Source: Brevundimonas fluminis (GTDB taxonomy: Bacteria; Pseudomonadota; Alphaproteobacteria; Caulobacterales; Caulobacteraceae). Taken from it: DNA of 64,000 nucleotides. The DNA lies in the NCBI RefSeq assembly GCF_003934285.1, contig NZ_RQWJ01000004.1, forward strand, positions 124,001 through 188,000. Reading direction: 5' to 3'. The notes below the pieces were generated by a model. That model was given only the letters and a program-made list of their open reading frames with translations, was not told the DNA's origin and made no database searches. Each line of letters starts with the position of its first letter. Positions within the stretch are counted from its first letter, which is position 1. Positions 1 through 64,000 of this stretch are shown one piece after another. Made by a program: the position numbers and the translations under genes.

Positions 1-116
1 AGCAGGTCGCGGCCTTCCTCGGCCTCCAGCACGGCGGACTGGACGGCCGTCGGCTCGTCATAGCCGCGTTCGGACAGGGCGCGGTCGAGCGCGGGATGGC
101 TGGTGGGGAAGGGCAT
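1..116 (-). CDS. DEAD/DEAH-box RNA helicase, N-terminus (partial)
   Basis: Only the first 38 codons are in the window; the gene runs off the left edge. The translation starts MPFPTSHPALDRAL and continues GYDEPTAVQSAVLEAEEGRDLL. This is the classic Q-motif layout of DEAD-box helicases: an aromatic residue, then G-Y-x-x-P-T-x-x-Q, leading towards the G-x-D-L that precedes motif I. The family unwinds structured RNA in ribosome assembly or mRNA decay. Which member this is cannot be told from the N-terminus. The start codon at 114-116 is the only ATG close to the Q motif. Confidence 0.75.
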   Translation of the reverse strand, partial: MPFPTSHPALDRALSERGYDEPTAVQSAVLEAEEGRDL

Positions 117-204
117 GGTCAAGCGGTCCAGAAGCACGAGCGGCGCGCGAACGGTCGGCGCGAAATCGGCGGACGGCGGCCAGTATTGGGAGATAACGGC
201 GAAA

Positions 205-279
205 TGGTGGATGCGACAGGGATTGAACCTGTGACCCCCTCGGTGTGAACGAGGTGCTCTCCCGCTGAGCTACGCATCC
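205..279 (-). tRNA. tRNA-Val (anticodon CAC)
   Basis: Read on the minus strand the segment folds as a full cloverleaf. The acceptor stem GGATGCG pairs with CGCATCC at 209-215, the D arm contains GCTC/GAGC, and the anticodon stem CCTCG/CGAGG encloses a loop TTCACAC with anticodon CAC (reads GTG, valine). The variable loop has five bases and the T arm is ACAGG-TTCAATC-CCTGT. The discriminator is A (208) and CCA is encoded at 205-207. It lies 8 bp downstream of gph on the same strand. Confidence 0.95.
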
Positions 280-287
280 GGGCCGTT

Positions 288-1010
288 TCAGGAGGCGGGG
301 ACATAGCCCGGTGAAATCGGGGAAGCAAGTCTCGCCGCCACGATCCCGTCCACCGCCGCCTCCAGCACGTCGAAGCCGTCGATCAGCGCATCTCCGCCCA
401 GATCCGCCGCGGGGATTTCGGTGTAGCCGAAGGTGGTCACGATCACCGGCACGCCCGTCGCCCGCGCCGCCGACACGTCGGTGATCGAATCGCCGACCAT
501 GACCGCGCGGCCCGGATCGCCCCCTGCCTTCAGCACCGTCTCGCGGATGTGCGCGGGGTCCGGCTTCCGCGCCGACACCGCGTCCGCCCCGCAGATCGCC
601 GCGAACCGGTCCGTCAGCCCCAGCCGCTCGAACAGCGCCAGCGACAGGTGCGTCGGCTTGTTCGTCGCCACGCACAGGATCGCGCCGCGGGTCGCCAGCC
701 GGTCCAGCGCCGCCTCCACCCCCGGATAGACGTGGCTGTGGTCGCAGATGCGCGCCAGATAGTCCTCGAGAAACGCCGCCAGCAGCGCCGGCTGCTCCGC
801 CTCGTCCCAGTTCGCGCCTGCCTCCCGGAACCCGTCCTTCAGCAGGGCTGTGGCCCCGTGCCCCACCAGATGCCGCGCCGCTTCCACCGGCCGGGGCGGC
901 AGGCCGCGCAGGGCCAGAAGCCGGTTCAGCGTCCCGATCAGGTCGGGCGCCGTCTCGACCAGCGTCCCGTCCAGGTCGAAGGCGATGGTCCAGCCGCTCA
1001 GGTCTTTCAT
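288..1010 (-). CDS. gph: phosphoglycolate phosphatase (HAD superfamily)
   Basis: A 240-residue HAD-IA hydrolase that should dephosphorylate 2-phosphoglycolate to glycolate in the cytosol, salvaging a by-product of oxidative DNA repair. Motif I FDLDGT is at residues 11-16 with both aspartates. Motif II lies in the CVATNKP segment, the motif III lysine in SARKPDP, and motif IV in [10 protein letters not shown] helical cap (about residues 20-85) and the length fit Gph. It is divergent from glmU (65 bp apart) and followed by tRNA-Val. Substrate assignment rests on family resemblance; a related sugar-phosphate or pyrophosphate phosphatase is possible. Confidence 0.85.
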
Positions 1011-1075
1011 GCGCCCGGTTCTATTTGAGTCCGCGCCGCCGTAAAACGCGGCAAGTCGCCGAATCCGGAGCCCGC

Positions 1076-2413
1076 ATGACCCGTCGCGCCGCCATCATCC
1101 TCGCCGCCGGCCAGGGCACCCGGATGAAGTCCGGCCTGCCCAAGGTGCTGCACCCCGTCGGCGGCCGCGCCATGCTGGACCACGCCATCGACGCCGCCGA
1201 GGGTCTGGGCTGCGAGCGCGTGATCGTCGTCGTCGGCGATCACAGTCCGGAGGTCCGCGCCCACGTCGAGAGGCGCCTCGGAACCGCGTCCGTCGCCGTC
1301 CAGGATCCGCCGCTCGGCACCGGCCACGCCGTGCTGGCCGCGCGCGAGCTGATGGCCGACTTCGACGGTCAGGTGGTCGTCACCTACGGCGACGTGCCCC
1401 TGCTGAAGGCCTCGGACATCGAGCCCGTCTTCGGCGACGCCCTGACCGTGGTGGGTTTCGAGGCCCGGGACGCCACCGGCTACGGCCGCCTGTTGATCGA
1501 CGCCGACGGCGGGCTTGAGGCGATCGTCGAGCACAAGGAGGCCTCGCCCGACCAGCTGAAGGTCACCGCCTGCAACTCCGGCGTCATGGCCGCGCCCTCG
1601 CGCCTGCTCTTCGAACTGCTGGCCGAGGTCCGCAACGACAACGCTAGGGGCGAATACTATCTGACCGACGTCGTGGCCCTGGCCCGCGAGCGCGGCGAAC
1701 CCACCCGCGCCGTCTTCGCGCCCGAAGACGCCGTCATGGGCGTCAACGCCCAGGGCGAACTGGCCCGGGCCGAGGCCCTGTTCCAGAAGGTCCGTCGCGA
1801 CGACCTGCTGGCGTCGGGCGTCCGCATGCCCGCCCCCGACACCGTCTTCGTCAGCTGGGACACCTCGGTCGAGCCCGGCGCGGTGATCGAACCCTACGTC
1901 GTCTTCGGCCCGGGCGCCGTGGTGCGGGCCGGGGCGAAGATCAGGGCCTTCAGCCACGTCGAGGGCGCCGAGGTGGGCCCGGGCGCCGAGGCCGGCCCCT
2001 ATGCCCGCCTGCGCCCCGGCGCGAAGCTGGGGGAGAAGGCCAAGGTCGGCAATTTCGTCGAGGTGAAGAACGTGACCATGGGCGCGGGCGCCAAGGCCAA
2101 TCACCTGTCCTATCTGGGCGACGGCGCGGTCGGCGCCGGCGCCAACATCGGCGCGGGCACCATCTTCTGCAACTACGACGGCTTCTTCAAATACAGGACC
2201 GAGGTGGGGCAGGGGGCCTTCGTCGGCTCCAACACCTCGCTCGTCGCCCCCGTGGTCATCGGCGCCGGCGCCATGGTCGGCTCCGGCTCCGTCGTGACCG
2301 CCGACGTCGCCCCCGGCGACCTCGTGCTCGCCCGGGCGCCGCAGACCGCGAAGCCCGGCTGGGCCGCCCGCTTCATGGAGACGATGCGCGCGAAGAAGGC
2401 GGCGAAGGGCTGA
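1076..2413 (+). CDS. glmU: bifunctional N-acetylglucosamine-1-phosphate uridyltransferase / glucosamine-1-phosphate acetyltransferase
   Basis: GlmU makes UDP-GlcNAc for peptidoglycan and lipopolysaccharide: it acetylates glucosamine-1-phosphate and then adds UMP from UTP. The N-terminal pyrophosphorylase domain opens with [19 protein letters not shown] (G-x-G-T-R-M-x-S-x-x-P-K). From about residue 262 the protein becomes left-handed beta-helix hexapeptide repeats ([17 protein letters not shown] and later repeats), followed by the acetyltransferase region with [12 protein letters not shown] and [13 protein letters not shown]. The length of 445 aa is typical. The ATG at 1076 was chosen because [12 protein letters not shown] is the normal N-terminus; an in-frame TTG at 1025 would add an unsupported basic leader. 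Confidence 0.97.
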
Positions 2414-2419
2414 GCGGGC

Positions 2420-2950
2420 TCAGTCGGGAACGGCGTAGTAGCCGTTCGGGATGCGCCCGCAGTCCGGCGCCAGGCCGTGCACGACGAGATCGGCCGGCGG
2501 TGCGCCGGTCGCCTGATCGACCACGCCCGTCGTGCAGTCGCCAGCGTTGAAGCGCTGCGCCAGGACGTAACTCCCCCCCGACCGGGGCGTGAAGCTGATC
2601 AGATTGGTGCACCCCGTGACGACGGTGTAGGCGGCGCGCGGCTGCCCGTAGATTTCCGCCAGAAGATGCGTGCGCTGGCCGCCCGGCAACCTGAAGGTCG
2701 ACGAGGTCTGACCGGCGAAGACCTTCGACATGGGGTCGAAAGCGGCGATCTTCAGGACCTCACTGCACGCGACGCCGGATGACCACGACAGTATCTGTCC
2801 GGTGCCATACGTGCCCAGTTCAGGATCCCGCGCAAAGCTGACCCGGGCGGCGTCGGCGGTGTCCGCCGGCTGCACGAAGACCGTTTCGCACGCGCCGCAC
2901 GCCAGGGCGGCCGCCGTCGCTGAAATGAGGGCAGCGCCACGCTTTCCCAT
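2420..2950 (-). CDS. secreted protein of unknown function, possible lipoprotein
   Basis: A 176-residue protein that I do not recognise. The N-terminus MGKRGAALISATAAALACGACE is a signal peptide: basic start, Ala-rich hydrophobic core, then a cysteine in a weak lipobox, so it is periplasmic or a lipoprotein. The mature part contains several cysteines (GVACSE, TGCTNL, NAGDCTTG, APDCGR), which suggests disulfides. The start at 2948-2950 follows a GGGGGAACGAT stretch that can act as a Shine-Dalgarno. It is convergent with glmU (6 bp gap) and divergent from rpiA (66 bp). The ORF stays open upstream, but that part lies antisense to rpiA. Confidence 0.7.
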   Translation of the reverse strand: MGKRGAALISATAAALACGACETVFVQPADTADAARVSFARDPELGTYGTGQILSWSSGVACSEVLKIAAFDPMSKVFAGQTSSTFRLPGGQRTHLLAEIYGQPRAAYTVVTGCTNLISFTPRSGGSYVLAQRFNAGDCTTGVVDQATGAPPADLVVHGLAPDCGRIPNGYYAVPD

Positions 2951-3016
2951 CGATCGTTCCCCCGATAAAGCCGGGGCAGCCGACCACCGATCCGCGGCCA
3001 CTGCAAGAGAGCCCAG

Positions 3017-3700
3017 ATGTCCGACCTCCAGAAACGCCGTGCCGGCGAAGCCGCCGCCCTCCGCGTCGAGGCGGGCATGATCGTCGGCCTCGGCACCGGC
3101 TCCACCGCCGCCTGGTTCGTCAAGGCGCTGGCCGCGCGGAACCTGCCGAACCTGCGCTGCGTCCCGACGTCCGAGGCCACCGCCGATCTGGCCCGCGAGC
3201 TGGGCCTGCCGCTGGTCACGCTGGAGGACGTCTCGCGCATCGACCTGACCGTCGACGGCGCCGATGAGATCGGCCCCGGCCTGGCCCTGATCAAGGGCGG
3301 CGGCGCGGCCCTGCTGCGCGAGAAGTTGGTGTGGGAGGCCTCGTCCACCTGCCTCGTCATCGCCGACGCCGCCAAGGTCGTGCCGCACCTGGGCGCCTTT
3401 CCCCTGCCGATCGAGGTCGTCGCCTTCGGGTACAAGACCACGGGGGCCCGCATCTCCGACGTCCTGACCGATCACGACGTCGCCTTCCCGGGCCGATTCC
3501 GCGTCGCGGACCGCGGCATGGTCCGCACCGACGGCGGCAACGTCATCTACGACGCCAAATGCGGCGTCATCCACGACCCCGCCCGTCTCGCCGACGACCT
3601 GAAACTGGTCACCGGGGTCGTCGAGCACGGCCTGTTCCTCGACCTCGCCGACGAGGCGATCATCGGCACGGATGCGGGCGTGGAGACGCGCCTTCCCTGA
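3017..3700 (+). CDS. rpiA: ribose-5-phosphate isomerase A
   Basis: Interconverts ribose-5-phosphate and ribulose-5-phosphate in the non-oxidative pentose phosphate pathway (cytosolic). The phosphate-binding loop GLGTGSTAAWFVKAL lies near residue 25, the catalytic TVDGADEI near residue 79, and KGGGAALLREK near residue 95 (active-site Lys and Glu). The length of 227 aa is that of the A-type enzyme. It is a single gene on its strand, preceded by a divergent secreted-protein gene and followed by about 430 bp without a convincing gene. Confidence 0.96.
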   Translation: MSDLQKRRAGEAAALRVEAGMIVGLGTGSTAAWFVKALAARNLPNLRCVPTSEATADLARELGLPLVTLEDVSRIDLTVDGADEIGPGLALIKGGGAALLREKLVWEASSTCLVIADAAKVVPHLGAFPLPIEVVAFGYKTTGARISDVLTDHDVAFPGRFRVADRGMVRTDGGNVIYDAKCGVIHDPARLADDLKLVTGVVEHGLFLDLADEAIIGTDAGVETRLP

Positions 3701-4133
3701 GTCGGGGCGCCTTCTGGGACTGACCGGCAAGCGAAGTGTCCAATCTCCGTCGGGAGAGGGACGACGTGGCGGCCGACCCCGCCCGGTTGCGTCAGCCCGC
3801 GCCGGATTTCCCAATCCGATCAACGCTCGCCCGGAACCTTCGCCCTTTGTGCCGGGGTTCGCAAGTCTCCCGCCCGCCCGCCGAAGGCGCGTCCGTCAGT
3901 CGCGAAGCAGCGGCCCCATGCGGTGACCTGCGGGTCATTCCGGACGGCTTTCGATCAGACGGACCGCGCGGAGCGTCACGCGAAGCCGAAACGGTGAACC
4001 CCCACAGCATCCGGGCTCCGCGCCCGGCGCTCCGCCCGCCCTTTCCACCTGCCGACTTCCGTCGGGAGGCGCCTCCGCTTGCCCGCCGGGGTCCCCACGC
4101 CTACCTCGACCGCTTCAGCACCGGAGCCCGCGC
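3701..4133. other. gene-free stretch between rpiA and gor
   Basis: These 433 bases hold no gene I can support. A 133-codon frame is open on the plus strand from 3736, but its product is Pro/Arg/Ala-rich without motifs, has no ribosome-binding site, and would overlap the start of gor. Two short hairpins are visible: CGGGC-TCCGC-GCCCG, and CCGAC-TTCC-GTCGG near 4050. Neither is followed by a T tract. The segment may contain the gor promoter and a long leader. Confidence 0.4.
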
Positions 4134-5519
4134 ATGACCGCCTACGACTACGACCTCTTCGTCATCGGCGCCGGTTCGGGCGGCGTGCGCGCCGCGCGGC
4201 TGGCCGCACTGGACGGCAAGCGCGTCGCGGTGGCCGAGGAACATCGGACCGGCGGCACCTGCGTGATCCGCGGCTGCGTGCCGAAGAAGTTCATGGTCAT
4301 GGCCTCGGACTTCGCCCACCAGTTCCAGATCGCCGAAGGCTATGGCTGGACGGTCCCGGAGCCGACCTTCGACTGGCCCAGATTCATCGAGGCCAAGGAC
4401 GTCGAGATCGCCCGCCTGTCGGGCATCTACGCCGCCAACCTGGGCAAGGCGGGCGCCGAGCTGATCCATGGCCGCGCCGTCCTGAAGGACGCGCACACCG
4501 TCGAGATCGTCGGCAAGGACCGGACCTACACCGCCGAGCGGATCCTGATCGCCACCGGCGGCCGTCCCTGGGTCCCGCCGCGACTGCCGGGCGTGGAGCA
4601 CGCCATCACGTCCGAACAGGCCTTCCACCTGCCCGAACTGCCGAAGCGCATCCTGATCGCCGGCGGCGGGTACATCGCGGTGGAGTTCGCCGGCATCTTC
4701 GCCGGTCTGGGCGTCGAGACGACGCTGATCTACCGCGGGCCCAACATCCTGCGCGGCTTCGACGACGACGTCCGCGCCCATCTCGCCGCCGAGATCGAGA
4801 AGCGGGGCGTGAAGGTCATCCTCGGCTGCCAGCACGACCGGCTGGAGAAGAAGGCCACCGGCGTCGTCAATCACCTTGAGAACGGGATGGCGCTTGAGAC
4901 CGACGTGGTCATGTTCGCCACCGGGCGCATCCCGTACGTCAAGGATCTGGGCCTTGAGACGGCCGGGGTCGAACTGACCGACGACGGCGCCGTCAAGGTC
5001 GACGAGTTCTCGCGCACGACGGCGGAGAACATCTGGGCCATCGGCGACGTCACGGACCGCATGAACCTGACGCCCGTGGCCATCCGCGAAGCCGTGGCCT
5101 TTCATTCCACCGTCTTCCGCGACCGGCCGATGAAGTTCGACTACGAGGCCGTCGCCACCGCCGTCTTCAGCCAGCCGCCGGTCGGAACGGTCGGCCTGTC
5201 GGAAGCCGAGGCGCGTCGGGCCTGCGGCGGCGGGGTCGACGTCTACATGACCCGCTTCCGCCCCATGAAGTACGCCTTCACGGGATCCGACGAACGCATG
5301 CTGATGAAACTGGTCGTGGACAAGGAGAGTCGGCGCGTCGTCGGGGTCCACATCGTCGGTCCCGACGCGCCGGAGATCATCCAGGTCGCGGCGATCGCGG
5401 TGAAGGCCGGCCTGACCAAGGCCCAGTGGGACGCGACCTGCGCCGTCCATCCGACCGTGGCCGAGGAGCTGGTGACGATGCGCGAGCCGGTGCGGCCGCA
5501 GGAGACCACGCTCGGCTAG
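4134..5519 (+). CDS. gor: glutathione-disulfide reductase
   Basis: Flavoprotein of 461 aa that reduces oxidised glutathione with NADPH in the cytosol. The FAD-binding motif GAGSGGVRAAR is at the N-terminus, and the redox-active disulfide is in GGTCVIRGCVPKK (C-x4-C, with VIRG as in glutathione reductases). A second dinucleotide fold is at AGGGYIAVEFAG. The FAD-contacting IWAIGDVT and the C-terminal dimer motif CAVHPTVAEE carry the catalytic His-Glu pair. Its last three codons overlap the convergent response regulator gene by 4 bp. Dihydrolipoamide dehydrogenase and mercuric reductase are less likely given the disulfide context. Confidence 0.93.
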   Translation: MTAYDYDLFVIGAGSGGVRAARLAALDGKRVAVAEEHRTGGTCVIRGCVPKKFMVMASDFAHQFQIAEGYGWTVPEPTFDWPRFIEAKDVEIARLSGIYAANLGKAGAELIHGRAVLKDAHTVEIVGKDRTYTAERILIATGGRPWVPPRLPGVEHAITSEQAFHLPELPKRILIAGGGYIAVEFAGIFAGLGVETTLIYRGPNILRGFDDDVRAHLAAEIEKRGVKVILGCQHDRLEKKATGVVNHLENGMALETDVVMFATGRIPYVKDLGLETAGVELTDDGAVKVDEFSRTTAENIWAIGDVTDRMNLTPVAIREAVAFHSTVFRDRPMKFDYEAVATAVFSQPPVGTVGLSEAEARRACGGGVDVYMTRFRPMKYAFTGSDERMLMKLVVDKESRRVVGVHIVGPDAPEIIQVAAIAVKAGLTKAQWDATCAVHPTVAEELVTMREPVRPQETTLG

Positions 5520-6004
5520 TGCGGCGCCACGTCGGGCGGCGGCGTGGTCAGCCAGGGGGCCAGCCTGAACCGGCGCGGGGCGGCCCCCACGGTCCGCGTG
5601 GAGATGAACTGGCGCGCGAAGGTCACCACGCCCCGGATCGTCTGTTCGTCGAAGGGTTTGCACACGGCCCCGAGGGCGCCGGAGAAGCCGTCCGGGATCT
5701 GTTCCGGATTGGCGGTCAGGAAGATGACCGCCGCGCCGTGCTCCGCGACCAGACGGTGCGCGATCTGCGGCCCCGTCATTCCGTCCATCAGGTTGACGTC
5801 GACCAGAGCCAGATCGGGCTTCTCGCGCTCCGCCACGGCGAAGGCGCCGCGGGTGTCCACGGCGACGCCCACCACCTCGCAGCCCGCGTCGAGCAGGATC
5901 AGTTCGAGCTCCATGGCCAGCAGGGCCTGATCCTCGACGATCATGACCCTTAGCCCCTCGACGCCGGTCACTGTTCGTGGTCCCCCCGCAACTGCCCGCG
6001 TCAC
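5516..6004 (-). CDS. single-domain response regulator (CheY-like receiver)
   Basis: A receiver domain without an output domain. The acidic pair is in VMIVEDQALLAMEL, the phosphoacceptor aspartate in PDLALVDVNLMDG, the Thr switch in VIFLTANP and the conserved Lys in GAVCKPFDE. The tail of about 35 aa is unstructured. The longest frame begins at a GTG (6002-6004) and encodes 162 aa; the receiver itself begins about 18 residues in, so a start a few codons later is possible. It is divergent from the kinase-like gene at 6110, with a 7-bp inverted repeat between them, so the two are likely partners. It probably acts as a phosphoryl shuttle or protein-interaction switch. Confidence 0.85.
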   Translation of the reverse strand: MTRAVAGGPRTVTGVEGLRVMIVEDQALLAMELELILLDAGCEVVGVAVDTRGAFAVAEREKPDLALVDVNLMDGMTGPQIAHRLVAEHGAAVIFLTANPEQIPDGFSGALGAVCKPFDEQTIRGVVTFARQFISTRTVGAAPRRFRLAPWLTTPPPDVAPH

Positions 6005-6014
6005 CTACGCCATA

Positions 6015-6036
6015 AAGTGTCGGCGACCGGACACTT
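6015..6036. promoter_or_regulatory. inverted repeat AAGTGTC-N8-GACACTT, candidate operator
   Basis: A perfect 7-bp inverted repeat with an 8-bp spacer sits in the 105-bp divergent region between the response regulator gene (start 6004) and the kinase-like gene (start 6110). It is 11 bp upstream of the regulator start, without a T tract, so an operator is more plausible than a terminator. The cognate factor is unknown. Confidence 0.4.
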
Positions 6037-6109
6037 GCAACGTCGTGATGGCGGCAAGGTTCGGCGTCGGCTAAAAAAAATCGGGGAATCAGGGCGTCGG
6101 AGTTCAGTA

Positions 6110-6709
6110 ATGGCGGAAATGTCGCTCTCGGGCACCATGGGATCGGGCGCCGCGGGCCCCGACGCCTGTTGCCGGTTCCTGCAAACGCTGGTCTCGATTC
6201 GCCTGCGCACGGTCGAGGATCCGGACTCCCGGCGGCATCTGGGCTGGATCAGCGACATGGCCGCCGCCGTCGGCCTGATGAGCGAACGCCACGGTCAGGG
6301 CGACCCCTTCGACGCCTACGTCGAGGAGGCCCTCGCCTTCTGGCGCCGCAGCCTGGAGGCCCGGGGCCTGCGCCTCGAAGTCCGCGGCCGCGTCGGGGAC
6401 CTGCCTGAGGTCCAACGGCTGCCGCTGGCTGTGATCCTGCACGAACTCCTGACCAATGTGACCCGCCACGCCTTCGTCGACGGCGGGAGCGGAGCGGTCG
6501 CCGTCGCCTTCTCGGCCACGCGCTCGGGCCTCAGCCTGGTCGTGCGCGACACCGGCGCGGGGGCCGCCGAACCGCGCAAGGGCGACGGCCTGTCCCTGAT
6601 CGAGGGTCTCGTGGCGGCGCACGACGGGACGATGACGCTCGAGACCTCGCCGGGCGCCGGCTTCGCCGTCCGCATCGGACTGCCCTCGGGCGCGGAGCGC
6701 CTGAACTGA
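6110..6709 (+). CDS. histidine-kinase-like ATPase protein with altered H-box
   Basis: A 199-residue cytosolic protein without membrane segments. Residues 16-60 resemble the dimerisation domain of HisKA_2/HWE-type kinases (FLQTLVSIRLRTVEDPDSRR), but the residue aligned with the phosphoacceptor His appears to be Asp18 (GPDACCRFLQ). The ATPase half is well kept: N box HELLTNVTRHAF, G1 box RDTGAGA, G2 region GDGLSLIEGLVAAHDG. It may phosphorylate by another route, act as a phosphatase, or be a regulatory pseudokinase for the divergent response regulator. The start at ATG 6110 avoids a basic leader encoded from a GTG at 6017. It might instead be a ChpT-like phosphotransferase fold, though that family carries an HD pair absent here. 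Confidence 0.7.
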   Translation: MAEMSLSGTMGSGAAGPDACCRFLQTLVSIRLRTVEDPDSRRHLGWISDMAAAVGLMSERHGQGDPFDAYVEEALAFWRRSLEARGLRLEVRGRVGDLPEVQRLPLAVILHELLTNVTRHAFVDGGSGAVAVAFSATRSGLSLVVRDTGAGAAEPRKGDGLSLIEGLVAAHDGTMTLETSPGAGFAVRIGLPSGAERLN

Positions 6710-6790
6710 GCGGTCGAAACCCGGTGTGATCCCCACGGCGGCCCGGCTTGCCCTAAGTCGGAGCGTCGTCCTCTCAGCACCGGGATCGCC

Positions 6791-9076
6791 ATGACCCTCC
6801 GCACGCCCTCGCCCTCCCGCCGCGCCCTGCTGGGCGGCGCGGGCCTGCTGGCGGCCAGCTTCATGGTCTCGGTGCGCTCCGCCGCCGCCCAGGACGCCCG
6901 CGTGCGTCACGCGTCACGCATCGACGCCCTGATCGCCCGAATGACGATCGAGGAGAAGGCGGGACAGCTCAGCCTCTTCAACGATCCGTTCCGCTTCCGC
7001 CCGCAGGAGGTCAATCCGGTCGACAAGGACGGCGATCCGGCCCGCGTCGCCGACATGATCCGCAAAGGTCAGGTCGGATCCCTCTTCAACGGCGTCGGCG
7101 CGGCCGGCGCCCGGACGATCCAGGACATCGCCCTGAAGGAGAGCCGGCTGGGAATCCCGCTGCTCTTCGCGGCCGACGTCATCCATGGCCTCTACACCGT
7201 CTTCCCCGTGCCGCTGGCCGAGGCGGCGGCGTGGGACGCCGGGCTGGCCGAACGCACCGCGCGGGCGGCGGCGCGGGAGTCGGCGGCGTCGGGCATCCAT
7301 CAGACCTATGCACCGATGGTCGACGTCGCCCGGGACCAGCGCTGGGGCCGCGTCGTGGAGGGGGCGGGGGAGGACGTCTTCCTGGGATCGGTTCTGGCGG
7401 CGGCGCGCGTGCGCGGATTCCAGGGCCCCGACCTGACGGCGAAGAACGCCCTCCTCGCCACCCCGAAACATTTCGCGGCCTACGGGGCGGCCGAGGCGGG
7501 GCTGGACTACAATACCACCGACATGTCCGAGCAGCGGCTGCGCGGCGTCTATCTGCCGCCGTTCAAGGCCGGGTTCGACGCGGGCGCCCTGTCGACCATG
7601 AGCGCCTTCAACGAGGTCAACGGCGTGCCCGCCACCGGCAACGGATGGCTGTTGACCGACATCCTGCGCGACGAGTGGGGGTTCGAGGGATACGTCGTCT
7701 CCGACTATACGTCCGAAGAGGAGCTGATCGCCCACGGCTTCGCCGAGGACGGGCGGGACGCCGCACGGATCGCGCTTCTGGCCGGCGTCGACATGAGCAT
7801 GGTCTCGGGCCTCTACAACGCCCACATCCCGGATCTGGTCGCGAAAGGCGACGTGCCGATGTCGGTCGTCGACCGCTCGGTGCGGCGGGTGCTGAACGTG
7901 AAGGCCGCGCTGGGCCTGTTCGACGATCCCTACAAGGGCTCGGACCCGGACGCCGAGCGCCGCGAGGTCAACGCTCCGGAGCATCATGCGCTTTCCCGGG
8001 AGGCGGCGCGCAAGTCGGTGGTGATGCTGAAGAACGACGGCGGCGTGCTTCCCCTGCCGAGGAGCGGCAAGCGCATCGCCGTGATCGGACCGGCGTCCGA
8101 CGACGACGTGTTCGGGCCGTGGACCATCTGGGGCGACCGGACCAAGGCCGTGTCGCTGGAAGCCGGCCTGCGCGCCGCCCTGGCGCCGGGCGCGGCCCTG
8201 ACCTTCGTGCGCGGGTCGGACCCGGAGGCTCCGATCGAGGGCGGCATCGACGCCGCGGTCGCGGCGGCGCGGTCGGCCGACGTGGTGATCCTGGCGGTGG
8301 GCGAGTCGACGCCCATGTCGGCGGAGGCCCAGTCGCGGGCCGAGATCGTCGTGCCGGCGCCGCAGCAGGCCTTGGCGGAAGCGGTGAAGACCGCAGGAAA
8401 GCCGACCGTCGTACTGCTTCGGACCGGGCGGGCCCTGGCGCTGGAGGGCGCGATCCGGGACGCCGACGCCATCCTGGTCACCTGGTTTCTCGGCAGCCAG
8501 CACGGGCCCGCCCTGGCCGACCTGCTGTTCGGCGATCATTCGCCGTCCGGCCGTCTTCCCGTCAGCTTTCCGCACGTCTCGGGTCAGCAGCCCTTCCACT
8601 ACGATCACAAGCCGACGGGGCGGCCGGCGGACCCGGCGCCGCCTCGGGAGGAGTACCGGACCCAGTTCCGCGAGGCCCCCCACAGCGCGGCGTTTCCGTT
8701 CGGGCATGGGCTGGGATATGGGCCCGTGACCTATGGCGCGACGGAAGTCGAGGCCTCGACCCTGTCGTGGGACGGCCGCATCGAGATCTCGGTCGAGGTG
8801 TCGAACGTCGGTGTTCGGCCGGTCGAGGAGACCGTCCAGCTTTACGTCCGCGACCGCGTTGCGCGGCTGACGCGACCGGTGCGGGAACTGAAGGGTTTCC
8901 GCAAGGTTCGGCTGGAGCCGGGTCAGACACGGCGCGTCGCGTTCACGCTCGACCGGAAGACGCTGGAATACATGGGGCCGGAGAACCGCTGGACCGTCGA
9001 GCCCGGGCGGTTCGACGTCTGGCTGGCGCCGGACGCGCAGAGCGGCGTCGCGGCCGGGTTCGCCCTGGTCCGCTGA
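6791..9076 (+). CDS. bglX: periplasmic beta-glucosidase, glycoside hydrolase family 3
   Basis: A 761-residue secreted glycosidase that should release glucose from the non-reducing end of beta-glucosides (oligosaccharides or plant aryl-glucosides). The N-terminus PSRRALLGGAGLLAASF has an S-R-R-x-L-L motif and an Ala-x-Ala-like end (RSAAAQ), pointing to Tat or Sec export; tatABC lies 10 kb away. A GH3 N-terminal TIM barrel (about 40-370) contains the nucleophile Asp305 in GYVVSDY and KHFAAYG. A C-terminal alpha/beta domain follows (about 410-620), then a fibronectin-III-like domain (about 665-750). No sugar-uptake genes are adjacent. Confidence 0.92.
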   Translation: MTLRTPSPSRRALLGGAGLLAASFMVSVRSAAAQDARVRHASRIDALIARMTIEEKAGQLSLFNDPFRFRPQEVNPVDKDGDPARVADMIRKGQVGSLFNGVGAAGARTIQDIALKESRLGIPLLFAADVIHGLYTVFPVPLAEAAAWDAGLAERTARAAARESAASGIHQTYAPMVDVARDQRWGRVVEGAGEDVFLGSVLAAARVRGFQGPDLTAKNALLATPKHFAAYGAAEAGLDYNTTDMSEQRLRGVYLPPFKAGFDAGALSTMSAFNEVNGVPATGNGWLLTDILRDEWGFEGYVVSDYTSEEELIAHGFAEDGRDAARIALLAGVDMSMVSGLYNAHIPDLVAKGDVPMSVVDRSVRRVLNVKAALGLFDDPYKGSDPDAERREVNAPEHHALSREAARKSVVMLKNDGGVLPLPRSGKRIAVIGPASDDDVFGPWTIWGDRTKAVSLEAGLRAALAPGAALTFVRGSDPEAPIEGGIDAAVAAARSADVVILAVGESTPMSAEAQSRAEIVVPAPQQALAEAVKTAGKPTVVLLRTGRALALEGAIRDADAILVTWFLGSQHGPALADLLFGDHSPSGRLPVSFPHVSGQQPFHYDHKPTGRPADPAPPREEYRTQFREAPHSAAFPFGHGLGYGPVTYGATEVEASTLSWDGRIEISVEVSNVGVRPVEETVQLYVRDRVARLTRPVRELKGFRKVRLEPGQTRRVAFTLDRKTLEYMGPENRWTVEPGRFDVWLAPDAQSGVAAGFALVR

Positions 9077-9096
9077 CGCCGCACCGACCGGGATCC

Positions 9097-9549
9097 TTAC
9101 TGGTCCTGCATCACCCGCCGGGCGTTGACGGCGAAGGTCAGGGGATCGTCGAAATAGCCCTGCTTGCCCGTCGAGGCGGCACAGACCTGACCGCGGACGT
9201 CGTCCATCAGGGCGCCGGGGTTGATCGCGGTCCAGCTGCCGTCGCCGACGAAGTCGTCCGACGCCGAGCTGCCGTCGATGTAGAAGAAGCTGGAGCGCAC
9301 GGTCTTGTAGCGCATCTGCGAGCAGTCGATGTCGATCAGGGAGGTGGCCCAGTCGAACTGACCCGGCTCCGGCCGCACCGCGACCAGGGCGGTGTTGATC
9401 TGGCGCACGCTGCCGTTGATGCGCATGGAGCTCCAGTCCACCGCCATCACGGCGCTGTCGGAGATGGCGATCGCCTCCCACTCGTCCGCGGCGGCGGCGC
9501 CGGCGGTCAGCATCAGGGCTGCGGCGCCCACGAACGTCGATTTCAGCAT
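9097..9549 (-). CDS. secreted adhesin-E-like protein
   Basis: A 150-residue exported protein. MLKSTFVGAAALMLTAGAAAADE is a clean Sec signal with an A-x-A cleavage site. The mature part follows the surface-adhesin-E-like pattern: W-E-A-I at the start, an Asp/Ser pair (MAVDWSSMRING), a central IDCSQMRYKTVRSSFFY strand pair, and a W-x-x-I-N-P-G segment before an aligned cysteine (GQVCAAS). Two cysteines probably form a disulfide. Proteins with this fold are periplasmic or surface-located and mostly uncharacterised. It is convergent with bglX (20 bp). The start was set at MLKST because GGAGGGAACTG lies just upstream. Confidence 0.75.
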   Translation of the reverse strand: MLKSTFVGAAALMLTAGAAAADEWEAIAISDSAVMAVDWSSMRINGSVRQINTALVAVRPEPGQFDWATSLIDIDCSQMRYKTVRSSFFYIDGSSASDDFVGDGSWTAINPGALMDDVRGQVCAASTGKQGYFDDPLTFAVNARRVMQDQ

Positions 9550-9637
9550 GGTCAGTTCCCTCCAGAACGGTGACGCGAGGATCGCGCAGCCCGGCCGGCG
9601 CGTCGAGACGAATTTCCCCACGGTTCCTGACGCACAG

Positions 9638-11422
9638 TCATCCCGCCAGCACCGCGACGGACATCCGCTGCAGCAGGGCGGCGCCCTGACCGATCGCGGC
9701 CAGCCGGCTGGAGGCATGCCCGAGGACGTTGGCGGCGTAGACCTCGTAGAGGGCGATCCGGCCCTCGAGGAAAACCGGGTCGCCCTGTCCGGCGTCCAGC
9801 TCGGCCCGGGCCTCCAGCGCGCCGCGCGCCAGCATCCACCCGCCGATCACGTCGCCCATCAGCTTCAGATAGGCGTCCGCCCCCGCCAGAACGTCGGCGG
9901 CGCGCACGGGATCGGCCTTCGCGTCGAGCAGCCACAGGGTGGCGTCCTCGACCGCCTCGACGGCGGCGGCCAGCCGCTCGACCGGCTTGCCGGAGTACAG
10001 GCGCGGCAGTCGGGCGAGATCGGCCTTCATCTCGGCGATGATCGCCCGCGCCGCCTCGCCGCCGTCCTGGGACAGCTTGCGCCCGACGAGATCCATGGCC
10101 TGAACGCCGTTGGTCCCCTCGTAGATCGGGGCGATCCGGGCGTCGCGATAGTGCTGTGCGGCGCCGGTCTCCTCGATGAACCCCATGCCGCCGTGGACCT
10201 GCACGGCCGCCGACGCGACCTCGACGCCCACGTCGGTCGACCACGCCTTGGCGATGGGCGTGAGCAGGTCCTCCCGACGCTTCCAGGCGACCCGCTCCTC
10301 GACCGTGGGCGCGTGACGCGCCAGATCGGCGGCCACGCCGCACGACAGGCAGATGGCCCGGGCGGCCGCGATCTTCGCCTTCATGACCGACAGCATGCGG
10401 CGGACGTCGGGGTGGTCGACGATCGGGGCGTTCGCTTCGCCGGTCAGGACGCTGCGCCCCTGACGGCGGTCCTGGGCATAGGCCAGCGCGCCCTGGTACG
10501 CGCGCTCGGCGATGCCGACGCCCTCGACGCCGACGGCCAGCCGCGCGGCGTTCATCATGACGAACATGTGGGACAGGCCCTCATTGGGTCGGCCGACCAG
10601 TTCGGCGGTCGCGCCCTCGTAACTCATGACGCAGGTCGGCGAGGCGTGGATGCCCAGCTTGTGCTCGACGCCGACGGCGCGGAAGGCGTTGCGGTCGCCC
10701 AACGACCCGTCGGGCTTCACGAGGAATTTCGACGCGAGGAAGAGGCTGATCCCCTTGGGCCCGGGCGGGGCGTCGGGCAGGCGCGCGAGGACCATGTGGA
10801 CGATGTTGTCGGCGGCGTCGTGGTCGCCCCAGGTGATGAAGATCTTTTGGCCGGTCAGCGCGTAGGTCCCGTCGCCGTTCGGCGTCGCGGTCGACGTGAG
10901 TGCACCCAGATCGGTGCCGGCGTGGGGTTCGGTCAGGACCATGGCCCCGGTCCATTCGCCGGAGACCAGCTTCGGAAGCCAGGTCGCCTTCTGATCCTCC
11001 GTGCCGTGCTCCTGCAGCGCCTCGACGGCGGCGAGCGACAGCATGGGGCACAGGCCGAAGGCCATGTTGGCGGCGTGCACGGTCTCATAGGCCGCCAGCT
11101 CCAGCGCCTTGGGCAAACCCTGCCCGCCGTGCTCGGGCGCTGCGGACAGGCCGGTCCAGCCGCCGGCGGCGAACTGACGGTAGGCGTCCGCGAATCCGGG
11201 CGCGGCGGTCACCGATCCGTCGGCGTACTTCGCCCCGTTCAGGTCGCCCGGACGGTTCAAGGGCACCAGCACGTCCTGCGAGAACTCGCCCGCCGCCTCC
11301 AGCACGGCCGGGAGCAGGTCGTCGTCATAATCCGGGAAGCCCCCGGTGGCGGCGACGCGGTCGATGCCGGCCACGGCCTTCAACGTGAAGATCAGGTCGC
11401 GGACGGGGGCGCGATAGGTCAT
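9638..11422 (-). CDS. acyl-CoA dehydrogenase, DmdC-like family with C-terminal extension
   Basis: A flavoenzyme of 594 aa that oxidises an acyl-CoA to the enoyl-CoA. It has the normal N-terminal helical, middle beta (VLTEPHAGTDLGAL) and C-terminal helical domains, plus the roughly 120-residue C-terminal extension typical of the long subfamily that includes 3-methylmercaptopropionyl-CoA dehydrogenase. The catalytic-base region lies in the IYEGTNGVQAMDLVGRKL stretch. The natural substrate (medium/long acyl, phenylacyl or sulfur-containing acyl) cannot be decided from sequence. The start at MTYRAPVRD is standard for the family; the frame continues upstream antisense to the cytochrome gene. Confidence 0.9.
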   Translation of the reverse strand: MTYRAPVRDLIFTLKAVAGIDRVAATGGFPDYDDDLLPAVLEAAGEFSQDVLVPLNRPGDLNGAKYADGSVTAAPGFADAYRQFAAGGWTGLSAAPEHGGQGLPKALELAAYETVHAANMAFGLCPMLSLAAVEALQEHGTEDQKATWLPKLVSGEWTGAMVLTEPHAGTDLGALTSTATPNGDGTYALTGQKIFITWGDHDAADNIVHMVLARLPDAPPGPKGISLFLASKFLVKPDGSLGDRNAFRAVGVEHKLGIHASPTCVMSYEGATAELVGRPNEGLSHMFVMMNAARLAVGVEGVGIAERAYQGALAYAQDRRQGRSVLTGEANAPIVDHPDVRRMLSVMKAKIAAARAICLSCGVAADLARHAPTVEERVAWKRREDLLTPIAKAWSTDVGVEVASAAVQVHGGMGFIEETGAAQHYRDARIAPIYEGTNGVQAMDLVGRKLSQDGGEAARAIIAEMKADLARLPRLYSGKPVERLAAAVEAVEDATLWLLDAKADPVRAADVLAGADAYLKLMGDVIGGWMLARGALEARAELDAGQGDPVFLEGRIALYEVYAANVLGHASSRLAAIGQGAALLQRMSVAVLAG

Positions 11423-11506
11423 GCAAGCCTCATTTGATCTCCGCGTCTTGGCGCGACGCGGCGCATGCCCCAAGGTGCCCCGGCGCCGCGACGGAAGGGA
11501 AGGCCC

Positions 11507-12058
11507 ATGAGCGAACCGCGTCATCGCTATTCCAACGTGTCGCTGACCCTGCACTGGCTGACGGCCCTGCTGGTGGTCGGGCAGATCGTGCTGATCTCGA
11601 TCGCCGAAGGGGTCAGCGGGCCGGAGCGCGGCTTCTGGATGATGCTGCACAAGTCCGGCGGGGCGACGATCCTGATCCTGACGCTGGCGCGTCTGGGGTG
11701 GCGCGTGGCCAATCCGGCCATTCCGCTGCCGGCCTCCACCCCGCGGTGGCAGAAGATCGCGGCGCGGACGACGCACGTGCTGTTCTACGTCGTGCTGCTG
11801 GCGCTGCCGCTGACGGGCTGGCTGGCCGGGTCGGCGTCCGGGCGCGGGTTCGAGTGGTATGGTCTGTTCGATTTTCCCCTTCTCCCGATCGGCGGCGGGC
11901 GCGAGCTGGCGCGGAGCCTGATGGACGTGCACGAGGCGCTGCCCAAGCTGCTGTACGTGCTGCTGTTCCTGCATGTGGCGGGGGCGCTGAAACACCATTT
12001 CATGGATCGGGACGACGTTCTGCGCCGGATGATCCCGGCGATCCCGCGGCGACCATGA
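11507..12058 (+). CDS. cytochrome b561 family protein
   Basis: A 183-residue inner-membrane di-haem cytochrome. Four hydrophobic helices are visible: around LTLHWLTALLVVGQIVLIS, GGATILILTLARLGW, the VLFYVVLLALPLTGWLAG segment, and LLYVLLFLHVAGAL. Candidate haem-ligating histidines occur in TLHW, MLHKSGG, TTHVLFY, DVHEAL and LFLHVAG. Members pass electrons from quinol to periplasmic acceptors such as superoxide. The start at 11507 is preceded by GGAAGGGAAGG. It overlaps the next gene by 4 bp (ATGA), so the two are translationally coupled. Confidence 0.88.
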   Translation: MSEPRHRYSNVSLTLHWLTALLVVGQIVLISIAEGVSGPERGFWMMLHKSGGATILILTLARLGWRVANPAIPLPASTPRWQKIAARTTHVLFYVVLLALPLTGWLAGSASGRGFEWYGLFDFPLLPIGGGRELARSLMDVHEALPKLLYVLLFLHVAGALKHHFMDRDDVLRRMIPAIPRRP

Positions 12059-12972
12059 GCGATCCGACGGCGCGGGCCGCGGCCGCGCTGAAGGCCGGCG
12101 ACCTCATCATCCTGCCGACCGAGACGGTCTATGGGCTCGGCGCCGACGCGGCGAACGCGGAGGCCGTCGCGAAGGTCTTCGAAGCCAAGGACCGGCCGCG
12201 CTTCAACCCCCTGATCGCCCACGTCGCCGACGCCGCGCAGGCGGAGCGGGTCGCGGTCTTCGACGCCACGGCCCGGGGGCTGGCGGAGGCCTTCTGGCCG
12301 GGTCCCCTGACGATCGTGGCCCCGGCGCGCGAGGGCGGCGGCGTCTGCGAGCTGGCGCGGGCCGGACTGGACAGCGTCGCCGTGCGCGTGCCGGGCCATG
12401 CGAAGGCGCGGGCGGTGATCGCGGCCTTCGGCGGGGCGGTGGTGGCGCCGTCGGCCAACCGGTCGGGACGGCCCAGCCCGACCACCTTCGCCGACGCGGT
12501 CGAGGAGACCGGCCACGCCGTCGCCGAGGCGGTGGACGGCGGGCCGTGCGCGGTCGGTCTGGAGAGCACGGTCGTCTCCGTCCTGGACGGCAAGGTGGCC
12601 CTGCTGCGGCCCGGCGCGGTGACGCGCGCGGAGATCGAGGCGGTCGTAGGGTCGCTGAGCGAGGCGGGCGAGGGGCGGCGATCACCCGGAAGGGTCGCGC
12701 TGCACTACGCCCCCGACGCCCCTGTGAGGATCGAGACGGCGGAAGCAGGGCCGGGCGAAATCTTGCTGGGGTTTGGTCCGGGCGTGGGGGAGGCGCGCTG
12801 GAGCCTCAGCCCGACCGGCGATCTGCGCGAGGCGGCGGCGAACCTGTTCCGCCTGCTGCGCGAGGCCGACCGCGAGCGGCCCTCGGCGATCGTGGTGGCC
12901 CCGGTTCCGCGCGAAGGACTTGGCGAGGCGATCCATGACCGGCTTCGCCGTGCGGCGGGCCACGTCGGCTAG
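12055..12972 (+). CDS. sua5: L-threonylcarbamoyladenylate synthase (Sua5 type)
   Basis: Makes threonylcarbamoyl-AMP from threonine, bicarbonate and ATP, the first step of t6A37 modification of ANN-decoding tRNAs. The YrdC domain spans about residues 1-200, with LPTETVYGLGADA, KDRPRFNPLIAHV, FWPGPLTIVAP, VAVRVPGH and APSANRSGRPSPT. The extra C-terminal Sua5 domain (about 225-305, after the HYAPDAP linker) distinguishes it from short TsaC; the length of 305 aa fits. It overlaps the upstream cytochrome gene by ATGA. Confidence 0.94.
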   Translation: MSDPTARAAAALKAGDLIILPTETVYGLGADAANAEAVAKVFEAKDRPRFNPLIAHVADAAQAERVAVFDATARGLAEAFWPGPLTIVAPAREGGGVCELARAGLDSVAVRVPGHAKARAVIAAFGGAVVAPSANRSGRPSPTTFADAVEETGHAVAEAVDGGPCAVGLESTVVSVLDGKVALLRPGAVTRAEIEAVVGSLSEAGEGRRSPGRVALHYAPDAPVRIETAEAGPGEILLGFGPGVGEARWSLSPTGDLREAAANLFRLLREADRERPSAIVVAPVPREGLGEAIHDRLRRAAGHVG

Positions 12973-13059
12973 GGGGCTGCCGGCGCGCATGAAGTCCCAA
13001 CCTTGGCGCCGCTTGCGCTCGCCGTCGCCGACAGTTCTCGGCCGCCGTCAGCGGGCTTT

Positions 13060-13332
13060 TCATCTGATGCGCGCCGCCGTCCTCAGGTCAGCATTCGACC
13101 CGTTGCGGACCCTCAGGGTTTCACCATCTCTCGCGAGCAAGGCGGCGCGGCCAGCATTTTTGATGTGGCGAAGCGCCATCCTGCGACATTCGGAATCTGA
13201 GTTGATCTGCCGTTCCACCCATCGCCGCCACTCTGGCCGGGCTGCAGCGATCACATGAGCCTCATGTATGCTCACGCCGTGCTCTTCACGTAGGGCCTTG
13301 ATATATCTGATCCAGCGGAGGCGCTCTTCCAT
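13060..13332 (-). CDS. small hypothetical protein, low-GC island
   Basis: A 90-residue protein of unknown function. The start MEERLRWIRYIKALREEHGVSIHEAHVIA suggests two amphipathic helices; the middle RRWVERQINSDSECRRMALRHIK is basic, followed by a short beta-like GRAALLARDGETLRVR. There is no signal peptide or membrane segment. Base composition is visibly less GC-rich than the neighbours (near 60% against about 70%), hinting at horizontal acquisition. A 102-codon version from 13368 is possible, but MEERLRW looks like the natural start. It sits between sua5 and the 3-hydroxybutyrate dehydrogenase gene. Basic helices could bind nucleic acid, but that is speculation. Confidence 0.5.
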   Translation of the reverse strand: MEERLRWIRYIKALREEHGVSIHEAHVIAAARPEWRRWVERQINSDSECRRMALRHIKNAGRAALLARDGETLRVRNGSNADLRTAARIR

Positions 13333-13414
13333 GGGGTGAAGGTATCGGCCCTGATGTCCGCTTTCCACCCTTCACAGACCTTCGGCGCGTCCGCTTTCGG
13401 CGAGACGGGCGCGG

Positions 13415-14266
13415 CTATTGCGCGGTCCAGCCGCCGTCGATGGAGAAGCTGCCGCCGGTGGCCGACGCGCCCAGGTCGCTGACGAGGTAGAGGAACAGGC
13501 CGGTCAGCTCGTCGGAGGTGACGAAGCGCTTGGTGGGCTGTTTGGCGAGGATGACCTCCTCGACCACGCGGTCCTTCGAAATGCCGTGGGTGCGGGCCTG
13601 ATCGGCGATCTGCCGCTCGACGATGGGGGTCTCGACGAAGCCGGGGCAGATGGCGTTGCAGGTGATCCCGTCGCGCGCGGTCTCCAGCGCCACGGTCTTG
13701 GTCAGGCCGATGACGCCGTGCTTGGCGGCGACGTAGGCGGACTTGAACGGGCTGGCGCGCAGGCCGTGGGCGGAGGCGACGTTGACGATGCGGCCGCGGC
13801 CCTGGGCCTTCATGATCGGGACCGCGGCGCGGATGGCGTAGAAGGCCGAGGAGAGGTTGACGGCGATGATCTGGTCCCACTTCTCCGAGGGGAATTTCTC
13901 GATCGCCTCGACGTGCTGGACGCCGGCGTTGTTGACCAGGACGTCGAGGCGGCCGAGCTCGTGTTTGGCGAAGGCGACGAGGTCGGCGACCTCCTCGCCC
14001 CGGCGCATGTCGGCGGCGTGGTAGCGGACGCGGACGCCGCAGGCGGCCTCGATGCCGGCGCGGGTGCGCTCGATTTCGGACGGGTCGCCGAGGCCGTTGA
14101 GGACCACGTCGCCGCCGCGCGCGGCCACGGCGCGGGCCAGCGCCAGACCGATGCCTGAGGTCGAGCCGGTGATGACCGCCACCTGGCCCGACAGGTCGTT
14201 CATGTCGCGGGGGGCGGCCGTAGCCGACTCTCCGGGCGCGGCGCCGCGCTTGGGCCAATGCAGCAT
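13415..14266 (-). CDS. bdhA: 3-hydroxybutyrate dehydrogenase (short-chain dehydrogenase)
   Basis: Classical SDR that interconverts (R)-3-hydroxybutyrate and acetoacetate with NAD, typically in polyhydroxybutyrate or ketone-body use. The cofactor motif is TGSTSGIGLALA, the NNAG motif VNNAGVQHVE, and the catalytic Ser-Tyr-Lys lie in NVASAHGLRASPFKSAYVAAKHG. The C-terminal KQPTKRFVTSDE and the ending DGGWTAQ are characteristic of 3-hydroxybutyrate dehydrogenases. The start at 14266 is preceded by GGAGACGAGACGAC (good Shine-Dalgarno) and gives 283 aa. The internal ATG at 14203 (MNDLSGQVAVITG, 262 aa) matches the usual length but lacks a ribosome site, so the start is unsettled. Confidence 0.88.
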   Translation of the reverse strand: MLHWPKRGAAPGESATAAPRDMNDLSGQVAVITGSTSGIGLALARAVAARGGDVVLNGLGDPSEIERTRAGIEAACGVRVRYHAADMRRGEEVADLVAFAKHELGRLDVLVNNAGVQHVEAIEKFPSEKWDQIIAVNLSSAFYAIRAAVPIMKAQGRGRIVNVASAHGLRASPFKSAYVAAKHGVIGLTKTVALETARDGITCNAICPGFVETPIVERQIADQARTHGISKDRVVEEVILAKQPTKRFVTSDELTGLFLYLVSDLGASATGGSFSIDGGWTAQ

Positions 14267-14353
14267 GTCGTCTCGTCTCCTGCGCGCCGTTCACGGCGTC
14301 TTGCCCCAGACTATCGCTTCGCACCCGCGAAGGCGACCCGGCCAGAATATTCC

Positions 14354-15121
14354 CTAGCGGGTGAATATCCAGTCCGAATCCGTCGAACCGGTCCTGTCGA
14401 AGGCATAGCCGTCGGTCGTGAAGTCCTTGAGGCCCTCGGCGCGGTCGACGCGGTTCTCCACGGCGAAGCGGGCCATGGCGCCGCGGGCCTTCTTGGCGAA
14501 GAAGGAGACGATGCGCGTCTCGCCGCCGCCGTCCTTGGCGCCCTCGCGGAAGTGGCAGGTGACGACGGGAATCTTCAGCGCCCGGGCGTCGACGGCGCCG
14601 AAGTATTCTTGACTGGCGAGGTTGATGAGCGTGGAATCGGCGTGCCCCTCGGCGTCGGCGTTCAGCTGCTTCGAGATGCGGTCGCCCCAGAAGTCGTAGA
14701 GGCTGGAGCCGCGGCGGGTCTTGAGCCGCGTGCCCATCTCCAGCCGATAGGGCTGGATGCGGTCGAGCGGGCGCAGCAGGCCGTAGAGGCCGGACAGGAT
14801 GCGCAGGCGATCCTGGGCCCACGCCAGGTCGGCGGCGGACAGGGAGCGGGCGTCGAGGCCCTGGTAGACGTCGCCGGCGAAGGCCAGGACGGCCTGCAGG
14901 CCCTGATCGGACTCCGGGTCGAAGGCCTTGAAGCGCTGCTGGTTCAGCTTCGCCAGATCGTCGGAGATCCCCATGAGGCGGCGAAGCTCGGCCTGGGTCT
15001 GGCGCCGCGCGGTGACCGACAGGCTCTTCAGGTCGTCCCCGAACCGGTGACGCGTGGCGGGCAGACCGGCGGGGGCTTCGGTGAAATCCAGCCGCTTGGC
15101 CGGAGACAGGACGAACAGCAA
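14354..15121 (-). CDS. yaaA: peroxide stress protein YaaA (UPF0246/DUF328)
   Basis: A 255-residue cytosolic protein of the YaaA family, which limits intracellular free iron during hydrogen peroxide stress and has a DNA-binding fold. The signature start MLFVLSPAKRLDF is present, as are LYGLLRPLDRIQPYRLEMG, FWGDRIS, NLASQEYF and the C-terminal CHFREG plus FFAKKARGAMARF. Length and motif order agree with the family. It lies 88 bp from the neighbouring dehydrogenase gene and 79 bp from the FAD oxidase gene, all on the minus strand. Confidence 0.93.
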   Translation of the reverse strand: MLFVLSPAKRLDFTEAPAGLPATRHRFGDDLKSLSVTARRQTQAELRRLMGISDDLAKLNQQRFKAFDPESDQGLQAVLAFAGDVYQGLDARSLSAADLAWAQDRLRILSGLYGLLRPLDRIQPYRLEMGTRLKTRRGSSLYDFWGDRISKQLNADAEGHADSTLINLASQEYFGAVDARALKIPVVTCHFREGAKDGGGETRIVSFFAKKARGAMARFAVENRVDRAEGLKDFTTDGYAFDRTGSTDSDWIFTR

Positions 15122-15199
15122 AGGCGGTCTCCCGGGAACGCCCGATCGGACGGGGTGGGCGCCAGATAGGCCGCTTCGGCGACGATTTGAACCGGCGGC

Positions 15200-16648
15200 C
15201 TAGAACAGCACCGCGGGATTCATGATGCGATGCGGATCCAGCGCGGCGCGGATCGCGCGCATGGCGTCCTGCTCCACGTCGGACTTGTAGCGGCGCGCCT
15301 CGTCGGTCTTGAGGCGGCCCAGACCGTGCTCCGCGCTGATCGAGCCGTCGAAGGCGGCGACGAGGTCGTGGACGACTTTCGACCCCTGCGGCTGGCGCGC
15401 CATGAAGGCGGCGGGGTCCGCGTCCAAGGGCCGCATGACGTCGTAGTGCAGGTTGCCGTCGCCGACGTGGCCGAAGGCGCTGATGCGGGCGCCGGGCTCG
15501 AAGGCGAGGACGGCGGTCTCGGCGGCGTCGATGAACTCGGCGATGCGCGAGACGGGGACGGAGACGTCGTGCTTCCAGCCGGGCCCCTCGGGCTTCTGGG
15601 CGGCGGACTGCTCCTCGCGCAGCTTCCAGAAGGCGGCGCGCTGGGCCTCGTTCGTGGCCACGGCGGCGTCGAGGATCAGGCCCTGGTCGAAGGCGGATTC
15701 GAGCAGGCGCTGGAGGGCGGCCTCGGCGGCGCCGTCCTCGCCGGACGCCAGTTCGATCAGGACGATCCAGGGGGTGACGGTCTCCAGCGGCTCGCGCACG
15801 CCGGGAACGTTGCGGACGGCCATCTCCACGCCGACGCGGCGCATCAGTTCGAAGGCCTCGACCCCGCCGCCGGTCTCGGCCCTGGCGCGGGCGAGGAGTT
15901 CGACGGCGTCGGCGGCGCGGGACAGGCCGGCCATGGCCGTCGCGCGGGAGCGGAGGAGGGGGACCAGCTTCAGGGTGGCCGCGGTGACGACGCCCAGTGT
16001 GCCCTCGGCGCCGATCAGGAGCTGCTTCAGATCGTAGCCGGTGTTGTCCTTGCGCAGGGTCTTCAGCCCGTCGAAGACGCGGCCGTCGGGCATGACGGCC
16101 TCGATGCCGAGGACCAGATCCCGCATCATGCCGTAGCGCAGGACCTGGACGCCGCCGGCGTTGGTGGAGACGACTCCGCCGATGGTGGCGGTGCCTTCGG
16201 CGGCGAGCGACAGGGGGAAACGGCGGCCGGCGGCCAATGCCGCGTCCTGGGCCTCCTTCAGCGTCACGCCGGCCTCGACGGTCAGGGCGTCGTCCAAGGG
16301 GGAGACGGCGCGGATCGCGCGCATCTTGCGGAGCGACAGCAGGACCTCGCCGAAGGGGACCTGACCGCCCACCAGACCCGTGGCGCCGCCCTGGGGCACG
16401 ATCGGGATGCGACGGGCGGCGCAGATCCTCACCGCTTTCGCCACCTCTTCGGTGGAACGAGGCGTGAGCATCAGCGGGGTGTGGCCGTGCCACCGGCCGC
16501 GCCATTCCTCCAGCCAGGGCGCGATCTCCTGCGGGTCGTCGGTCCAGCCGCCGGGGCCCAACGCGGCCTTGAGTTCGGCGAGGCCTTCGGCGAGGCCGTC
16601 GAGGGCGGCCTTGAGGCGATCGGGCGGGCGGGGAAGGGCGCTGTCCAT
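15200..16648 (-). CDS. FAD-linked oxidase, D-2-hydroxyglutarate / D-lactate dehydrogenase type
   Basis: A 482-residue flavoprotein of the GlcD/DLD family that oxidises a D-2-hydroxyacid and passes electrons to an acceptor. The PP-loop FAD-binding region contains [16 protein letters not shown] and the second cofactor loop [19 protein letters not shown]. The C-terminal oxidase cap ends [16 protein letters not shown] and [11 protein letters not shown], where metal and substrate ligands usually lie, then [13 protein letters not shown]-2-hydroxyglutarate (from serine synthesis) is the likeliest substrate, D-lactate an alternative. The start at 16648 (MDSALPRP) is chosen over one 19 codons upstream that would run into the divergent NUDIX gene start. 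Confidence 0.88.
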
Positions 16649-16703
16649 GCGCCCTTTGTCCCAAAGGCTTGCCGGGGTGGGAAGGGGCGAGTTACGCCGG
16701 AGC

Positions 16704-17120
16704 ATGACCCTGTCAGCCCCCGTGCCCGCCGTCGGCGTGATCTGCTTCCGCGGGGCGGAGGTGCTGCTGATCCGGCGGGGCCGCGAGCCGCGGCGGGGGC
16801 AGTGGAGCCTGCCGGGCGGACGGGTCGAACCCGGCGAGCGGCTGGAGGAGACCGGCCTGCGCGAGCTGCGCGAGGAGACGGGGGTCGAGGCCGAGCTGCT
16901 GGGGCTGGTCGACGTGGTCGACGGCGTGTTTCCGGAGCACGGGCGGCACTATGTGCTGATCGACTATGCGGCGCGGTGGGTCGCGGGCGAGCCGGTCGCG
17001 GGCGACGACGCCTCCGAGGCGGAGTTCGTGCCGGTCGAGGAAGCCTGCGCACGGGTGGACTGGGACGAGACCCGGCGTGTGATCCGGCTGGCCGCCGCGC
17101 GGTTTCTTACGCCGATGTAA
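16704..17120 (+). CDS. NUDIX hydrolase
   Basis: A 138-residue pyrophosphohydrolase. The NUDIX box is complete: [20 protein letters not shown] followed by TGV (G-x5-E-x7-R-E-x2-E-E-x-G-h), with metal-binding glutamates present. The start [26 protein letters not shown] is typical of small MutT/ADP-ribose-type enzymes. [12 protein letters not shown] resembles ADP-ribose or CTP-type members, but the substrate cannot be deduced. It is divergent from the FAD oxidase gene (55 bp). Confidence 0.92.
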
Positions 17121-17191
17121 TCTTCGCCGTCCGGTTTCGATGGAACGGCGGTCGCGGGCGCCCTAGCCTTCGAGGCCATAGGAGGACGTCG

Positions 17192-18205
17192 ATGGAACTG
17201 CCTACGATTTTCGTTCTGGTGCTGGTCGCCTTCGCGATCGTGCTGTTGTTCAGCGTGGTGAAGATCGTGCCGCAGGGGCGCGAGTTCACGGTCGAGCGCT
17301 TCGGGAAATACACCAAGACCCTGGCCCCCGGGATCCATCTGCTGACGCCGTTCGTCGAGAGAATCGGCCGTCGGATGAACATGATGGAGCAGGTTCTGGA
17401 CGTCCCGACGCAGGAGGTCATCACCAAGGACAACGCCATGGTGAAGGTGGACGCCATCGTCTTCATCCAGGTGATGAGCGCGGCGGCGGCGGCCTATCGG
17501 GTCGAAGACCTGCCGTACGCCATCACCCAGCTGTGCTCGACCAACCTGCGGACCGTGGTCGGCTCGATGGACCTGGACGAGGTTCTGTTCCAGCGGGACA
17601 ACATCAACTCGCGCCTGCTGACGGTCATCGACGCGGCGACCGAGCCGTGGGGCGTGAAGGTCAACCGCATCGAGATCAAGGATCTCACGCCGCCGGTGGA
17701 CATCACAAACGCCATGGCGCGGCAGATGAAGGCGGAGCGCGAGCGCCGTGCGGTGATCACCGAGGCCGAGGGCGAGAAACAGGCGGCCATCGCCCGAGCC
17801 GAGGGCGCCAAGCAGTCGGCGATCCTGCAGGCCGAGGGCCGCAAGGAAGCCGCCTTCCGCGACGCCGAGGCGCGCGAGCGCGAAGCCGAGGCCGAGGCCC
17901 GCGCCACGGCCATGGTGTCTGAAGCCATCGCCCGCGGCGACGTGAACGCGATCAACTATTTCGTGGCGCAGAAGTACGTCGAGGCCTTCGCCCAGTTGGC
18001 CAACAGCCCGCAGCAGAAGACGGTCATCGTGCCCGCCGAGATGGGGGCGCTGGTCGGCTCCATCGCCGGCATCGGCGAACTGGTGGGCCTGGCCGGCCGG
18101 CAGCAGTCGGGCGGATCGACCCCGCCGCCCGCGCCGCGCAGCGCGCCCCCCGCGCCCCCGCGCCCGCCGCGCCGCCCCGCCGGCTCGGTTCCCGTGACGG
18201 AGTAG
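17192..18205 (+). CDS. SPFH/Band-7 (stomatin-like) membrane protein
   Basis: A 337-residue inner-membrane protein of the slipin/QmcA class. An N-terminal helix (PTIFVLVLVAFAIVLLFSVV) leads into the SPFH domain (IVPQGREFTVERFGKYTKTL; DVPTQEVITKDNAMVKVD; FQRDNINSRLLTVIDAATEPWGVKVNRIEI). A long charged coiled coil of Ala/Glu/Arg repeats follows (about 185-260), then a Pro-rich tail. Such proteins form oligomeric microdomains that stabilise other membrane proteins. An AGGAGG ribosome site lies just before the start. The NfeD partner follows after 4 bp, the standard SPFH-NfeD pairing. Confidence 0.95.
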   Translation: MELPTIFVLVLVAFAIVLLFSVVKIVPQGREFTVERFGKYTKTLAPGIHLLTPFVERIGRRMNMMEQVLDVPTQEVITKDNAMVKVDAIVFIQVMSAAAAAYRVEDLPYAITQLCSTNLRTVVGSMDLDEVLFQRDNINSRLLTVIDAATEPWGVKVNRIEIKDLTPPVDITNAMARQMKAERERRAVITEAEGEKQAAIARAEGAKQSAILQAEGRKEAAFRDAEAREREAEAEARATAMVSEAIARGDVNAINYFVAQKYVEAFAQLANSPQQKTVIVPAEMGALVGSIAGIGELVGLAGRQQSGGSTPPPAPRSAPPAPPRPPRRPAGSVPVTE

Positions 18206-18209
18206 GACG

Positions 18210-18668
18210 ATGGACGCGATCCTGAGCCTTCACGCCTCGCAGCCGTGGTGGATCTGGCTGGCGATCGGCGTGGCCCTGCTGGCGGTCGAGGCCGCCATCT
18301 CGAGCGAGTGGCTGCTGTGGCCGGCGGTGGCCGCCGGCGTGGTGGCCGTGCTGACGGCGCTGGGCCTGAGGCTGGGCCTGACGGCGGAGATCGCCGTCTT
18401 CGCCCTGCTGACCGCCGCGGCGACCCTGCTGTCGCGACGGCTGATCCAGCGCGTCAATCCGGGTGAGGTCGCCGACGTCAACGACCGCACCAGCCGGCTG
18501 GTCGGTCAGCGGGCCCAGGTGGTTCAGCCGTTCGTCGACGGCCGCGGGCGGGTCTTCGTCTCGGGCGCCGAATGGGCGGCCGAGATCGACGGCGATGCCC
18601 CCCTGCCGGGCCAGAGCGTGGTGGTGGCCGATGCGTCGGGTGCGACGCTGAAGGTGCGGGCGGGGTGA
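18210..18668 (+). CDS. NfeD family membrane protein
   Basis: A 152-residue protein with three closely spaced hydrophobic helices (WWIWLAIGVALLAVEAA; WLLWPAVAAGVVAVLTALGL; LTAEIAVFALLTAAATLLS) and a C-terminal soluble OB-fold domain (LVGQRAQVVQPFVDGRGRVFVSGAEWAAEI). This short NfeD type is the usual partner of the SPFH protein encoded 4 bp upstream. Together they form membrane microdomain complexes. The stop overlaps the GTG start of the next gene. Confidence 0.93.
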   Translation: MDAILSLHASQPWWIWLAIGVALLAVEAAISSEWLLWPAVAAGVVAVLTALGLRLGLTAEIAVFALLTAAATLLSRRLIQRVNPGEVADVNDRTSRLVGQRAQVVQPFVDGRGRVFVSGAEWAAEIDGDAPLPGQSVVVADASGATLKVRAG

Positions 18669-19033
18669 TCGGCCTGGCGCTCGCCGGGGCGCTGGCCTGC
18701 GTGCCGCTGGCGCAGGCCGACGCTTTCGGCGACATCGCGTTCGACGAGCGGCTGACGCGGGACGACGCCCGGTTCGCGTCGGTTCGGTGTGATGACGACG
18801 GCTGCACCGGCCGAGATGGGGCCGGCGTGGAGTACCACACCGACGGCGAGTGGATCCTGCAGAAGATCGTGGCCGGGCGCGGACCTTCCGACGCGTTTCG
18901 TGACCGGTTGGTCCAGCTGCCCGAATCGACGACCGGCGAGCTAACCGCCGCGCTCTGCATCGAAGCGAGCTGGATCACGCTGAAGCGCGACGCCGACGGC
19001 GGCTGGACCTACGGCCTTTACGCCCAGCCCTAG
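18665..19033 (+). CDS. small secreted protein of unknown function
   Basis: A 122-residue protein beginning at GTG 18665, which overlaps the nfeD stop (GTGA). The N-terminus [22 protein letters not shown] is a signal peptide with an A-x-A site. The mature part has three cysteines ([10 protein letters not shown] and ALCIEAS), suggesting a disulfide-bonded periplasmic protein, and ends in [11 protein letters not shown]. No family is recognised. Coupling to SPFH-NfeD suggests co-expression. The gene ends 4 bp into the convergent rnhA. Confidence 0.65.
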
Positions 19034-19470
19034 CCCCGGCGTTCCTCGATCCACCTGTTCGACAAAGCGTCGGCGCGTTCGTTCAACTCATGCCCGGCGT
19101 GGCCCTTGACCCAGTGCCACTTGACCTGGTGCCGGGCGCGGGCGGCGTCGAGACGTTTCCACAGGTCGTCGTTCTTGACCGGCTTCCTGTCGGCGGTCAG
19201 CCAGCCGCGCGACTTCCAGCCGGGCATCCATTTGGTGATGCCGTCCATGACGTAGCGGCTGTCGGTGTGCAAATCGACGCGGCAGGGGCGGTTCAGCGCC
19301 TCCAGCGCCATGATGGCGGCCGTCAGCTCCATGCGGTTGTTGGTGGTCAGCGGTTCTCCGCCCCACAGCTCCTTCTCGTGGCCGGCGCCGGTCTGCAGGA
19401 CCGCGCCCCAGCCGCCGGGCCCGGGATTGCCCTTGCAGGCGCCGTCGGTGTGGATGATGACGTGACTCAT
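19030..19470 (-). CDS. rnhA: ribonuclease HI
   Basis: Degrades RNA in RNA-DNA hybrids (R-loops, primers). The 146-residue protein has all the active-site residues in their usual places: Asp in [18 protein letters not shown], Glu in [13 protein letters not shown], Asp in [13 protein letters not shown], and His/Asp in [15 protein letters not shown]. The basic protrusion region [21 protein letters not shown] is also present. Length is typical of the bacterial enzyme. It is convergent with the secreted-protein gene (4 bp overlap) and divergent from tatA. Confidence 0.97.
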
Positions 19471-19493
19471 TGGCGCCGTGACTACAGGTCCGC

Positions 19494-19522
19494 TTGGCTT
19501 GGCGCCACCGGAGCGCCTATAT
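19494..19522 (+). promoter_or_regulatory. candidate housekeeping promoter of tatABC
   Basis: TTGGCT (19494-19499) and CTATAT (19517-19522) are separated by 17 bp in the divergent region upstream of tatA. The expected transcript start, near 19530, leaves a leader of about 45 nt carrying a GAGGAG ribosome site. Predicted from sequence only. Confidence 0.5.
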
Positions 19523-19574
19523 GCGGCGCTAGAAGATCAGGCCGACGAACCGGTCCGCATGAGGAGAGTACGCC

Positions 19575-19793
19575 GTGGGCGCGATGAGCATCTGGCACTG
19601 GGTGATCGTGATCGCCGTGATCGCCCTTCTGTTCGGCGGGCGCGGCAAGCTGTCGGGCCTGATGGGCGACGCCGCCAAGGGCATCCGCGCCTTCAAGGAC
19701 GGCCTGAAGGACGACGACAAGAAGGACGGCCCCGCCGAGGGCGTGAGCTCGCTGCCGCGCACGGACGCCGAAAAAGACCAGCTGAACCGCTGA
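19575..19793 (+). CDS. tatA: Sec-independent translocase subunit TatA
   Basis: A 72-residue pore-forming subunit of the twin-arginine translocase, which exports folded proteins. One N-terminal membrane helix ([16 protein letters not shown]) is followed by the amphipathic helix with the family motif [24 protein letters not shown] and an acidic/basic tail. A GAGGAG ribosome site lies 8 nt before the GTG at 19575, favouring that start over ATG 19584 (MSIWHW). It heads the tatA-tatB-tatC operon. Likely local substrates include the GH3 enzyme and the kelch lipoprotein. Confidence 0.96.
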
Positions 19794-19822
19794 CCGCCAA
19801 CCTGCGTCGGAGACCCTGACGG

Positions 19823-20377
19823 ATGGGTGGCCTAGGCCCCGGCATCGGCGGCTTTGAAATTCTGGTGATCGGACTCGTGGCCCTGCTGGTCGTGGGACCG
19901 AAAGACCTGCCCGTGATGATGCGCAAGCTGGGCAAGGCCATGGCCCGCGCGCGCGCCATGGCCAACGATTTCCGCGCCAGCTTCGACGAGATGGCGCGCC
20001 AGTCCGAGCTGGACGAACTGCGCAAGGAGGTCGACGCGCTGCGCCGCACCCAGATGGTGCCGCTGGGCGCCGAGGCCGAGGCGACCTTCCGCGAGATCAA
20101 CGCCGACCTGAACCGCCCGGTGGAATCGCCCGCGCCCGCGCCCCAGCCGTTGCTGACGGGGCCGGAGGAGTTCGCCGATCCGGGGCCGACGCCCATGGAG
20201 GCGGTTGAGGTCGCGCCGGTGGAAACGAAGGCGGCGACGCCTCGCACGAAGGCGACGAAAGCCGTCGCGTCGGTCGGCAAGGCTCGCCCCAAGGCGGCGA
20301 CGAAGCCGGCTCCCGACAAGGTCAAGGCACCGGCCGCCAAGCCGAAGGTCACCCGGAAGAAGGCGGTGGACCTGTGA
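19823..20377 (+). CDS. tatB: Sec-independent translocase subunit TatB
   Basis: A 184-residue protein that works with TatC to bind twin-arginine signal peptides. The N-terminus GPGIGGFEILVIGLVALLVVGPKDLPVMMRKLG shows the F-E/L-x-x-x-I and G-P-(K/R)-D-L-P hallmark of TatB. A charged amphipathic helix to about residue 75 and a long Pro/Ala/Lys-rich tail follow. It starts 29 bp after tatA and overlaps tatC by 4 bp (GTGA). Confidence 0.95.
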   Translation: MGGLGPGIGGFEILVIGLVALLVVGPKDLPVMMRKLGKAMARARAMANDFRASFDEMARQSELDELRKEVDALRRTQMVPLGAEAEATFREINADLNRPVESPAPAPQPLLTGPEEFADPGPTPMEAVEVAPVETKAATPRTKATKAVASVGKARPKAATKPAPDKVKAPAAKPKVTRKKAVDL

Positions 20378-21258
20378 CCCGCGACGAACGCGACGAGGCC
20401 GAGATCGAGGCGTCGCGCGCGCCCCTGATGGACCATCTGGTCGAGCTGCGCGGGCGACTGCTGGTGTGCGTGGTGGCCTTCATCGCGGCCTTCATCGTCT
20501 GCTTCTTCTTCGCCGCGCAGATCCAGCTGATCCTGATCCAGCCGTTCCAGGCCGCGGCCGCCATGCACGCGGCGCAGGGGCACCACGTGAACCCCTTCGA
20601 TCTGATCGCGGTGACCGCCGGTCTGAAGCCCGTTCCGGACGGGGGGCAGGAGGTGGTGCAGCTCATCGCCACGGCCCCGCTGGAGCAGCTGTTCACCAAG
20701 ATGAAGATCGCCGGTTTCGGCGCCGTGGTGCTGGCCTTTCCGGTGCTGGCCTTCCAGCTTTACCGGTTCGTCGCGCCCGGCCTGTACCGCAACGAGAAGG
20801 GCGCCTTCCTGCCTTTCCTGCTGGCCGCGCCTGTGCTGTTCCTGCTGGGTGGCGCGCTGGTCTATTTCGTCATGCTGCCGTTCGTCATGTGGTTCTCGCT
20901 GGGCCAGCAGGTGGTGGGCGACGGCGTGTCGGTGGCGCTGCTGCCGAAGATTTCGGAGTACCTGAACCTGGTGACGGCGCTGCTGCTGGCGTTCGGCCTG
21001 TGCTTCCAGCTGCCCGTGGTGATGACGCTTCTGGGGCTCGCCGGGCTGATCTCGTCGAAGTTCATGGCCGAGGGGCGGCGGTACGCCATCGTGGCCGTCG
21101 TGGTGGTCGCCGCCGTGGTGACGCCGCCGGATCCGATCAGCCAGCTGATGCTGGCCGTGCCGCTGGTGCTGCTCTACGAAATCTCGATCTGGTGCGTGCG
21201 GCTGATCGAGCTGCGGCGGAAGAAGGCGGACGACGCCGACGCGCTCGCCGCAACTTGA
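20374..21258 (+). CDS. tatC: Sec-independent translocase subunit TatC
   Basis: A 294-residue inner-membrane protein with six predicted helices, the twin-arginine signal receptor. The family start APLMDHLVELRGRLLVCVV is clear, as are the periplasmic loop region ending APLEQLFTKMKIAGFGAVVLAFPVL, the F-x-x-P-G-L-Y-x-x-E-K box (RFVAPGLYRNEKG), and VVAAVVTPPDPISQLMLAVPLVLLYE. It starts at GTG, coupled to tatB. The C-terminal tail is short and charged. Confidence 0.97.
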   Translation: MTRDERDEAEIEASRAPLMDHLVELRGRLLVCVVAFIAAFIVCFFFAAQIQLILIQPFQAAAAMHAAQGHHVNPFDLIAVTAGLKPVPDGGQEVVQLIATAPLEQLFTKMKIAGFGAVVLAFPVLAFQLYRFVAPGLYRNEKGAFLPFLLAAPVLFLLGGALVYFVMLPFVMWFSLGQQVVGDGVSVALLPKISEYLNLVTALLLAFGLCFQLPVVMTLLGLAGLISSKFMAEGRRYAIVAVVVVAAVVTPPDPISQLMLAVPLVLLYEISIWCVRLIELRRKKADDADALAAT

Positions 21259-21270
21259 CCCCGCGTGATC

Positions 21271-21298
21271 TTGGCGCCGCCCCGGGGGCGCGCTAGGC
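21271..21298 (+). promoter_or_regulatory. candidate promoter of the SCP2 gene
   Basis: TTGGCG (21271-21276), 16 bp spacer, CTAGGC (21293-21298), in the 73 bp between tatC and the SCP2 gene. The predicted leader is about 25 nt with GGGAGAG as ribosome site. It resembles the Caulobacter housekeeping consensus with GCTA at -10. Confidence 0.45.
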
Positions 21299-21331
21299 CG
21301 GACGCCAACTTGTTCTCAGGGAGAGACGACC

Positions 21332-21637
21332 ATGGCCGACCTGGCTTCCGTCACCGAACACATCCGCGGCGCCGTGGGCGACAACTCCGGTCTGGGCAAG
21401 ACCGTGAAGATCGACCTGGGCGACGTCGGCAAGATCTACATCGACGGCGCCTCGGTCCCGAATTCGGTGACCAACGAGGACAAGCCGGCCGACGCCACGG
21501 TGTCGATGTCGTGGGACGACTTCATGGCCCTGTCGGAAGGCCGGCTGGACCCGATGATGGCCTTCATGCAGGGCAAGCTGAAGGTGGCCGGCGACATGAT
21601 GATCGCCCAGCGTCTGGCGCCGCTGCTGAAGCGCTGA
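21332..21637 (+). CDS. SCP2 sterol-binding domain protein
   Basis: A single-domain SCP-2 protein of 101 aa that binds hydrophobic ligands such as fatty acyl-CoA. The family pattern is clear: a central DKPADATVSMSWDDFMALSEGRLDPMMAFMQGKLKVAGDM, where F-x-x-G-K-L-K-x-x-G is the hallmark, with preceding beta strands. It is followed by a terminator and an acyl-CoA dehydrogenase gene, which fits a role in lipid metabolism. A GGGAGAG ribosome site precedes the start. Confidence 0.93.
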   Translation: MADLASVTEHIRGAVGDNSGLGKTVKIDLGDVGKIYIDGASVPNSVTNEDKPADATVSMSWDDFMALSEGRLDPMMAFMQGKLKVAGDMMIAQRLAPLLKR

Positions 21638-21661
21638 GATTGACGCAGATCGAAGACGACG

Positions 21662-21700
21662 ACGGCGCGGCGCTCCAGAAACGTCGCGCCGTTTCCTTTT
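21662..21700 (+). terminator. intrinsic terminator after the SCP2 gene
   Basis: An 11-bp stem (ACGGCGCGGCG at 21662-21672 pairing with CGTCGCGCCGT at 21682-21692, one G-T wobble) with a 9-nt loop is followed by TTTCCTTTT. The acyl-CoA dehydrogenase gene starts 17 bp further on. Confidence 0.75.
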
Positions 21701-21716
21701 GAGCCGGAGCCTTTCC

Positions 21717-22928
21717 ATGGACTTTCGTCATTCCGACCGCGGTCTGCGCTGGCAGGAGCGCGTGGCGCGCTTCCTCGAGACGAACGTGATCCCGCGCGAG
21801 GCGGAGTACTGGGCGCAGGTCCACGAAAACCCGAAGCGCCAGCCGCCGGTCATGGAGGCGATGAAGGCCGAGGCGCGCGAGGCGGGGCTGTGGAACATGT
21901 TCCTGCCGGGCGAGCACGGGGCCGGGCTGACCAATCTGGAATACGCGCCGCTGGCCGAGATGATGGGGCGGCGGCTGTGGTCGGCCGAGGTGTTCAACTG
22001 CAACGCGCCGGACACCGGCAACATGGAGGTGCTGCACCTCTATGGGAACGCCGAACAGCAGGCGCGGTGGCTGAAGCCCTTGATGGCGGGCGAAATCCGC
22101 TCGGCCTTTTTGATGACCGAGCCTGCGGTGGCCAGTTCGGACGCGACCAACATCGAGACGCGCATCGAGCGCGACGGCGACCACTACGTCATCAACGGCC
22201 GCAAGTGGTGGTCGACCAACATGGCGCACCCGAACGTCGCCATCACCATCGTCATGGGCAAGACCGACTTCGGGGCGGCGACGCACCAGCAGCAGAGCCA
22301 GATCCTGGTGCCCGTCGACACGCCCGGCTTCCGCGTCGAGCGGATGCTTTCCGTGTTCGGCTATCAGGAGCTGCCGATCGGCCACGCCGAGGTGGTGCTG
22401 GAGAACGTGCGGGTGCCGGTTGCGAACCTGATCGCCGGCGAGGGCCGGGGATTCGAGATCGCCCAGGGGCGGCTGGGGCCGGGGCGCATCCACCACTGCA
22501 TGCGCGTGATCGGCGCGGCGGAGCGGGCGCTGGACCTGATGGTCGAGCGGCTGCTGTCGCGCACGGCGTTCAGGAAGGCCATCGCCGAGCACTCCGTCTG
22601 GGAGCAGCGCGTCGCCGAGGCGCGGACCAACATCGAGATGTGCCGGCTGCTGGTGCTGAAGGCGGCCTGGATGATGGACGAGGCGGGGGCCAAGAACGCC
22701 AAGTCGGAGATCGCCCAGATCAAGGTCGCCGCGCCGCGCATGGCGCTGAAAGTCATCGACGACGCCATCCAGGCGTTCGGTGGGGCGGGCGTGTCGGGCG
22801 ACTTCCCGCTGGCGGAGCTGTACGCCACGGTGCGCACCCTCCGCATCGCCGACGGGCCGGACGAGGTGCACAACCGGACCATCGCGCGGCTGGAGTATGC
22901 GAAGCACGGCGGGAAGCCGGTCCGGTGA
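21717..22928 (+). CDS. acyl-CoA dehydrogenase family protein
   Basis: A flavoenzyme of 403 aa with the standard three-domain layout. The middle domain has AFLMTEPAVASSDATNIETRIERDGDHYVINGRKWWSTN. The C-terminal part has IAQGRLGPGRIHHCMRVIGAAERALDLM and the glutamine-loop QAFGGAGVSGDFPLAELYATVRTLRIADGPDEVHNRTIA. These segments resemble the ACAD10/11 subgroup that takes longer or branched (possibly hydroxylated) acyl-CoAs. Start: ATG 21717 (MDFRHSDRG); a TTG six codons upstream falls on the terminator tract. The long-chain substrate is an inference. Confidence 0.92.
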   Translation: MDFRHSDRGLRWQERVARFLETNVIPREAEYWAQVHENPKRQPPVMEAMKAEAREAGLWNMFLPGEHGAGLTNLEYAPLAEMMGRRLWSAEVFNCNAPDTGNMEVLHLYGNAEQQARWLKPLMAGEIRSAFLMTEPAVASSDATNIETRIERDGDHYVINGRKWWSTNMAHPNVAITIVMGKTDFGAATHQQQSQILVPVDTPGFRVERMLSVFGYQELPIGHAEVVLENVRVPVANLIAGEGRGFEIAQGRLGPGRIHHCMRVIGAAERALDLMVERLLSRTAFRKAIAEHSVWEQRVAEARTNIEMCRLLVLKAAWMMDEAGAKNAKSEIAQIKVAAPRMALKVIDDAIQAFGGAGVSGDFPLAELYATVRTLRIADGPDEVHNRTIARLEYAKHGGKPVR

Positions 22929-23054
22929 CGGACTGCTGACGCCCGGTGGCAGCTGTGCCGTTTCCGCGGCCTTGAAGGCAACGGACGGCGACCCGAGGTG
23001 TTCTGTGTGAAGCGGTCGACATCGGGGCGGCGGCGCGCGCCACGGGAGCACCTC

Positions 23055-25208
23055 ATGAAAGCGTCACCGAAGACCGCCTGTCCCGCGGCGGACGACGCCG
23101 CACGCTATCGCGAGGTGCGTGGGCGGATGCCGGCGCTGGCGGCGGGGCTGACCGCGGAGGATCTGCAGGCGCAGTCCATGCCCGACGCCAGCCCGGGCAA
23201 ATGGCATCTGGGTCACGTCAGCTGGTTCTTCGAGACGATGCTGCTGGGCCGTCGTGAGGGCTATGCGCCGGTCGACGCGGAGCTGACGCTGATCCTGAAC
23301 AGCTATTACGAGGCGCTGGGCGAGCGGGTGGCGCGGCCGGAGCGCGGGCTGATGACGCGGCCGTCGCTGGACCAGATCATGACCTATCGCGCCGAGGTGG
23401 ACCGCCGGATGGAGAGCCTGCTGGCCGACGGTCTGCGCGACGAGCACGAGCGGTATCTTTTCGAGCTGGGACTGGCGCACGAGGAGCAGCACTGCGAGCT
23501 GTTCCTGATGGACCTGCTGCACCTGATGAGCCGGTCTCCGCTGGAGCCGGCGGCCTATGAGGCGGAGCCGCGGCAGGCGGCGGCGCCCGAGGCGGGACAG
23601 GGCTTCGCGCGCGTCGAAGGCGGGCTGGTCGAGATCGGGGCGGGAGACGCCGGGTTCGCCTTCGACAACGAGAAGCCGCGGCATCAGGTCTTCGTCGAGC
23701 CCTTCGCCGTCTCGCGCGGGCTGGCGACGAACGGGCGCTGGCTCACCTTCATCGAGGACGGCGGCTATGAGCGGCCCGAGCTGTGGCTGTCCGACGGCTG
23801 GGCCACGGTGAGGGCCGAGGGCTGGAGCGCGCCGCTGTACTGGCGACGCGAGGCGGACGGTCTGTGGACGACGATGACGCTGGCCGGCCGCCGGGCGGTG
23901 GACCCGTCGGAGCCGGTGCGCCATGTGAGCTTCTACGAGGCGGACGCCTTCGCGCGGTGGGCGGGCAAACGCTTGCCGAGCGAGGCTGAGTGGGAGGTCG
24001 CGGCCCAGGCGGGACTGCTGTCGGACGGCTTCGGCGAGGTGTGGCAGTGGACCGCCAGCGCCTACCTGGCGTACCCGCGCTTCCGGCCCACTCCGGGGAC
24101 GGCTTCGGAATACAACGGCAAGTTCATGAGCGGGCAGCAGGTGTTGCGCGGGTCGTCCTGGGCGACGCCGGCGGGGCATGAGCGCGCGACGTACCGCAAC
24201 TTCTTCCCGCCGTCGGCCCGATGGGCCTTCTCGGGCGTGCGTCTGGCGGACGAGCCCGCCCTGGCGGAGCGGCCGCTGGAACCGGTCCAGACCCAGGCGT
24301 TCCGGGAGGCGATGATCGAGGGGCTGAGCCGGCCGCGCAAGGCGACCTCGCCCAAGTGGTTCTACGACGCGCGCGGCAGCGAGCTGTTCGAGGACATCAC
24401 GCGGCTGGAGGCCTATTACCCGACGCGGCAGGAGGCGGCCCTGCTGGAACGGACCGCGCCGCGGCTGGCCGAGAGCTTCGGGCCGGGCGCGGTGCTGGTG
24501 GAGTTCGGGTCGGGCGCCAGCGAGAAGACGCGCAAGGTGCTGGACGCCGCCCACGACCTGGCCGCCTACGTCGCGATCGACATCAGCCCGGACGCGCTCA
24601 GGGAGGCGAAGGCGCGGCTGGAGACGGCGTACCCCGATCTGGTCATCCGGACCGTGGCGGGAGACTTCCTGTCGCCGCTGACGTTGCCGGCCGATCTGCC
24701 GGAAGGGCGGCGCGTGGGCCTGTTTCCCGGCTCGACGATCGGAAATCTGGAGCCGGACGAGGCGGTGCGGTTCCTGAAGGGCGCGCGCGACCTGTTGGGG
24801 CCGGACGCCCTGTTCGTGCTGGGCGTCGATCTGGTCAAGGACGTCGAGGTGCTGGAGCGCGCCTATGACGATCCCGAGGGCGTGACGGCGGCGTTCAATC
24901 TGAACCTGCTGGCCCGGGCGAACCGCGAGCTGAAGTCGGATTTCGACCTGGCGGCGTTCCGCCATCGCGCGATCTGGAATCCCGCGCGGTCGGCCGTGGA
25001 GATGCATCTGGAGTCGACGCGGCCGCAGACGGTTCACGTCGGCGGCCGCGCGTTCGGCTTCGACGCCGGGGAAACGATCCACACCGAGAGCTCGCGCAAG
25101 TTCACCGAAGCGAGCCTGCGCGAGACGGCGTCGGCCGCCGGCTGGACGCTGGAACGACTGGACGTGAGCCCCGACCCGTCCGTCGCCCTGGCCCTGCTGG
25201 CGGCCTGA
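23055..25208 (+). CDS. egtB-egtD: fused EgtB-EgtD ergothioneine biosynthesis protein
   Basis: A 717-residue two-enzyme protein. Residues 1 to about 405 are EgtB, the iron sulfoxide synthase joining hercynine to a thiol donor: a DinB-like half with GKWHLGHVSWFFE (His51, His54) and HEEQHCE (His142, His146) as iron ligands, then an FGE-sulfatase half with LVEIGAGD, GEVWQWTASAY and GFSGVRLA-like segments. Residues from about 415 are EgtD, the SAM-dependent histidine trimethyltransferase making hercynine: KWFYDARGSELFEDIT, the SAM loop VEFGSGASEKTRKVL and GLFPGSTIGNLEP. The ATG at 23055 has GGGAG upstream; a TTG/GTG extension from 22998 was rejected. Neither half lacks its core motifs. No egtC or egtE is nearby. 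Confidence 0.9.
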   Translation: MKASPKTACPAADDAARYREVRGRMPALAAGLTAEDLQAQSMPDASPGKWHLGHVSWFFETMLLGRREGYAPVDAELTLILNSYYEALGERVARPERGLMTRPSLDQIMTYRAEVDRRMESLLADGLRDEHERYLFELGLAHEEQHCELFLMDLLHLMSRSPLEPAAYEAEPRQAAAPEAGQGFARVEGGLVEIGAGDAGFAFDNEKPRHQVFVEPFAVSRGLATNGRWLTFIEDGGYERPELWLSDGWATVRAEGWSAPLYWRREADGLWTTMTLAGRRAVDPSEPVRHVSFYEADAFARWAGKRLPSEAEWEVAAQAGLLSDGFGEVWQWTASAYLAYPRFRPTPGTASEYNGKFMSGQQVLRGSSWATPAGHERATYRNFFPPSARWAFSGVRLADEPALAERPLEPVQTQAFREAMIEGLSRPRKATSPKWFYDARGSELFEDITRLEAYYPTRQEAALLERTAPRLAESFGPGAVLVEFGSGASEKTRKVLDAAHDLAAYVAIDISPDALREAKARLETAYPDLVIRTVAGDFLSPLTLPADLPEGRRVGLFPGSTIGNLEPDEAVRFLKGARDLLGPDALFVLGVDLVKDVEVLERAYDDPEGVTAAFNLNLLARANRELKSDFDLAAFRHRAIWNPARSAVEMHLESTRPQTVHVGGRAFGFDAGETIHTESSRKFTEASLRETASAAGWTLERLDVSPDPSVALALLAA

Positions 25209-25211
25209 GCC

Positions 25212-25436
25212 TCAGTTCACGCGGGTGGCGGGTTCGCCGGGTTTGCGGCTGCCGTGGGAGGCCTCGCCGCCCTTGCGACCGGCCTTGGCGGCCAGGCTGC
25301 GGTCCTGCGAGAAGCTGCGCTTCTCGCTGGGCACGCTGGCTCCGCCCTTGCGGGCGATCTCACGCTGACGCTCGGGGTCCATGGAGGCGAAGCCCCGCTT
25401 GGAGACACCGGACGCTTTGGGGGGCTGAAGGGACAT
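25212..25436 (-). CDS. KGG-repeat stress protein (YciG/Con-10 type)
   Basis: A 74-residue, highly charged and probably disordered protein. It has the KGG-type repeats: RGFASMDPERQREIARKGGAS and SLAAKAGRKGGEASHG. Such proteins are induced by general stress and stationary phase in many bacteria. The ATG at 25434-25436 (MSLQPPK) is the preferred start; upstream in-frame ATGs at 25448 and 25454 add only 4 to 6 residues and cannot be excluded. It is convergent with the egtB-egtD gene (3 bp gap). Confidence 0.85.
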   Translation of the reverse strand: MSLQPPKASGVSKRGFASMDPERQREIARKGGASVPSEKRSFSQDRSLAAKAGRKGGEASHGSRKPGEPATRVN

Positions 25437-25556
25437 GGGGCGGTCCATCCTCACTGTGGCGTTGCGTTGCAGTCACAATCCGTGTGCGGGGCTTCCGTTC
25501 CCCGCCTCCGGTCACAGGCGCGCGAGCCGCAAACCGCTGACTTTTGGGCGAATCAC

Positions 25557-25700
25557 TCACGCCGCCGGTCGGCCCGGGTTTCCCGGTTCGGGCATGGGCG
25601 GGCCGTCCGGCGACGGCGGCGGCGGATCGATCTCGGGACCCGGAGGGGTGGTGTCCGGCACCTCGGGGGGCGAGACGGGTTCGGGCATGGGGTCGTGCAT
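25557..25700 (-). CDS. proline-rich microprotein (47 aa)
   Basis: The minus strand encodes a 47-residue frame beginning MHDPMPEPVSPPEVPDTTPP and ending PGNPGRPAA before TGA. Roughly two residues in five are proline, and the remainder is mostly Asp, Glu, Gly and Ser, so the product should be extended and acidic. A good AGGAG lies 6 nt before the ATG, and there is no competing frame. Similar small PPEIDPP-type proteins are familiar from alphaproteobacteria but have no known function. It lies between the KGG gene and the MBL hydrolase gene, all on one strand. Confidence 0.6.
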   Translation of the reverse strand: MHDPMPEPVSPPEVPDTTPPGPEIDPPPPSPDGPPMPEPGNPGRPAA

Positions 25701-25782
25701 GACGTGCTCCTGACGCTGGGTCAGGAGGCCAACGCGCGGCGGACCCGGTTCGATGCCTTTGTCCCCCGGGGGGAGAAGGCGG

Positions 25783-26454
25783 TTACGTCCGCCCCAGCGC
25801 CTGATCCGACACGAAGGGATTGGTGCGACGTTCTGCCCCGAAAGTGGAGCCGGGTCCGTGCCCGGGGACGAACTGGACGTCGTCGCCCAAGGGCCAGAGC
25901 TTGGTCGTGACCGAGTCGATCAGGGTCCGCAGGTCGCCGCGCGGGAAGTCGGTGCGGCCGATGGAGCCCTGGAACAGGACGTCGCCGACCTGGGCGAAGC
26001 GCGCGGCGCGGCAGAAGAAGATCACGTGGCCGGGCGTGTGGCCGGGGGTGTGGAACACCTCCCAGGTGGTTTCGCCCAGCGTCAGGACGTCGCCGTCGGC
26101 CAGCCAGCGGGTCGGGGTGAAGCTGCGCATCGGCTCCAGCCCGTACTGTGCCGCCTGGGCCGGGATGCCGTCGATCCAGAACTGATCCTCGGGATGCGGG
26201 CCGATGATGGGCGCGCCGGACTTCTCCGCCATCTCGGCGGCGCCGCCGGCGTGGTCGAGGTGCCCGTGGGTGATCCAGATCTGGTCCAGCGTGAGGCGGC
26301 GTCGGGCGACCTCGGCGAGGATCGGATCGACGCCGCCGCCGGGATCGATGACGGCGGCCCGGTTCGTCTTCGTGCACCATACGGTCGTGCAGTTCTGCTG
26401 GAAGGCCGTCACCGGCGCGACGAACAGGCCGAGGGGGGAGGGGGCGTCGGTCAT
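25783..26454 (-). CDS. metallo-beta-lactamase fold hydrolase (glyoxalase II-like)
   Basis: A 223-residue MBL-fold hydrolase. The metal site ITHGHLDHAGG (H-x-H-x-D-H) is followed by downstream ligands in FHTPGHTPGHV, GDVLFQGSIGRTDFPRGD and FVPGHGPGS. The FQGSIGRTDFPRGD and TFGAERRTNPFV stretches are typical of the YcbL branch of glyoxalase II-like proteins, which act on glutathione thioesters such as S-lactoylglutathione. The substrate is inferred; a role alongside glutathione reductase would be consistent. No signal peptide, so cytosolic. Confidence 0.92.
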   Translation of the reverse strand: MTDAPSPLGLFVAPVTAFQQNCTTVWCTKTNRAAVIDPGGGVDPILAEVARRRLTLDQIWITHGHLDHAGGAAEMAEKSGAPIIGPHPEDQFWIDGIPAQAAQYGLEPMRSFTPTRWLADGDVLTLGETTWEVFHTPGHTPGHVIFFCRAARFAQVGDVLFQGSIGRTDFPRGDLRTLIDSVTTKLWPLGDDVQFVPGHGPGSTFGAERRTNPFVSDQALGRT

Positions 26455-26506
26455 GAGCGGAGAGATAGTCGGCCGTCCGGCCCGGGGATAGCCGTCGAGG
26501 GCGTGC

Positions 26507-26872
26507 TCAGGTCGACGGCTTCGCCGGGGCCGCGCGGAGGCGGCCGACGAGGAGGGCTCCGATCAACCAGAGGCTCAGGATCGGACCTGCCGCGAGAGAT
26601 GTCATGACGAGCGCCGCGCCCGCGCCCTCCGAGATGAGGGCGCGGTCGAGGGCGAGCTGCAGGACGCAGATCAAGGCGAGCACGGCCAGGGCGGCGAGCG
26701 GGGCGATCTGGGCGCGCAACGACCACCAGGCCGTGGCGCGGAGCCAGGTCCGGCTTCGGACGACGACGACGGCCGCGAACACTACGCCGGCCACGTAGGC
26801 CCACCACAGCACGACGCCGAACATGACCAGCAACTGGATCGCGGCGAAGGCGGGATCGGACGAGGTGTTCAC
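26507..26872 (-). CDS. small integral membrane protein, unknown function
   Basis: A 121-residue protein with three or four hydrophobic segments: AAIQLLVMFGVVLWWAYVAG, VVFAAVVVV, APLAALAVLALICVLQLAL and a C-terminal AGPILSLWLIGALLVG. The start is placed at GTG 26872 (VNTSSDPAFAAIQ), just before the first helix. No ribosome site is obvious, and an ATG 47 codons upstream would add a basic leader lying in the tig promoter region. No family is recognised. It is divergent from tig. Confidence 0.55.
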   Translation of the reverse strand: MNTSSDPAFAAIQLLVMFGVVLWWAYVAGVVFAAVVVVRSRTWLRATAWWSLRAQIAPLAALAVLALICVLQLALDRALISEGAGAALVMTSLAAGPILSLWLIGALLVGRLRAAPAKPST

Positions 26873-26930
26873 GGCGCGAGGATCGCATCGGGGCGCCGGA
26901 TTGCAAAGCCGGGATCGGACGCCGCCCGCG

Positions 26931-26959
26931 TTGACCTTTGCGCCCCGTCTCGACATAAG
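26931..26959 (+). promoter_or_regulatory. candidate promoter of tig
   Basis: TTGACC (26931-26936), exactly 17 bp, then CATAAG (26954-26959). The predicted start near 26966 gives a leader of about 98 nt that contains the hairpin at 26975-26995. Confidence 0.5.
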
Positions 26960-26974
26960 GGCGGGCTTCGAGGC

Positions 26975-26995
26975 GCCGCCCTGGCCAAGGGCGGC
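26975..26995 (+). promoter_or_regulatory. hairpin with pyrimidine tract in the tig leader
   Basis: GCCGCCCT-GGCCA-AGGGCGGC forms a perfect 8-bp stem with a 5-nt loop, followed directly by CCTTCTTGCTTTTCC. It lies between the predicted tig promoter and the tig start, about 70 nt upstream of the ATG. It looks like an intrinsic terminator or attenuator within the leader. Confidence 0.5.
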
Positions 26996-27063
26996 CCTTC
27001 TTGCTTTTCCCATCGCGCGTCCGCCCGTCCGTCCGCGCCCCAGAGCGTCAGATCGTCCCGCCC

Positions 27064-28407
27064 ATGCAAGTCGTCGAAAAGTCGAACGAAGGTCTCAGCC
27101 GCACGATCGCGGTGACCATCCCCGCCGCCGAGCTGAACGAGAAGCTGGACGCGAAGATCAAGGAAGTCTCGCCGCAGATGAAGCTGAAGGGCTTCCGTCC
27201 CGGCAAGGTGCCCGCCGCGCACGTCAAGAAGACCTACGGCCGCGACCTGATGGGCGAGATCGTCAACGACGCCCTGAACACCTCCAGCCAGAAGGCGCTG
27301 GACGAGGCCAAGCTGCGTCCGGCCGCCCCGGCCGAGATGAAGCTGGTCAGCGACATGGACAAGGTCGTCGCCGGTCAGGAGGACCTGACCTATGAGATGT
27401 CGCTGGAGGTCATGCCGGACTTCACGCCGGTGGACCCCAAGACGCTGAAGCTGGAGCGCCCGGTCTATGAAGCGACCGACGCCGATCTGGACGAGGCGCT
27501 GAAGGATCTGGCCGGTCAGGCCAAGACCTATGAGGACAAGACCGGCAAGACGGTGAAGGCCGCCGAGGGCGACCAGGTCACCATCGACTTCGTCGGCAAG
27601 GTCGACGGAGAGGTCTTCGAGGGCGGCTCGGCCACCGACGCCGACCTGGTGATCGGCTCCAACCGCTTCATCCCCGGCTTCGAGGAGCAACTGAAGGGCG
27701 TGAAGGTCGGCGACGAGAAGACGCTGAACGTCACCTTCCCCGAGAACTACGGCGCCGCGCATCTGGCCGGGAAGGCCGCGACGTTCGACGTCACCGTCAA
27801 GGCCATCAAGGCCGAGGCGGAGGCGAAGATCGACGACGAGTTCGCCAAGCGGCTGGGGCTGGAATCGCTGGACAAGCTGAAGGACCTGCTGCGCCAGAAC
27901 CTGAACCAGCAGTATGCCAACGCCGCCCGCTTCAAGCTGAAGCGCGGCCTGCTGGACCAGCTGGACGCCAAGCACAGCTTCGACCTGCCTCCGAAGATGG
28001 TGGAGCAGGAGTTCGACGCGATCTGGCGCCAGGTGAAGGCCGACAAGGAGGCCGGACGCCTCGACGAGGCCGACGCCAAGAAGACCGAAAAGGCGCTGGA
28101 GAAGGAATACCGCAAGATCGCCGAGCGCCGCGTCCGCCTGGGTCTGGTGCTGGCCGAGATCGGCCGCGCCAACAACGTGCAGGTCACGGATCAGGAGCTG
28201 AACAACGCGATCATGGCCGAGGCCCGCAACTATCCGGGCCAGGAGCGTCAGGTGCTGGACTTCTATCGCCAGAACCCGAACGCCGCCGCGCAGATGCGCG
28301 CGCCGGTCTACGAGGAGAAGGTGTGCGAGCTGATCTTCGGCCAGGCCGAGGTCAAGGACGCGCCGATCAGCAAAGAAGACCTGCTGAAGGACGAGGACGA
28401 GGGCTGA
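27064..28407 (+). CDS. tig: trigger factor (ribosome-associated chaperone)
   Basis: A 447-residue chaperone that binds the ribosome exit tunnel and has peptidyl-prolyl isomerase activity. The N-terminal ribosome-binding domain contains the signature region FRPGKVPAAHVKKTYG (G-F-R-x-G-x-x-P). The FKBP-type PPIase domain follows (about 160-245, EGDQVTIDFVGKVDGEVFEGG and FIPGFEEQLKGVKVGDEKT). The C-terminal helical arm domain runs to the acidic end KDEDEG. The start MQVVEKSNEGLSRT is canonical. Typical tig-clpP-clpX order follows, with clpP separated from tig by an unknown secreted-protein gene. Confidence 0.97.
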   Translation: MQVVEKSNEGLSRTIAVTIPAAELNEKLDAKIKEVSPQMKLKGFRPGKVPAAHVKKTYGRDLMGEIVNDALNTSSQKALDEAKLRPAAPAEMKLVSDMDKVVAGQEDLTYEMSLEVMPDFTPVDPKTLKLERPVYEATDADLDEALKDLAGQAKTYEDKTGKTVKAAEGDQVTIDFVGKVDGEVFEGGSATDADLVIGSNRFIPGFEEQLKGVKVGDEKTLNVTFPENYGAAHLAGKAATFDVTVKAIKAEAEAKIDDEFAKRLGLESLDKLKDLLRQNLNQQYANAARFKLKRGLLDQLDAKHSFDLPPKMVEQEFDAIWRQVKADKEAGRLDEADAKKTEKALEKEYRKIAERRVRLGLVLAEIGRANNVQVTDQELNNAIMAEARNYPGQERQVLDFYRQNPNAAAQMRAPVYEEKVCELIFGQAEVKDAPISKEDLLKDEDEG

Positions 28408-28429
28408 CCGCCGTTCGGCGGGGCTTTCC
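28408..28429 (+). terminator. weak intrinsic terminator after tig
   Basis: CCGCC-GTTC-GGCGG (28408-28421) is a 5-bp GC stem right after the tig stop, followed by GGCTTTCC. The stem is short and the T tract poor, so readthrough to the next gene is likely. Confidence 0.4.
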
Positions 28430-28491
28430 AGCGAAGGTTGTCTGAGGCAAGCTGATCGCGCCCGATCCGGGCGTGTTCAGGAGCGCCCTCC

Positions 28492-29415
28492 ATGCTGGCC
28501 GCCGTCATGTCCCTGGCCCTCGTCACGGCCGTTCAGCAGGATCCTCCGGTGCAGGATCCACCGCCGCAGGATCCGCCGGCGACCCGGGTGGACGACATCA
28601 TCGTGGACGGCCGTCCGCTGACGACCGTCGCGGAGGAGTTCGTCGAGAACGTCGGCGAGGCGCCGCGCGGCCGGGGCCTGGCGCGCTGGAACCGGGCGAT
28701 CTGCGTCGGCGCGGTCAACCTTCGCCCCGAGGCGGCGCAACCGTTGATCGATCACATCTCGGCCGTCGCCGAAGATCTGGGCGTCCGGTCGGGCGACGTC
28801 GGATGCCGCCCCAACGTCATCGTCGTCTTCACCGACGACCCGCGCGCCGTCGCGGGCGCCATGGTGGAGGCAGATCCCCGGGGCTTCCGGCTGGGCGGCA
28901 GGACCTATCACCTGAGTTCCGACTTCCGCGACGACTTTCTGGACGGCGACCGCCCTGTGCGGTGGTGGACCACCAGCGTTCCGATCGACTCGGAAACCGG
29001 GCAGCGGGCGACGCGCCTGCCGGGAGACGTGGACGCCGACGGAAATCCGGCGGCGCCCTACATCTTCAGCACCTCGGCCTCGCGCCTGAACAGCCAGGTC
29101 CGTGACGATCTGGCGCGCATCTACGTGATCGTCGACGTGAACCGGGTGAACGACGTGAGCCCGCAGCAACTGGCCGACTATCTGGCTTTCGTGGCCCTGG
29201 CGCAGGTCGATCCCCGCGGCGACGTCTCGCGGCAGGCCAGCGTGCTGAACGTGTTCGAGGATCCGGCCTCCAGCCCCGGCTTCAGCGACTGGGACATGGC
29301 CTATCTGCGCGCCCTGTATCGACCGGGCGCGCCGATGCGGACGGATCGCCGCGCCGTGGCGAACGGCGTGGCCGACGAGGTCGCCCGGACGATGCGACAG
29401 TCGTCGCCGCAGTGA
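28492..29415 (+). CDS. secreted protein of unknown function, paralogue of the gene at 30211
   Basis: A 307-residue exported protein. The N-terminal MLAAVMSLALVTAVQQ is a short signal-like segment, then comes a Pro/Gln/Asp repeat (QQDPPVQDPPPQDPPAT). The main part carries LARWNRAICVGAVNL, GCRPNVIVVFTDD, RWWTTSVPIDSETGQ, RIYVIVDVNRVNDVSPQQLADYLAFVALAQVDP and a C-terminal FSDWDMAYLRALYRPG. The same blocks recur in the same order in the 316-residue protein encoded just after clpP. Conserved cysteines in ICVG and GCRPN may pair. The family is unknown to me; export to the periplasm is inferred. Confidence 0.75.
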   Translation: MLAAVMSLALVTAVQQDPPVQDPPPQDPPATRVDDIIVDGRPLTTVAEEFVENVGEAPRGRGLARWNRAICVGAVNLRPEAAQPLIDHISAVAEDLGVRSGDVGCRPNVIVVFTDDPRAVAGAMVEADPRGFRLGGRTYHLSSDFRDDFLDGDRPVRWWTTSVPIDSETGQRATRLPGDVDADGNPAAPYIFSTSASRLNSQVRDDLARIYVIVDVNRVNDVSPQQLADYLAFVALAQVDPRGDVSRQASVLNVFEDPASSPGFSDWDMAYLRALYRPGAPMRTDRRAVANGVADEVARTMRQSSPQ

Positions 29416-29431
29416 CGGCACGGCGGCCGCC

Positions 29432-29460
29432 TTGCGCGGTGGCCTGCGGGACGCGATATC
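29432..29460 (+). promoter_or_regulatory. candidate clpP promoter
   Basis: TTGCGC (29432-29437), 17 bp, GATATC (29455-29460), upstream of clpP. The -10 fits poorly at its first and last positions. An alternative is readthrough from tig. Confidence 0.35.
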
Positions 29461-29516
29461 CTGGTGTCCGAGAGGGCGTGCGCTGAGTCGCGCCCCGCAT
29501 CCCGAGAAGGCCCCGA

Positions 29517-30158
29517 ATGCGCGATCCGATCGACCTGATGAACATGAACCTGGTCCCCATGGTGGTGGAGCAGTCCAGCCGGGGCGAGCGGGCCTTCGAC
29601 ATCTTCTCGCGTCTGCTGCGCGAGCGGATCATCTTCCTGACCGGACCGTTCGAGGACGGCATGGCCAGCCTGATCTGCGCCCAGTTGCTGTTCCTGGAGT
29701 CGGAGAACCCGAAGAAGGAGATCAGCATGTACATCAACAGCCCCGGCGGTCAGGTGTCGTCGGCGCTCGCGATCTACGACACCATGCAGTACATCAAGAG
29801 CCCGGTCTCGACGGTGGTGATGGGGATGGCGGCGTCGGCGGGCTCGCTGATCCTGACGGCCGGCGCCGCGGGCCAGCGGGTGGCGCTGCCGAACGCGCGC
29901 ATCATGGTGCACCAGCCCTCGGGCGGGTTCCGCGGCCAGGCCTCGGACATCGAGCGCCACGCCGAGGACATCCGCTACACCAAGCGCCGCCTGAACGAGA
30001 TCTACGTCCATCACACCGGTCGGACCTATGAAGAGGTCGAGAAGACGCTGGACCGCGACCACTTCATGTCGGCCGAGGAGGCCAAGGCCTGGGGCATCGT
30101 CGACCACGTCTACGACCGTCGCGAACAGGCCGACGGCGACGGCGTGAAGACCGTCTGA
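29517..30158 (+). CDS. clpP: ATP-dependent Clp protease proteolytic subunit
   Basis: The serine peptidase core of ClpXP and ClpAP, 213 aa. The catalytic triad is in place: Ser107 in MGMAASAGS, His132 in [15 protein letters not shown], Asp181 in [13 protein letters not shown]. The oxyanion segment [19 protein letters not shown] is conserved. The N-terminal pore loop region is [25 protein letters not shown]. In Caulobacterales ClpXP degrades the cell-cycle regulator CtrA; that role is by analogy. It is flanked on both sides by the two paralogous secreted-protein genes, with clpX 1.8 kb downstream. Confidence 0.97.
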
Positions 30159-30210
30159 CGCAGTTGACGAACGGGCCGCCCGCGCGCCTCATGCGTGTGG
30201 GAGGCCCACC

Positions 30211-31161
30211 ATGCGCAATACGATCATCGCCGGACTTGCCGGCGCCGTTCTGGCTCTGTCGGTCACGGCAGCGGCGGCCCAGCAGTCCGATGAGGTCTAT
30301 CGCGTCGAGGATCTGGTCGTCGAAGGTCGGCGTCTGGATCAGGCTGCGCGGGCCTTCGTCGACGAGGTGGCGGCCCCGGCGGGGGACCGGGGCGCGGCCC
30401 GCTGGGACGACGGCGTTTGCGTGGGCGCCGCCAATTTCACGCCGGAGGTGGCGCAGTACCTGGTCGACCACGTGTCCGACCTGGTCCGTTCGCTGGGCCT
30501 GCGCGCCCACGAGCCGCCGTGCCACCCGTCCGTCCTGATCATCGGCACGACCGACGGGGCCGGGTTCGCGCGGGAACTGGTGTCGCGCCGGCCGAAGCTG
30601 TTCATCGTCGGCGGTTCGGGCATGGATCGGGGCCGCGACGATCTGGCGGCCTTCCAGACCGGAGACGCGCCGGTGCGCTGGTGGCACGTCAGCGTGCCGG
30701 TCGACGACGAGACGGGGCAGATCGCGGTGCGGCTTCCCGGAATGCACAGCATACGGCCCTCCACCGAGCCGAACCGGCTGATGGAGGAGCATCACGCCCC
30801 GCAGGTCCGGCGGAACTTCGCGTCGCGGCTGCGGGAGCCGCTGCGGGATGTGATGAAGCGGTCGTTCGTCATCGTCGACGTGGACCAGCTGGGCGGCGCG
30901 ACCCTGGAGCAGCTGGCCGACTACGTCGGCTTCGTCGCGCTGGCCCAGGTGGATCCCGACGCGGACCTGCGCCGGTTCGACTCCATCCTGAACCTGTTCG
31001 AACCGGAGGGGAGGGGCGTTCCCGGCCTGTCGCCGTGGGACGCGGCCTATCTGGAGGGGCTCTACGCGGTGCGGCACGGCCATGTGGGCCGCAACGCCCA
31101 GGCGTCGGCCCTGAGCCGCGCCATCCTCGACGCCTACACCGCGGGGGCCGAGGACCGCTGA
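30211..31161 (+). CDS. secreted protein of unknown function, paralogue of the gene at 28492
   Basis: A 316-residue protein with a clear Sec signal (MRNTIIAGLAGAVLALSVTAAAAQQ, cleavage after A-x-A). The mature part matches the 28492 protein block by block: VEGRRLDQAARAFVDEV against its VDGRPLTTVAEEFVENV, ARWDDGVCVGAANF, EPPCHPSVLIIGTTD, RWWHVSVPVDDETGQIA, RSFVIVDVDQLGGATLEQLADYVGFVALAQVDPD, and LSPWDAAYLEGLYAV. The two conserved cysteines are kept. It begins 53 bp after clpP on the same strand, so co-transcription is plausible. Function unknown. Confidence 0.8.
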   Translation: MRNTIIAGLAGAVLALSVTAAAAQQSDEVYRVEDLVVEGRRLDQAARAFVDEVAAPAGDRGAARWDDGVCVGAANFTPEVAQYLVDHVSDLVRSLGLRAHEPPCHPSVLIIGTTDGAGFARELVSRRPKLFIVGGSGMDRGRDDLAAFQTGDAPVRWWHVSVPVDDETGQIAVRLPGMHSIRPSTEPNRLMEEHHAPQVRRNFASRLREPLRDVMKRSFVIVDVDQLGGATLEQLADYVGFVALAQVDPDADLRRFDSILNLFEPEGRGVPGLSPWDAAYLEGLYAVRHGHVGRNAQASALSRAILDAYTAGAEDR

Positions 31162-31167
31162 GGACCG

Positions 31168-31812
31168 TCAGGGCCGGCCGGTGAAGACGCGGAACCCCGC
31201 CACGTCCGCGATCCGCAGCATTTCGCGGTCGCCCGAGGTGTCGCCGTAGGCCGCGGCCAGACGCAGGTCGGGGCCGAAGACGGCGTTGAGACGACGCACC
31301 TTCTCCTCGCCGCGGCAGTTGGGCGTGGCGAAGGCGCCGGCGACCCGGTCCCGGCCGTCGAAGGCCAGCCGGGTGCCCAGCAGCATCTCCGCGCCGAGGC
31401 GTCGGGCGAAGGGGGCGACGGTCAGGTCGGGGCTGGCCGTGACGATGACCCGCCGGGCCCCGCGCTCACCCCAGTCGTTCCATGTCCGGACGGCGTCGGG
31501 GCGCATGAAGCGATCCCAGACCTCGGCGGCGAAGTCCTCGGCGTCGCGCTCCAGATCCTGTTTCGGGACGCCGAGCAGAAAGCGCCGCACGGAGGCGGCC
31601 TTCAGCGCGCCGCGGTCCCGATCGCGAACATAGGCGGCCAGATCCGGCGTCATCCGGGCCAGACCGGCGGCCCAGCCGCGCCGGCCCGCCCGCCAACGCA
31701 GGAAGGCGGTGAAGCTGTCACGGACCGTCAGGGTGCCGTCGAAGTCGAAGGCCACGACGGGGCGCCCCTCGACCGACTGGCGCGTTCCTTGCTCCGTCCC
31801 CATGTCAGACAT
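31168..31812 (-). CDS. HAD-IB family phosphatase
   Basis: A 214-residue HAD hydrolase of subfamily IB (phosphoserine-phosphatase-like). Motif I FDFDGTLTVRDSF has both catalytic aspartates, motif II is VIVTASPDLTV, motif III has Lys in CRGEEKVRRL, and motif IV is AAYGDTSGDREML. Members include phosphatidylglycerophosphatase C and phosphoserine phosphatase homologues; an N-terminal substrate cap (LRWRAGRRGWAAGLARM) resembles the former, so a lipid-related substrate is possible but not shown. In-frame ATGs at 31812 and 31803 are alternative starts. It is convergent with the paralogue gene (6 bp) and divergent from clpX. Confidence 0.85.
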   Translation of the reverse strand: MSDMGTEQGTRQSVEGRPVVAFDFDGTLTVRDSFTAFLRWRAGRRGWAAGLARMTPDLAAYVRDRDRGALKAASVRRFLLGVPKQDLERDAEDFAAEVWDRFMRPDAVRTWNDWGERGARRVIVTASPDLTVAPFARRLGAEMLLGTRLAFDGRDRVAGAFATPNCRGEEKVRRLNAVFGPDLRLAAAYGDTSGDREMLRIADVAGFRVFTGRP

Positions 31813-32003
31813 TCGCCACCGTGATCCCGCATGCCATCCTGATCGCCCTTCCTTCCGAGTCGGCCCCTTCGCGGGGGTTGTGACCCGGTTCGGGATGGGT
31901 GATTGTCATTTTTTGAAGACCTTCGCGCCCATCGTTCGGGAATCAAACGCGCAGGAGACGCGTTGAGTCCCAAGCGGGACGGACGCGAGAGTGAGAAGGG
32001 TCG

Positions 32004-33272
<1,269 letters not shown>

Positions 33273-33283
33273 CGCCCGCGGAC

Positions 33284-33312
33284 TTGTGAGACGGACGACG
33301 GCGGCGCTAGAA
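33284..33312 (+). promoter_or_regulatory. candidate tpiA promoter giving a leaderless mRNA
   Basis: TTGTGA (33284-33289), 17 bp, CTAGAA (33307-33312). Transcription would be expected 6-8 nt after the -10, at about 33319-33321, and the tpiA ATG is at 33321. No ribosome-binding site precedes that ATG, so a leaderless transcript is predicted. Confidence 0.5.
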
Positions 33313-33320
33313 GCGTCGCC

Positions 33321-34070
33321 ATGAAACAATCCGTGAAGCTGATCGCCGGGAACTGGAAGATGAACGGGCTGTCCGCCTCTCTGGCGGAGGCCAAGGCCCT
33401 GCGAGAGGCGTTGGACGGCGAACCGTCGGCGCACCGGGTCGCCCTTTGTCCGCCCGCGACCCTGATCGCGCAGATGGCCTGGGCGCTGAGAGGCGGGGCG
33501 GTTGAGATCGGCGGGCAGGACTGTCATGCGAAGGCTTCGGGGGCGTTCACGGGCTCGGTGTCTGCGCCCATGCTCAAGGACGCCGGCGCGGGCCTGGTGA
33601 TCGTCGGCCATTCCGAGCGGCGCCAGGGATTCGGAGAGACCGACGCCGACGTCGCGGCCAAGACCGAGGCGGCGATCGCCGCGGGGCTGGAGCCGATCGT
33701 CTGCGTCGGGGAGACGCTGGATCAGCGCGAGGCCGGCAAGGCGGTCGAGGTGGTGCGGGCGCAGGTGCTGGGCTCGCTGCCGGATTCTGCGGGAACGGCG
33801 GCCTTCGCCGTCGCCTACGAGCCCGTCTGGGCCATAGGCACGGGCCTGACGCCGACCCTTGAACAGATCGAGGAGGTGCACCGCGCGGTGCGCGCCGCCA
33901 TGGTCGAGAGGCTGGGGCAGGGCGGCGAGACCGCTCCCATCCTGTACGGCGGCTCGGTCAAGCCGGACAATGCCCGGGACATCCTGGCCGTGCCGGAAGT
34001 GGGCGGGGCGCTGGTCGGCGGGGCGTCGCTGAAGGCTGCGGATTTCCTGGGGATCGTCCGCGCGGCGTGA
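33321..34070 (+). CDS. tpiA: triosephosphate isomerase
   Basis: Interconverts dihydroxyacetone phosphate and glyceraldehyde-3-phosphate. The 249-residue TIM barrel has the active-site Lys in AGNWKMNG, the electrophilic His in VIVGHSERR, the catalytic Glu and loop 6 in YEPVWAIGTGLTPT, and the phosphate-binding GGSVKPDN and GALVGGASL. It is the first gene of a tpiA-secG-pyrG run, the arrangement seen in many alphaproteobacteria. The predicted mRNA is leaderless. Confidence 0.97.
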   Translation: MKQSVKLIAGNWKMNGLSASLAEAKALREALDGEPSAHRVALCPPATLIAQMAWALRGGAVEIGGQDCHAKASGAFTGSVSAPMLKDAGAGLVIVGHSERRQGFGETDADVAAKTEAAIAAGLEPIVCVGETLDQREAGKAVEVVRAQVLGSLPDSAGTAAFAVAYEPVWAIGTGLTPTLEQIEEVHRAVRAAMVERLGQGGETAPILYGGSVKPDNARDILAVPEVGGALVGGASLKAADFLGIVRAA

Positions 34071-34075
34071 TCCGT

Positions 34076-34103
34076 TTGCCGCAGGTCGACAAGGGTGCTA
34101 ACA
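34076..34103 (+). promoter_or_regulatory. candidate secG promoter
   Basis: TTGCCG (34076-34081), 16 bp, CTAACA (34098-34103) just after the tpiA stop. The expected transcript start near 34110 gives a leader of about 40 nt before secG. Confidence 0.45.
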
Positions 34104-34149
34104 GCCCCCGCTTGATCGGCGCACCCCTGCGCCACATCTGAATGCGGCC

Positions 34150-36325
<2,176 letters not shown>

Positions 36326-36389
36326 GGCGGAACGGAACGGCGGGACGGCTTGGCCGTTTCAGCTCGACCATTCACCCGAGGAGGCCCAG

Positions 36390-36644
36390 ATGGCCCGTTC
36401 GATCCTGACCCTGGCCGCCGTCGGCGGCGCCGCCCTGATGGCCGCCGCGTGCCAGCCCGCCGCCGAGGAACCGGCCGAAACCACGACCGTGGTCGAGACG
36501 CCCGCGCCGGTCGTCGTCGAGAAGCAGGCGCCGCCGGTGGTCGTCGAAACCCCGGCGCCTCCGGTGGTCGTCGAGCGCGAGGGCGACAGCACCACGGTGC
36601 GCGCCGGCCGCGACGGCATCGAGGTCGAGACGACCAACCGCTGA
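36390..36644 (+). CDS. small repeat-containing lipoprotein
   Basis: An 84-residue lipoprotein. The signal ends in ALMAAAC (lipid attachment at the Cys), followed by an acidic linker. Then come three imperfect copies of a 9-residue unit (PAPVVVEKQ, APPVVVETP, APPVVVERE), giving an extended Pro/Val/Glu rod. A short soluble end (STTVRAGRDGIEVETTNR) completes it. An AGGAGG ribosome site lies just upstream. Probably attached to the inner face of the outer membrane. Function unknown. It is followed by a strong terminator. Confidence 0.8.
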   Translation: MARSILTLAAVGGAALMAAACQPAAEEPAETTTVVETPAPVVVEKQAPPVVVETPAPPVVVEREGDSTTVRAGRDGIEVETTNR

Positions 36645-36663
36645 TCGCCCCGGCAAAATGAAG

Positions 36664-36700
36664 AAGGCCCCGGGCGGTTCCCCGCCCGGGGCCTTCCTTT
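36664..36700. terminator. strong bidirectional terminator between the lipoprotein gene and glnA
   Basis: A 14-bp perfect stem (AAGGCCCCGGGCGG at 36664-36677 with CCGCCCGGGGCCTT at 36682-36695) and loop TTCC, followed by CCTTT on the plus strand. On the minus strand it is followed by CTTCATTTTGCC. It should stop transcription from both convergent genes. Confidence 0.9.
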
Positions 36701-36718
36701 CATGGACCCAGCCGCCGA

Positions 36719-38125
36719 TCAGCAGCTGTAGTACATGTCGAACTCGACGGGGTGGGGATGCAGCTGGAGGCGCATCACCTCCTCCATCTTCAGCTCGATG
36801 TAGCTGTCGATGAAGTCGTCGTCCATGACGCCGCCCTTCTTGAGGAAGGCGCGGTCCTTGTCGAGATTCTCGAGCGCCTCGCGCAGCGAGCCGCAGACCT
36901 CGGGGATGTTGCCGCGTTCTTCGGGCGGCAGGTCGTAGAGGTTCTTGTCGGCGGCGGCGCCCGGATCGATCCGGTTCTCGATGCCGTCGAGCCCCGCCAT
37001 CAGCAGGGCGACGAAAGTCAGATAGGGGTTGCCCATCGGGTCCGGGAAACGCGCCTCGATGCGCTTGGCCTTCGGCGAGTTGACCCAGGGGATGCGGATC
37101 GAGGCCGATCGGTTGCGGGCCGAATAGGCCAGCTTCACGGGGGCTTCATAGCCGGGCACCAGCCGCTTGTAGGAGTTGGTGGTGGAGTTGGCGAAGGCGT
37201 TGATGGCCTTGGCGTGCTTGATGATGCCGCCGATGTACCACAGGCACATGTCCGACAGGCCGGCGTATTTGTCGCCGGCGAACAGCGGCTTGCCGTCGCG
37301 CCAGATCGACTGGTGCACGTGCATGCCCGAGCCGTTGTCGCCGAAGGTCGGCTTGGCCATGAAGGTGGCCGACTTGCCGTAGGCGGCGGCGACGTTGTGG
37401 ATGACGTATTTGTAGAGCTGCAGGCGGTCGGCCATGGTCAGCAGGTCGCTGAACTTCAGGCCGAGCTCGTGCTGGGCCGGCGCGACCTCGTGGTGGTGCT
37501 TCTCGGGCTGCATGCCCAGATCGCGCATGACGGACAGCATCTCGCCGCGCAGGTCCTGGGCGCTGTCGGTCGGATTGACCGGGAAGTAGCCGCCCTTGTG
37601 CGTCGGCCGATGGCCCATGTTGCCTTCGGAGTATTCGGCGCCCGTGTTGGCCGGCAGCTCGATGGAGTCGTAGGCGTAGCCGGTCTCGTGCGGGGCGGTG
37701 GACCAGCGCACGTCGTCGAAGATGAAGAACTCGGCTTCCGGCCCGAAGAAGACCGTGTCGCCGACGCCCGAGGACTGGACGTACGCCAGCGCCTTCTTGG
37801 CCATCGAGCGGCTGTCGCGGTTATAGGGCTCGCCGGTGTCGGGGTTCAGCACGTCGCAGAACAGGAACAGCGTCGTCTGTTGGTAGAAGGGGTCGATCCA
37901 GAAGCCGTTCAGGTCCGGCTTCAGCAGCATGTCGGACTCGTTGATGGCCTTCCAGCCCGCGATCGACGACCCGTCGAACATCGTGCCGTCCTCGAGGAAT
38001 TCCTCGTCGACCAGATCGACGTCGAACGTGACGTGCTGCATCCGGCCCTTGGTGTCGGTGAAGCGGAGGTCGACGTACTGGACGTCCTTGTCCTTGATCT
38101 CCGCGAGGATCTTCTTCGCGCTCAT
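36719..38125 (-). CDS. glnA: glutamine synthetase type I
   Basis: Dodecameric GSI-beta enzyme of 468 aa that condenses glutamate and ammonia with ATP. Motifs: [16 protein letters not shown], the ATP/metal segments [13 protein letters not shown] and [35 protein letters not shown], and the adenylylation site Tyr397 in NLYDLPPEE, so control by GlnE is expected. It is the second gene of a glnB-glnA operon (72 bp gap), the usual alphaproteobacterial arrangement. Confidence 0.98.
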
Positions 38126-38197
38126 TCTCTCGATGTCCGTTTCTTGGGGGAGGAGGAAAGGAAACGGCCGCCCGGGGGCGGCCGCGACGGGAGGTGA

Positions 38198-39512
<1,315 letters not shown>

Positions 39513-40144
39513 CGCGTTGAAGGCGGGCCTCCGCGCCGCGGTCGCCGCCATTGGTGTCGGGGTGGAAGCGCTTCAGCAGCAGATGATACTGGGCCTTCAC
39601 GGCCTTCTTGTCGGCGCCGGGCTCCAGATCGAGGTCGGCTAGGGCGGTGCGTTCCAGCTTTCCGATGCGTCGGTCCTCGGCCGCCGGGCCGGTCTGCGGG
39701 TTCACCTTGCGGCCGAACAGGCCGAAGGCGTCGCGCCAGGAGCCGCCGCCGTCGCCGTTCGACGTGCCGAATTTGGCGGCGAAGGCGGCGGCCTCGCGGC
39801 TCTTGGGGCCGGCCTTCATCTCCCAGGTCGGGCGGCCGCCCGTCATGGCCTCGTTCTCCTGCGCCGCGCGGATCTCGCCCTCGCTCATGCCGGCGTAGAA
39901 GTTCCAGCCCTTGTTGTATTCGGCGGCGTGCCCCTGACAGAAGTCATAGAAGTCGTTCAGCCGCTCGCGCGACTTCGGCGCGCGGGCCGTGGCGGCGCGG
40001 CGGCAGTCGGGCCACTGGCACGGCTTTTCACCCGGCTTCAGGTGCAGGACGTCGGCGGCCGCGGCCTCTTCCTCGGGCTTTGGCGGCTTCACCCGGATGT
40101 CGGTGAAGCGGGGCCTGTATTGAAACGCGGCGGGCATGGACCGA

Positions 40145-40172
40145 AGTGTAGGGTCGAATTGGTCCGCATCAA
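40145..40172 (-). promoter_or_regulatory. candidate promoter of the J-domain gene (leaderless)
   Basis: On the minus strand TTGATG (40172-40167), 16 bp, TACACT (40150-40145). The expected transcript start, around 40138, coincides with the ATG at 40137-40135, so this transcript may also lack a leader. Confidence 0.4.
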
Positions 40173-40181
40173 GGAAGCGCC

Positions 40182-40487
40182 ATGCCGGAAGGCCCCATCG
40201 CCACGGAAATTCGTCGGAAGCTGACGGCGGCCCTGACGCCCGAGCGGCTGGAGATCGAGGACGACAGCTGGCGCCACGCCGGCCACCACCATGAGGGCGG
40301 CATGGACGCGCAGCCGGGCGGCGAGAGCCATTTCAACCTGCTGGTGGTGGCGTCGGCCTTCGAGGGGCAGGGCCGTCTGGCGCGGCAGAGGGCGGTCAAC
40401 GCGCTTTTGGCGAGCGAGATGGCGGGCCCCGTGCATGCCCTGTCGATCCGGGCCCTGACTCCGGCGGAAGCCGGGGATCTGCCGTAG
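40182..40487 (+). CDS. BolA family protein
   Basis: A 101-residue BolA-like protein. The family features are an N-terminal helix (IATEIRRKLTAALTPERLEIEDDSWRHAGH), a central HFNLLVVASAFEGQGRLARQRAVNALLASEMAGPVHALSIRALTP with the FxG and RQR/N helix. BolA proteins bind [2Fe-2S] clusters with monothiol glutaredoxins and influence iron handling and envelope stress. The His-rich loop HHHEGGMDA is a plausible ligand region. AAGGAAGCGCC precedes the ATG. It is divergent from the J-domain gene. Confidence 0.9.
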   Translation: MPEGPIATEIRRKLTAALTPERLEIEDDSWRHAGHHHEGGMDAQPGGESHFNLLVVASAFEGQGRLARQRAVNALLASEMAGPVHALSIRALTPAEAGDLP

Positions 40488-40533
40488 CGGCGTTCACCTC
40501 GTCTTAGAACCTTCAACAATAGCCTCCGCCGCG

Positions 40534-42369
40534 GTGAGGGTAAGGCAGGGGGCCGGCGTTTTGGTCGAATCGGACGCACACGGCGAAACGCAGGCTCCGG
40601 GCGAGGCCGCCGCGGCGCTTCGGGCGATCCTGCAGACCCAGTACCTGCGCTATCTGATCATCGGGGCCTGGGCTCTGGGCCTGTTCTCGATCCTGGATCC
40701 CCTGCTGGCCGGCGCATGGTTCGCGGCCACCATCGGCGCGGGCGCGGTGCGCGGCGAGTTCGAACGCCGCATCAGCCAGCGCGTCGGCACGGGCTGGGGC
40801 ATGATCTTCCCGGCCGTGGCCACGGCGACGACCGCGGTCTGGGCGGTGGCGCCGCTGCTGGCGTGGTTCTCCGGCGCGATGTTCGGCCAGTCCATGGCGA
40901 TGATGCTGCTGGTGTCCGGCTATGTGCTGGTCTTCTCCCAGCTGCGCGCGTCGCCGCGGCAGGCGATGGTGATTTCGTCCCCGTATGGACTGGTGGCCCT
41001 GATCATCGCGGGGAGCCTGTGGGGCACCGAGGGCTTCATCCCGTTCCTTGCCTCGATCCCGTTCGCAGCCGCGGGCCTGTTCGTCCTGGTCACCATGACC
41101 ATGCTGCGCGAGGAGCGCATCCGCGCCTTCCAGGCCCATCAGGCGCACCTGATCGAGGAGCTTGAGGCCGCGCGCGACAAGGCCAACGCGGCCAATGACG
41201 CCAAGTCGAACTTCCTGGGCGTGATCTCGCACGAGCTGCGGACGCCGATGAACGGCGTGCTGGGCGCGGCCCAGTTGCTGAGCGCGACGCGGCTGGAGCC
41301 GACGCAGCGTGAGTATCTGTCGATCATCCGGACGTCGGGCGACAATCTGCTGAGCCTGCTGAACGACATTCTGGACATGACCAAGATCGAGGCCGGCAAG
41401 ATGACGTTCGACGTCGTCGACGTCTCGGTCGAGGATCTGCACCGTCGGGTGGTGGGCCCGTTCCAGGCCCAGGCCGAAGCCAAGGGGCTGGACTTCGAGG
41501 CGCGCTTCGAAGGCGAGACCCCGGCAGTCGTGCGCGGCGATCCGCTGCGCGTCTGTCAGGTGATCCACAACCTGCTGTCCAACGCCGTGAAATTCACCGA
41601 CGTGGGCAAGGTCAGCTACGTGGTGCGGTCCACCCGCGTCTCCGACGCCCGGGTGAAGTTCGACTTCGAGGTCCGCGACAGCGGCGCCGGCATCGCCGAG
41701 GCCGACGTGCAGCGGCTGTTCCAGCCCTTCACCCAGGTGGACGCCTCCTCGACCCGCCGGTTCGGCGGAACGGGGCTGGGTCTGACGATTTCCCGCCGCC
41801 TCGCCAACATCATGGACGGCGACATCGCCCTGAAGTCGAAACTGGGCGAGGGATCGACCTTCACCTTCACCGTCGAGGCCGACGTGGTGGAATGGGAAGC
41901 TGCGGCCCCGGCCCAGACGGTCGAGGCGGACGAGGAGGCCGGCGGCAGCCTGAACGTGCTGGTGGTCGAGGACCATCCGGTGAACCGCATGATCCTGGAA
42001 GCCTGGATGAGCTCGGCCGGACATGCCTCGGCCAGCGCCGAGAACGGCCAGATCGCGGTCGACATGACGCAGGATCAGGCCTTCGACCTGATCATCATGG
42101 ACGTGAACATGCCCGTGATGGACGGGCTGAGCGCGACCCGCGCGATCCGCGCCGGCGGAGGGGCCAACGCCGAGACGCCGATCGTGGTGCTGTCGGCCTC
42201 GGCGCGCATCGAAGACCACGAGGCGGGCATCGAGGCGGGAGCCGACGCCTACCTGAACAAGCCGATCGACTTCGCCGCCCTGGCGCGGGTCATGGGCGCC
42301 GTGGGACAGGGGCGCCCGGGCGTGCGCGCCATGGACGAGTTGGTGCGACCGACCATGGCAGCCGCCTGA
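40534..42369 (+). CDS. hybrid sensor histidine kinase with C-terminal receiver
   Basis: A 611-residue membrane kinase. Roughly residues 30-195 contain about six hydrophobic segments (LIIGAWALGLFSILDPLLAG; IFPAVATATTAVWAVAPLLAWF; further to FAAAGLFVLVTMTML) and no large periplasmic domain. A short coiled coil leads to HisKA with phosphoacceptor His233 (GVISHELRTPMNG), an ATPase domain (N box HNLLSNAVKFT, RDSGAGIAEADV, GTGLGLTISRRL) and a receiver with phospho-Asp523 (LIIMDVNMPVMDG). GTG 40534 gives the longest product; the first 10-15 residues are uncertain. The signal and output are unknown. The preceding gene is bolA. Confidence 0.9.
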   Translation: MRVRQGAGVLVESDAHGETQAPGEAAAALRAILQTQYLRYLIIGAWALGLFSILDPLLAGAWFAATIGAGAVRGEFERRISQRVGTGWGMIFPAVATATTAVWAVAPLLAWFSGAMFGQSMAMMLLVSGYVLVFSQLRASPRQAMVISSPYGLVALIIAGSLWGTEGFIPFLASIPFAAAGLFVLVTMTMLREERIRAFQAHQAHLIEELEAARDKANAANDAKSNFLGVISHELRTPMNGVLGAAQLLSATRLEPTQREYLSIIRTSGDNLLSLLNDILDMTKIEAGKMTFDVVDVSVEDLHRRVVGPFQAQAEAKGLDFEARFEGETPAVVRGDPLRVCQVIHNLLSNAVKFTDVGKVSYVVRSTRVSDARVKFDFEVRDSGAGIAEADVQRLFQPFTQVDASSTRRFGGTGLGLTISRRLANIMDGDIALKSKLGEGSTFTFTVEADVVEWEAAAPAQTVEADEEAGGSLNVLVVEDHPVNRMILEAWMSSAGHASASAENGQIAVDMTQDQAFDLIIMDVNMPVMDGLSATRAIRAGGGANAETPIVVLSASARIEDHEAGIEAGADAYLNKPIDFAALARVMGAVGQGRPGVRAMDELVRPTMAAA

Positions 42370-42410
42370 CGGGGGTCGCGCCGCAGCGACCTCGTCCCTA
42401 GATCGAGGGC

Positions 42411-44063
42411 ATGCGGGCCTTCGCCGAGCTTCTGGACCGACTTTCGCTGACGGCGTCGCGCAATGCGAAGCTGACGTTGCTCCGCGACTATCTGCGGGCC
42501 ACGCCGGATCCGGATCGCGGCTGGGCGCTGGCGGCCATCACTGGGGATCTGAGCTTCGACGCGGCCAAGCCGGCGATGATCCGCGCCGCAGTGGAGCGGC
42601 GCGTGGATGCGCTGCTGTTCCGCTGGTCCTACGACTACGTCGGTGATCTGGCCGAGACGGTGGCGCTGATCTGGCCGGCCGATCCGACGCGGCGGGCGAA
42701 TCGCGAGCCGCAGCTTTCCGAGGTCGTCGAGACCCTGAAGACGGCGGGCCGCGCGGAGGTTCCGGCCCTGATCGAGCGGTGGATGGACGATCTGGCGCCC
42801 AAGGGCCGCTGGGCGCTGCTGAAGCTCATGACCGGCGCCCTGCGCGTCGGGATGTCGGCGCGCCTGGCCAAGACGGCGGCGGCGCGCTCGGCGCCCGACG
42901 ACGACCCGCGCGGCATCGACGCCTCGGACGTCGAGGAGTTGTGGCAAGGCCTCGAGGCGCCCTACGGCGACCTGTTCGCCTGGCTGGAGGGCCGGTCCGA
43001 GCGGCCGGCGGCGGACGCGCCGGGCCGGTTCCGCCCCGTGATGCTCTCGGTCGCCCTGGACGAGGCCGTCGACCTGCCGCGCGTCACGCCCGAGGACTGG
43101 GTCGCGGAGTGGAAGTGGGACGGCATCCGCGTGCAGGCGGTGCGCGAGGCCGGGGTGGCGCGCCTGTGGTCCCGCACCGGCGACGAGATCTCGCGGGCGT
43201 TTCCGGATTTGATGGCGGCGCTGGAGTTCGACGGCGCCGTCGACGGTGAACTGGTCGTGCTGCGAGATGGTCTGGTGGCGCCGTTCGGGGATCTGCAGCA
43301 GCGGCTTAACCGGAAAACGGTCGATCCGAAGCTGGTCGCCAGCCATCCGGCGGCGTTGATCGCCTATGATCTGCTGGCCGAGGCTGGCGAGGATCTGCGG
43401 CCCCTGCCGCTGGTCGAGCGACGGGCGAGGTTGGCGCGGCTGGTGGATCGCGTCGGGTCAGACCGGATGATCCTGTCGCCGGACGTGGTCTTCGCCGACG
43501 TGGCGCACCTGACGGCGCTGAGGGCCGACCCGCCGGTGGGCGCCTCGGCCGAGGGCCTGATGTTGAAACGCCGGGACAGCGCCTACGTCGCCGGTCGGCC
43601 AAAGGGGCCGTGGTTCAAGTGGAAGCGCGATCCGCACGTGATCGACGCAGTGCTGATGTATGCCCAGCGGGGCTCTGGCAAGCGGTCCAGCTTCTACTCC
43701 GACTACACCTTCGGGGTCTGGACCGAGGAAGGAACGCTGGCGCCCGTCGGCAAGGCCTACTTCGGCTTCACCGACGAGGAACTGAAGCAGCTCGACAAGT
43801 TCGTGCGCGACAACACGGTGGAGCGGTTCGGGCCGGTGCGGTCGGTGAAGGCGAGCCGCGAGCACGGCCTGGTGCTGGAGATCGCCTTCGAGGGTCTGCA
43901 GCGGTCGAGCCGACACCGGTCGGGCGTCGCCATGCGCTTTCCGAGGGTCAGCCGCATCCGTTGGGACAAGCCGCCTGCGGAGGCGGACACCCTGGGCGAC
44001 GTTCTGGCCCTACTGACGGCGCTGGAGCGCGAAGGCGGAAGATTGGCGGCAGCTGCGCCGTGA
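42411..44063 (+). CDS. ATP-dependent DNA ligase
   Basis: A 550-residue ligase of the LigB/C type found in many proteobacteria beside NAD-dependent LigA. The N-terminal DNA-binding helical domain (about 1-205) is followed by the adenylation domain with catalytic Lys235 in EWKWDGIR. RLWSRTGDEISRAFPD, VDGELVV, and GLMLKRRDSAYVAGRPKGPWFKWKRDPHVIDAVLMY (motifs IV-V) follow, then an OB-fold domain. In other genomes it travels with a DEXH helicase and an MBL exonuclease in a DNA-damage locus; neither is in this window. It starts 41 bp after the kinase gene. Confidence 0.92.
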   Translation: MRAFAELLDRLSLTASRNAKLTLLRDYLRATPDPDRGWALAAITGDLSFDAAKPAMIRAAVERRVDALLFRWSYDYVGDLAETVALIWPADPTRRANREPQLSEVVETLKTAGRAEVPALIERWMDDLAPKGRWALLKLMTGALRVGMSARLAKTAAARSAPDDDPRGIDASDVEELWQGLEAPYGDLFAWLEGRSERPAADAPGRFRPVMLSVALDEAVDLPRVTPEDWVAEWKWDGIRVQAVREAGVARLWSRTGDEISRAFPDLMAALEFDGAVDGELVVLRDGLVAPFGDLQQRLNRKTVDPKLVASHPAALIAYDLLAEAGEDLRPLPLVERRARLARLVDRVGSDRMILSPDVVFADVAHLTALRADPPVGASAEGLMLKRRDSAYVAGRPKGPWFKWKRDPHVIDAVLMYAQRGSGKRSSFYSDYTFGVWTEEGTLAPVGKAYFGFTDEELKQLDKFVRDNTVERFGPVRSVKASREHGLVLEIAFEGLQRSSRHRSGVAMRFPRVSRIRWDKPPAEADTLGDVLALLTALEREGGRLAAAAP

Positions 44064-44094
44064 ACCCGAATCGTCCGTCGGCATTACGTCGGAC

Positions 44095-44613
44095 ATGGAA
44101 CTTTCGATCTCACATCGACGGTTGGCGGTCGCGGCGGGCGTGGGCGTGATCGCCCTGGGCCTGGCCGCGGGAGCGGCGGTGCTGACGCCGTCCGGGTCGG
44201 CGGAAGCGAAGGGCGAGGCGCTGAAGATCGCGCTGTTCACGCCGCCTGCTCCGAAGATCGATCCGGGCGAAACCATGGAGGTCGGCGAGCTGACCGACGG
44301 GTACGTTCACCGCCCTGCGCCGCGTCCCGAACCGATCGAGTGGGTCGAGTTCGACGAGGGTTGGTGGGACGTGGACGATCAGGAGCCGCCGCAGCAGGTC
44401 GCGCATGCGCCGACGGTGGAACCCATCCCGGTGCGACCTGCGCCGCCCGAGCGGTCGGGCGGCGACGCCATGGGCTTCGGCTTCGACTCCCGCGAGCAGG
44501 CCGAGAGGCGCGTGATGCGCTCGGCGCCGCCGGAACGGCGACCGATGCCGCAAGGGGCCGAGGCTCCGCCGCGCGTGATGGTTTCGGGCGAGCGTCAGGC
44601 CGTCTTCTACTGA
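44095..44613 (+). CDS. proline-rich envelope protein, unknown function
   Basis: A 172-residue protein. The N-terminus RRLAVAAGVGVIALGLAAGAAVLTPSGSAEA is an uncleaved membrane helix or signal peptide. The remainder is extended and Pro/Glu-rich (RPAPRPEPIEWVEFDEGWWDVDDQEPPQQ; PVRPAPPERSGGD) with an Arg-rich end. This suggests a periplasmic linker or low-complexity protein. No family is recognised. It lies between ligase and mscS genes. Confidence 0.65.
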   Translation: MELSISHRRLAVAAGVGVIALGLAAGAAVLTPSGSAEAKGEALKIALFTPPAPKIDPGETMEVGELTDGYVHRPAPRPEPIEWVEFDEGWWDVDDQEPPQQVAHAPTVEPIPVRPAPPERSGGDAMGFGFDSREQAERRVMRSAPPERRPMPQGAEAPPRVMVSGERQAVFY

Positions 44614-44656
44614 TCCCGGGGTTCCATTGCCGGCCCGAGGCGCTAGACCCTAGGCC

Positions 44657-45646
44657 ATGGCTTCCCTTCCCGAACTGGTGACCGGCGCCGTCGCGGCCGG
44701 AGAACGCGCGACCGCCGTCGATGCGGCCATGGTCGCCAAGCTGACCGACATGGCGGGCGACTTCGCGGTCAACCTGCTGGTCGCCGTGCTGATCCTCGCT
44801 GTGACGGTGGGGGCCGGAAAGTGGGCCGGTCGCGCCGTGCGTCGCGCGGCGGGTCGGGTGCGCGGCCTCAAGCACGATCCGACGGTGGTCAGCTTCATCG
44901 CCCAGGTCGTGCGCGTCGGCGTCTACCTGATCGGATTCATCGCCATCCTGCAGCGCCTCGGCGTGCAGACGACCTCGATCATCGCCGTGCTGGGCGCGGC
45001 CTCGCTGGCGGTGGGTCTGGCGCTGCAGGGGACGCTGGCCAACGTCGCGGCGGGCGTCGTCCTGCTGATCCTCCGACCCTACCGCGTCGGGGACGTGATC
45101 GAGGTGGGCGGAGCGTCGGGATCGGTCCAGCGACTGGACCTGTTCGTCACCCAGATCTCGAACGCCAACAATCACAAGATCGTCGTGCCCAACGGCAAGG
45201 TGCTGGGGGACGTCATCGTCAACCTGTCGGGGCAGGGGACCCGCCGGATCGAGATCCACTTCACGGTCGGCTACGGCTCGAACCTGAAGCAGGCGCGGCA
45301 CGTGATCGCGACGACGGCGGCGGCGCACGAAAGGGTGCTGCCCGACCCGGCGCCGTGGGCGGGCGTGACCGGGCTGCTGGACAGTTCGGTGCAGATATCG
45401 CTGCACGCCTGGGTGAAGTCCGAGGACTGGTGGCACACGCAGTCGGAGCTGTACGAGCAGGTCAAGGTGGCGCTGGACGCGGCGGGCGTCGAGATCCCTT
45501 TCCCGCACCAGGTCCAGATGGACTACGCCCCGCCGCCCGCCGGCCCGGATCCGCAGACGCCCTTCCCGCAGCCGCCGGAGCCGGGGCCCCCGCCGAAGCC
45601 GCGCGCGAAGCGCGGCCCGAAACTGCCGCACCTGAGGAAGGCGTGA
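44657..45646 (+). CDS. small-conductance mechanosensitive channel (MscS family)
   Basis: A 329-residue inner-membrane channel. Three N-terminal helices include the pore-lining TM3 (SIIAVLGAASLAVGLALQGTLANVAAGVVLLILRPYRVGDVIEVGG), a near-canonical MscS Ala/Gly zipper. The beta domain VQRLDLFVTQISNANNHKIVVPNGKVLGDVIVNLS and the alpha/beta C-terminal domain follow, then a Pro-rich tail (GPDPQTPFPQPPEPGPPPKP) and a basic end. It relieves hypo-osmotic shock. The start is preceded by CTAGACC, a possible -10, and only a short leader. Confidence 0.93.
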   Translation: MASLPELVTGAVAAGERATAVDAAMVAKLTDMAGDFAVNLLVAVLILAVTVGAGKWAGRAVRRAAGRVRGLKHDPTVVSFIAQVVRVGVYLIGFIAILQRLGVQTTSIIAVLGAASLAVGLALQGTLANVAAGVVLLILRPYRVGDVIEVGGASGSVQRLDLFVTQISNANNHKIVVPNGKVLGDVIVNLSGQGTRRIEIHFTVGYGSNLKQARHVIATTAAAHERVLPDPAPWAGVTGLLDSSVQISLHAWVKSEDWWHTQSELYEQVKVALDAAGVEIPFPHQVQMDYAPPPAGPDPQTPFPQPPEPGPPPKPRAKRGPKLPHLRKA

Positions 45647-45648
45647 CC

Positions 45649-46665
45649 ATGCGTTTCGATTTCGCCTCCGACAACGTGGCCGGCATGGCGCCCGAGGCGC
45701 TGGAAGCGCTGGCCCGGCACAACGACGGCTTCGCGCGCGCCTATGGCGGCGACGATCCGGCGGCGCTGGCGGCCGACCTGATCCGCCGGAAGCTGGACGC
45801 CGACGTGGAGGTCCGGTTCGTGTTCAGCGGCACGGCGGCCAACGCCATCTCCCTGTCGATGCTGGCCTTCCCCTTCGAGGCGGTGCTGGCGCACCACGCG
45901 GCCCACGTGTGCACCGACGAGACGGGCGCGCCGGGGTTCTTCGGCCAGGGCGTGGGGCTGATCGGCCTGCCCGGACATTCCGGCAAGATCGACCCGCTCG
46001 CCCTCGAGGCCGCCCTGGCCGAACCGGACATGGGGCATCGTCAGCCGGCGGCGGCGCTGTCGCTGACGCAGGCGACCGAGTACGGCGCGGTTTATGCCGA
46101 AAAGGAGCTCGCGGAACTGGTCGCCCCCGCGAAGGCCAAGGGCCTGGGCGTGCACCTGGACGGGGCGCGGCTGGCCAATGCGGCGGCGGCGGGATTCGAC
46201 CTGACCGCCATCGGACGCATGGGCGTCGACGTCCTGGTCATGGGCGGAGCCAAGGCGGGCGGCCTGTGCACCGAGGCGCTGGTGATGTTCGACCGGTCGC
46301 TGGCGCGGCGGGTCGACAACCGCCTGAAGCAGGCGGGCCAGATGGCGTCGAAGGGGCGGTTCCTGAGCGCCCCCTTCCTCGGCCTGCTGGAGACCGGGGC
46401 ATGGGAGCGGCACGCGACGCACGCCAACGCCATGGCCGCGCGGCTGGCGGAGGGAGTCGAGGGCGGGACCCCCTATGTCCTCGCCCATCCCGTGGACGCG
46501 AACGCCGTCTTCGTCCGGATGCCGGCCGAGGCGCATGCGCGGCTGAACGCCGCCGGCTGGGCCTGCCACAGATTCGACGACGGCTCCGTGCGGCTGGTCT
46601 GCTCCTGGGCGACGACCCCCGAGGCGGTGGACGAGATCGTCGAGGCGATGACCCGGCTGGCCTAA
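45649..46665 (+). CDS. ltaE: low-specificity L-threonine aldolase
   Basis: A PLP enzyme of 338 aa that cleaves L-threonine to glycine and acetaldehyde. The start MRFDFASDNVAGMAPEALEAL is typical, as is the catalytic-His region THVCTDETGAPGFFG with GVGLIGLPG. The PLP aspartate lies in HLDGARLANA and the Schiff-base Lys in VLVMGGAKAGGLCTEALV. The usual SFCLSKGL context is replaced by MGGAKAGGL, the variant seen in the short alphaproteobacterial branch. It begins 2 bp after mscS. Other beta-hydroxy-amino acids such as phenylserine are possible substrates. Confidence 0.88.
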   Translation: MRFDFASDNVAGMAPEALEALARHNDGFARAYGGDDPAALAADLIRRKLDADVEVRFVFSGTAANAISLSMLAFPFEAVLAHHAAHVCTDETGAPGFFGQGVGLIGLPGHSGKIDPLALEAALAEPDMGHRQPAAALSLTQATEYGAVYAEKELAELVAPAKAKGLGVHLDGARLANAAAAGFDLTAIGRMGVDVLVMGGAKAGGLCTEALVMFDRSLARRVDNRLKQAGQMASKGRFLSAPFLGLLETGAWERHATHANAMAARLAEGVEGGTPYVLAHPVDANAVFVRMPAEAHARLNAAGWACHRFDDGSVRLVCSWATTPEAVDEIVEAMTRLA

Positions 46666-46695
46666 ACGCTTTGCGCGCGGCGCGACGCGGGCCAT

Positions 46696-48603
46696 ATGAA
46701 CTCCATGGCGATGCGCGGCGAGCGCTCCGGCCGCCGTCGCGCCGACCCTGCGGTCAAGGCGCTGGGCGCGGAGCCGATCAATCCGGAAGACAAGCCCATC
46801 GGCGCCTGGACGGCGCTGAGGGATCTGGCGGGCGTGGTGGGACGGTCGGGCGCGCCGCAACTGCACGCCCGCGTCGCGGGCGCGCTCGGCCTGACGCTGG
46901 CGGGCAAGGGGTTGGGGGTGCTGGCGCCGCTGGCGCTGGGCGCGGCGGTGAACCGGCTGGCGGAGGGCCAGTCGACGGGCGCGACGGTCGGGCTGTCCTT
47001 CATGGCGCTGGCGATCGGCTGGGCGCTGATCCGGTTCCTGTCTTCGGCGACGCCGCAGTTGTCGGACGTGGTGTTCGCCCCGGTGCGGGCCGCCGCCCAG
47101 CGCAAGACGGCCGCGGAGACCTTCGCGCACGCCCTGAACCTGTCGCTGGACTTCCACCAGACCAAGCGGTCCGGCGCCCTGTCGCGGACCATGGACCGGG
47201 GATCGCGGGCCGTGGACTTCCTGCTGAGGATCATCGCCTTCAACCTGGGGCCGACGGTGGTGGAGCTGGTGCTGGCCGCGGCCGTCCTGGGCGGGCTGTA
47301 CGACTGGCGGTTCGGGGCGCTGGCGATCGCGGTGGTCGCGATCTACGCCGTGGTCACCTTCGGCATGGCCAACTGGCGGCTGGAACACCGGCGGGCGATG
47401 AACGCCGCCGACACCGAGGCCGCCGGCCTCTCGGTGGACGCCCTGCTGAACTACGAGACGGTCAAGTCGTTCGGGGCCGAACGGCGCGCGGCCGAGAGCT
47501 ATGATCGGGCGCTGGAGACCTACGTCTCGGCCGCGCTGAAGGCCAATGGGTCGCTGGCGGCGCTGAACCTGATCCAGGCCGCGATCATGAACGTCGGTCT
47601 GGGCGTCATGGCGGTCATGGCGGGGTTCGAGGCTGCGGCCGGTCGGATGGGGCCGGGCGACGTGACGGCGGCCGTGCTGATCCTGATCAGCCTGTACCAG
47701 CCGCTGAACATCCTTGGCTTCGCCTATCGGGAAATCCGTCAGTCTTTCATTGACATGGAGGAGATGCTGAAGGTGACGCGTCAGACGCCGCAGGTGGCCG
47801 ACGCGGCCGACGCCCGCCACCTGCCGCGTCCCGCCGACGCGCGGGGGGCGTCGCTGGCCTTCGAAGGCGTGGGCTACCGCCACGACGCGCGGGCGAACGG
47901 GCTGGAAGACGTCGACTTCACCGCCGCGCCGGGCACCACGACCGCCCTCGTCGGGCCGTCGGGTTCCGGAAAGTCCACGATCGTCAAACTCGCCCTGCGC
48001 CTGCTGGATCCGCAGGTCGGACGGGTGCTGATCGACGGGCAGGACGCCCGCGAGGTGACGCAGGAAAGCCTGCGCCGGGCGGTCGCCCTGGTGCCGCAGG
48101 ACGTGGCGCTGTTCAACGACAGCATCCGGGCCAACATCGCCTTCGCCCGTCCGGACGCGGACGAGGCGGCGATCTGGGAGGCCGCGGAGGCGGCGGAGCT
48201 TGCGGACTTCATCCGCGCCCTGCCGAACGGCATGGACACCAAGGTGGGCGAGCGGGGACTGAAGCTGTCGGGCGGGGAGCGTCAGCGCGTCGGCATCGCC
48301 CGGGCCCTGCTGGCCGACCCCTGCATCCTGATCCTGGACGAGGCCACCAGCGCACTGGACAGCCGGACCGAGGCGGCCATCCAGAAGACGCTGCGCAAGG
48401 CGCGGGCGGGGCGGACCACGCTGGTCGTGGCGCACCGGCTGTCGACGGTGGCCGACGCGGACCAGATCCTGGTGCTGAAGGCCGGGCGGGTGGTCGAGCG
48501 CGGCGCCCACCACGAGCTGGTGGCGCGCGTCGGCGGCGAGTATGCGGCCCTGTGGCGCAAGCAGACGCGGGGCGCGCGGACCCGGACCGCAGGCGAGGCC
48601 TAG
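46696..48603 (+). CDS. ATM1-type ABC exporter (TM domain + ATPase)
   Basis: A 635-residue half-transporter. Six membrane helices (about residues 60-330) contain the ATM1/HMT1 stretch DFHQTKRSGALSRTMDRGSRAVDFLLRIIAFNLGPT and VDALLNYETVKSFGAE. The ATPase domain has Walker A GPSGSGKST, signature LSGGERQRVGIARAL, Walker B ILILDEATSALD and H-loop VAHRLST. Bacterial ATM1 proteins export glutathione-conjugated metals or polysulfides, linking it to the glutathione theme here; inferred, not shown. The gene overlaps the convergent hypothetical gene by 4 bp. Confidence 0.92.
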   Translation: MNSMAMRGERSGRRRADPAVKALGAEPINPEDKPIGAWTALRDLAGVVGRSGAPQLHARVAGALGLTLAGKGLGVLAPLALGAAVNRLAEGQSTGATVGLSFMALAIGWALIRFLSSATPQLSDVVFAPVRAAAQRKTAAETFAHALNLSLDFHQTKRSGALSRTMDRGSRAVDFLLRIIAFNLGPTVVELVLAAAVLGGLYDWRFGALAIAVVAIYAVVTFGMANWRLEHRRAMNAADTEAAGLSVDALLNYETVKSFGAERRAAESYDRALETYVSAALKANGSLAALNLIQAAIMNVGLGVMAVMAGFEAAAGRMGPGDVTAAVLILISLYQPLNILGFAYREIRQSFIDMEEMLKVTRQTPQVADAADARHLPRPADARGASLAFEGVGYRHDARANGLEDVDFTAAPGTTTALVGPSGSGKSTIVKLALRLLDPQVGRVLIDGQDAREVTQESLRRAVALVPQDVALFNDSIRANIAFARPDADEAAIWEAAEAAELADFIRALPNGMDTKVGERGLKLSGGERQRVGIARALLADPCILILDEATSALDSRTEAAIQKTLRKARAGRTTLVVAHRLSTVADADQILVLKAGRVVERGAHHELVARVGGEYAALWRKQTRGARTRTAGEA

Positions 48604-49067
48604 GCCATTTTGGAGGCGATCAGCCGATCCAGATGCGCCTTGACCGCGGCCCGTGCCGGGGCTTCCCGGTCCAGCTTCAGCATCATGCCCAGGGAGGTCG
48701 AATAGACCTTGGGCACGCGCCAGTCGAACGGATGCTCCGGAGAGGCGGCGTCGATCAGATCGCACAGGCCGCGCGCGACTTCGCAGACGTCGTCGAGATC
48801 GAAGGGGCCCGCGGCGTCGATCATCATGGTGCAGGCGATGTAGAGACGGTTCAGCGCGTCGTCCTCATCCGCTCCGGCAGAGGTCTCCGGCGGCACGATC
48901 TCCGCCAGCAGCTCGGCCTGCCGGGCGACCTCGGCGAGGCTCGGCGGCTTCAGCGCCTCAAGGTTGGCGTTGGCCGCCGCGAGCGCCCGCAGGACGCTGA
49001 TTCCGCCGGCGGCGTCGATCATGGAGCCGAGACGCGACTTGCGGCGGGCGTGGGTGATGACGGCCAT
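48600..49067 (-). CDS. hypothetical protein, co-transcribed with the response regulator
   Basis: A 155-residue soluble, mostly helical protein. It begins MAVITHARRKSRLGSMIDAAGGISV and has PPSLAEVARQAELLAEIVPP, LYIACTMMIDAAGPFDLDDVCEVARGLCDLIDAA and SLGMMLKLDREAP. It starts 1 bp after the stop of the receiver-protein gene, so the two are translationally coupled. No phosphotransfer motif is obvious. It could be a chemotaxis-like or histidine-phosphotransferase-like helical adaptor, but no diagnostic residue proves it. Confidence 0.7.
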   Translation of the reverse strand: MAVITHARRKSRLGSMIDAAGGISVLRALAAANANLEALKPPSLAEVARQAELLAEIVPPETSAGADEDDALNRLYIACTMMIDAAGPFDLDDVCEVARGLCDLIDAASPEHPFDWRVPKVYSTSLGMMLKLDREAPARAAVKAHLDRLIASKMA

Positions 49068-49068
49068 G

Positions 49069-49614
49069 CTAGGCCTTCTCCGCGCGTTCGGCTTCGAGCT
49101 GGGCCAGACGGAGGCGGTCGGAGCGCCGCTCGACGTCGGGTGGTTCGTCGCGGAACCGACGGTCGGGCCCGAAGTAGTCGCCGACTTCCAGGAAGGGCCG
49201 CTCGTCCCTGGCCACCCAGACGATGCGTTCCAGCAGGTTCTTCGCGCTGAAGGGCTTGGTGATGATGAAGTTGGCGCCGCAGTCGCGGGCGTCCAGCACG
49301 CGGGAACGCCGGACGTGCGCGGCCGTCATGATCACGGGGACGAAGGCGTTGGGCTGGTTCTTCGTGCGACGCAGCCAGCGGACCAGCTCATAGCCGTCCA
49401 TGTCCGGCATGTCGCAGTCGACCACCAGCAGGTCGATCGGCGTCTCGTTGAGAATCTCGACCGCGTCGGTCGGACGGGTGATCGCGTGCCGGGTGCGGAT
49501 TCCGAAGCCGAGCAGGCAGGCCGTCGTCAGCTGGAGCGAGAAGTTGGAGTCGTCGACGACCATGGTCGCCGCGCTGGACAGGTTCACGACGGCGGTGTCG
49601 CGCAGTCCATCCAT
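49069..49614 (-). CDS. response regulator with GPDRRF C-terminal tail
   Basis: A 181-residue receiver protein. The acidic pair is in ATMVVDDSNFSLQ, the phosphoacceptor aspartate in LLVVDCDMPDMDGYELVRWL, the Thr switch in VIMTAAHVRR, the Lys in FIITKPFSAKNL. The tail PFLEVGDYFGPDRRFRDEPPDVERRSDRL carries a motif (F-G-P-D-R-R-F) recurring in alphaproteobacterial receiver proteins of unknown output. ATG 49614 (MDGLRDTA) is preferred to a 20-codon extension from 49674. It is co-transcribed with the helical protein just downstream; accA lies upstream across a 10-bp inverted repeat. Confidence 0.87.
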   Translation of the reverse strand: MDGLRDTAVVNLSSAATMVVDDSNFSLQLTTACLLGFGIRTRHAITRPTDAVEILNETPIDLLVVDCDMPDMDGYELVRWLRRTKNQPNAFVPVIMTAAHVRRSRVLDARDCGANFIITKPFSAKNLLERIVWVARDERPFLEVGDYFGPDRRFRDEPPDVERRSDRLRLAQLEAERAEKA

Positions 49615-49680
49615 ACTCAAGCCCCACTGAACGCCGGTACGCGATGTAACCGGTTTCCTCGAGGAGTGAGGCACGACTCA

Positions 49681-49708
49681 TGAGCGAACGGTTAATCGCG
49701 TTCGCTCA
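49681..49708. repeat. perfect 10-bp inverted repeat overlapping the accA stop
   Basis: TGAGCGAACG (49681-49690), 8-nt spacer GTTAATCG, CGTTCGCTCA (49699-49708); every arm base pairs. It covers the accA stop codon and lies 67 bp before the response regulator start. There is no T tract on the minus strand, so a terminator is not obvious. A regulator site is the alternative. Confidence 0.6.
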
Positions 49709-50662
49709 ACCCAGACGACCTATGGCGTAGAAGCGTTCGGCGCGGCCGCGACGCACGGCTTCCGGCGTGAGGCCGGACAGGGCCGCCAGCTCTTCGGCCA
49801 GGACCTCGCCGACGTTCGCGATCGCCCGATCCCGGTCGGTGTGAGCGCCGCCGACCGGCTCGTCGATGACCCGGTCCACGATCTTCAGTCCGATCAGGTC
49901 GGGCGCGGTGATCTTCATGGCCATGGCGGCGTCCTTCGCTCGCGCGCCGTCGCGCCAAAGGATCCCGGCGGCGCCTTCCGGCGAGATGACCGAATAGATC
50001 GAGTGCTCGAGCATGAGGACGCGGCTGGCCGCGGCGATGGCGATGGCGCCGCCCGAACCGCCTTCGCCGGTGATGACGGCGATGGAAGGCACGCCGAGCG
50101 TGAGGCCGCGCTCGGTCGAGCGGGCGATGGCCTCGGCCTGGCCGCGCTCTTCGGCGCCCAGGCCCGGATAGGCGCCGGCGGTGTCGACGAAGCTGATGAC
50201 CGGCAGGCCGAAGCGGTCGGCGAGGTCCATCAGCCGGGCGGCCTTGCGATAGCCCTCGGGCCGGGCCATGCCGAAATTATGGGTCAGGCGGGTGGCCGTG
50301 TCGTGGCCCTTCTCCTGGCCCATGACGACGACCGGATCGCCGTTGAACCGGGCCAGACCGCCGAGAATCGCCTGGTCGTCCCCGAATTGACGGTCGCCGC
50401 GCAACTCCACGAAGTCCTCGAACAGGCCGGCGACGTAGTCGACGAAGTGGGGCCGGTTCGGGTGGCGCGCGACCTGGGTCTTCATCCACGGGTCGAGAGA
50501 GGCGTAGGTCTTCCGGCGCAACTGGTCCGCCTTCTTGCGCAGGCCCTCGATCTCCGAATCGAAGGAACCGGCCGAGGCGGAGGCGGAGAGGAGCGACAGC
50601 TCCTCGATCTTGGCCTCCAGGTCGGCGATCGGCTTTTCGAAGTCGAGGTAGTGGGCGGCCAT
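49706..50662 (-). CDS. accA: acetyl-CoA carboxylase carboxyltransferase subunit alpha
   Basis: Transfers CO2 from carboxybiotin to acetyl-CoA with AccD, the committed step of fatty acid synthesis. The 318-residue protein has the canonical start YLDFEKPIADLEAKIEEL, the acyl-CoA-site region DRQFGDDQAILGGLARF and GQEKGHDTATRLTHNFGMARPEGYRKAARLM. It ends with the oxyanion-type GGSGGAIAIAAASRVLMLEHSIYSVISPEGAAGILW. It is a single gene with its own promoter. xerD lies 83 bp upstream on the same strand. Confidence 0.97.
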   Translation of the reverse strand: MAAHYLDFEKPIADLEAKIEELSLLSASASAGSFDSEIEGLRKKADQLRRKTYASLDPWMKTQVARHPNRPHFVDYVAGLFEDFVELRGDRQFGDDQAILGGLARFNGDPVVVMGQEKGHDTATRLTHNFGMARPEGYRKAARLMDLADRFGLPVISFVDTAGAYPGLGAEERGQAEAIARSTERGLTLGVPSIAVITGEGGSGGAIAIAAASRVLMLEHSIYSVISPEGAAGILWRDGARAKDAAMAMKITAPDLIGLKIVDRVIDEPVGGAHTDRDRAIANVGEVLAEELAALSGLTPEAVRRGRAERFYAIGRLG

Positions 50663-50711
50663 CGGGAGATCCGGGCGACGGGGCGTGCAAGCCCCTGCGA
50701 AAGGCGGCGGA

Positions 50712-50739
50712 AACTAGTCAGGTCGGTCGTGCGGGGCAA
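50712..50739 (-). promoter_or_regulatory. candidate accA promoter
   Basis: On the minus strand TTGCCC (50739-50734), 16 bp, CTAGTT (50717-50712), right after the xerD stop. The predicted leader is about 45 nt. Confidence 0.45.
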
Positions 50740-50745
50740 GCCGGG

Positions 50746-51648
50746 TCAAGCTCGGCCCCTCCGTCCCAACGGGTGGCGGGTGCGGACGGTTTCGGCGAGC
50801 GCGTCCTGGGTGACGTGGGTGTAGATCTGGGTCGTGCCGACGTCGGCGTGGCCCAGCAGGGTCTGGACGACGCGGAGGTCTGCGCCGCCTTCCAGCAGAT
50901 GGGTGGCGAAGGCGTGGCGCAGAACGTGCGGACTGACGCGCGCTGCGTCGATGCCGGCCTCGATCGCCGCCTGATCCAGCAGCTGGGCGAAGCGGCGCGG
51001 CGTCAGGCGGCCCGAGCGGGCGGAGGACGAGGGGAACAGCCAGGGCGATTCCGGCGCCTCCGGCTCATGCGCCGCGTCGCGGGCGGCCAGCCAGGCGGCC
51101 ACGGCGGCGCGGGCCGAGGCGTTCAGCGGAGCCAGCCGCTCCTTCCCGCCCTTGCCGCGCACGATCAGGTGGGTGGGGTCTCGCCGCACGGCCTCGACCC
51201 GCAGGGCCAGCAGTTCCGACACGCGCATGCCCGAGGCGTAGGCCAGCTCGATCAGGGCCCTGAGGCGCAGGGCGGACGCGCCGTCGCGGCGTTCGACGGC
51301 CGCAAGCAGGCGCGCCACCTCGTCACGGGACAGGACGCGGGGCAGGGGGCGGCCGCGCCTCGGGGCGTCCAGCCGCGCCGACGGATCGTCCGCGCGCCAG
51401 CCTTCGGACAGGGCGAAGCGACAGAACTGGCGCACCGCGGAGCGGCGTCGCGACTGGGTCGCGGGCGACAGGCCCCGGGCGGCGAGACCTGCGTACCAGG
51501 CCTCGACCTGCTCCCGCGTGGCCGTCATCAGGCCTCCGGCCCCCGCCTCGGCGTCGGCGAGGTCGCGGGCGTAGGCCGACAGGGTGTGGGGCGAGGCGTC
51601 CCGCTCCACCGCCATCATCTCCAGGAAGGCCTCGATCTGGGGCGTCAT
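50746..51648 (-). CDS. xerD: site-specific tyrosine recombinase XerD
   Basis: A 300-residue integrase-family recombinase that resolves chromosome dimers at dif with XerC. The N-terminal SAM-like domain begins IEAFLEMMAVERDASPHTLSAYARDL. Catalytic residues: Arg in ASGMRVSELLAL, Lys in RGKGGKERL, His-x-x-Arg in SPHVLRHAFATHLLEGGADL, His in LLGHADVGTTQIYTH and the nucleophile Tyr in that same block. The LLEGGADLRVVQ segment is XerD-like. Housekeeping context (accA, aroKB) argues against a mobile-element integrase. Start ATG 51648; aroK is divergent 21 bp away. Confidence 0.93.
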   Translation of the reverse strand: MTPQIEAFLEMMAVERDASPHTLSAYARDLADAEAGAGGLMTATREQVEAWYAGLAARGLSPATQSRRRSAVRQFCRFALSEGWRADDPSARLDAPRRGRPLPRVLSRDEVARLLAAVERRDGASALRLRALIELAYASGMRVSELLALRVEAVRRDPTHLIVRGKGGKERLAPLNASARAAVAAWLAARDAAHEPEAPESPWLFPSSSARSGRLTPRRFAQLLDQAAIEAGIDAARVSPHVLRHAFATHLLEGGADLRVVQTLLGHADVGTTQIYTHVTQDALAETVRTRHPLGRRGRA

Positions 51649-51669
51649 GGTGTTATGGACGAGGGTTCC

Positions 51670-52233
51670 ATGTCGAAGCCCGCAGACCCCGCGATTCCGT
51701 CGATAGACCGCACCATAGCCCTGGTCGGCCTGATGGGCGTGGGCAAATCGACGGTGGGCCGGCGACTGGCAAAACGGCTGGCGCGGGAGTTCGTGGACGC
51801 GGACGCCGAGATCGAAGCCGCGGCGGCCATGACGGTGTCCGACATCTTCGCCCGCCTGGGCGAGCCGGAGTTCCGGGCGGGGGAGGCGCGGGTCATCCGT
51901 CGGCTCTTGGACGGGGCGCCCAAGGTGCTGGCCACGGGCGGCGGCGCGATGCTGAACGCGGACACGCGCGCCTTGCTGAAGGCGCGGGCCGTCACGGTGT
52001 GGCTGAGGGCCGACCTGGACGTGATCGCGACGCGGGTGGCGCGACGGGACACCCGGCCGCTGCTGAGGGGCAAGGATCCGAAGACGACGTTGGCGGCTCT
52101 GGCGGAGGCGCGCTATCCGATCTACGCCCAGGCCGACCTCACGGTGGACGTCGGCGCCGGATCGCACGCCCAGGCGGTCGAGGCGGTCGTGGCCGGGCTG
52201 AAGGCCTGGTCGGCGCGAAAGGACGAAAGATGA
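51670..52233 (+). CDS. aroK: shikimate kinase
   Basis: Phosphorylates shikimate to shikimate-3-phosphate (aromatic amino acid pathway, step 5). The 187-residue P-loop kinase has IALVGLMGVGKSTVGRRLAKRL, FVDADAEIE, EFRAGEARVIRRLL, VLATGGGAML and the lid RRDTRPLLRGKDP. ATG 51670 is preceded by GACGAGGG; an ATG five codons earlier (51655) is also in frame. It is divergent from xerD and overlaps aroB by ATGA, so aroK-aroB are co-translated. Confidence 0.95.
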   Translation: MSKPADPAIPSIDRTIALVGLMGVGKSTVGRRLAKRLAREFVDADAEIEAAAAMTVSDIFARLGEPEFRAGEARVIRRLLDGAPKVLATGGGAMLNADTRALLKARAVTVWLRADLDVIATRVARRDTRPLLRGKDPKTTLAALAEARYPIYAQADLTVDVGAGSHAQAVEAVVAGLKAWSARKDER

Positions 52234-53330
52234 CGCGCACGGTCCGGGTCGAGGGGCGGGGCTTCGCCGGCTACGACGTCGTGATCGGCGACGGCCTGAT
52301 CGCCCACGCGGGACGGCGCGTCGCGGAGCTGGGCTTTCACAGCGTCTTCGTCGTGGCGGATGCGACCGTGGACGCTCTGCATGGAAACCGGCTGCGGGCC
52401 GGTCTGACGGCCGCCGACGTCCGCCACGCCGGCATTCGCGTGCCCCCCGGCGAGGCCAGCAAGAGCTTCGACGGGTTGCGCACGGTGCTGTCCGCGCTGG
52501 CGGACGCGGGCGTGGATCGAAAGGGCGCGGTCATCGCGCTCGGCGGCGGCGTGACCGGCGATCTGGCCGGGCTGGCGGCGGCGCTGTGGATGCGGGGGGT
52601 GGCCCTGATCCAGCTTCCGACCACGCTGCTGGCGCAGGTGGACTCGTCGGTCGGCGGCAAGACGGCGATCGACCTGCCGCAGGGGAAGAATCTGGTCGGG
52701 GCCTTCCACCAGCCGCGGCTGGTCCTGGCGGACATGGACGCGCTGGCGACCCTGCCGCCGCGGCAGCTGCGTTCGGGCTGGGCCGAGGCGCTGAAGCACG
52801 GCCTGATCTGCGACCCGGCCTATTTCGACTCCCTGACGGGACCGGACGCGGCGGGGGCCGGCGGAGACCGCGCCGCGCTGGCCCGCGTCGTGGCGCGGTC
52901 GGTGGAGATCAAGGCGGACGTCGTCGGGCAGGACGAGAAGGAGGCCGGCGCGCGGGCCCTGCTGAACCTGGGTCACACCTTCGGCCACGCCGTGGAGGCC
53001 GAGTTGGGCTTCGACGACGCGGTGATGACGCACGGCGAGGCCGTTGCGCTGGGGTGCTGCCTGGCGTTCCGGTTCTCGGCCGCGGAGGGTCTGTGCGACG
53101 ACGCGGAGGCGCGCCGCGTCGACGCCGCATTCGCGGCGGCGGGCCTGCCGACGCGACTTCCGGAGGGGCTCTCCGCGGGCGCGCTGCTCCGACGGATGGC
53201 AGGCGACAAGAAGGCCGAAGCCGGCCGGCTGACGCTGATCCTGGCGCGAGGCGTCGGGCGCGCGTTCGTGGCGAAGGACGTCGACCCGGAGCCGGTGGCG
53301 CGTCTTCTGCGGACCGAGGGCGCCGCCTAG
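52230..53330 (+). CDS. aroB: 3-dehydroquinate synthase
   Basis: Second enzyme of the shikimate pathway: converts DAHP to 3-dehydroquinate with NAD and a divalent metal. The 366-residue protein has the NAD-binding ALGGGVTGDLAGLAAALWMRGV, LPTTLLAQVDSSVGGKTAIDLPQGKNLVGAFHQP, the Glu and metal-binding GWAEALKHGLI, and the His ligands in NLGHTFGHAVE and HGEAVALG. It is translationally coupled to aroK and convergent with the MliC-like gene (4 bp overlap). Confidence 0.97.
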   Translation: MTRTVRVEGRGFAGYDVVIGDGLIAHAGRRVAELGFHSVFVVADATVDALHGNRLRAGLTAADVRHAGIRVPPGEASKSFDGLRTVLSALADAGVDRKGAVIALGGGVTGDLAGLAAALWMRGVALIQLPTTLLAQVDSSVGGKTAIDLPQGKNLVGAFHQPRLVLADMDALATLPPRQLRSGWAEALKHGLICDPAYFDSLTGPDAAGAGGDRAALARVVARSVEIKADVVGQDEKEAGARALLNLGHTFGHAVEAELGFDDAVMTHGEAVALGCCLAFRFSAAEGLCDDAEARRVDAAFAAAGLPTRLPEGLSAGALLRRMAGDKKAEAGRLTLILARGVGRAFVAKDVDPEPVARLLRTEGAA

Positions 53331-53734
53331 TCGACGGCGCGGCAGTCCGTCGGCTCGGCGTCTTCGGACGCCCAGGTGGCGAACTGGCCGCGGCCGCGCA
53401 GCTCGTGGCCGCTGGCGCGATACCAGAGCCCCTCGGGCGCCCGCTCCATGAACAGGTCGATGGCCTCTCCCATCGAGGTGCGCACCGTGGCCATCTCGCG
53501 GGCGTTGTCGAAATCGACCGACAGACGCTCGCCGTTATCGCAGAGGTACACGGCCCGGACCACGCGGTGCAGAGCGCGCTCCTGTATCTCGGCGCCGGTG
53601 CGGCGGCGCGCCGTCTGGGCGTCCAGCGCGCGCTCGCGGACGGCCTCGGCGTCGTCGGTGACGGGCGTGGGCTCGCCACAGCCGCCGAGGGCGGCAAGGG
53701 CGGCGATCAGGATCACGGACGTCGTCAGGCGCAT
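53327..53734 (-). CDS. MliC-like lipoprotein (putative lysozyme inhibitor)
   Basis: A 135-residue lipoprotein. The lipobox is ALAALGGC with Gly after the Cys. The mature region AVYLCDNGERLSVDFDNAREMATVRTS, DLFMERAPEGLWYRASGHELRGRGQFATWASEDAEPTDC follows the membrane-bound C-type lysozyme inhibitor pattern: a Y-x-C strand, then S-G-x-x-x and the W-x-x-(K/E)-x-x-E-x-x-x-x-x-C end. Two cysteines would form the conserved disulfide. It would protect peptidoglycan in the periplasm. The key loop SGxxY is only partly matched, so lysozyme inhibition is likely rather than certain. Confidence 0.75.
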   Translation of the reverse strand: MRLTTSVILIAALAALGGCGEPTPVTDDAEAVRERALDAQTARRRTGAEIQERALHRVVRAVYLCDNGERLSVDFDNAREMATVRTSMGEAIDLFMERAPEGLWYRASGHELRGRGQFATWASEDAEPTDCRAVD

Positions 53735-53770
53735 GCGGCTTCCCCTCGGCTGGACGCCGAACGCGCCATG

Positions 53771-54241
53771 TCAGACCGGCGTTCCGCGCCGTGCACGGAA
53801 GAACGTCCGCAAGGCGAGCGCGGACTCGTCGGCGAGGGGGCCGCGCTCGGACAGGGGGCGCCAGTGGAGCGTCGGCTGGTCGAACAGCCTCGGCCCATGG
53901 ACGACGGCGCCGCCCTTCGGGTCGTCGGCGGCCCAGACGACGCGTCCGATGCGGGCGTGCGACATCGCTCCGGCGCACATGGCGCAGGGCTCCAGCGTCA
54001 CATACAGGGTCAGGCCGGTGAGGCGGTAGTTGCCGGTCGCGGCGGCGGCGGCGCGCATCGCGACGACCTCGGCGTGGGCCGTCGGGTCCTGGCTTGAGAC
54101 GGGAGCGTTGGCGCCCGTCCCGACGACCTGTCCGGTCGCTTCGTCGACGACGACGGCGCCCACGGGGACCTCACCTGCGTTCGCCGCCGCTTGCGCGAGG
54201 TCCAGCGCCATGCGCATGAACCGCTCATCATGGTCCGCCAT
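53771..54241 (-). CDS. tadA: tRNA-specific adenosine deaminase
   Basis: Deaminates the wobble adenosine of tRNA-Arg(ACG) to inosine. The 156-residue zinc deaminase has the zinc/catalytic motifs HAEVVAMRAAA (His-Ala-Glu) and TLEPCAMCAGAM (Pro-Cys-x-x-Cys). The start MADHDERFMRMALDLAQAAANAGEVPVGAVVVD is canonical. Its start codon (54239-54241) lies inside the first codons of the divergent rluB frame, a 12-bp overlap. No space is left for a conventional intergenic promoter. Confidence 0.94.
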   Translation of the reverse strand: MADHDERFMRMALDLAQAAANAGEVPVGAVVVDEATGQVVGTGANAPVSSQDPTAHAEVVAMRAAAAATGNYRLTGLTLYVTLEPCAMCAGAMSHARIGRVVWAADDPKGGAVVHGPRLFDQPTLHWRPLSERGPLADESALALRTFFRARRGTPV

Positions 54242-55660
54242 ACCGACGACAACGACAAGAAGCCCCGCCCGCGTCAAGCCGGCGGCAAGTTCGACGACCG
54301 CAAGGGCCCGCCCCGCGCGGGCAGGCCCGGCAGCAAGCCGGGCGCGCCAGGGCGTGAGGCGCACCCCGGCAAGCCGGGCGCCGCCAGGCCCGAGGAGGCC
54401 CCGAAGCGCAGCGAGCGCATCGCCAAGGCCATGGCGCGCGCGGGCATCGCCAGCCGCCGCGAGGTCGAGCGCCTGATCGGCCTCGGCAAGGTGGCCGTGA
54501 ACGGCAAGATCCTGGACACGCCCGCCGTGCTGGTGACCCGCGACGACGTCATCACGGTCGACGGCAAGCCGATCGGCTCGGCCCAGGCCACCCGGGTCTG
54601 GCGCTATCACAAGCCCGCCGGCCTGGTGACCAGCCACAACGATCCGCAGGGGCGGCCGACGGTGTTCGACGCCCTGCCCAACGGCCTGCCGCGCGTGATC
54701 TCGGTCGGGCGTCTGGACCTCAACACCGAGGGCCTGCTGCTGCTGACCAACGACGGCGAGCTGAGCCGGGCGCTGGAGCTGCCGTCGACCGAGCTCGTGC
54801 GCCAGTACCGGGCACGGGCGCGCGGGCGCGTGACGCAGACGCAGCTGGACGGACTGAAGGACGGCGTGACGGTGGACGGCGTCCGCTATGGCCCGATCGA
54901 GGCGACGCTGGACAAGGCGAAGGAGAAGGCCGAGGGCGACGGCAAGGGGCCGGCCAACCTCTGGATCAGCGTGGCGATCACCGAGGGCAAGAACCGCGAG
55001 GTCCGCAAGGTCCTGGAGAGCCTGGGCCTGACCGTGAACCGGCTGATCCGCCTGGCGTACGGGCCGTTCCAGCTCGGGACCTTGCCCGTGGGGTCCGTCG
55101 AGGAGGTGGGGCCGAGGGTGATCCGCGAACTGCTGGCCGAACACATCCGGCCGGAGAATCTGCCGACGGGGAACACGGTCGAGACGCCGGCGCCGATCCC
55201 GGGCCGCCGCAGCGCGGTTCCGATCGTCAAGGGCAAGTCGGGCTCGGCCATGTCGGATCCCTCGCGCAAGCCCAGCCGCGTGCGCGCGGCCGAGGCGGCG
55301 CAGACCGAGGCGGTGGAGCGTCGCTCCAGGCCGCCGAAGAAGCAGGGCTGGGCCAGGGCCGCGCCGAAGTTTGAGCATCCGAAGCGCGACTTCAAACCCC
55401 GCGCCCGCCCCGAGGCGGCCGAAGGCGCGACCGGCGAGCGTCCGAAGCGCCCCTTCAAACCGCGCGAGGACAAGGTGATCGGGCCCAAGTCGGAGACCTG
55501 GGCGCGGGACGGAAAACCGGCCGGGCGGCCGGGCCCCCGGAAGGACTTCAAGCCGCGTTCGGGCGCCGGCGCCGGCGCCGCGCCGCGCGGCGGGCCGGGA
55601 CGGGCGGGGCCGGGCGGCGGCAAGCCACGTCCGGGCGGTGGATCACGCGGAGGGCGCTGA
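54230..55660 (+). CDS. rluB: 23S rRNA pseudouridine synthase RluB-type, long basic tail
   Basis: A 476-residue RluB/RsuA-family enzyme that isomerises a uridine in rRNA. The S4 RNA-binding domain (about 60-110: ERIAKAMARAGIASRREVERLIGLGKVAVNGKIL) is followed by the catalytic domain with the active-site Asp in VISVGRLDLNTEGLLLLTND, TEGKNREVRKVLESLGL and NRLIRLAYGPFQLGTL. Residues after about 305 form a disordered Lys/Arg/Pro/Gly tail with repeated (K/R)-x-F-K-P-R units and an RGG-like end. The ATG at 54230 fits best, but its ribosome site lies within tadA. The 3' end overlaps the convergent phosphatidyltransferase gene by 18 bp. Confidence 0.9.
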   Translation: MVRHTDDNDKKPRPRQAGGKFDDRKGPPRAGRPGSKPGAPGREAHPGKPGAARPEEAPKRSERIAKAMARAGIASRREVERLIGLGKVAVNGKILDTPAVLVTRDDVITVDGKPIGSAQATRVWRYHKPAGLVTSHNDPQGRPTVFDALPNGLPRVISVGRLDLNTEGLLLLTNDGELSRALELPSTELVRQYRARARGRVTQTQLDGLKDGVTVDGVRYGPIEATLDKAKEKAEGDGKGPANLWISVAITEGKNREVRKVLESLGLTVNRLIRLAYGPFQLGTLPVGSVEEVGPRVIRELLAEHIRPENLPTGNTVETPAPIPGRRSAVPIVKGKSGSAMSDPSRKPSRVRAAEAAQTEAVERRSRPPKKQGWARAAPKFEHPKRDFKPRARPEAAEGATGERPKRPFKPREDKVIGPKSETWARDGKPAGRPGPRKDFKPRSGAGAGAAPRGGPGRAGPGGGKPRPGGGSRGGR

Positions 55661-56314
55661 ACCTTTCAGACGGGCGGCCAGGCGGGCGGCGCGTCGCAGG
55701 ACGGTGACGGCCGTCAGCAGGACGACGACCGCCAGCGCCAGCCACAGGACGCCGCGGTCCCAGTCGGGCAGGGCGACCGCGCCGATCGCCGACAGGACGC
55801 AGCCGGCCGTCAGCGCGGCCATGCGGTGCGGCTTGGCCCCCGGCCCTGCGAAGTCGACGACGCCGGTGAGGGCGTGGCCCAGTTCGCGGACGTAGGCCGT
55901 GAGCACCGCCAGCACGGCGGCGCTCCATCCGAGGACCGGGCCGAACGCGGGATCGTAGTGCCGCAAGGCATAGCCCGCGCCGATCAGGAACAGGGCGTCG
56001 GCGACGCGGTCGGGCAGCTCGTTCCAGATGGGGCCCAGGGCGCCGCCGCGGCCGTGCTCGACCGCCACCATGCCGTCCAGCAGGTTGGCCAGCAGGCGCA
56101 GCTGGATGGTGAGTCCCGCCAGCAGCAGCCAGCCGGCGCGGGCGGCGCCCGCGGCGTCCGCCGACTGCCAGAAGGCGGCGAAGCCGACGGCGGCGAACAG
56201 CAGGCTGGAGGCCGAGATCAGGTCGGGCGCAACGCCCATGCGGGCCAGAACGGCGGCGGCGGCGCGCGCCCAGCCGGTCCCGCGCGACTTCAGGGGGCGT
56301 CGGCTGTCGGTCAT
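55643..56314 (-). CDS. CDP-alcohol phosphatidyltransferase, atypical motif
   Basis: A 223-residue membrane enzyme with about five helices. The family motif D-x2-D-G-x2-A-R-x8-G-x3-D-x3-D can be aligned to NLLDGMVAVEHGRGGALGPI followed by WNELPD. The first aspartate is Asn, the Arg is Val, the third aspartate is Asn, and an extra Asp follows (DRVAD). It would link a CDP-diacylglycerol-type donor to an alcohol acceptor, which is unknown. It overlaps the small membrane-protein gene by 4 bp. The divergent cdsA and plsC supply the activated lipid, so the group looks like one phospholipid module. Confidence 0.82.
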   Translation of the reverse strand: MTDSRRPLKSRGTGWARAAAAVLARMGVAPDLISASSLLFAAVGFAAFWQSADAAGAARAGWLLLAGLTIQLRLLANLLDGMVAVEHGRGGALGPIWNELPDRVADALFLIGAGYALRHYDPAFGPVLGWSAAVLAVLTAYVRELGHALTGVVDFAGPGAKPHRMAALTAGCVLSAIGAVALPDWDRGVLWLALAVVVLLTAVTVLRRAARLAARLKGSAPSA

Positions 56315-56697
56315 TTCCGCTCCAGGCTGAGGGCGTAGGCGAAGGCGTAGACCGTGGAGACGGTCCAGGGAACGGCGATGGTGGCCAGGACCTCCGGCGT
56401 CCCGACGGCCATGTGGACGCCGGTCAGCAGGCCCGCGACGGTGAGGCAGCTGGCCACCGGCGGCACCAGCCGGGCGCCAGGGCCGGTCAGGCGGGCGTGG
56501 GCCCATTCCAGCCAGCGCTTGATCAGCAGGGTGATCAGTCCCGACAGGGCGCCTTGCGCGACGAAGGCCGTCGCCATCGCCGCGGCCCCGTGATCGCGAT
56601 TGGCGAAGGCCGCCCAGCCGCCCATGGCCACCACGGCGAAGGCGACATGGGCCACGGTCGAGCGAATAGGGGTCGTCGGGGCGGGCGGCTGCGCCAT
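56311..56697 (-). CDS. four-helix membrane protein of the lipid module
   Basis: A 128-residue protein with four predicted helices (TVAHVAFAVVAMGGWAAFA; AAMATAFVAQGALSGLITLLI; ARLVPPVASCLTVAGLLTGVHM; ATIAVPWTVSTVYAFAYAL). It overlaps the phosphatidyltransferase gene start by 4 bp (ATGA), so they are co-expressed. I do not recognise the family; it could assist the enzyme or move its product. No catalytic motif is visible. Confidence 0.75.
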   Translation of the reverse strand: MAQPPAPTTPIRSTVAHVAFAVVAMGGWAAFANRDHGAAAMATAFVAQGALSGLITLLIKRWLEWAHARLTGPGARLVPPVASCLTVAGLLTGVHMAVGTPEVLATIAVPWTVSTVYAFAYALSLERK

Positions 56698-56734
56698 AAT
56701 GGGTCCGGGCCTGATTCCGGGAGCAGTCTAGGCG

Positions 56735-57700
56735 ATGAGCGACCTGCTGACAGCGGGATTGGGAGAGGTCCGGCCGCCGCTGTTGTGGGGGTTCGCCGGG
56801 CTGGCCGTCGTGCTGGTCGTCGCCTCGCTGGCCGTTCTGTTCCTGCAGAAGACCAAACCGGACCGGGACTGGACCGAGCTGCGGCTCCGGGTGCAGTCGT
56901 GGTGGGGCATGATCGCGGTCGTCGCCCTTGCGCTGGCGCTGGGCTGGGCGGCCATTACGGTGCTGTTCGCGGCCGTCTCGTTCGTGGCGCTGAGAGAGAT
57001 CCTGTCGCTGGCGCCGCTGCGGCGCGAGGACCGGCTGATCGTGCTGTGGGCCTATCTGACCGTGCCGCTGACCTACGGTCTGGTCGCGCTGGACCAGTAC
57101 CGCATCTACCTGGTGGCCATTCCGGTCTGGTTCTTCCTGGTGACGCCGTTCCTGATGGCGATCGCCGGCCAGACGCGGGCCTATCTGGCGACGGTGGCGA
57201 CGATCACCTGGGCGGTCATCGTCTGCGTCTTCAATCTGGCGGTTCTGCCGCTGCTGATGAAGGTCCCGGCCGAAGAGGCCCCGGCGGGGGCGGCGGGGCT
57301 GGTGTTCCTGCTGCTGCTGACGACGGAAGCCAATGACGTCTTCCAGTTCCTGTGCGGCAAGGCGTTCGGCCGGCGCAAGATCCTGCCGACGGTCAGTCCG
57401 AACAAGACCTGGGAGGGGTTCGTCGGGGGCTGGATCCTGACGGCGGCGGCCTTCTGGCTGCTGGCGCCGGTCTTCACGCCGCTGAGCGTCTGGCAGGCGG
57501 CGGTGATGGCGGCGCTGCTTCCGGTCGCGGGCTTCGCGGGCGACGTGACCATGAGCGCGGTCAAGCGCGACCTGGGCGTCAAGGACACCAGCCGGCTGAT
57601 CCCCGGCCACGGCGGCCTGCTGGACCGGATCGACAGCCTGACCTTCACCGCTCCCCTGTTCTTCCACCTCGTGGCCTACTATGCGCTCACCCCCTACTGA
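56735..57700 (+). CDS. cdsA: phosphatidate cytidylyltransferase (CDP-diacylglycerol synthase)
   Basis: Makes CDP-diacylglycerol from phosphatidate and CTP. The 321-residue membrane protein has about eight helices. The family signature is complete near the C-terminus: SAVKRDLGVKDTSRLIPGHG followed by GLLDRID (S-x-x-K-R-x4-K-D-x-x-x-x-h-P-G-H-G-G-x-x-D-R-h-D). TVSPNKTWEGFVGG is also conserved. A canonical CdsA sits elsewhere in most genomes with dxr/uppS. This copy is beside plsC and an atypical phosphatidyltransferase, as in the E. coli ynbAB-like arrangement, so it may be a second, dedicated enzyme. Confidence 0.92.
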   Translation: MSDLLTAGLGEVRPPLLWGFAGLAVVLVVASLAVLFLQKTKPDRDWTELRLRVQSWWGMIAVVALALALGWAAITVLFAAVSFVALREILSLAPLRREDRLIVLWAYLTVPLTYGLVALDQYRIYLVAIPVWFFLVTPFLMAIAGQTRAYLATVATITWAVIVCVFNLAVLPLLMKVPAEEAPAGAAGLVFLLLLTTEANDVFQFLCGKAFGRRKILPTVSPNKTWEGFVGGWILTAAAFWLLAPVFTPLSVWQAAVMAALLPVAGFAGDVTMSAVKRDLGVKDTSRLIPGHGGLLDRIDSLTFTAPLFFHLVAYYALTPY

Positions 57701-58364
57701 GCCCGGAGAGGCGGCGCGGCCGCACAGCTGGCTGCGGCAGGCGTTCCTGACGGCTCTGGCGGCGCCCGCGGTCCGGTTCCTGACCGGCATGGACGTGGTC
57801 GGGCGTGAACGCCTGCCGCGGACGGGCCCCGCCATCATCGCGGCCAACCACGCCAGCCACATGGACGCCTTCATGCTGCTGAGCCTGTTTCCGGCGAAGA
57901 CGCTGGCCAAGGTGCGGCCGGTGGCGGCGGCGGACTACTTCCTGGCCAACCCCGCGATCAGTTGGGTGTCGCTGAACCTGATCGGCATCAGCCCGATCTC
58001 GCGCAAGGTGAAGCGGGGCGAGGACGTGCTGGCGCCGGCGCGGCGCGCGCTGGAGCGGGGCGAGATCATCCTGGTCTTCCCGGAGGGCACGCGCGGCTCG
58101 GGGCAGGGCATGGGGGACCTGAAGGGCGGGGTCGCGCGGCTGGCGGAGGCCTGGCCGGCGGCGCCGGTGATCCCGATCTGGATCCAGGGCGCGGACCGGG
58201 TTCTGCCCAAGGGCGCGCGGACGCCGGTGCCGATGAACTGCACCGCGCTGGTCGGCGAGCCGCTGGTCTGGGAAGAGGGGCAGGACCGGCCGGGGTTCAC
58301 CGCCGCGCTGCGCGAGCGGCTGGAAGCGCTGGCGGCCAGCGCGCCGCCGCAGAAGTGGAGTTGA
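57681..58364 (+). CDS. plsC: 1-acyl-sn-glycerol-3-phosphate acyltransferase family
   Basis: Acylates lysophosphatidate to phosphatidate, the substrate of the adjacent CdsA. The 227-residue protein has the catalytic AANHASHMDAFML (N-H-x4-D) and the glycerol-phosphate-binding LVFPEGTRGSG (F-P-E-G-T-R). A hydrophobic N-terminal helix anchors it. It overlaps cdsA by 20 bp, so the two are coupled; rsmD follows after 1 bp. A different acyl acceptor is possible, given the unusual phosphatidyltransferase nearby. Confidence 0.9.
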   Translation: MRSPPTEPGEAARPHSWLRQAFLTALAAPAVRFLTGMDVVGRERLPRTGPAIIAANHASHMDAFMLLSLFPAKTLAKVRPVAAADYFLANPAISWVSLNLIGISPISRKVKRGEDVLAPARRALERGEIILVFPEGTRGSGQGMGDLKGGVARLAEAWPAAPVIPIWIQGADRVLPKGARTPVPMNCTALVGEPLVWEEGQDRPGFTAALRERLEALAASAPPQKWS

Positions 58365-58365
58365 G

Positions 58366-58941
58366 ATGCGGATCGTCGCGGGATCGCTGAAGGGCCGGGC
58401 CATCGTCGCGCCGGAGGGGCAGGGCACCCGCCCGACCAGCGACCGCGCGCGGCAGGCGATCTTCAACATCCTGGAGCACGCGCCGTGGGCCGAGGGCCTG
58501 CAGGACCAGCGGGTCATCGACCTGTACGCGGGGTCGGGCGCGCTGGGCTATGAGGCGCTGAGCCGAGGGGCGGCGTTCGCCCTGTTCGTGGAGACGGACG
58601 ACGCGGCGCGGGGCGCGATCCGCGAGAACATGGACGCCTATGGCCTGTTCGGGCGCAGCCGGGTGCACCGCAGGAGCGCGACGGACCTGGGGGCGCGGCC
58701 GGGGTCGGCGGGCGAGGCCTTCACCCTGGCCTTCCTGGACCCGCCGTACCGGCAGGGACTGGGCGAGCAGACGCTGGCGCGGCTGCTGGAGGGCGGCTGG
58801 CTGGCGCCCGGGGCCATCGTGGTGTTCGAGCGCGGCGTCGATGAACCGGACATCGAGACGCCCGGCTATGAGCGGCTGGACGCGCGCGACTGGGGGGCCG
58901 CGCGCGTCCTTTTCCTGCGGGCCCTACCAGCGCCGGGCTGA
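58366..58941 (+). CDS. rsmD: 16S rRNA (guanine966-N2)-methyltransferase
   Basis: Methylates G966 of 16S rRNA. The 191-residue SAM-dependent enzyme has the start [36 protein letters not shown], the SAM motif [27 protein letters not shown], and the catalytic [12 protein letters not shown] (D-P-P-Y). Length is typical. It begins 1 bp after plsC, in the same operon, and ends inside the convergent yjhX frame (18 bp overlap). Confidence 0.95.
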
Positions 58942-59199
58942 GACGCGGTTGTCCAGCTGGCTGCGCATGCGGGCCAGGCCGGCGCGGTTGACGCGATAGG
59001 GGCCGCCGCCGCGGCTGGCGATCAGCCCCTTGGTCTTCAGCTTCTTCCAGACCGACAGGGTGCAGTCGGTCAGCAGCAAGCCGTCGCGGGTCCAGCAGAG
59101 GGCCGCCAGCACGCGGCCGTCGGCGTCGCGTTCCAGCACGATGCCGCCGCCCTGGGCGAGGCAGTGAAGCGTGCGCTGTTCCGCACGGGAGATGTTCAT
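58924..59199 (-). CDS. yjhX: YjhX family protein (UPF0386)
   Basis: A 91-residue winged-helix-like protein. The sequence matches the YjhX pattern closely: [64 protein letters not shown]. coli YjhX has been described as the toxin of a YjhX/YjhQ pair; here no acetyltransferase antitoxin gene is adjacent. It overlaps the rsmD 3' end by 18 bp. Whether it is toxic in this organism is unknown; most alphaproteobacterial copies stand alone. Confidence 0.9.
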
Positions 59200-59391
59200 T
59201 TGAGGATTGTCCGAATGGCGTGACGGGTCGCTCCGGCGCGCGGGCCGGAGGGCGGGTCAGAGGCTCTTCACAGGCTTGCTGCGAGGCCTCAGGCCTGTCG
59301 CGCAATCTCGGACATGGACTTCCTGTCGGGCGGAATGCCCGGGGAGACGCGGGATATGGCACAGGCGGCGGTTTCGGGCCAGTCTGGGCGC

Positions 59392-60471
59392 ATGACCCGC
59401 ATCGACCGCCGCGCCTTCCTGACCGCCGCCGCCGCGCTGGGCGCGTGCGCGCCGCCCCCGAGGGAAGCCGGTCCCGGCGACTGGGAGGTCTTCCCGGAGA
59501 CGGCCGTCGGCTGGGACGGCTGGCCCGCCATGCCGTGGGCGGTGCAGGAGATCTACGCCGCCGTCTGGGACGGGCGCATCGCCACGGCGGGCGGGCTGAA
59601 GTCCGTGCAGGGGCAGCCGCTTCACATCGAGGACCGGCTGGCGCTGTTCGACCCGTCGCGGATGAGCTGGAGCGAAGGGCCGCGCCTGCCGGCGCCCCGG
59701 CATCATCCCATGATGGTCGCGTCGGGAGAAACCCTGTGGGCGATCGGCGGCTACGGCCGGTCCGACGCAGGCGAGTGGACCAACGCCGCCGAGGTCTGGT
59801 CGCTGACGCCCGGCGCGACGGCGTGGGCCGACGGACCGGCCCTGCCCGTGCCGCAGGCCGAGGCGGTGGGCCTGAGCCACGGCGGGCGGGTGCATCTGGT
59901 GACGGGCAGATCGCCGGGCGGGGCGGCCAACGGCGGGTGGAACGATCAGGCCGACGTCGACCGGCATCTGGTGCTGGCCGACGGGCGGTGGGAGACGGCG
60001 CGGCCGTGCCCGATGGCGCGCAACAGCGCGGCGGGCGCCGTGCTGGACGGGGCGCTGTGGATCGCGGGCGGGCGCACGGTGAGCGGCGGCGGCACGGGGC
60101 GGCTGGACCGGTACGACCCCGTCGCCGACCGGTGGGACACCCTGGCGCCCATTCCCCGGTCCGGGGCGTCGGGACAGCAGGTCGGCGGCGGACTGGCGCT
60201 GGTCGCGCTTCCCGGACGGCTGGTCGCGTTCGGGGGCGAGTGGTTCCGGCCCCGCGCGGAAGGCGGCGGGGGCGGGGTCTTCGCCGAGACCTGGGTCTAC
60301 TCGGTCGGCCGCGACGTGTGGGAGCGCGGGCCGGACATGCAGACGCCGCGCCACGGGCTTGCGGCGGTGGAGTGGCACGGCCGGGTGGTGGCCGTCGGCG
60401 GCGGGGACGTGGTCTCGGGCGGCAACGCCACGGGCGTGGTGGAGGCGTGGACGCCGTCGCCGTGGCGCTGA
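59392..60471 (+). CDS. kelch-repeat lipoprotein with twin-arginine signal
   Basis: A 359-residue exported protein. The signal MTRIDRRAFLTAAAALGACAP combines a Tat motif (D-R-R-A-F-L) with a lipobox (ALGAC). The mature part is built of kelch-like beta-propeller blades, each about 50 residues with G-G and W pairs: [65 protein letters not shown]. Such propellers bind glycans or proteins; no enzyme motif is evident. ATG 59392 is chosen as the start of the Tat signal; 26 codons further upstream remain open. Convergent with the following lipoprotein gene. Confidence 0.85.
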   Translation: MTRIDRRAFLTAAAALGACAPPPREAGPGDWEVFPETAVGWDGWPAMPWAVQEIYAAVWDGRIATAGGLKSVQGQPLHIEDRLALFDPSRMSWSEGPRLPAPRHHPMMVASGETLWAIGGYGRSDAGEWTNAAEVWSLTPGATAWADGPALPVPQAEAVGLSHGGRVHLVTGRSPGGAANGGWNDQADVDRHLVLADGRWETARPCPMARNSAAGAVLDGALWIAGGRTVSGGGTGRLDRYDPVADRWDTLAPIPRSGASGQQVGGGLALVALPGRLVAFGGEWFRPRAEGGGGGVFAETWVYSVGRDVWERGPDMQTPRHGLAAVEWHGRVVAVGGGDVVSGGNATGVVEAWTPSPWR

Positions 60472-60481
60472 GCTCGCCGCG

Positions 60482-60874
60482 CTAGCGTCGGCCGGCCTGT
60501 TCCGACATCCGCGCCACGTAGGCGTCGGTGCAGGCCTCACCATTCGGCATGGTGGCGACCAGCCCGCGCGGCGCCTCGATGTAGCCGCTGCCGAGGCTGA
60601 GCAGCTTGCGCTCCGTGCCCGGGGCGATCAGCGCCGAATACCAGGAAGAGCCGGCGTTCTTGTAGCCGACGCACACCGGCTCGTCGCCGGAGTTGAAGCC
60701 CCACAGTTCCCGGGTCTGGTAGTTGGGATCCATCCAGTCGGGCTGAACGATCCGCACCTCCACGCCCATGCCGGGGTCCAGATAGCCGAGGCTGTGCCGG
60801 CTGATGACGGTGGGACCGCAGGCCGTGGTCAGGCCGGCGGCGGTCAGGATCAGCAGGGCGCGGGCTGTGCGCAT
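60482..60874 (-). CDS. hypothetical lipoprotein
   Basis: A 130-residue lipoprotein, MRTARALLILTAAGLTTACG, with the lipobox LTTAC. The mature part is beta-rich (GVEVRIVQPDWMDPNYQTRELWGFNSGDEPVCVGYKNAGSSWYSALIAPGTERKLLSLGSGYIE) with two cysteines (EPVCVGY, GEACTDA) that may pair. No family is recognised. AGGGGAGACTCGACC precedes the ATG. It is convergent with the kelch gene (10 bp). Confidence 0.75.
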   Translation of the reverse strand: MRTARALLILTAAGLTTACGPTVISRHSLGYLDPGMGVEVRIVQPDWMDPNYQTRELWGFNSGDEPVCVGYKNAGSSWYSALIAPGTERKLLSLGSGYIEAPRGLVATMPNGEACTDAYVARMSEQAGRR

Positions 60875-60967
60875 GGTCGAGTCTCCCCTCTCGTTTCGCG
60901 CCCTGAGGATGTCGCGACGAACGCGGCCGTCAAGCCGTCGGAAACTCGCGGTTTCTGACGGAGGGGC

Positions 60968-61426
60968 TCAGTCGGCCAGCCGGTCCGCGATGGCGCGGGC
61001 GGCGGCGGAGACGTCGGCCCAGGCGGTCTCGAAACCGGCCTCGTCGCCGAACCAGGGGTCGGCCACGGCCTGACCCGCGCGGCCCGGGACCCAGTCGAGC
61101 AGCAGGCTGAGTTGCGCCGTGGCGTCGGCGGGAGCGAGGGCGCGCAGGTTCGCCAGGTTCTCGTGGTCCAAGGCGATCACATGGTCGAAGCGGCGGAAGT
61201 CGTCGGGACTCACCTGCCGGGCCCGCAGGCCGGAGACGTCCACCCCGTGCCGCCGCGCCGTCGCCTGCGCCCGCCGATCCGGCGCCTCCCCCGCGTGCCA
61301 GTCGCCCGTGCCGGCGGAGTCGACGGTCAGGTCCAGCCCGCGCCGCGCCGCCTCGGCGCACAGCGCGCCCTCCGCGAGCGGAGAGCGACAGGTGTTGCCG
61401 AGGCAGACGAAGAGGAGGGAGGGCAT
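60968..61426 (-). CDS. low-molecular-weight protein-tyrosine phosphatase
   Basis: A 152-residue phosphatase. The P-loop VCLGNTCRSPLAEG carries the C-x5-R-S catalytic signature (cysteine in the LGNTCRS context), and the general acid Asp is in VADPWFGDEAGFE (D-P-W). It may act on phosphotyrosine in proteins, often in exopolysaccharide control, though no BY-kinase gene is near. It starts 2 bp after the zinc-ribbon gene, downstream of mutL. The start MPSLLFVCLGN is standard, with GGAGGGAGGG-like pyrimidine-free context upstream. Confidence 0.92.
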   Translation of the reverse strand: MPSLLFVCLGNTCRSPLAEGALCAEAARRGLDLTVDSAGTGDWHAGEAPDRRAQATARRHGVDVSGLRARQVSPDDFRRFDHVIALDHENLANLRALAPADATAQLSLLLDWVPGRAGQAVADPWFGDEAGFETAWADVSAAARAIADRLAD

Positions 61427-61428
61427 GC

Positions 61429-61716
61429 TCAGAGTTTGGGGCGCTTTCCGAAGCCGTTGGTCCTGAAATCGAGACCGCATCTCGCGCAGTGGCGGTTCGG
61501 GATCGGACTGTTCCGTTGCACGCCGAATGCGGGCTCGTCCTCAGTCCGCCAGGTGCTGAAGCCGCAGGCGGGACAGCGAAGCAGGAATAGGCCTATGACG
61601 TATCCTGAAACGGCGACGACGCCGAGGAGCGGCTGACGGGGAGCAAGAAGGACCCAGACGGCCAGCACCGGCAAGAATGCCGCCATGTAGAGGCCGGTCG
61701 CCAGCCTGATGTTCAT
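61429..61716 (-). CDS. small membrane protein with zinc-ribbon cysteines
   Basis: A 95-residue protein with two membrane helices (TGLYMAAFLPVLAVWVLLA and PLLGVVAVSGYVIGLFLL), followed by two Cys pairs (RCPACGFSTW and HCARCGLDF), a likely zinc ribbon in the cytosol. ATG 61716 (MNIRLATG) lies 8 bp after mutL; 27 further upstream codons fall inside mutL. Function unknown. Confidence 0.7.
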   Translation of the reverse strand: MNIRLATGLYMAAFLPVLAVWVLLAPRQPLLGVVAVSGYVIGLFLLRCPACGFSTWRTEDEPAFGVQRNSPIPNRHCARCGLDFRTNGFGKRPKL

Positions 61717-61724
61717 TGCGTGCC

Positions 61725-63548
61725 TCACCGCCTCCCGAACAACCGTTCCAGGTCGGCCAGCTTCAGCTCCACGTAAGTCGGCCTTCCGTGGTTGCACTGG
61801 CCGGAGTGCGGCGTCGCTTCCATCTGCCTCAGCAGGGCGTTCATCTCGGGCGCGCTGAGCACCCGCCCGGCGCGGACGGAGCCGTGGCAGGCCATGGTGC
61901 CGCAGACCTCGGCCATGCGCTCCTTCAGGCTGAGGGCCGCGCCGTGTTCGGCCAGGTCGTCGGCGATGTCGCGGATCAGGCCCTGGACGTCGGTGTCTCC
62001 GAGCAGGGCCGGGGTCTCGCGCACCAGGACGGCGCCGCCGCCGAAGGGTTCGACGATCAGGCCCAGCTCGGCCAGTTCGTCGGCGCGGGCGACGACGCGG
62101 TCGGCCTCGACGGGGTCGAGCTCGACCACCTCCGGCGTCAGCAGGGCCTGACGGGTGACGGCGCCGGTCGCCATCTGGGCCTTCATCCGCTCATAGACCA
62201 GCCGCTCGTGCGCCGCGTGCTGGTCGACCACGACCAGGCCGTCGCGGGTCTGGGCGACGATGTAGGTTCCGTGCAGCTGGGCGCGGGCGGCGCCGAGGGG
62301 GAAGTCGAGCTCGGAGGGGTAGGCGGCAGGAGTAGGCGGTAGGGCGGCCTGACCCGGTTCGACGCGGGCGCTGCGCTCCTCAAGGCCGGGGATGATCTGG
62401 GGGGCGGGGCGGGGCGCGTCCCAGCCGGTCCAGCCGCTGAAGCCGGCGGCGCTGGGAGGCGGGCGGTGGCCGGGCGCCTGGTGGGCGGTGAACCCCGCCA
62501 GCGCGTCCGCCGCGACCGTGGTCGAGGCCCGGTGGCCGGCCCCGGCGAGCGCGTGACGCAGGGCGCCGACGATCAGACCGCGGACCAGGGCGGGGTCGCG
62601 GAAGCGGACCTCGGCCTTGGCCGGGTGCACGTTGACGTCGACCTGCAGCGGATCGAGGTCCAGGAACAGGGCCGCGGCCGGGTGGCGGTCGCGGGCCAGG
62701 AAGTCGGCGTAGGCGCCGCGGATGGCGCCGTGCAGCAGGCGGTCCTTCACCGGGCGGCCGTTGACGAACAGGAACTGGTGCGCGGCATTGCCCCGCGAAT
62801 AGGTGGGCAGGCCGGCATAGCCCGAGAGGCGCAGGCCCTCGCGCGTCTGGTCGATCAGCAGCGCATTCGCCTCGAAGTCGCGACCCAGCAGGGCGGCGAG
62901 GCGGCGCAGGCGACCCTCGTCGCCTTTCGCTTCGGCGGGCAGGCGCAGCACGGCGCGGCCGTCCAGCAGCAGGGTGAAGGCGACGGCCTCGTGCGCCATG
63001 GCCTGACGCTTGATCTCTTCGGTGATGGCCATGGCCTCGGCACGGGCCGACTTCATGAACTTCAGCCGGGCGGGGGTGGCGTAGAACAGGTCGCGCACCT
63101 CGACCCGCGCGCCGTGCGGGGCGGGGAAGGGGGCGGGGGCCGGGCCGACGGCCGCGCCGCCGTTGACCTGCATGGCCCAGGCCTCGTCTCCCGCCGTGCG
63201 GGCGGTCAGCGACAGGCGGGCGACCGAGCCGATGGAGGGCAGGGCCTCGCCGCGGAAGCCCAGGGTGAAGATCCGCAGCAGGTCGACGTCGCCGGCGTCG
63301 TCGGGCTCCAGCTTCGAGGTCGCGTGGCGCTCGACCGCCAGCGGCAGCTCGTCGCGCGGTATGCCCTTGCCGTCGTCGGCCACCAGGATGCGCGACAGGC
63401 CGCCGCCGTCGGCGTGGATCTCGATGGATGTGGCGCCGGCGTCGATGGCGTTCTCGACCAGCTCCTTCACCGCGCCGGCCGGGCGGTCGATCACCTCGCC
63501 GGCGGCGATGCGGTTGACGGTCTCGGGCGAGAGGCGGCGGATGGGCAT
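61725..63548 (-). CDS. mutL: DNA mismatch repair protein MutL
   Basis: A 607-residue mismatch repair ATPase. The GHKL N-terminus has [40 protein letters not shown] and [16 protein letters not shown]. The C-terminal domain contains [12 protein letters not shown], the D-Q-H-A-x2-E-x4-E endonuclease motif found in MutL of bacteria without MutH. Other metal-site pieces are ACHGSVRAG and [11 protein letters not shown]. So this MutL probably nicks DNA itself. The gene begins a probable operon mutL - zinc-ribbon membrane protein - LMW phosphatase with 8 and 2 bp gaps. Confidence 0.96.
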
Positions 63549-63597
63549 GGGACGCCCAAGATAGGCGCGTCGGACGGGATTCGTCAGTGCGGCCGGA

Positions 63598-64000
63598 TCA
63601 GGCCTCGGCCAGGGCCGCGCGGCGGGCCTCGCGGCGGGCCTCGATGCGGCTCCAGATCCGGTCGTGGACGGTGAAGAAGACCGTCTGGACCAGCGGCTCG
63701 ATGACGCCGATGGCCAGGGCCACCTTCCAGTTCTGGGTCAGGGCATAGGCGACGGCCACCGCCACGGTGAAGTGCATGACGCCATAGGTGACGGTCTTCA
63801 GCGCGATCTGCTTGAACGAGGTCGGCAGGGCGTGACTGTGGCCGTGGTGGGCGCGGTTCTGCTCCTCGATCGACATGACCTCGAGGCGGGCGGTGAAGGC
63901 CTCGGACGCCTCCTCCAGCCCGGACAGCATCCGCCGCCGCTCGATGCGGTGCCAGACGCGGTCGTGGATCGAATAGGCGATGGTCTGGAAGAAGGGCTCG
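63598..64000 (-). CDS. tandem DUF2061 membrane protein (partial, runs off the right edge)
   Basis: The minus-strand frame is open from the window edge to the stop at 63598-63600. The C-terminal 134 codons are seen. Two copies of the DUF2061 end unit are visible: [20 protein letters not shown] at the edge and [20 protein letters not shown] later. Between them is a linker with HHGHSH and then [44 protein letters not shown], giving two helices. DUF2061 is a small membrane domain of unknown role. A shorter start at 63930 would cut through the first repeat, so the gene continues upstream. Confidence 0.8.

Follow-up and report, generated by a model that had tools for sequence, protein, structure and literature searches.

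In the window, i.e. the 64,000-nucleotide stretch of Brevundimonas fluminis DNA that was analysed, four genes lie between an RluB-like gene and an rsmD-like gene. The genes and the evidence for their assignment are as follows:

54191..55660, plus strand: gene for an RluB-like pseudouridine synthase on the left border (ORF limits from the list; start putative)
55643..56314, minus strand: YnbA-like CDP-alcohol phosphotransferase of the window type, 223 residues (ORF, fold, profile match to PDB CDP-alcohol phosphotransferases)
56311..56697, minus strand: TM4, four-helix membrane protein of no known family, 128 residues (ORF, AlphaFold2)
56735..57700, plus strand: second cdsA, YnbB type, 321 residues (ORF, Pfam, BLASTP)
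57681..58364, plus strand: plsC-type acyltransferase of 227 residues with the motifs NHASHMD and FPEGTR (ORF, Pfam)
58366..58941, plus strand: gene for an rsmD-like methyltransferase on the right border (Cons_hypoth95 in Pfam)

The four genes form two divergent pairs, transferase and TM4 on the minus strand and cdsA and plsC on the plus strand, which are separated by 37 bases. Within these pairs the genes overlap by 4 bases (ATGA) and by 20 bases, respectively. The RluB-like ORF, as listed, overlaps the 3' end of the transferase gene by 18 bases and rsmD begins 1 base after plsC. An earlier sequence-only reading of this DNA had described the same four genes with the same overlaps and orientations, and the ORFs confirmed this layout. 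Its assignments of the three enzymes were also borne out, for the transferase by its fold and for CdsA (PF01148, E 6.8e-67) and PlsC (PF01553, E 2e-23) by Pfam; the catalytic motifs of the latter two proteins are intact. No sigma-70-like promoter was found between 55500 and 58500 when this one promoter type was scanned (mean of the shuffles 0.1), and at E<=0.01 PADLOC had no matching model for any of the four window proteins or for YnbA, YnbC, and YnbD.

The genome carries a separate housekeeping cdsA, which adjoins uppS and dxr, and thus, as had been suspected, the window cdsA is a second copy. That it might be the only one, which would have refuted the sequence-only reading, was not the case. 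The window CdsA shares 41% identity with E. coli YnbB over 296 residues and the transferase is related to E. coli YnbA (28% over 156 residues, E 4e-11), which agrees with the likeness to ynbAB proposed before. A separate pgsA is located beside uvrC and is the sole place in the genome at which TIGR00560 matched at E<=10. Inositol-1-phosphate synthase (PF01658) was not found in the genome.

Distribution of the cassette and of TM4

The transferase, CdsA, and PlsC behave as one cassette, beyond chance. Among 101 Brevundimonas genomes, the transferase was present in 6, the second CdsA (491-685 bits) was present in the same 6, and neither was found in the other 95, of which 12 were inspected for cassette-free sites. 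From 291 relatives in named genomes 80 loci were kept, and 74 of them carry all three enzymes together in five different arrangements. The test of co-occurrence, which the sequence-only reading had suggested, was strongly positive. The few bacteria that carry the cassette have what resembles a private second membrane-lipid route.

In the remaining six loci (L058, L063, L065, L074, L089, L099), the fetched stretch does not include one or both of PlsC and CdsA, in some cases since the contig stops there. In the complete-looking genome G611 (locus L164), the transferase has neither CdsA nor PlsC within about 5 kb. These loci speak against the pathway proposed below, and so does the absence of TM4 from half of the carriers.

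For TM4, AlphaFold2 yielded four helices (pLDDT 91.3), as had been read from the sequence. Strong matches (128-174 bits) were obtained in 11 of 398 genomes, all of them window-type carriers, and each match adjoins the transferase gene; TM4 is missing from 11 of the 22 window-type carriers among these genomes. In Pfam the protein itself had no match at E<=1, and the Pfam and NCBIfam matches of its relatives were scattered and weak (ECF_trnsprt in 4/33, best 0.053; DUF4235 in 2/33, best 1.9e-5). The DUF2061 protein encoded at 63598-63930 is not related to TM4 (hhalign probability 0.30%). The best fold matches in the PDB, which include TIM23 and TIM22 chains, reached E values of about 1 and were disregarded.

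Fold and altered metal site of the transferase

The transferase is a variant, not a canonical, class I CDP-alcohol phosphotransferase. Its AlphaFold2 model (pLDDT 91.1) has the six-helix fold of this class, and the best structural matches were all CDP-alcohol phosphotransferase chains (Z up to 21.0). Phosphatidylinositol-phosphate (PIP) synthases and AF2299 gave Z values of 19.9-21.0, and for the chains 7drj and 7drk of S. aureus-type PgsA, values of 12.2-12.3 were obtained. A profile search hit seven sequences of the PDB at E<=1, the best of them with 1.8e-8. In Pfam the protein was without a match at E<=1, PF01066 included, and at the same threshold PF01066 was detected in 13 of 44 relatives (best 1.6e-5). 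The best NCBIfam models were those of archaetidylinositol-phosphate synthase (E 9.5e-15; 54.9 bits, below the cut-off of 180) and of PIP synthase. TIGR00560 (PgsA) was not among the matches listed at E<=1, and BLASTP against PgsA of the same genome gave no significant match (best E 0.094). Two stretches of the protein are considered here:

56009..56086, minus strand: altered metal motif N77-x2-D80-G-x2-A-V...G94-x3-N98-x3-D102 (sequence, alignment)
55823..55834, minus strand: K161-P-H-R164, aligned with R152-P-E-R155 of the Mt PIP synthase

The canonical signature of the family is D-x2-D-G-x2-A-R...G-x3-D-x3-D. In the transferase its first and third aspartates, i.e. two of the four that bind metal, are asparagines (N77, N98) and its arginine is a valine, so that the enzyme had rightly been called atypical. 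PgsA of the same genome and E. coli PgsA carry the canonical D/D/D/D motif. N77 and N98 align with D68 and D89 of Mt PgsA1, and in this canonical enzyme D68 is described as a ligand of Mg-1 and D89 as one that binds both metals (PMC6506517), an observation that counts against the pathway proposed below.

The N/D/N/D pattern was found in 54 of the 58 homologues examined, which represent 58 of 69 places obtained with whole-protein queries (window excluded, D/D relatives included), and E. coli YnbA shares it. In an alignment of 81 rows, D80, K161, R164, and D102, which stands where the base is presumed to be, were kept throughout and R208 in 79 rows, but here the choice of rows, and with it the N-motif count, is biased since two stretches of the alignment were themselves search patterns. 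In the less biased set of 58 homologues, these five residues are also kept in the window-type and in most YnbA-type rows. Conservation of D80, D102, K161, and R164 together with the N/D/N/D pattern is better explained by selection for a function that uses a different site than by decay. The conserved Asp-to-Asn pair raises the question of a two-metal family working with half of its acidic ligands. In a tree of 49 chosen rows, the window type and the YnbA type formed one clade each (support 98, starred) with a joint support of 89 (unstarred), but with its long outgroup branches and with the columns of the motif retained, this tree does not establish a single origin of the motif.

R164 and R208 of the transferase align with R155 and R195 of the Mt enzyme, which are its phosphate-binding arginine pair, and R155 is described to bind the phosphate of the acceptor (PMC4634129). 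Judged from these residues, the acceptor pocket of the transferase looks fit for a phosphate-bearing acceptor. The acceptor-site residues at 143, 164, and 208 differ between the transferase and PgsA.

Proposed pathway, alternatives and related systems

We consider it an even chance (probability about 0.5) that the cassette encodes a self-contained accessory lipid pathway with an anionic acceptor, which is used on demand for protection or repair of the envelope as in Arc1. PlsC would convert lyso-phosphatidate to phosphatidate, the YnbB-type CdsA would form CDP-diacylglycerol from it, and the YnbA-like transferase would pass the phosphatidyl group to an acceptor with a phosphate or a similar anionic group. 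TM4, where present, may be a membrane partner of the transferase. At the active site, D80 and D102 would supply metal ligand and base, and N77 and N98 would remove two charges from the usual two-metal site. The lipid, made on demand, would protect or repair the envelope, like the probably related Arc1 does against lipase toxins. What the sequence-only reading had observed was confirmed and its interpretation is partly supported.

Alternatively, the cassette might be a spare route to phosphatidylglycerol, in which glycerol-3-phosphate as acceptor and a CDP-diacylglycerol pool of its own would yield ordinary phosphatidylglycerol-phosphate, either with separate regulation or with different acyl chains. 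An anionic acceptor is compatible with such a route, the YnbD-like PAP2/dual-specificity phosphatases of fuller clusters could remove a phosphate, and for four of the six proteins of Arc1 a likeness to phosphatidylglycerol-synthesis enzymes has been stated (PMC8926400). However, pgsA is already present in the genome, residues 143, 164, and 208 of the transferase are unlike those of PgsA, and neither the pgsA model nor BLASTP connected the two proteins. We regard this route as unlikely. If the transferase were a regulator or otherwise not an enzyme, it would bind CDP-diacylglycerol without transfer, and PlsC and CdsA would add to the supply of phosphatidate and CDP-diacylglycerol. The two asparagines at metal-ligand places of Mt PgsA1 fit this idea, which is nevertheless quite improbable in view of the residue conservation described above.

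Formation of MPIase-type lipids, i.e. sugar-pyrophosphate-linked diacylglycerols, would require that the phosphate of the acceptor attacks CDP-diacylglycerol, and a phosphate nucleophile would suit both the phosphate-holding pocket and the changed metal site. In E. coli, CdsA and overproduced YnbB raise MPIase, and CDP-diacylglycerol and GlcNAc-1-phosphate give GlcNAc-PP-diacylglycerol (PMC6362211). However, the same source assigns this reaction to CdsA/YnbB, its main text is without ynbA, and the ynbB knockout retains MPIase, equalling the parent in MPIase level and growth (PMC6362211). These data make such a product very improbable, and the behaviour of the knockout also speaks against the accessory pathway. 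The prospects of a PIP synthase are extremely poor. The PIP synthases (Mt PgsA1, RsPIPS) are the closest structures, their two phosphate-binding arginines are kept in the transferase, and the best NCBIfam models point to inositol lipids. In contrast to these enzymes, the transferase has asparagines at the first and third motif positions and valine for the motif arginine, and PF01658 was detected in 1 of the 22 window-type carriers (G596) versus 35 of the 376 other genomes. We set inositol lipids aside because the genome is without inositol-1-phosphate synthase. Phosphatidyl-glucosyl-diacylglycerol, a lipid of Brevundimonas and Caulobacter, was rejected as product since 6 of 101 Brevundimonas genomes with the cassette are too small a number for a lipid that has been described for the genus.

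For the accessory lipid pathway, Arc1 of P. aeruginosa (arc1A-F, PA2541-36) is probably the closest system whose role is known. This probable link is drawn from the presumed product of PA2541 and from the gene content, which presumably includes hydrolase/methyltransferase-like and phosphatase-like genes. The lack of YnbC- and YnbD-like genes in the cassette speaks against the link. Arc1 is regarded as a putative specialised phospholipid pathway, which is low at rest, inducible, and needed under T6SS attack, and like the window cassette it provides a dedicated second set of genes for phospholipid synthesis next to the housekeeping ones (PMC8926400). Full resistance to lipase effectors needs arc1A (PMC12663445). 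Against the proposed role stand that arc1A was termed auxiliary in 2025 (PMC12663445) and that in 2022 the Arc1 defect was not explained by any single B. thailandensis effector. The Arc1 reaction is not given in the literature considered here. Arc1 comprises six genes under Gac/Rsm control, whereas the window cassette has four genes and another transferase subtype, and for it such control and a defence role would be putative. As a three-enzyme minimal relative, which is present or absent block-wise in close strains, the cassette is an easy place to seek the product.

The housekeeping PgsA belongs to the same superfamily by fold but differs in its D/D/D/D motif and in the three acceptor-site residues. 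E. coli K-12 ynbABCD is similar to the window in that YnbA carries the same Asp-to-Asn pair and a YnbB-type CdsA lies beside the transferase. However, the motif arginine is retained in YnbA and mostly replaced by valine in the window type, and the E. coli operon encodes YnbC (hydrolase/methyltransferase) and YnbD (phosphatase) but no plsC, whereas the window cassette includes PlsC and TM4 but lacks both YnbC and YnbD. No substrate of E. coli YnbA was found in the literature considered. It is conceivable, if rather doubtful, that the N-x2-D...N-x3-D transferases of both types form a separate catalytic class, in which the metal site would be reduced and either a phosphorylated head group or a lysophospholipid would serve as acceptor. 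Together with PlsC and CdsA of their own, they might cap lysophospholipids or make a lipase-resistant lipid and so act as a portable cassette for membrane repair when lipases attack. Six-gene clusters of the order YnbA-YnbC-YnbD-x-PlsC-CdsA exist elsewhere; they fit the description of Arc1 and may be equivalent to it. Among 34 YnbA-type loci, YnbC was found in 18 and YnbD in 14.

A divergent four-gene cassette and its occurrence

The cassette is real and coherent and reads as an accessory pathway to a putative lipid, similar in kind to ynb and Arc1 loci; a distinctive transferase subtype marks it, as does a partner family for which Pfam has no model. The sequence-only reading had placed four packed genes at 55643-58364, and this was borne out: all four are intact and form two overlapping pairs that diverge from each other.

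Genes of the cassette (55643-58364)
Minus strand: transferase, 223 residues, ATGA overlap with TM4
56311-56697, minus strand: TM4, four-helix membrane protein, 128 residues
Plus strand: cdsA and plsC, divergent from the transferase/TM4 pair, 20-base overlap between the two

On the left, the transferase gene and the end of an RluB-like gene share 18 bases; on the right, a single base separates plsC from rsmD. Downstream, a Kelch-repeat protein (59314-60471, plus strand) carries an N-terminal stretch, RRAFLTAAAALGAC, which, judged by eye, resembles a signal for export and includes a Cys like that of a lipobox.

Among 101 Brevundimonas genomes, six carry the transferase and the same six carry the second CdsA, which scored 491-685 bits there compared with 59-84 bits for the other CdsA copies. 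Were the genomes independent of one another, which they are not, two sets this alike would arise with a probability of 8e-10. For cassette-free sites, stretches of about 3.6 kb were fetched from 12 genomes picked from the other 95. These stretches gave no match to any of the four cassette genes; rsmD was present in all 12 and the RluB-like gene preceded it in 11. In four of these sites (L211, L216, L218, L220), the aligned RluB end lies at most 75 bases from rsmD, and in the other seven the gap measures 0.26-1.15 kb. The cassette is kept or lost as one block.

Named relatives of the transferase (80 loci kept from 291 relatives; 72% identity in Brevundimonas halotolerans) had transferase, CdsA and PlsC together in 74 loci and TM4 in 62. 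Five arrangements were seen among the 74.

Arrangements among the 74 loci
Divergent with TM4: 31
One direction with TM4: 28
Divergent without TM4: 10
plsC-cdsA-transferase: 3
transferase-plsC-cdsA: 2

The transferase also matched 136 plasmid records, of which 36 cover at least 80% of it; 101 of the 136 are from Rhizobium. Annotated examples from Nitratireductor and Paracoccus list a lysophospholipid acyltransferase, a phosphatidate cytidylyltransferase, (a hypothetical protein,) and a CDP-alcohol phosphatidyltransferase.

Second copies of lipid genes and two transferase types

That the cdsA of the cassette is a second copy was confirmed in the window's assembly (2.64 Mb), where it is not the only one: the housekeeping gene stands by uppS and dxr in the order pyrH-frr-uppS-cdsA-dxr-rseP (names assigned by reading translations). 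The cassette CdsA shares 41% identity over 296 residues with E. coli YnbB and aligns well with the housekeeping CdsA over 121 residues only; by sequence it classes as YnbB type. It carries the CDP-diacylglycerol synthase signature, and PlsC contains NHASHMD and FPEGTR, being one of four PF01553 acyltransferase places in this genome. The pgsA gene adjoins uvrC, and PgsA is the single PF01066 place at E<=0.001. Since no phosphatidylserine synthase of the PF01066 family was seen at this threshold, the genome may lack phosphatidylethanolamine made by that route.

Across 398 genomes of the phylum, transferase relatives (E<=1e-5) occurred in 54, and their scores left a wide gap: 22 places reached 186-326 bits (window type) and the other 33, mostly like E. 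coli YnbA, at most 62 bits. The window type and the YnbA type are two sister types. Both CdsA and PlsC accompany 20 of the 22 window-type loci besides the window, and TM4 accompanies 10 of the 22; among 34 YnbA-type loci examined, CdsA and PlsC occur together in 28, YnbC in 18, YnbD in 14 and all four of these in 12. One window-type transferase in a one-contig genome (L164, G611:C1:1262000-1272500) has neither CdsA nor PlsC within about 5 kb, and another copy, at a contig-end locus (L146/L172, G540), has its frame broken by a stop codon. YnbA-type clusters also sit on large plasmids of Caballeronia (L227) and Shinella (L228); the Caballeronia cluster has no genes beyond those for transferase, PlsC and CdsA, and its divergent layout matches the window cassette minus TM4.

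Strong TM4 matches (128-174 bits) were found in 11 of the 398 genomes, only in window-type carriers and each adjoining the transferase. Weak matches (28-34 bits) occurred in G599, G245 and G489, genomes without a listed window-type transferase. The window TM4 gave no Pfam match; its invariant polar residues in or at helices are H17, N33, Q48, K60 and H95, followed by G-T-P/x-E (alignment A3 of TM4 relatives). The DUF2061 membrane protein of the window (63598-63930, minus strand) is unrelated to TM4.

Metal and acceptor sites of the transferase

An AlphaFold2 model of the transferase (pLDDT 91.1) was nearest to solved PIP synthases and AF2299 (Z 19.9-21.0). In Mt PgsA1, Mg-1 is described as held by D68, D71 and D89 and Mg-2 by D89, with D93 as presumed base (PMC6506517). 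N77, D80, N98 and D102 of the window transferase occupy these four places (D68, D71, D89, D93) in a profile alignment. This N/D/N/D motif was present in 54 of 58 homologues examined, and CdsA and PlsC both stand alongside in 48 of these 54 vs none of the four exceptions. PgsA of this genome and E. coli PgsA have the canonical motif. Among the papers listed by literature searches on YnbA/Arc1A and the motif, none was on this Asp-to-Asn substitution; one concerned phosphatidylserine synthase, and the others were, by title, mostly on yeast and unrelated subjects.

Exceptions to N/D/N/D
L038: D/D/D/D
L041: D/D/D/G
L040: N/D/T/D
L190: A/D/N/D

In Mt PIP synthase, the phosphate group of inositol phosphate is reported to be bound by R155 and R195, with K135 possibly in contact with the ring (PMC4634129). 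Window R164, R208 and R143 align with R155, R195 and K135, respectively (profile alignment); nearly all YnbA-type rows share R164 and R208 and have Gly at position 143, and PgsA has other residues at all three positions. Because R164 and R208 are kept as in Mt PIP synthase, the acceptor likely bears a phosphate or other anionic group. Inositol phosphate itself is not a likely acceptor, since inositol-1-phosphate synthase is absent from the window's genome and window-type carriers are not enriched for it (1 of 22 vs 35 of 376 other genomes).

Comparison with ynb and Arc1 loci

Among YnbA-type loci, the layout YnbA-YnbC-YnbD-x-PlsC-CdsA was seen, and the annotated Shinella plasmid cluster has those same six genes with the transferase divergent. 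Both fit the description of Arc1, the P. aeruginosa cluster that helps against T6SS lipase toxins and in which PA2541 would be the YnbA-like gene. Compared with Arc1, the window cassette would be a stripped-down sister, with the same supply line and kind of transferase but without the tailoring genes.

The description of Arc1 (arc1A-F, PA2541-36) is that of a putative specialised pathway in which five of the six genes relate to making or metabolising phospholipids and levels are very low absent Gac/Rsm stimulation; it is needed under B. thailandensis T6SS attack, and no single effector tested there accounted for the defect (PMC8926400). A later study reports that fully resisting the V. cholerae and A. 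baylyi lipase effectors requires arc1A, which plays an auxiliary part beside arc3A (PMC12663445). By analogy, the window cassette might defend against lipases.

In E. coli, YnbB overproduction is reported to raise the glycolipid MPIase, which was unchanged in the ynbB knockout described there, and CdsA was not replaceable by YnbB (PMC6362211). A genome-wide screen on c-di-GMP also has E. coli ynbA among its tabulated genes (PMC13031359).
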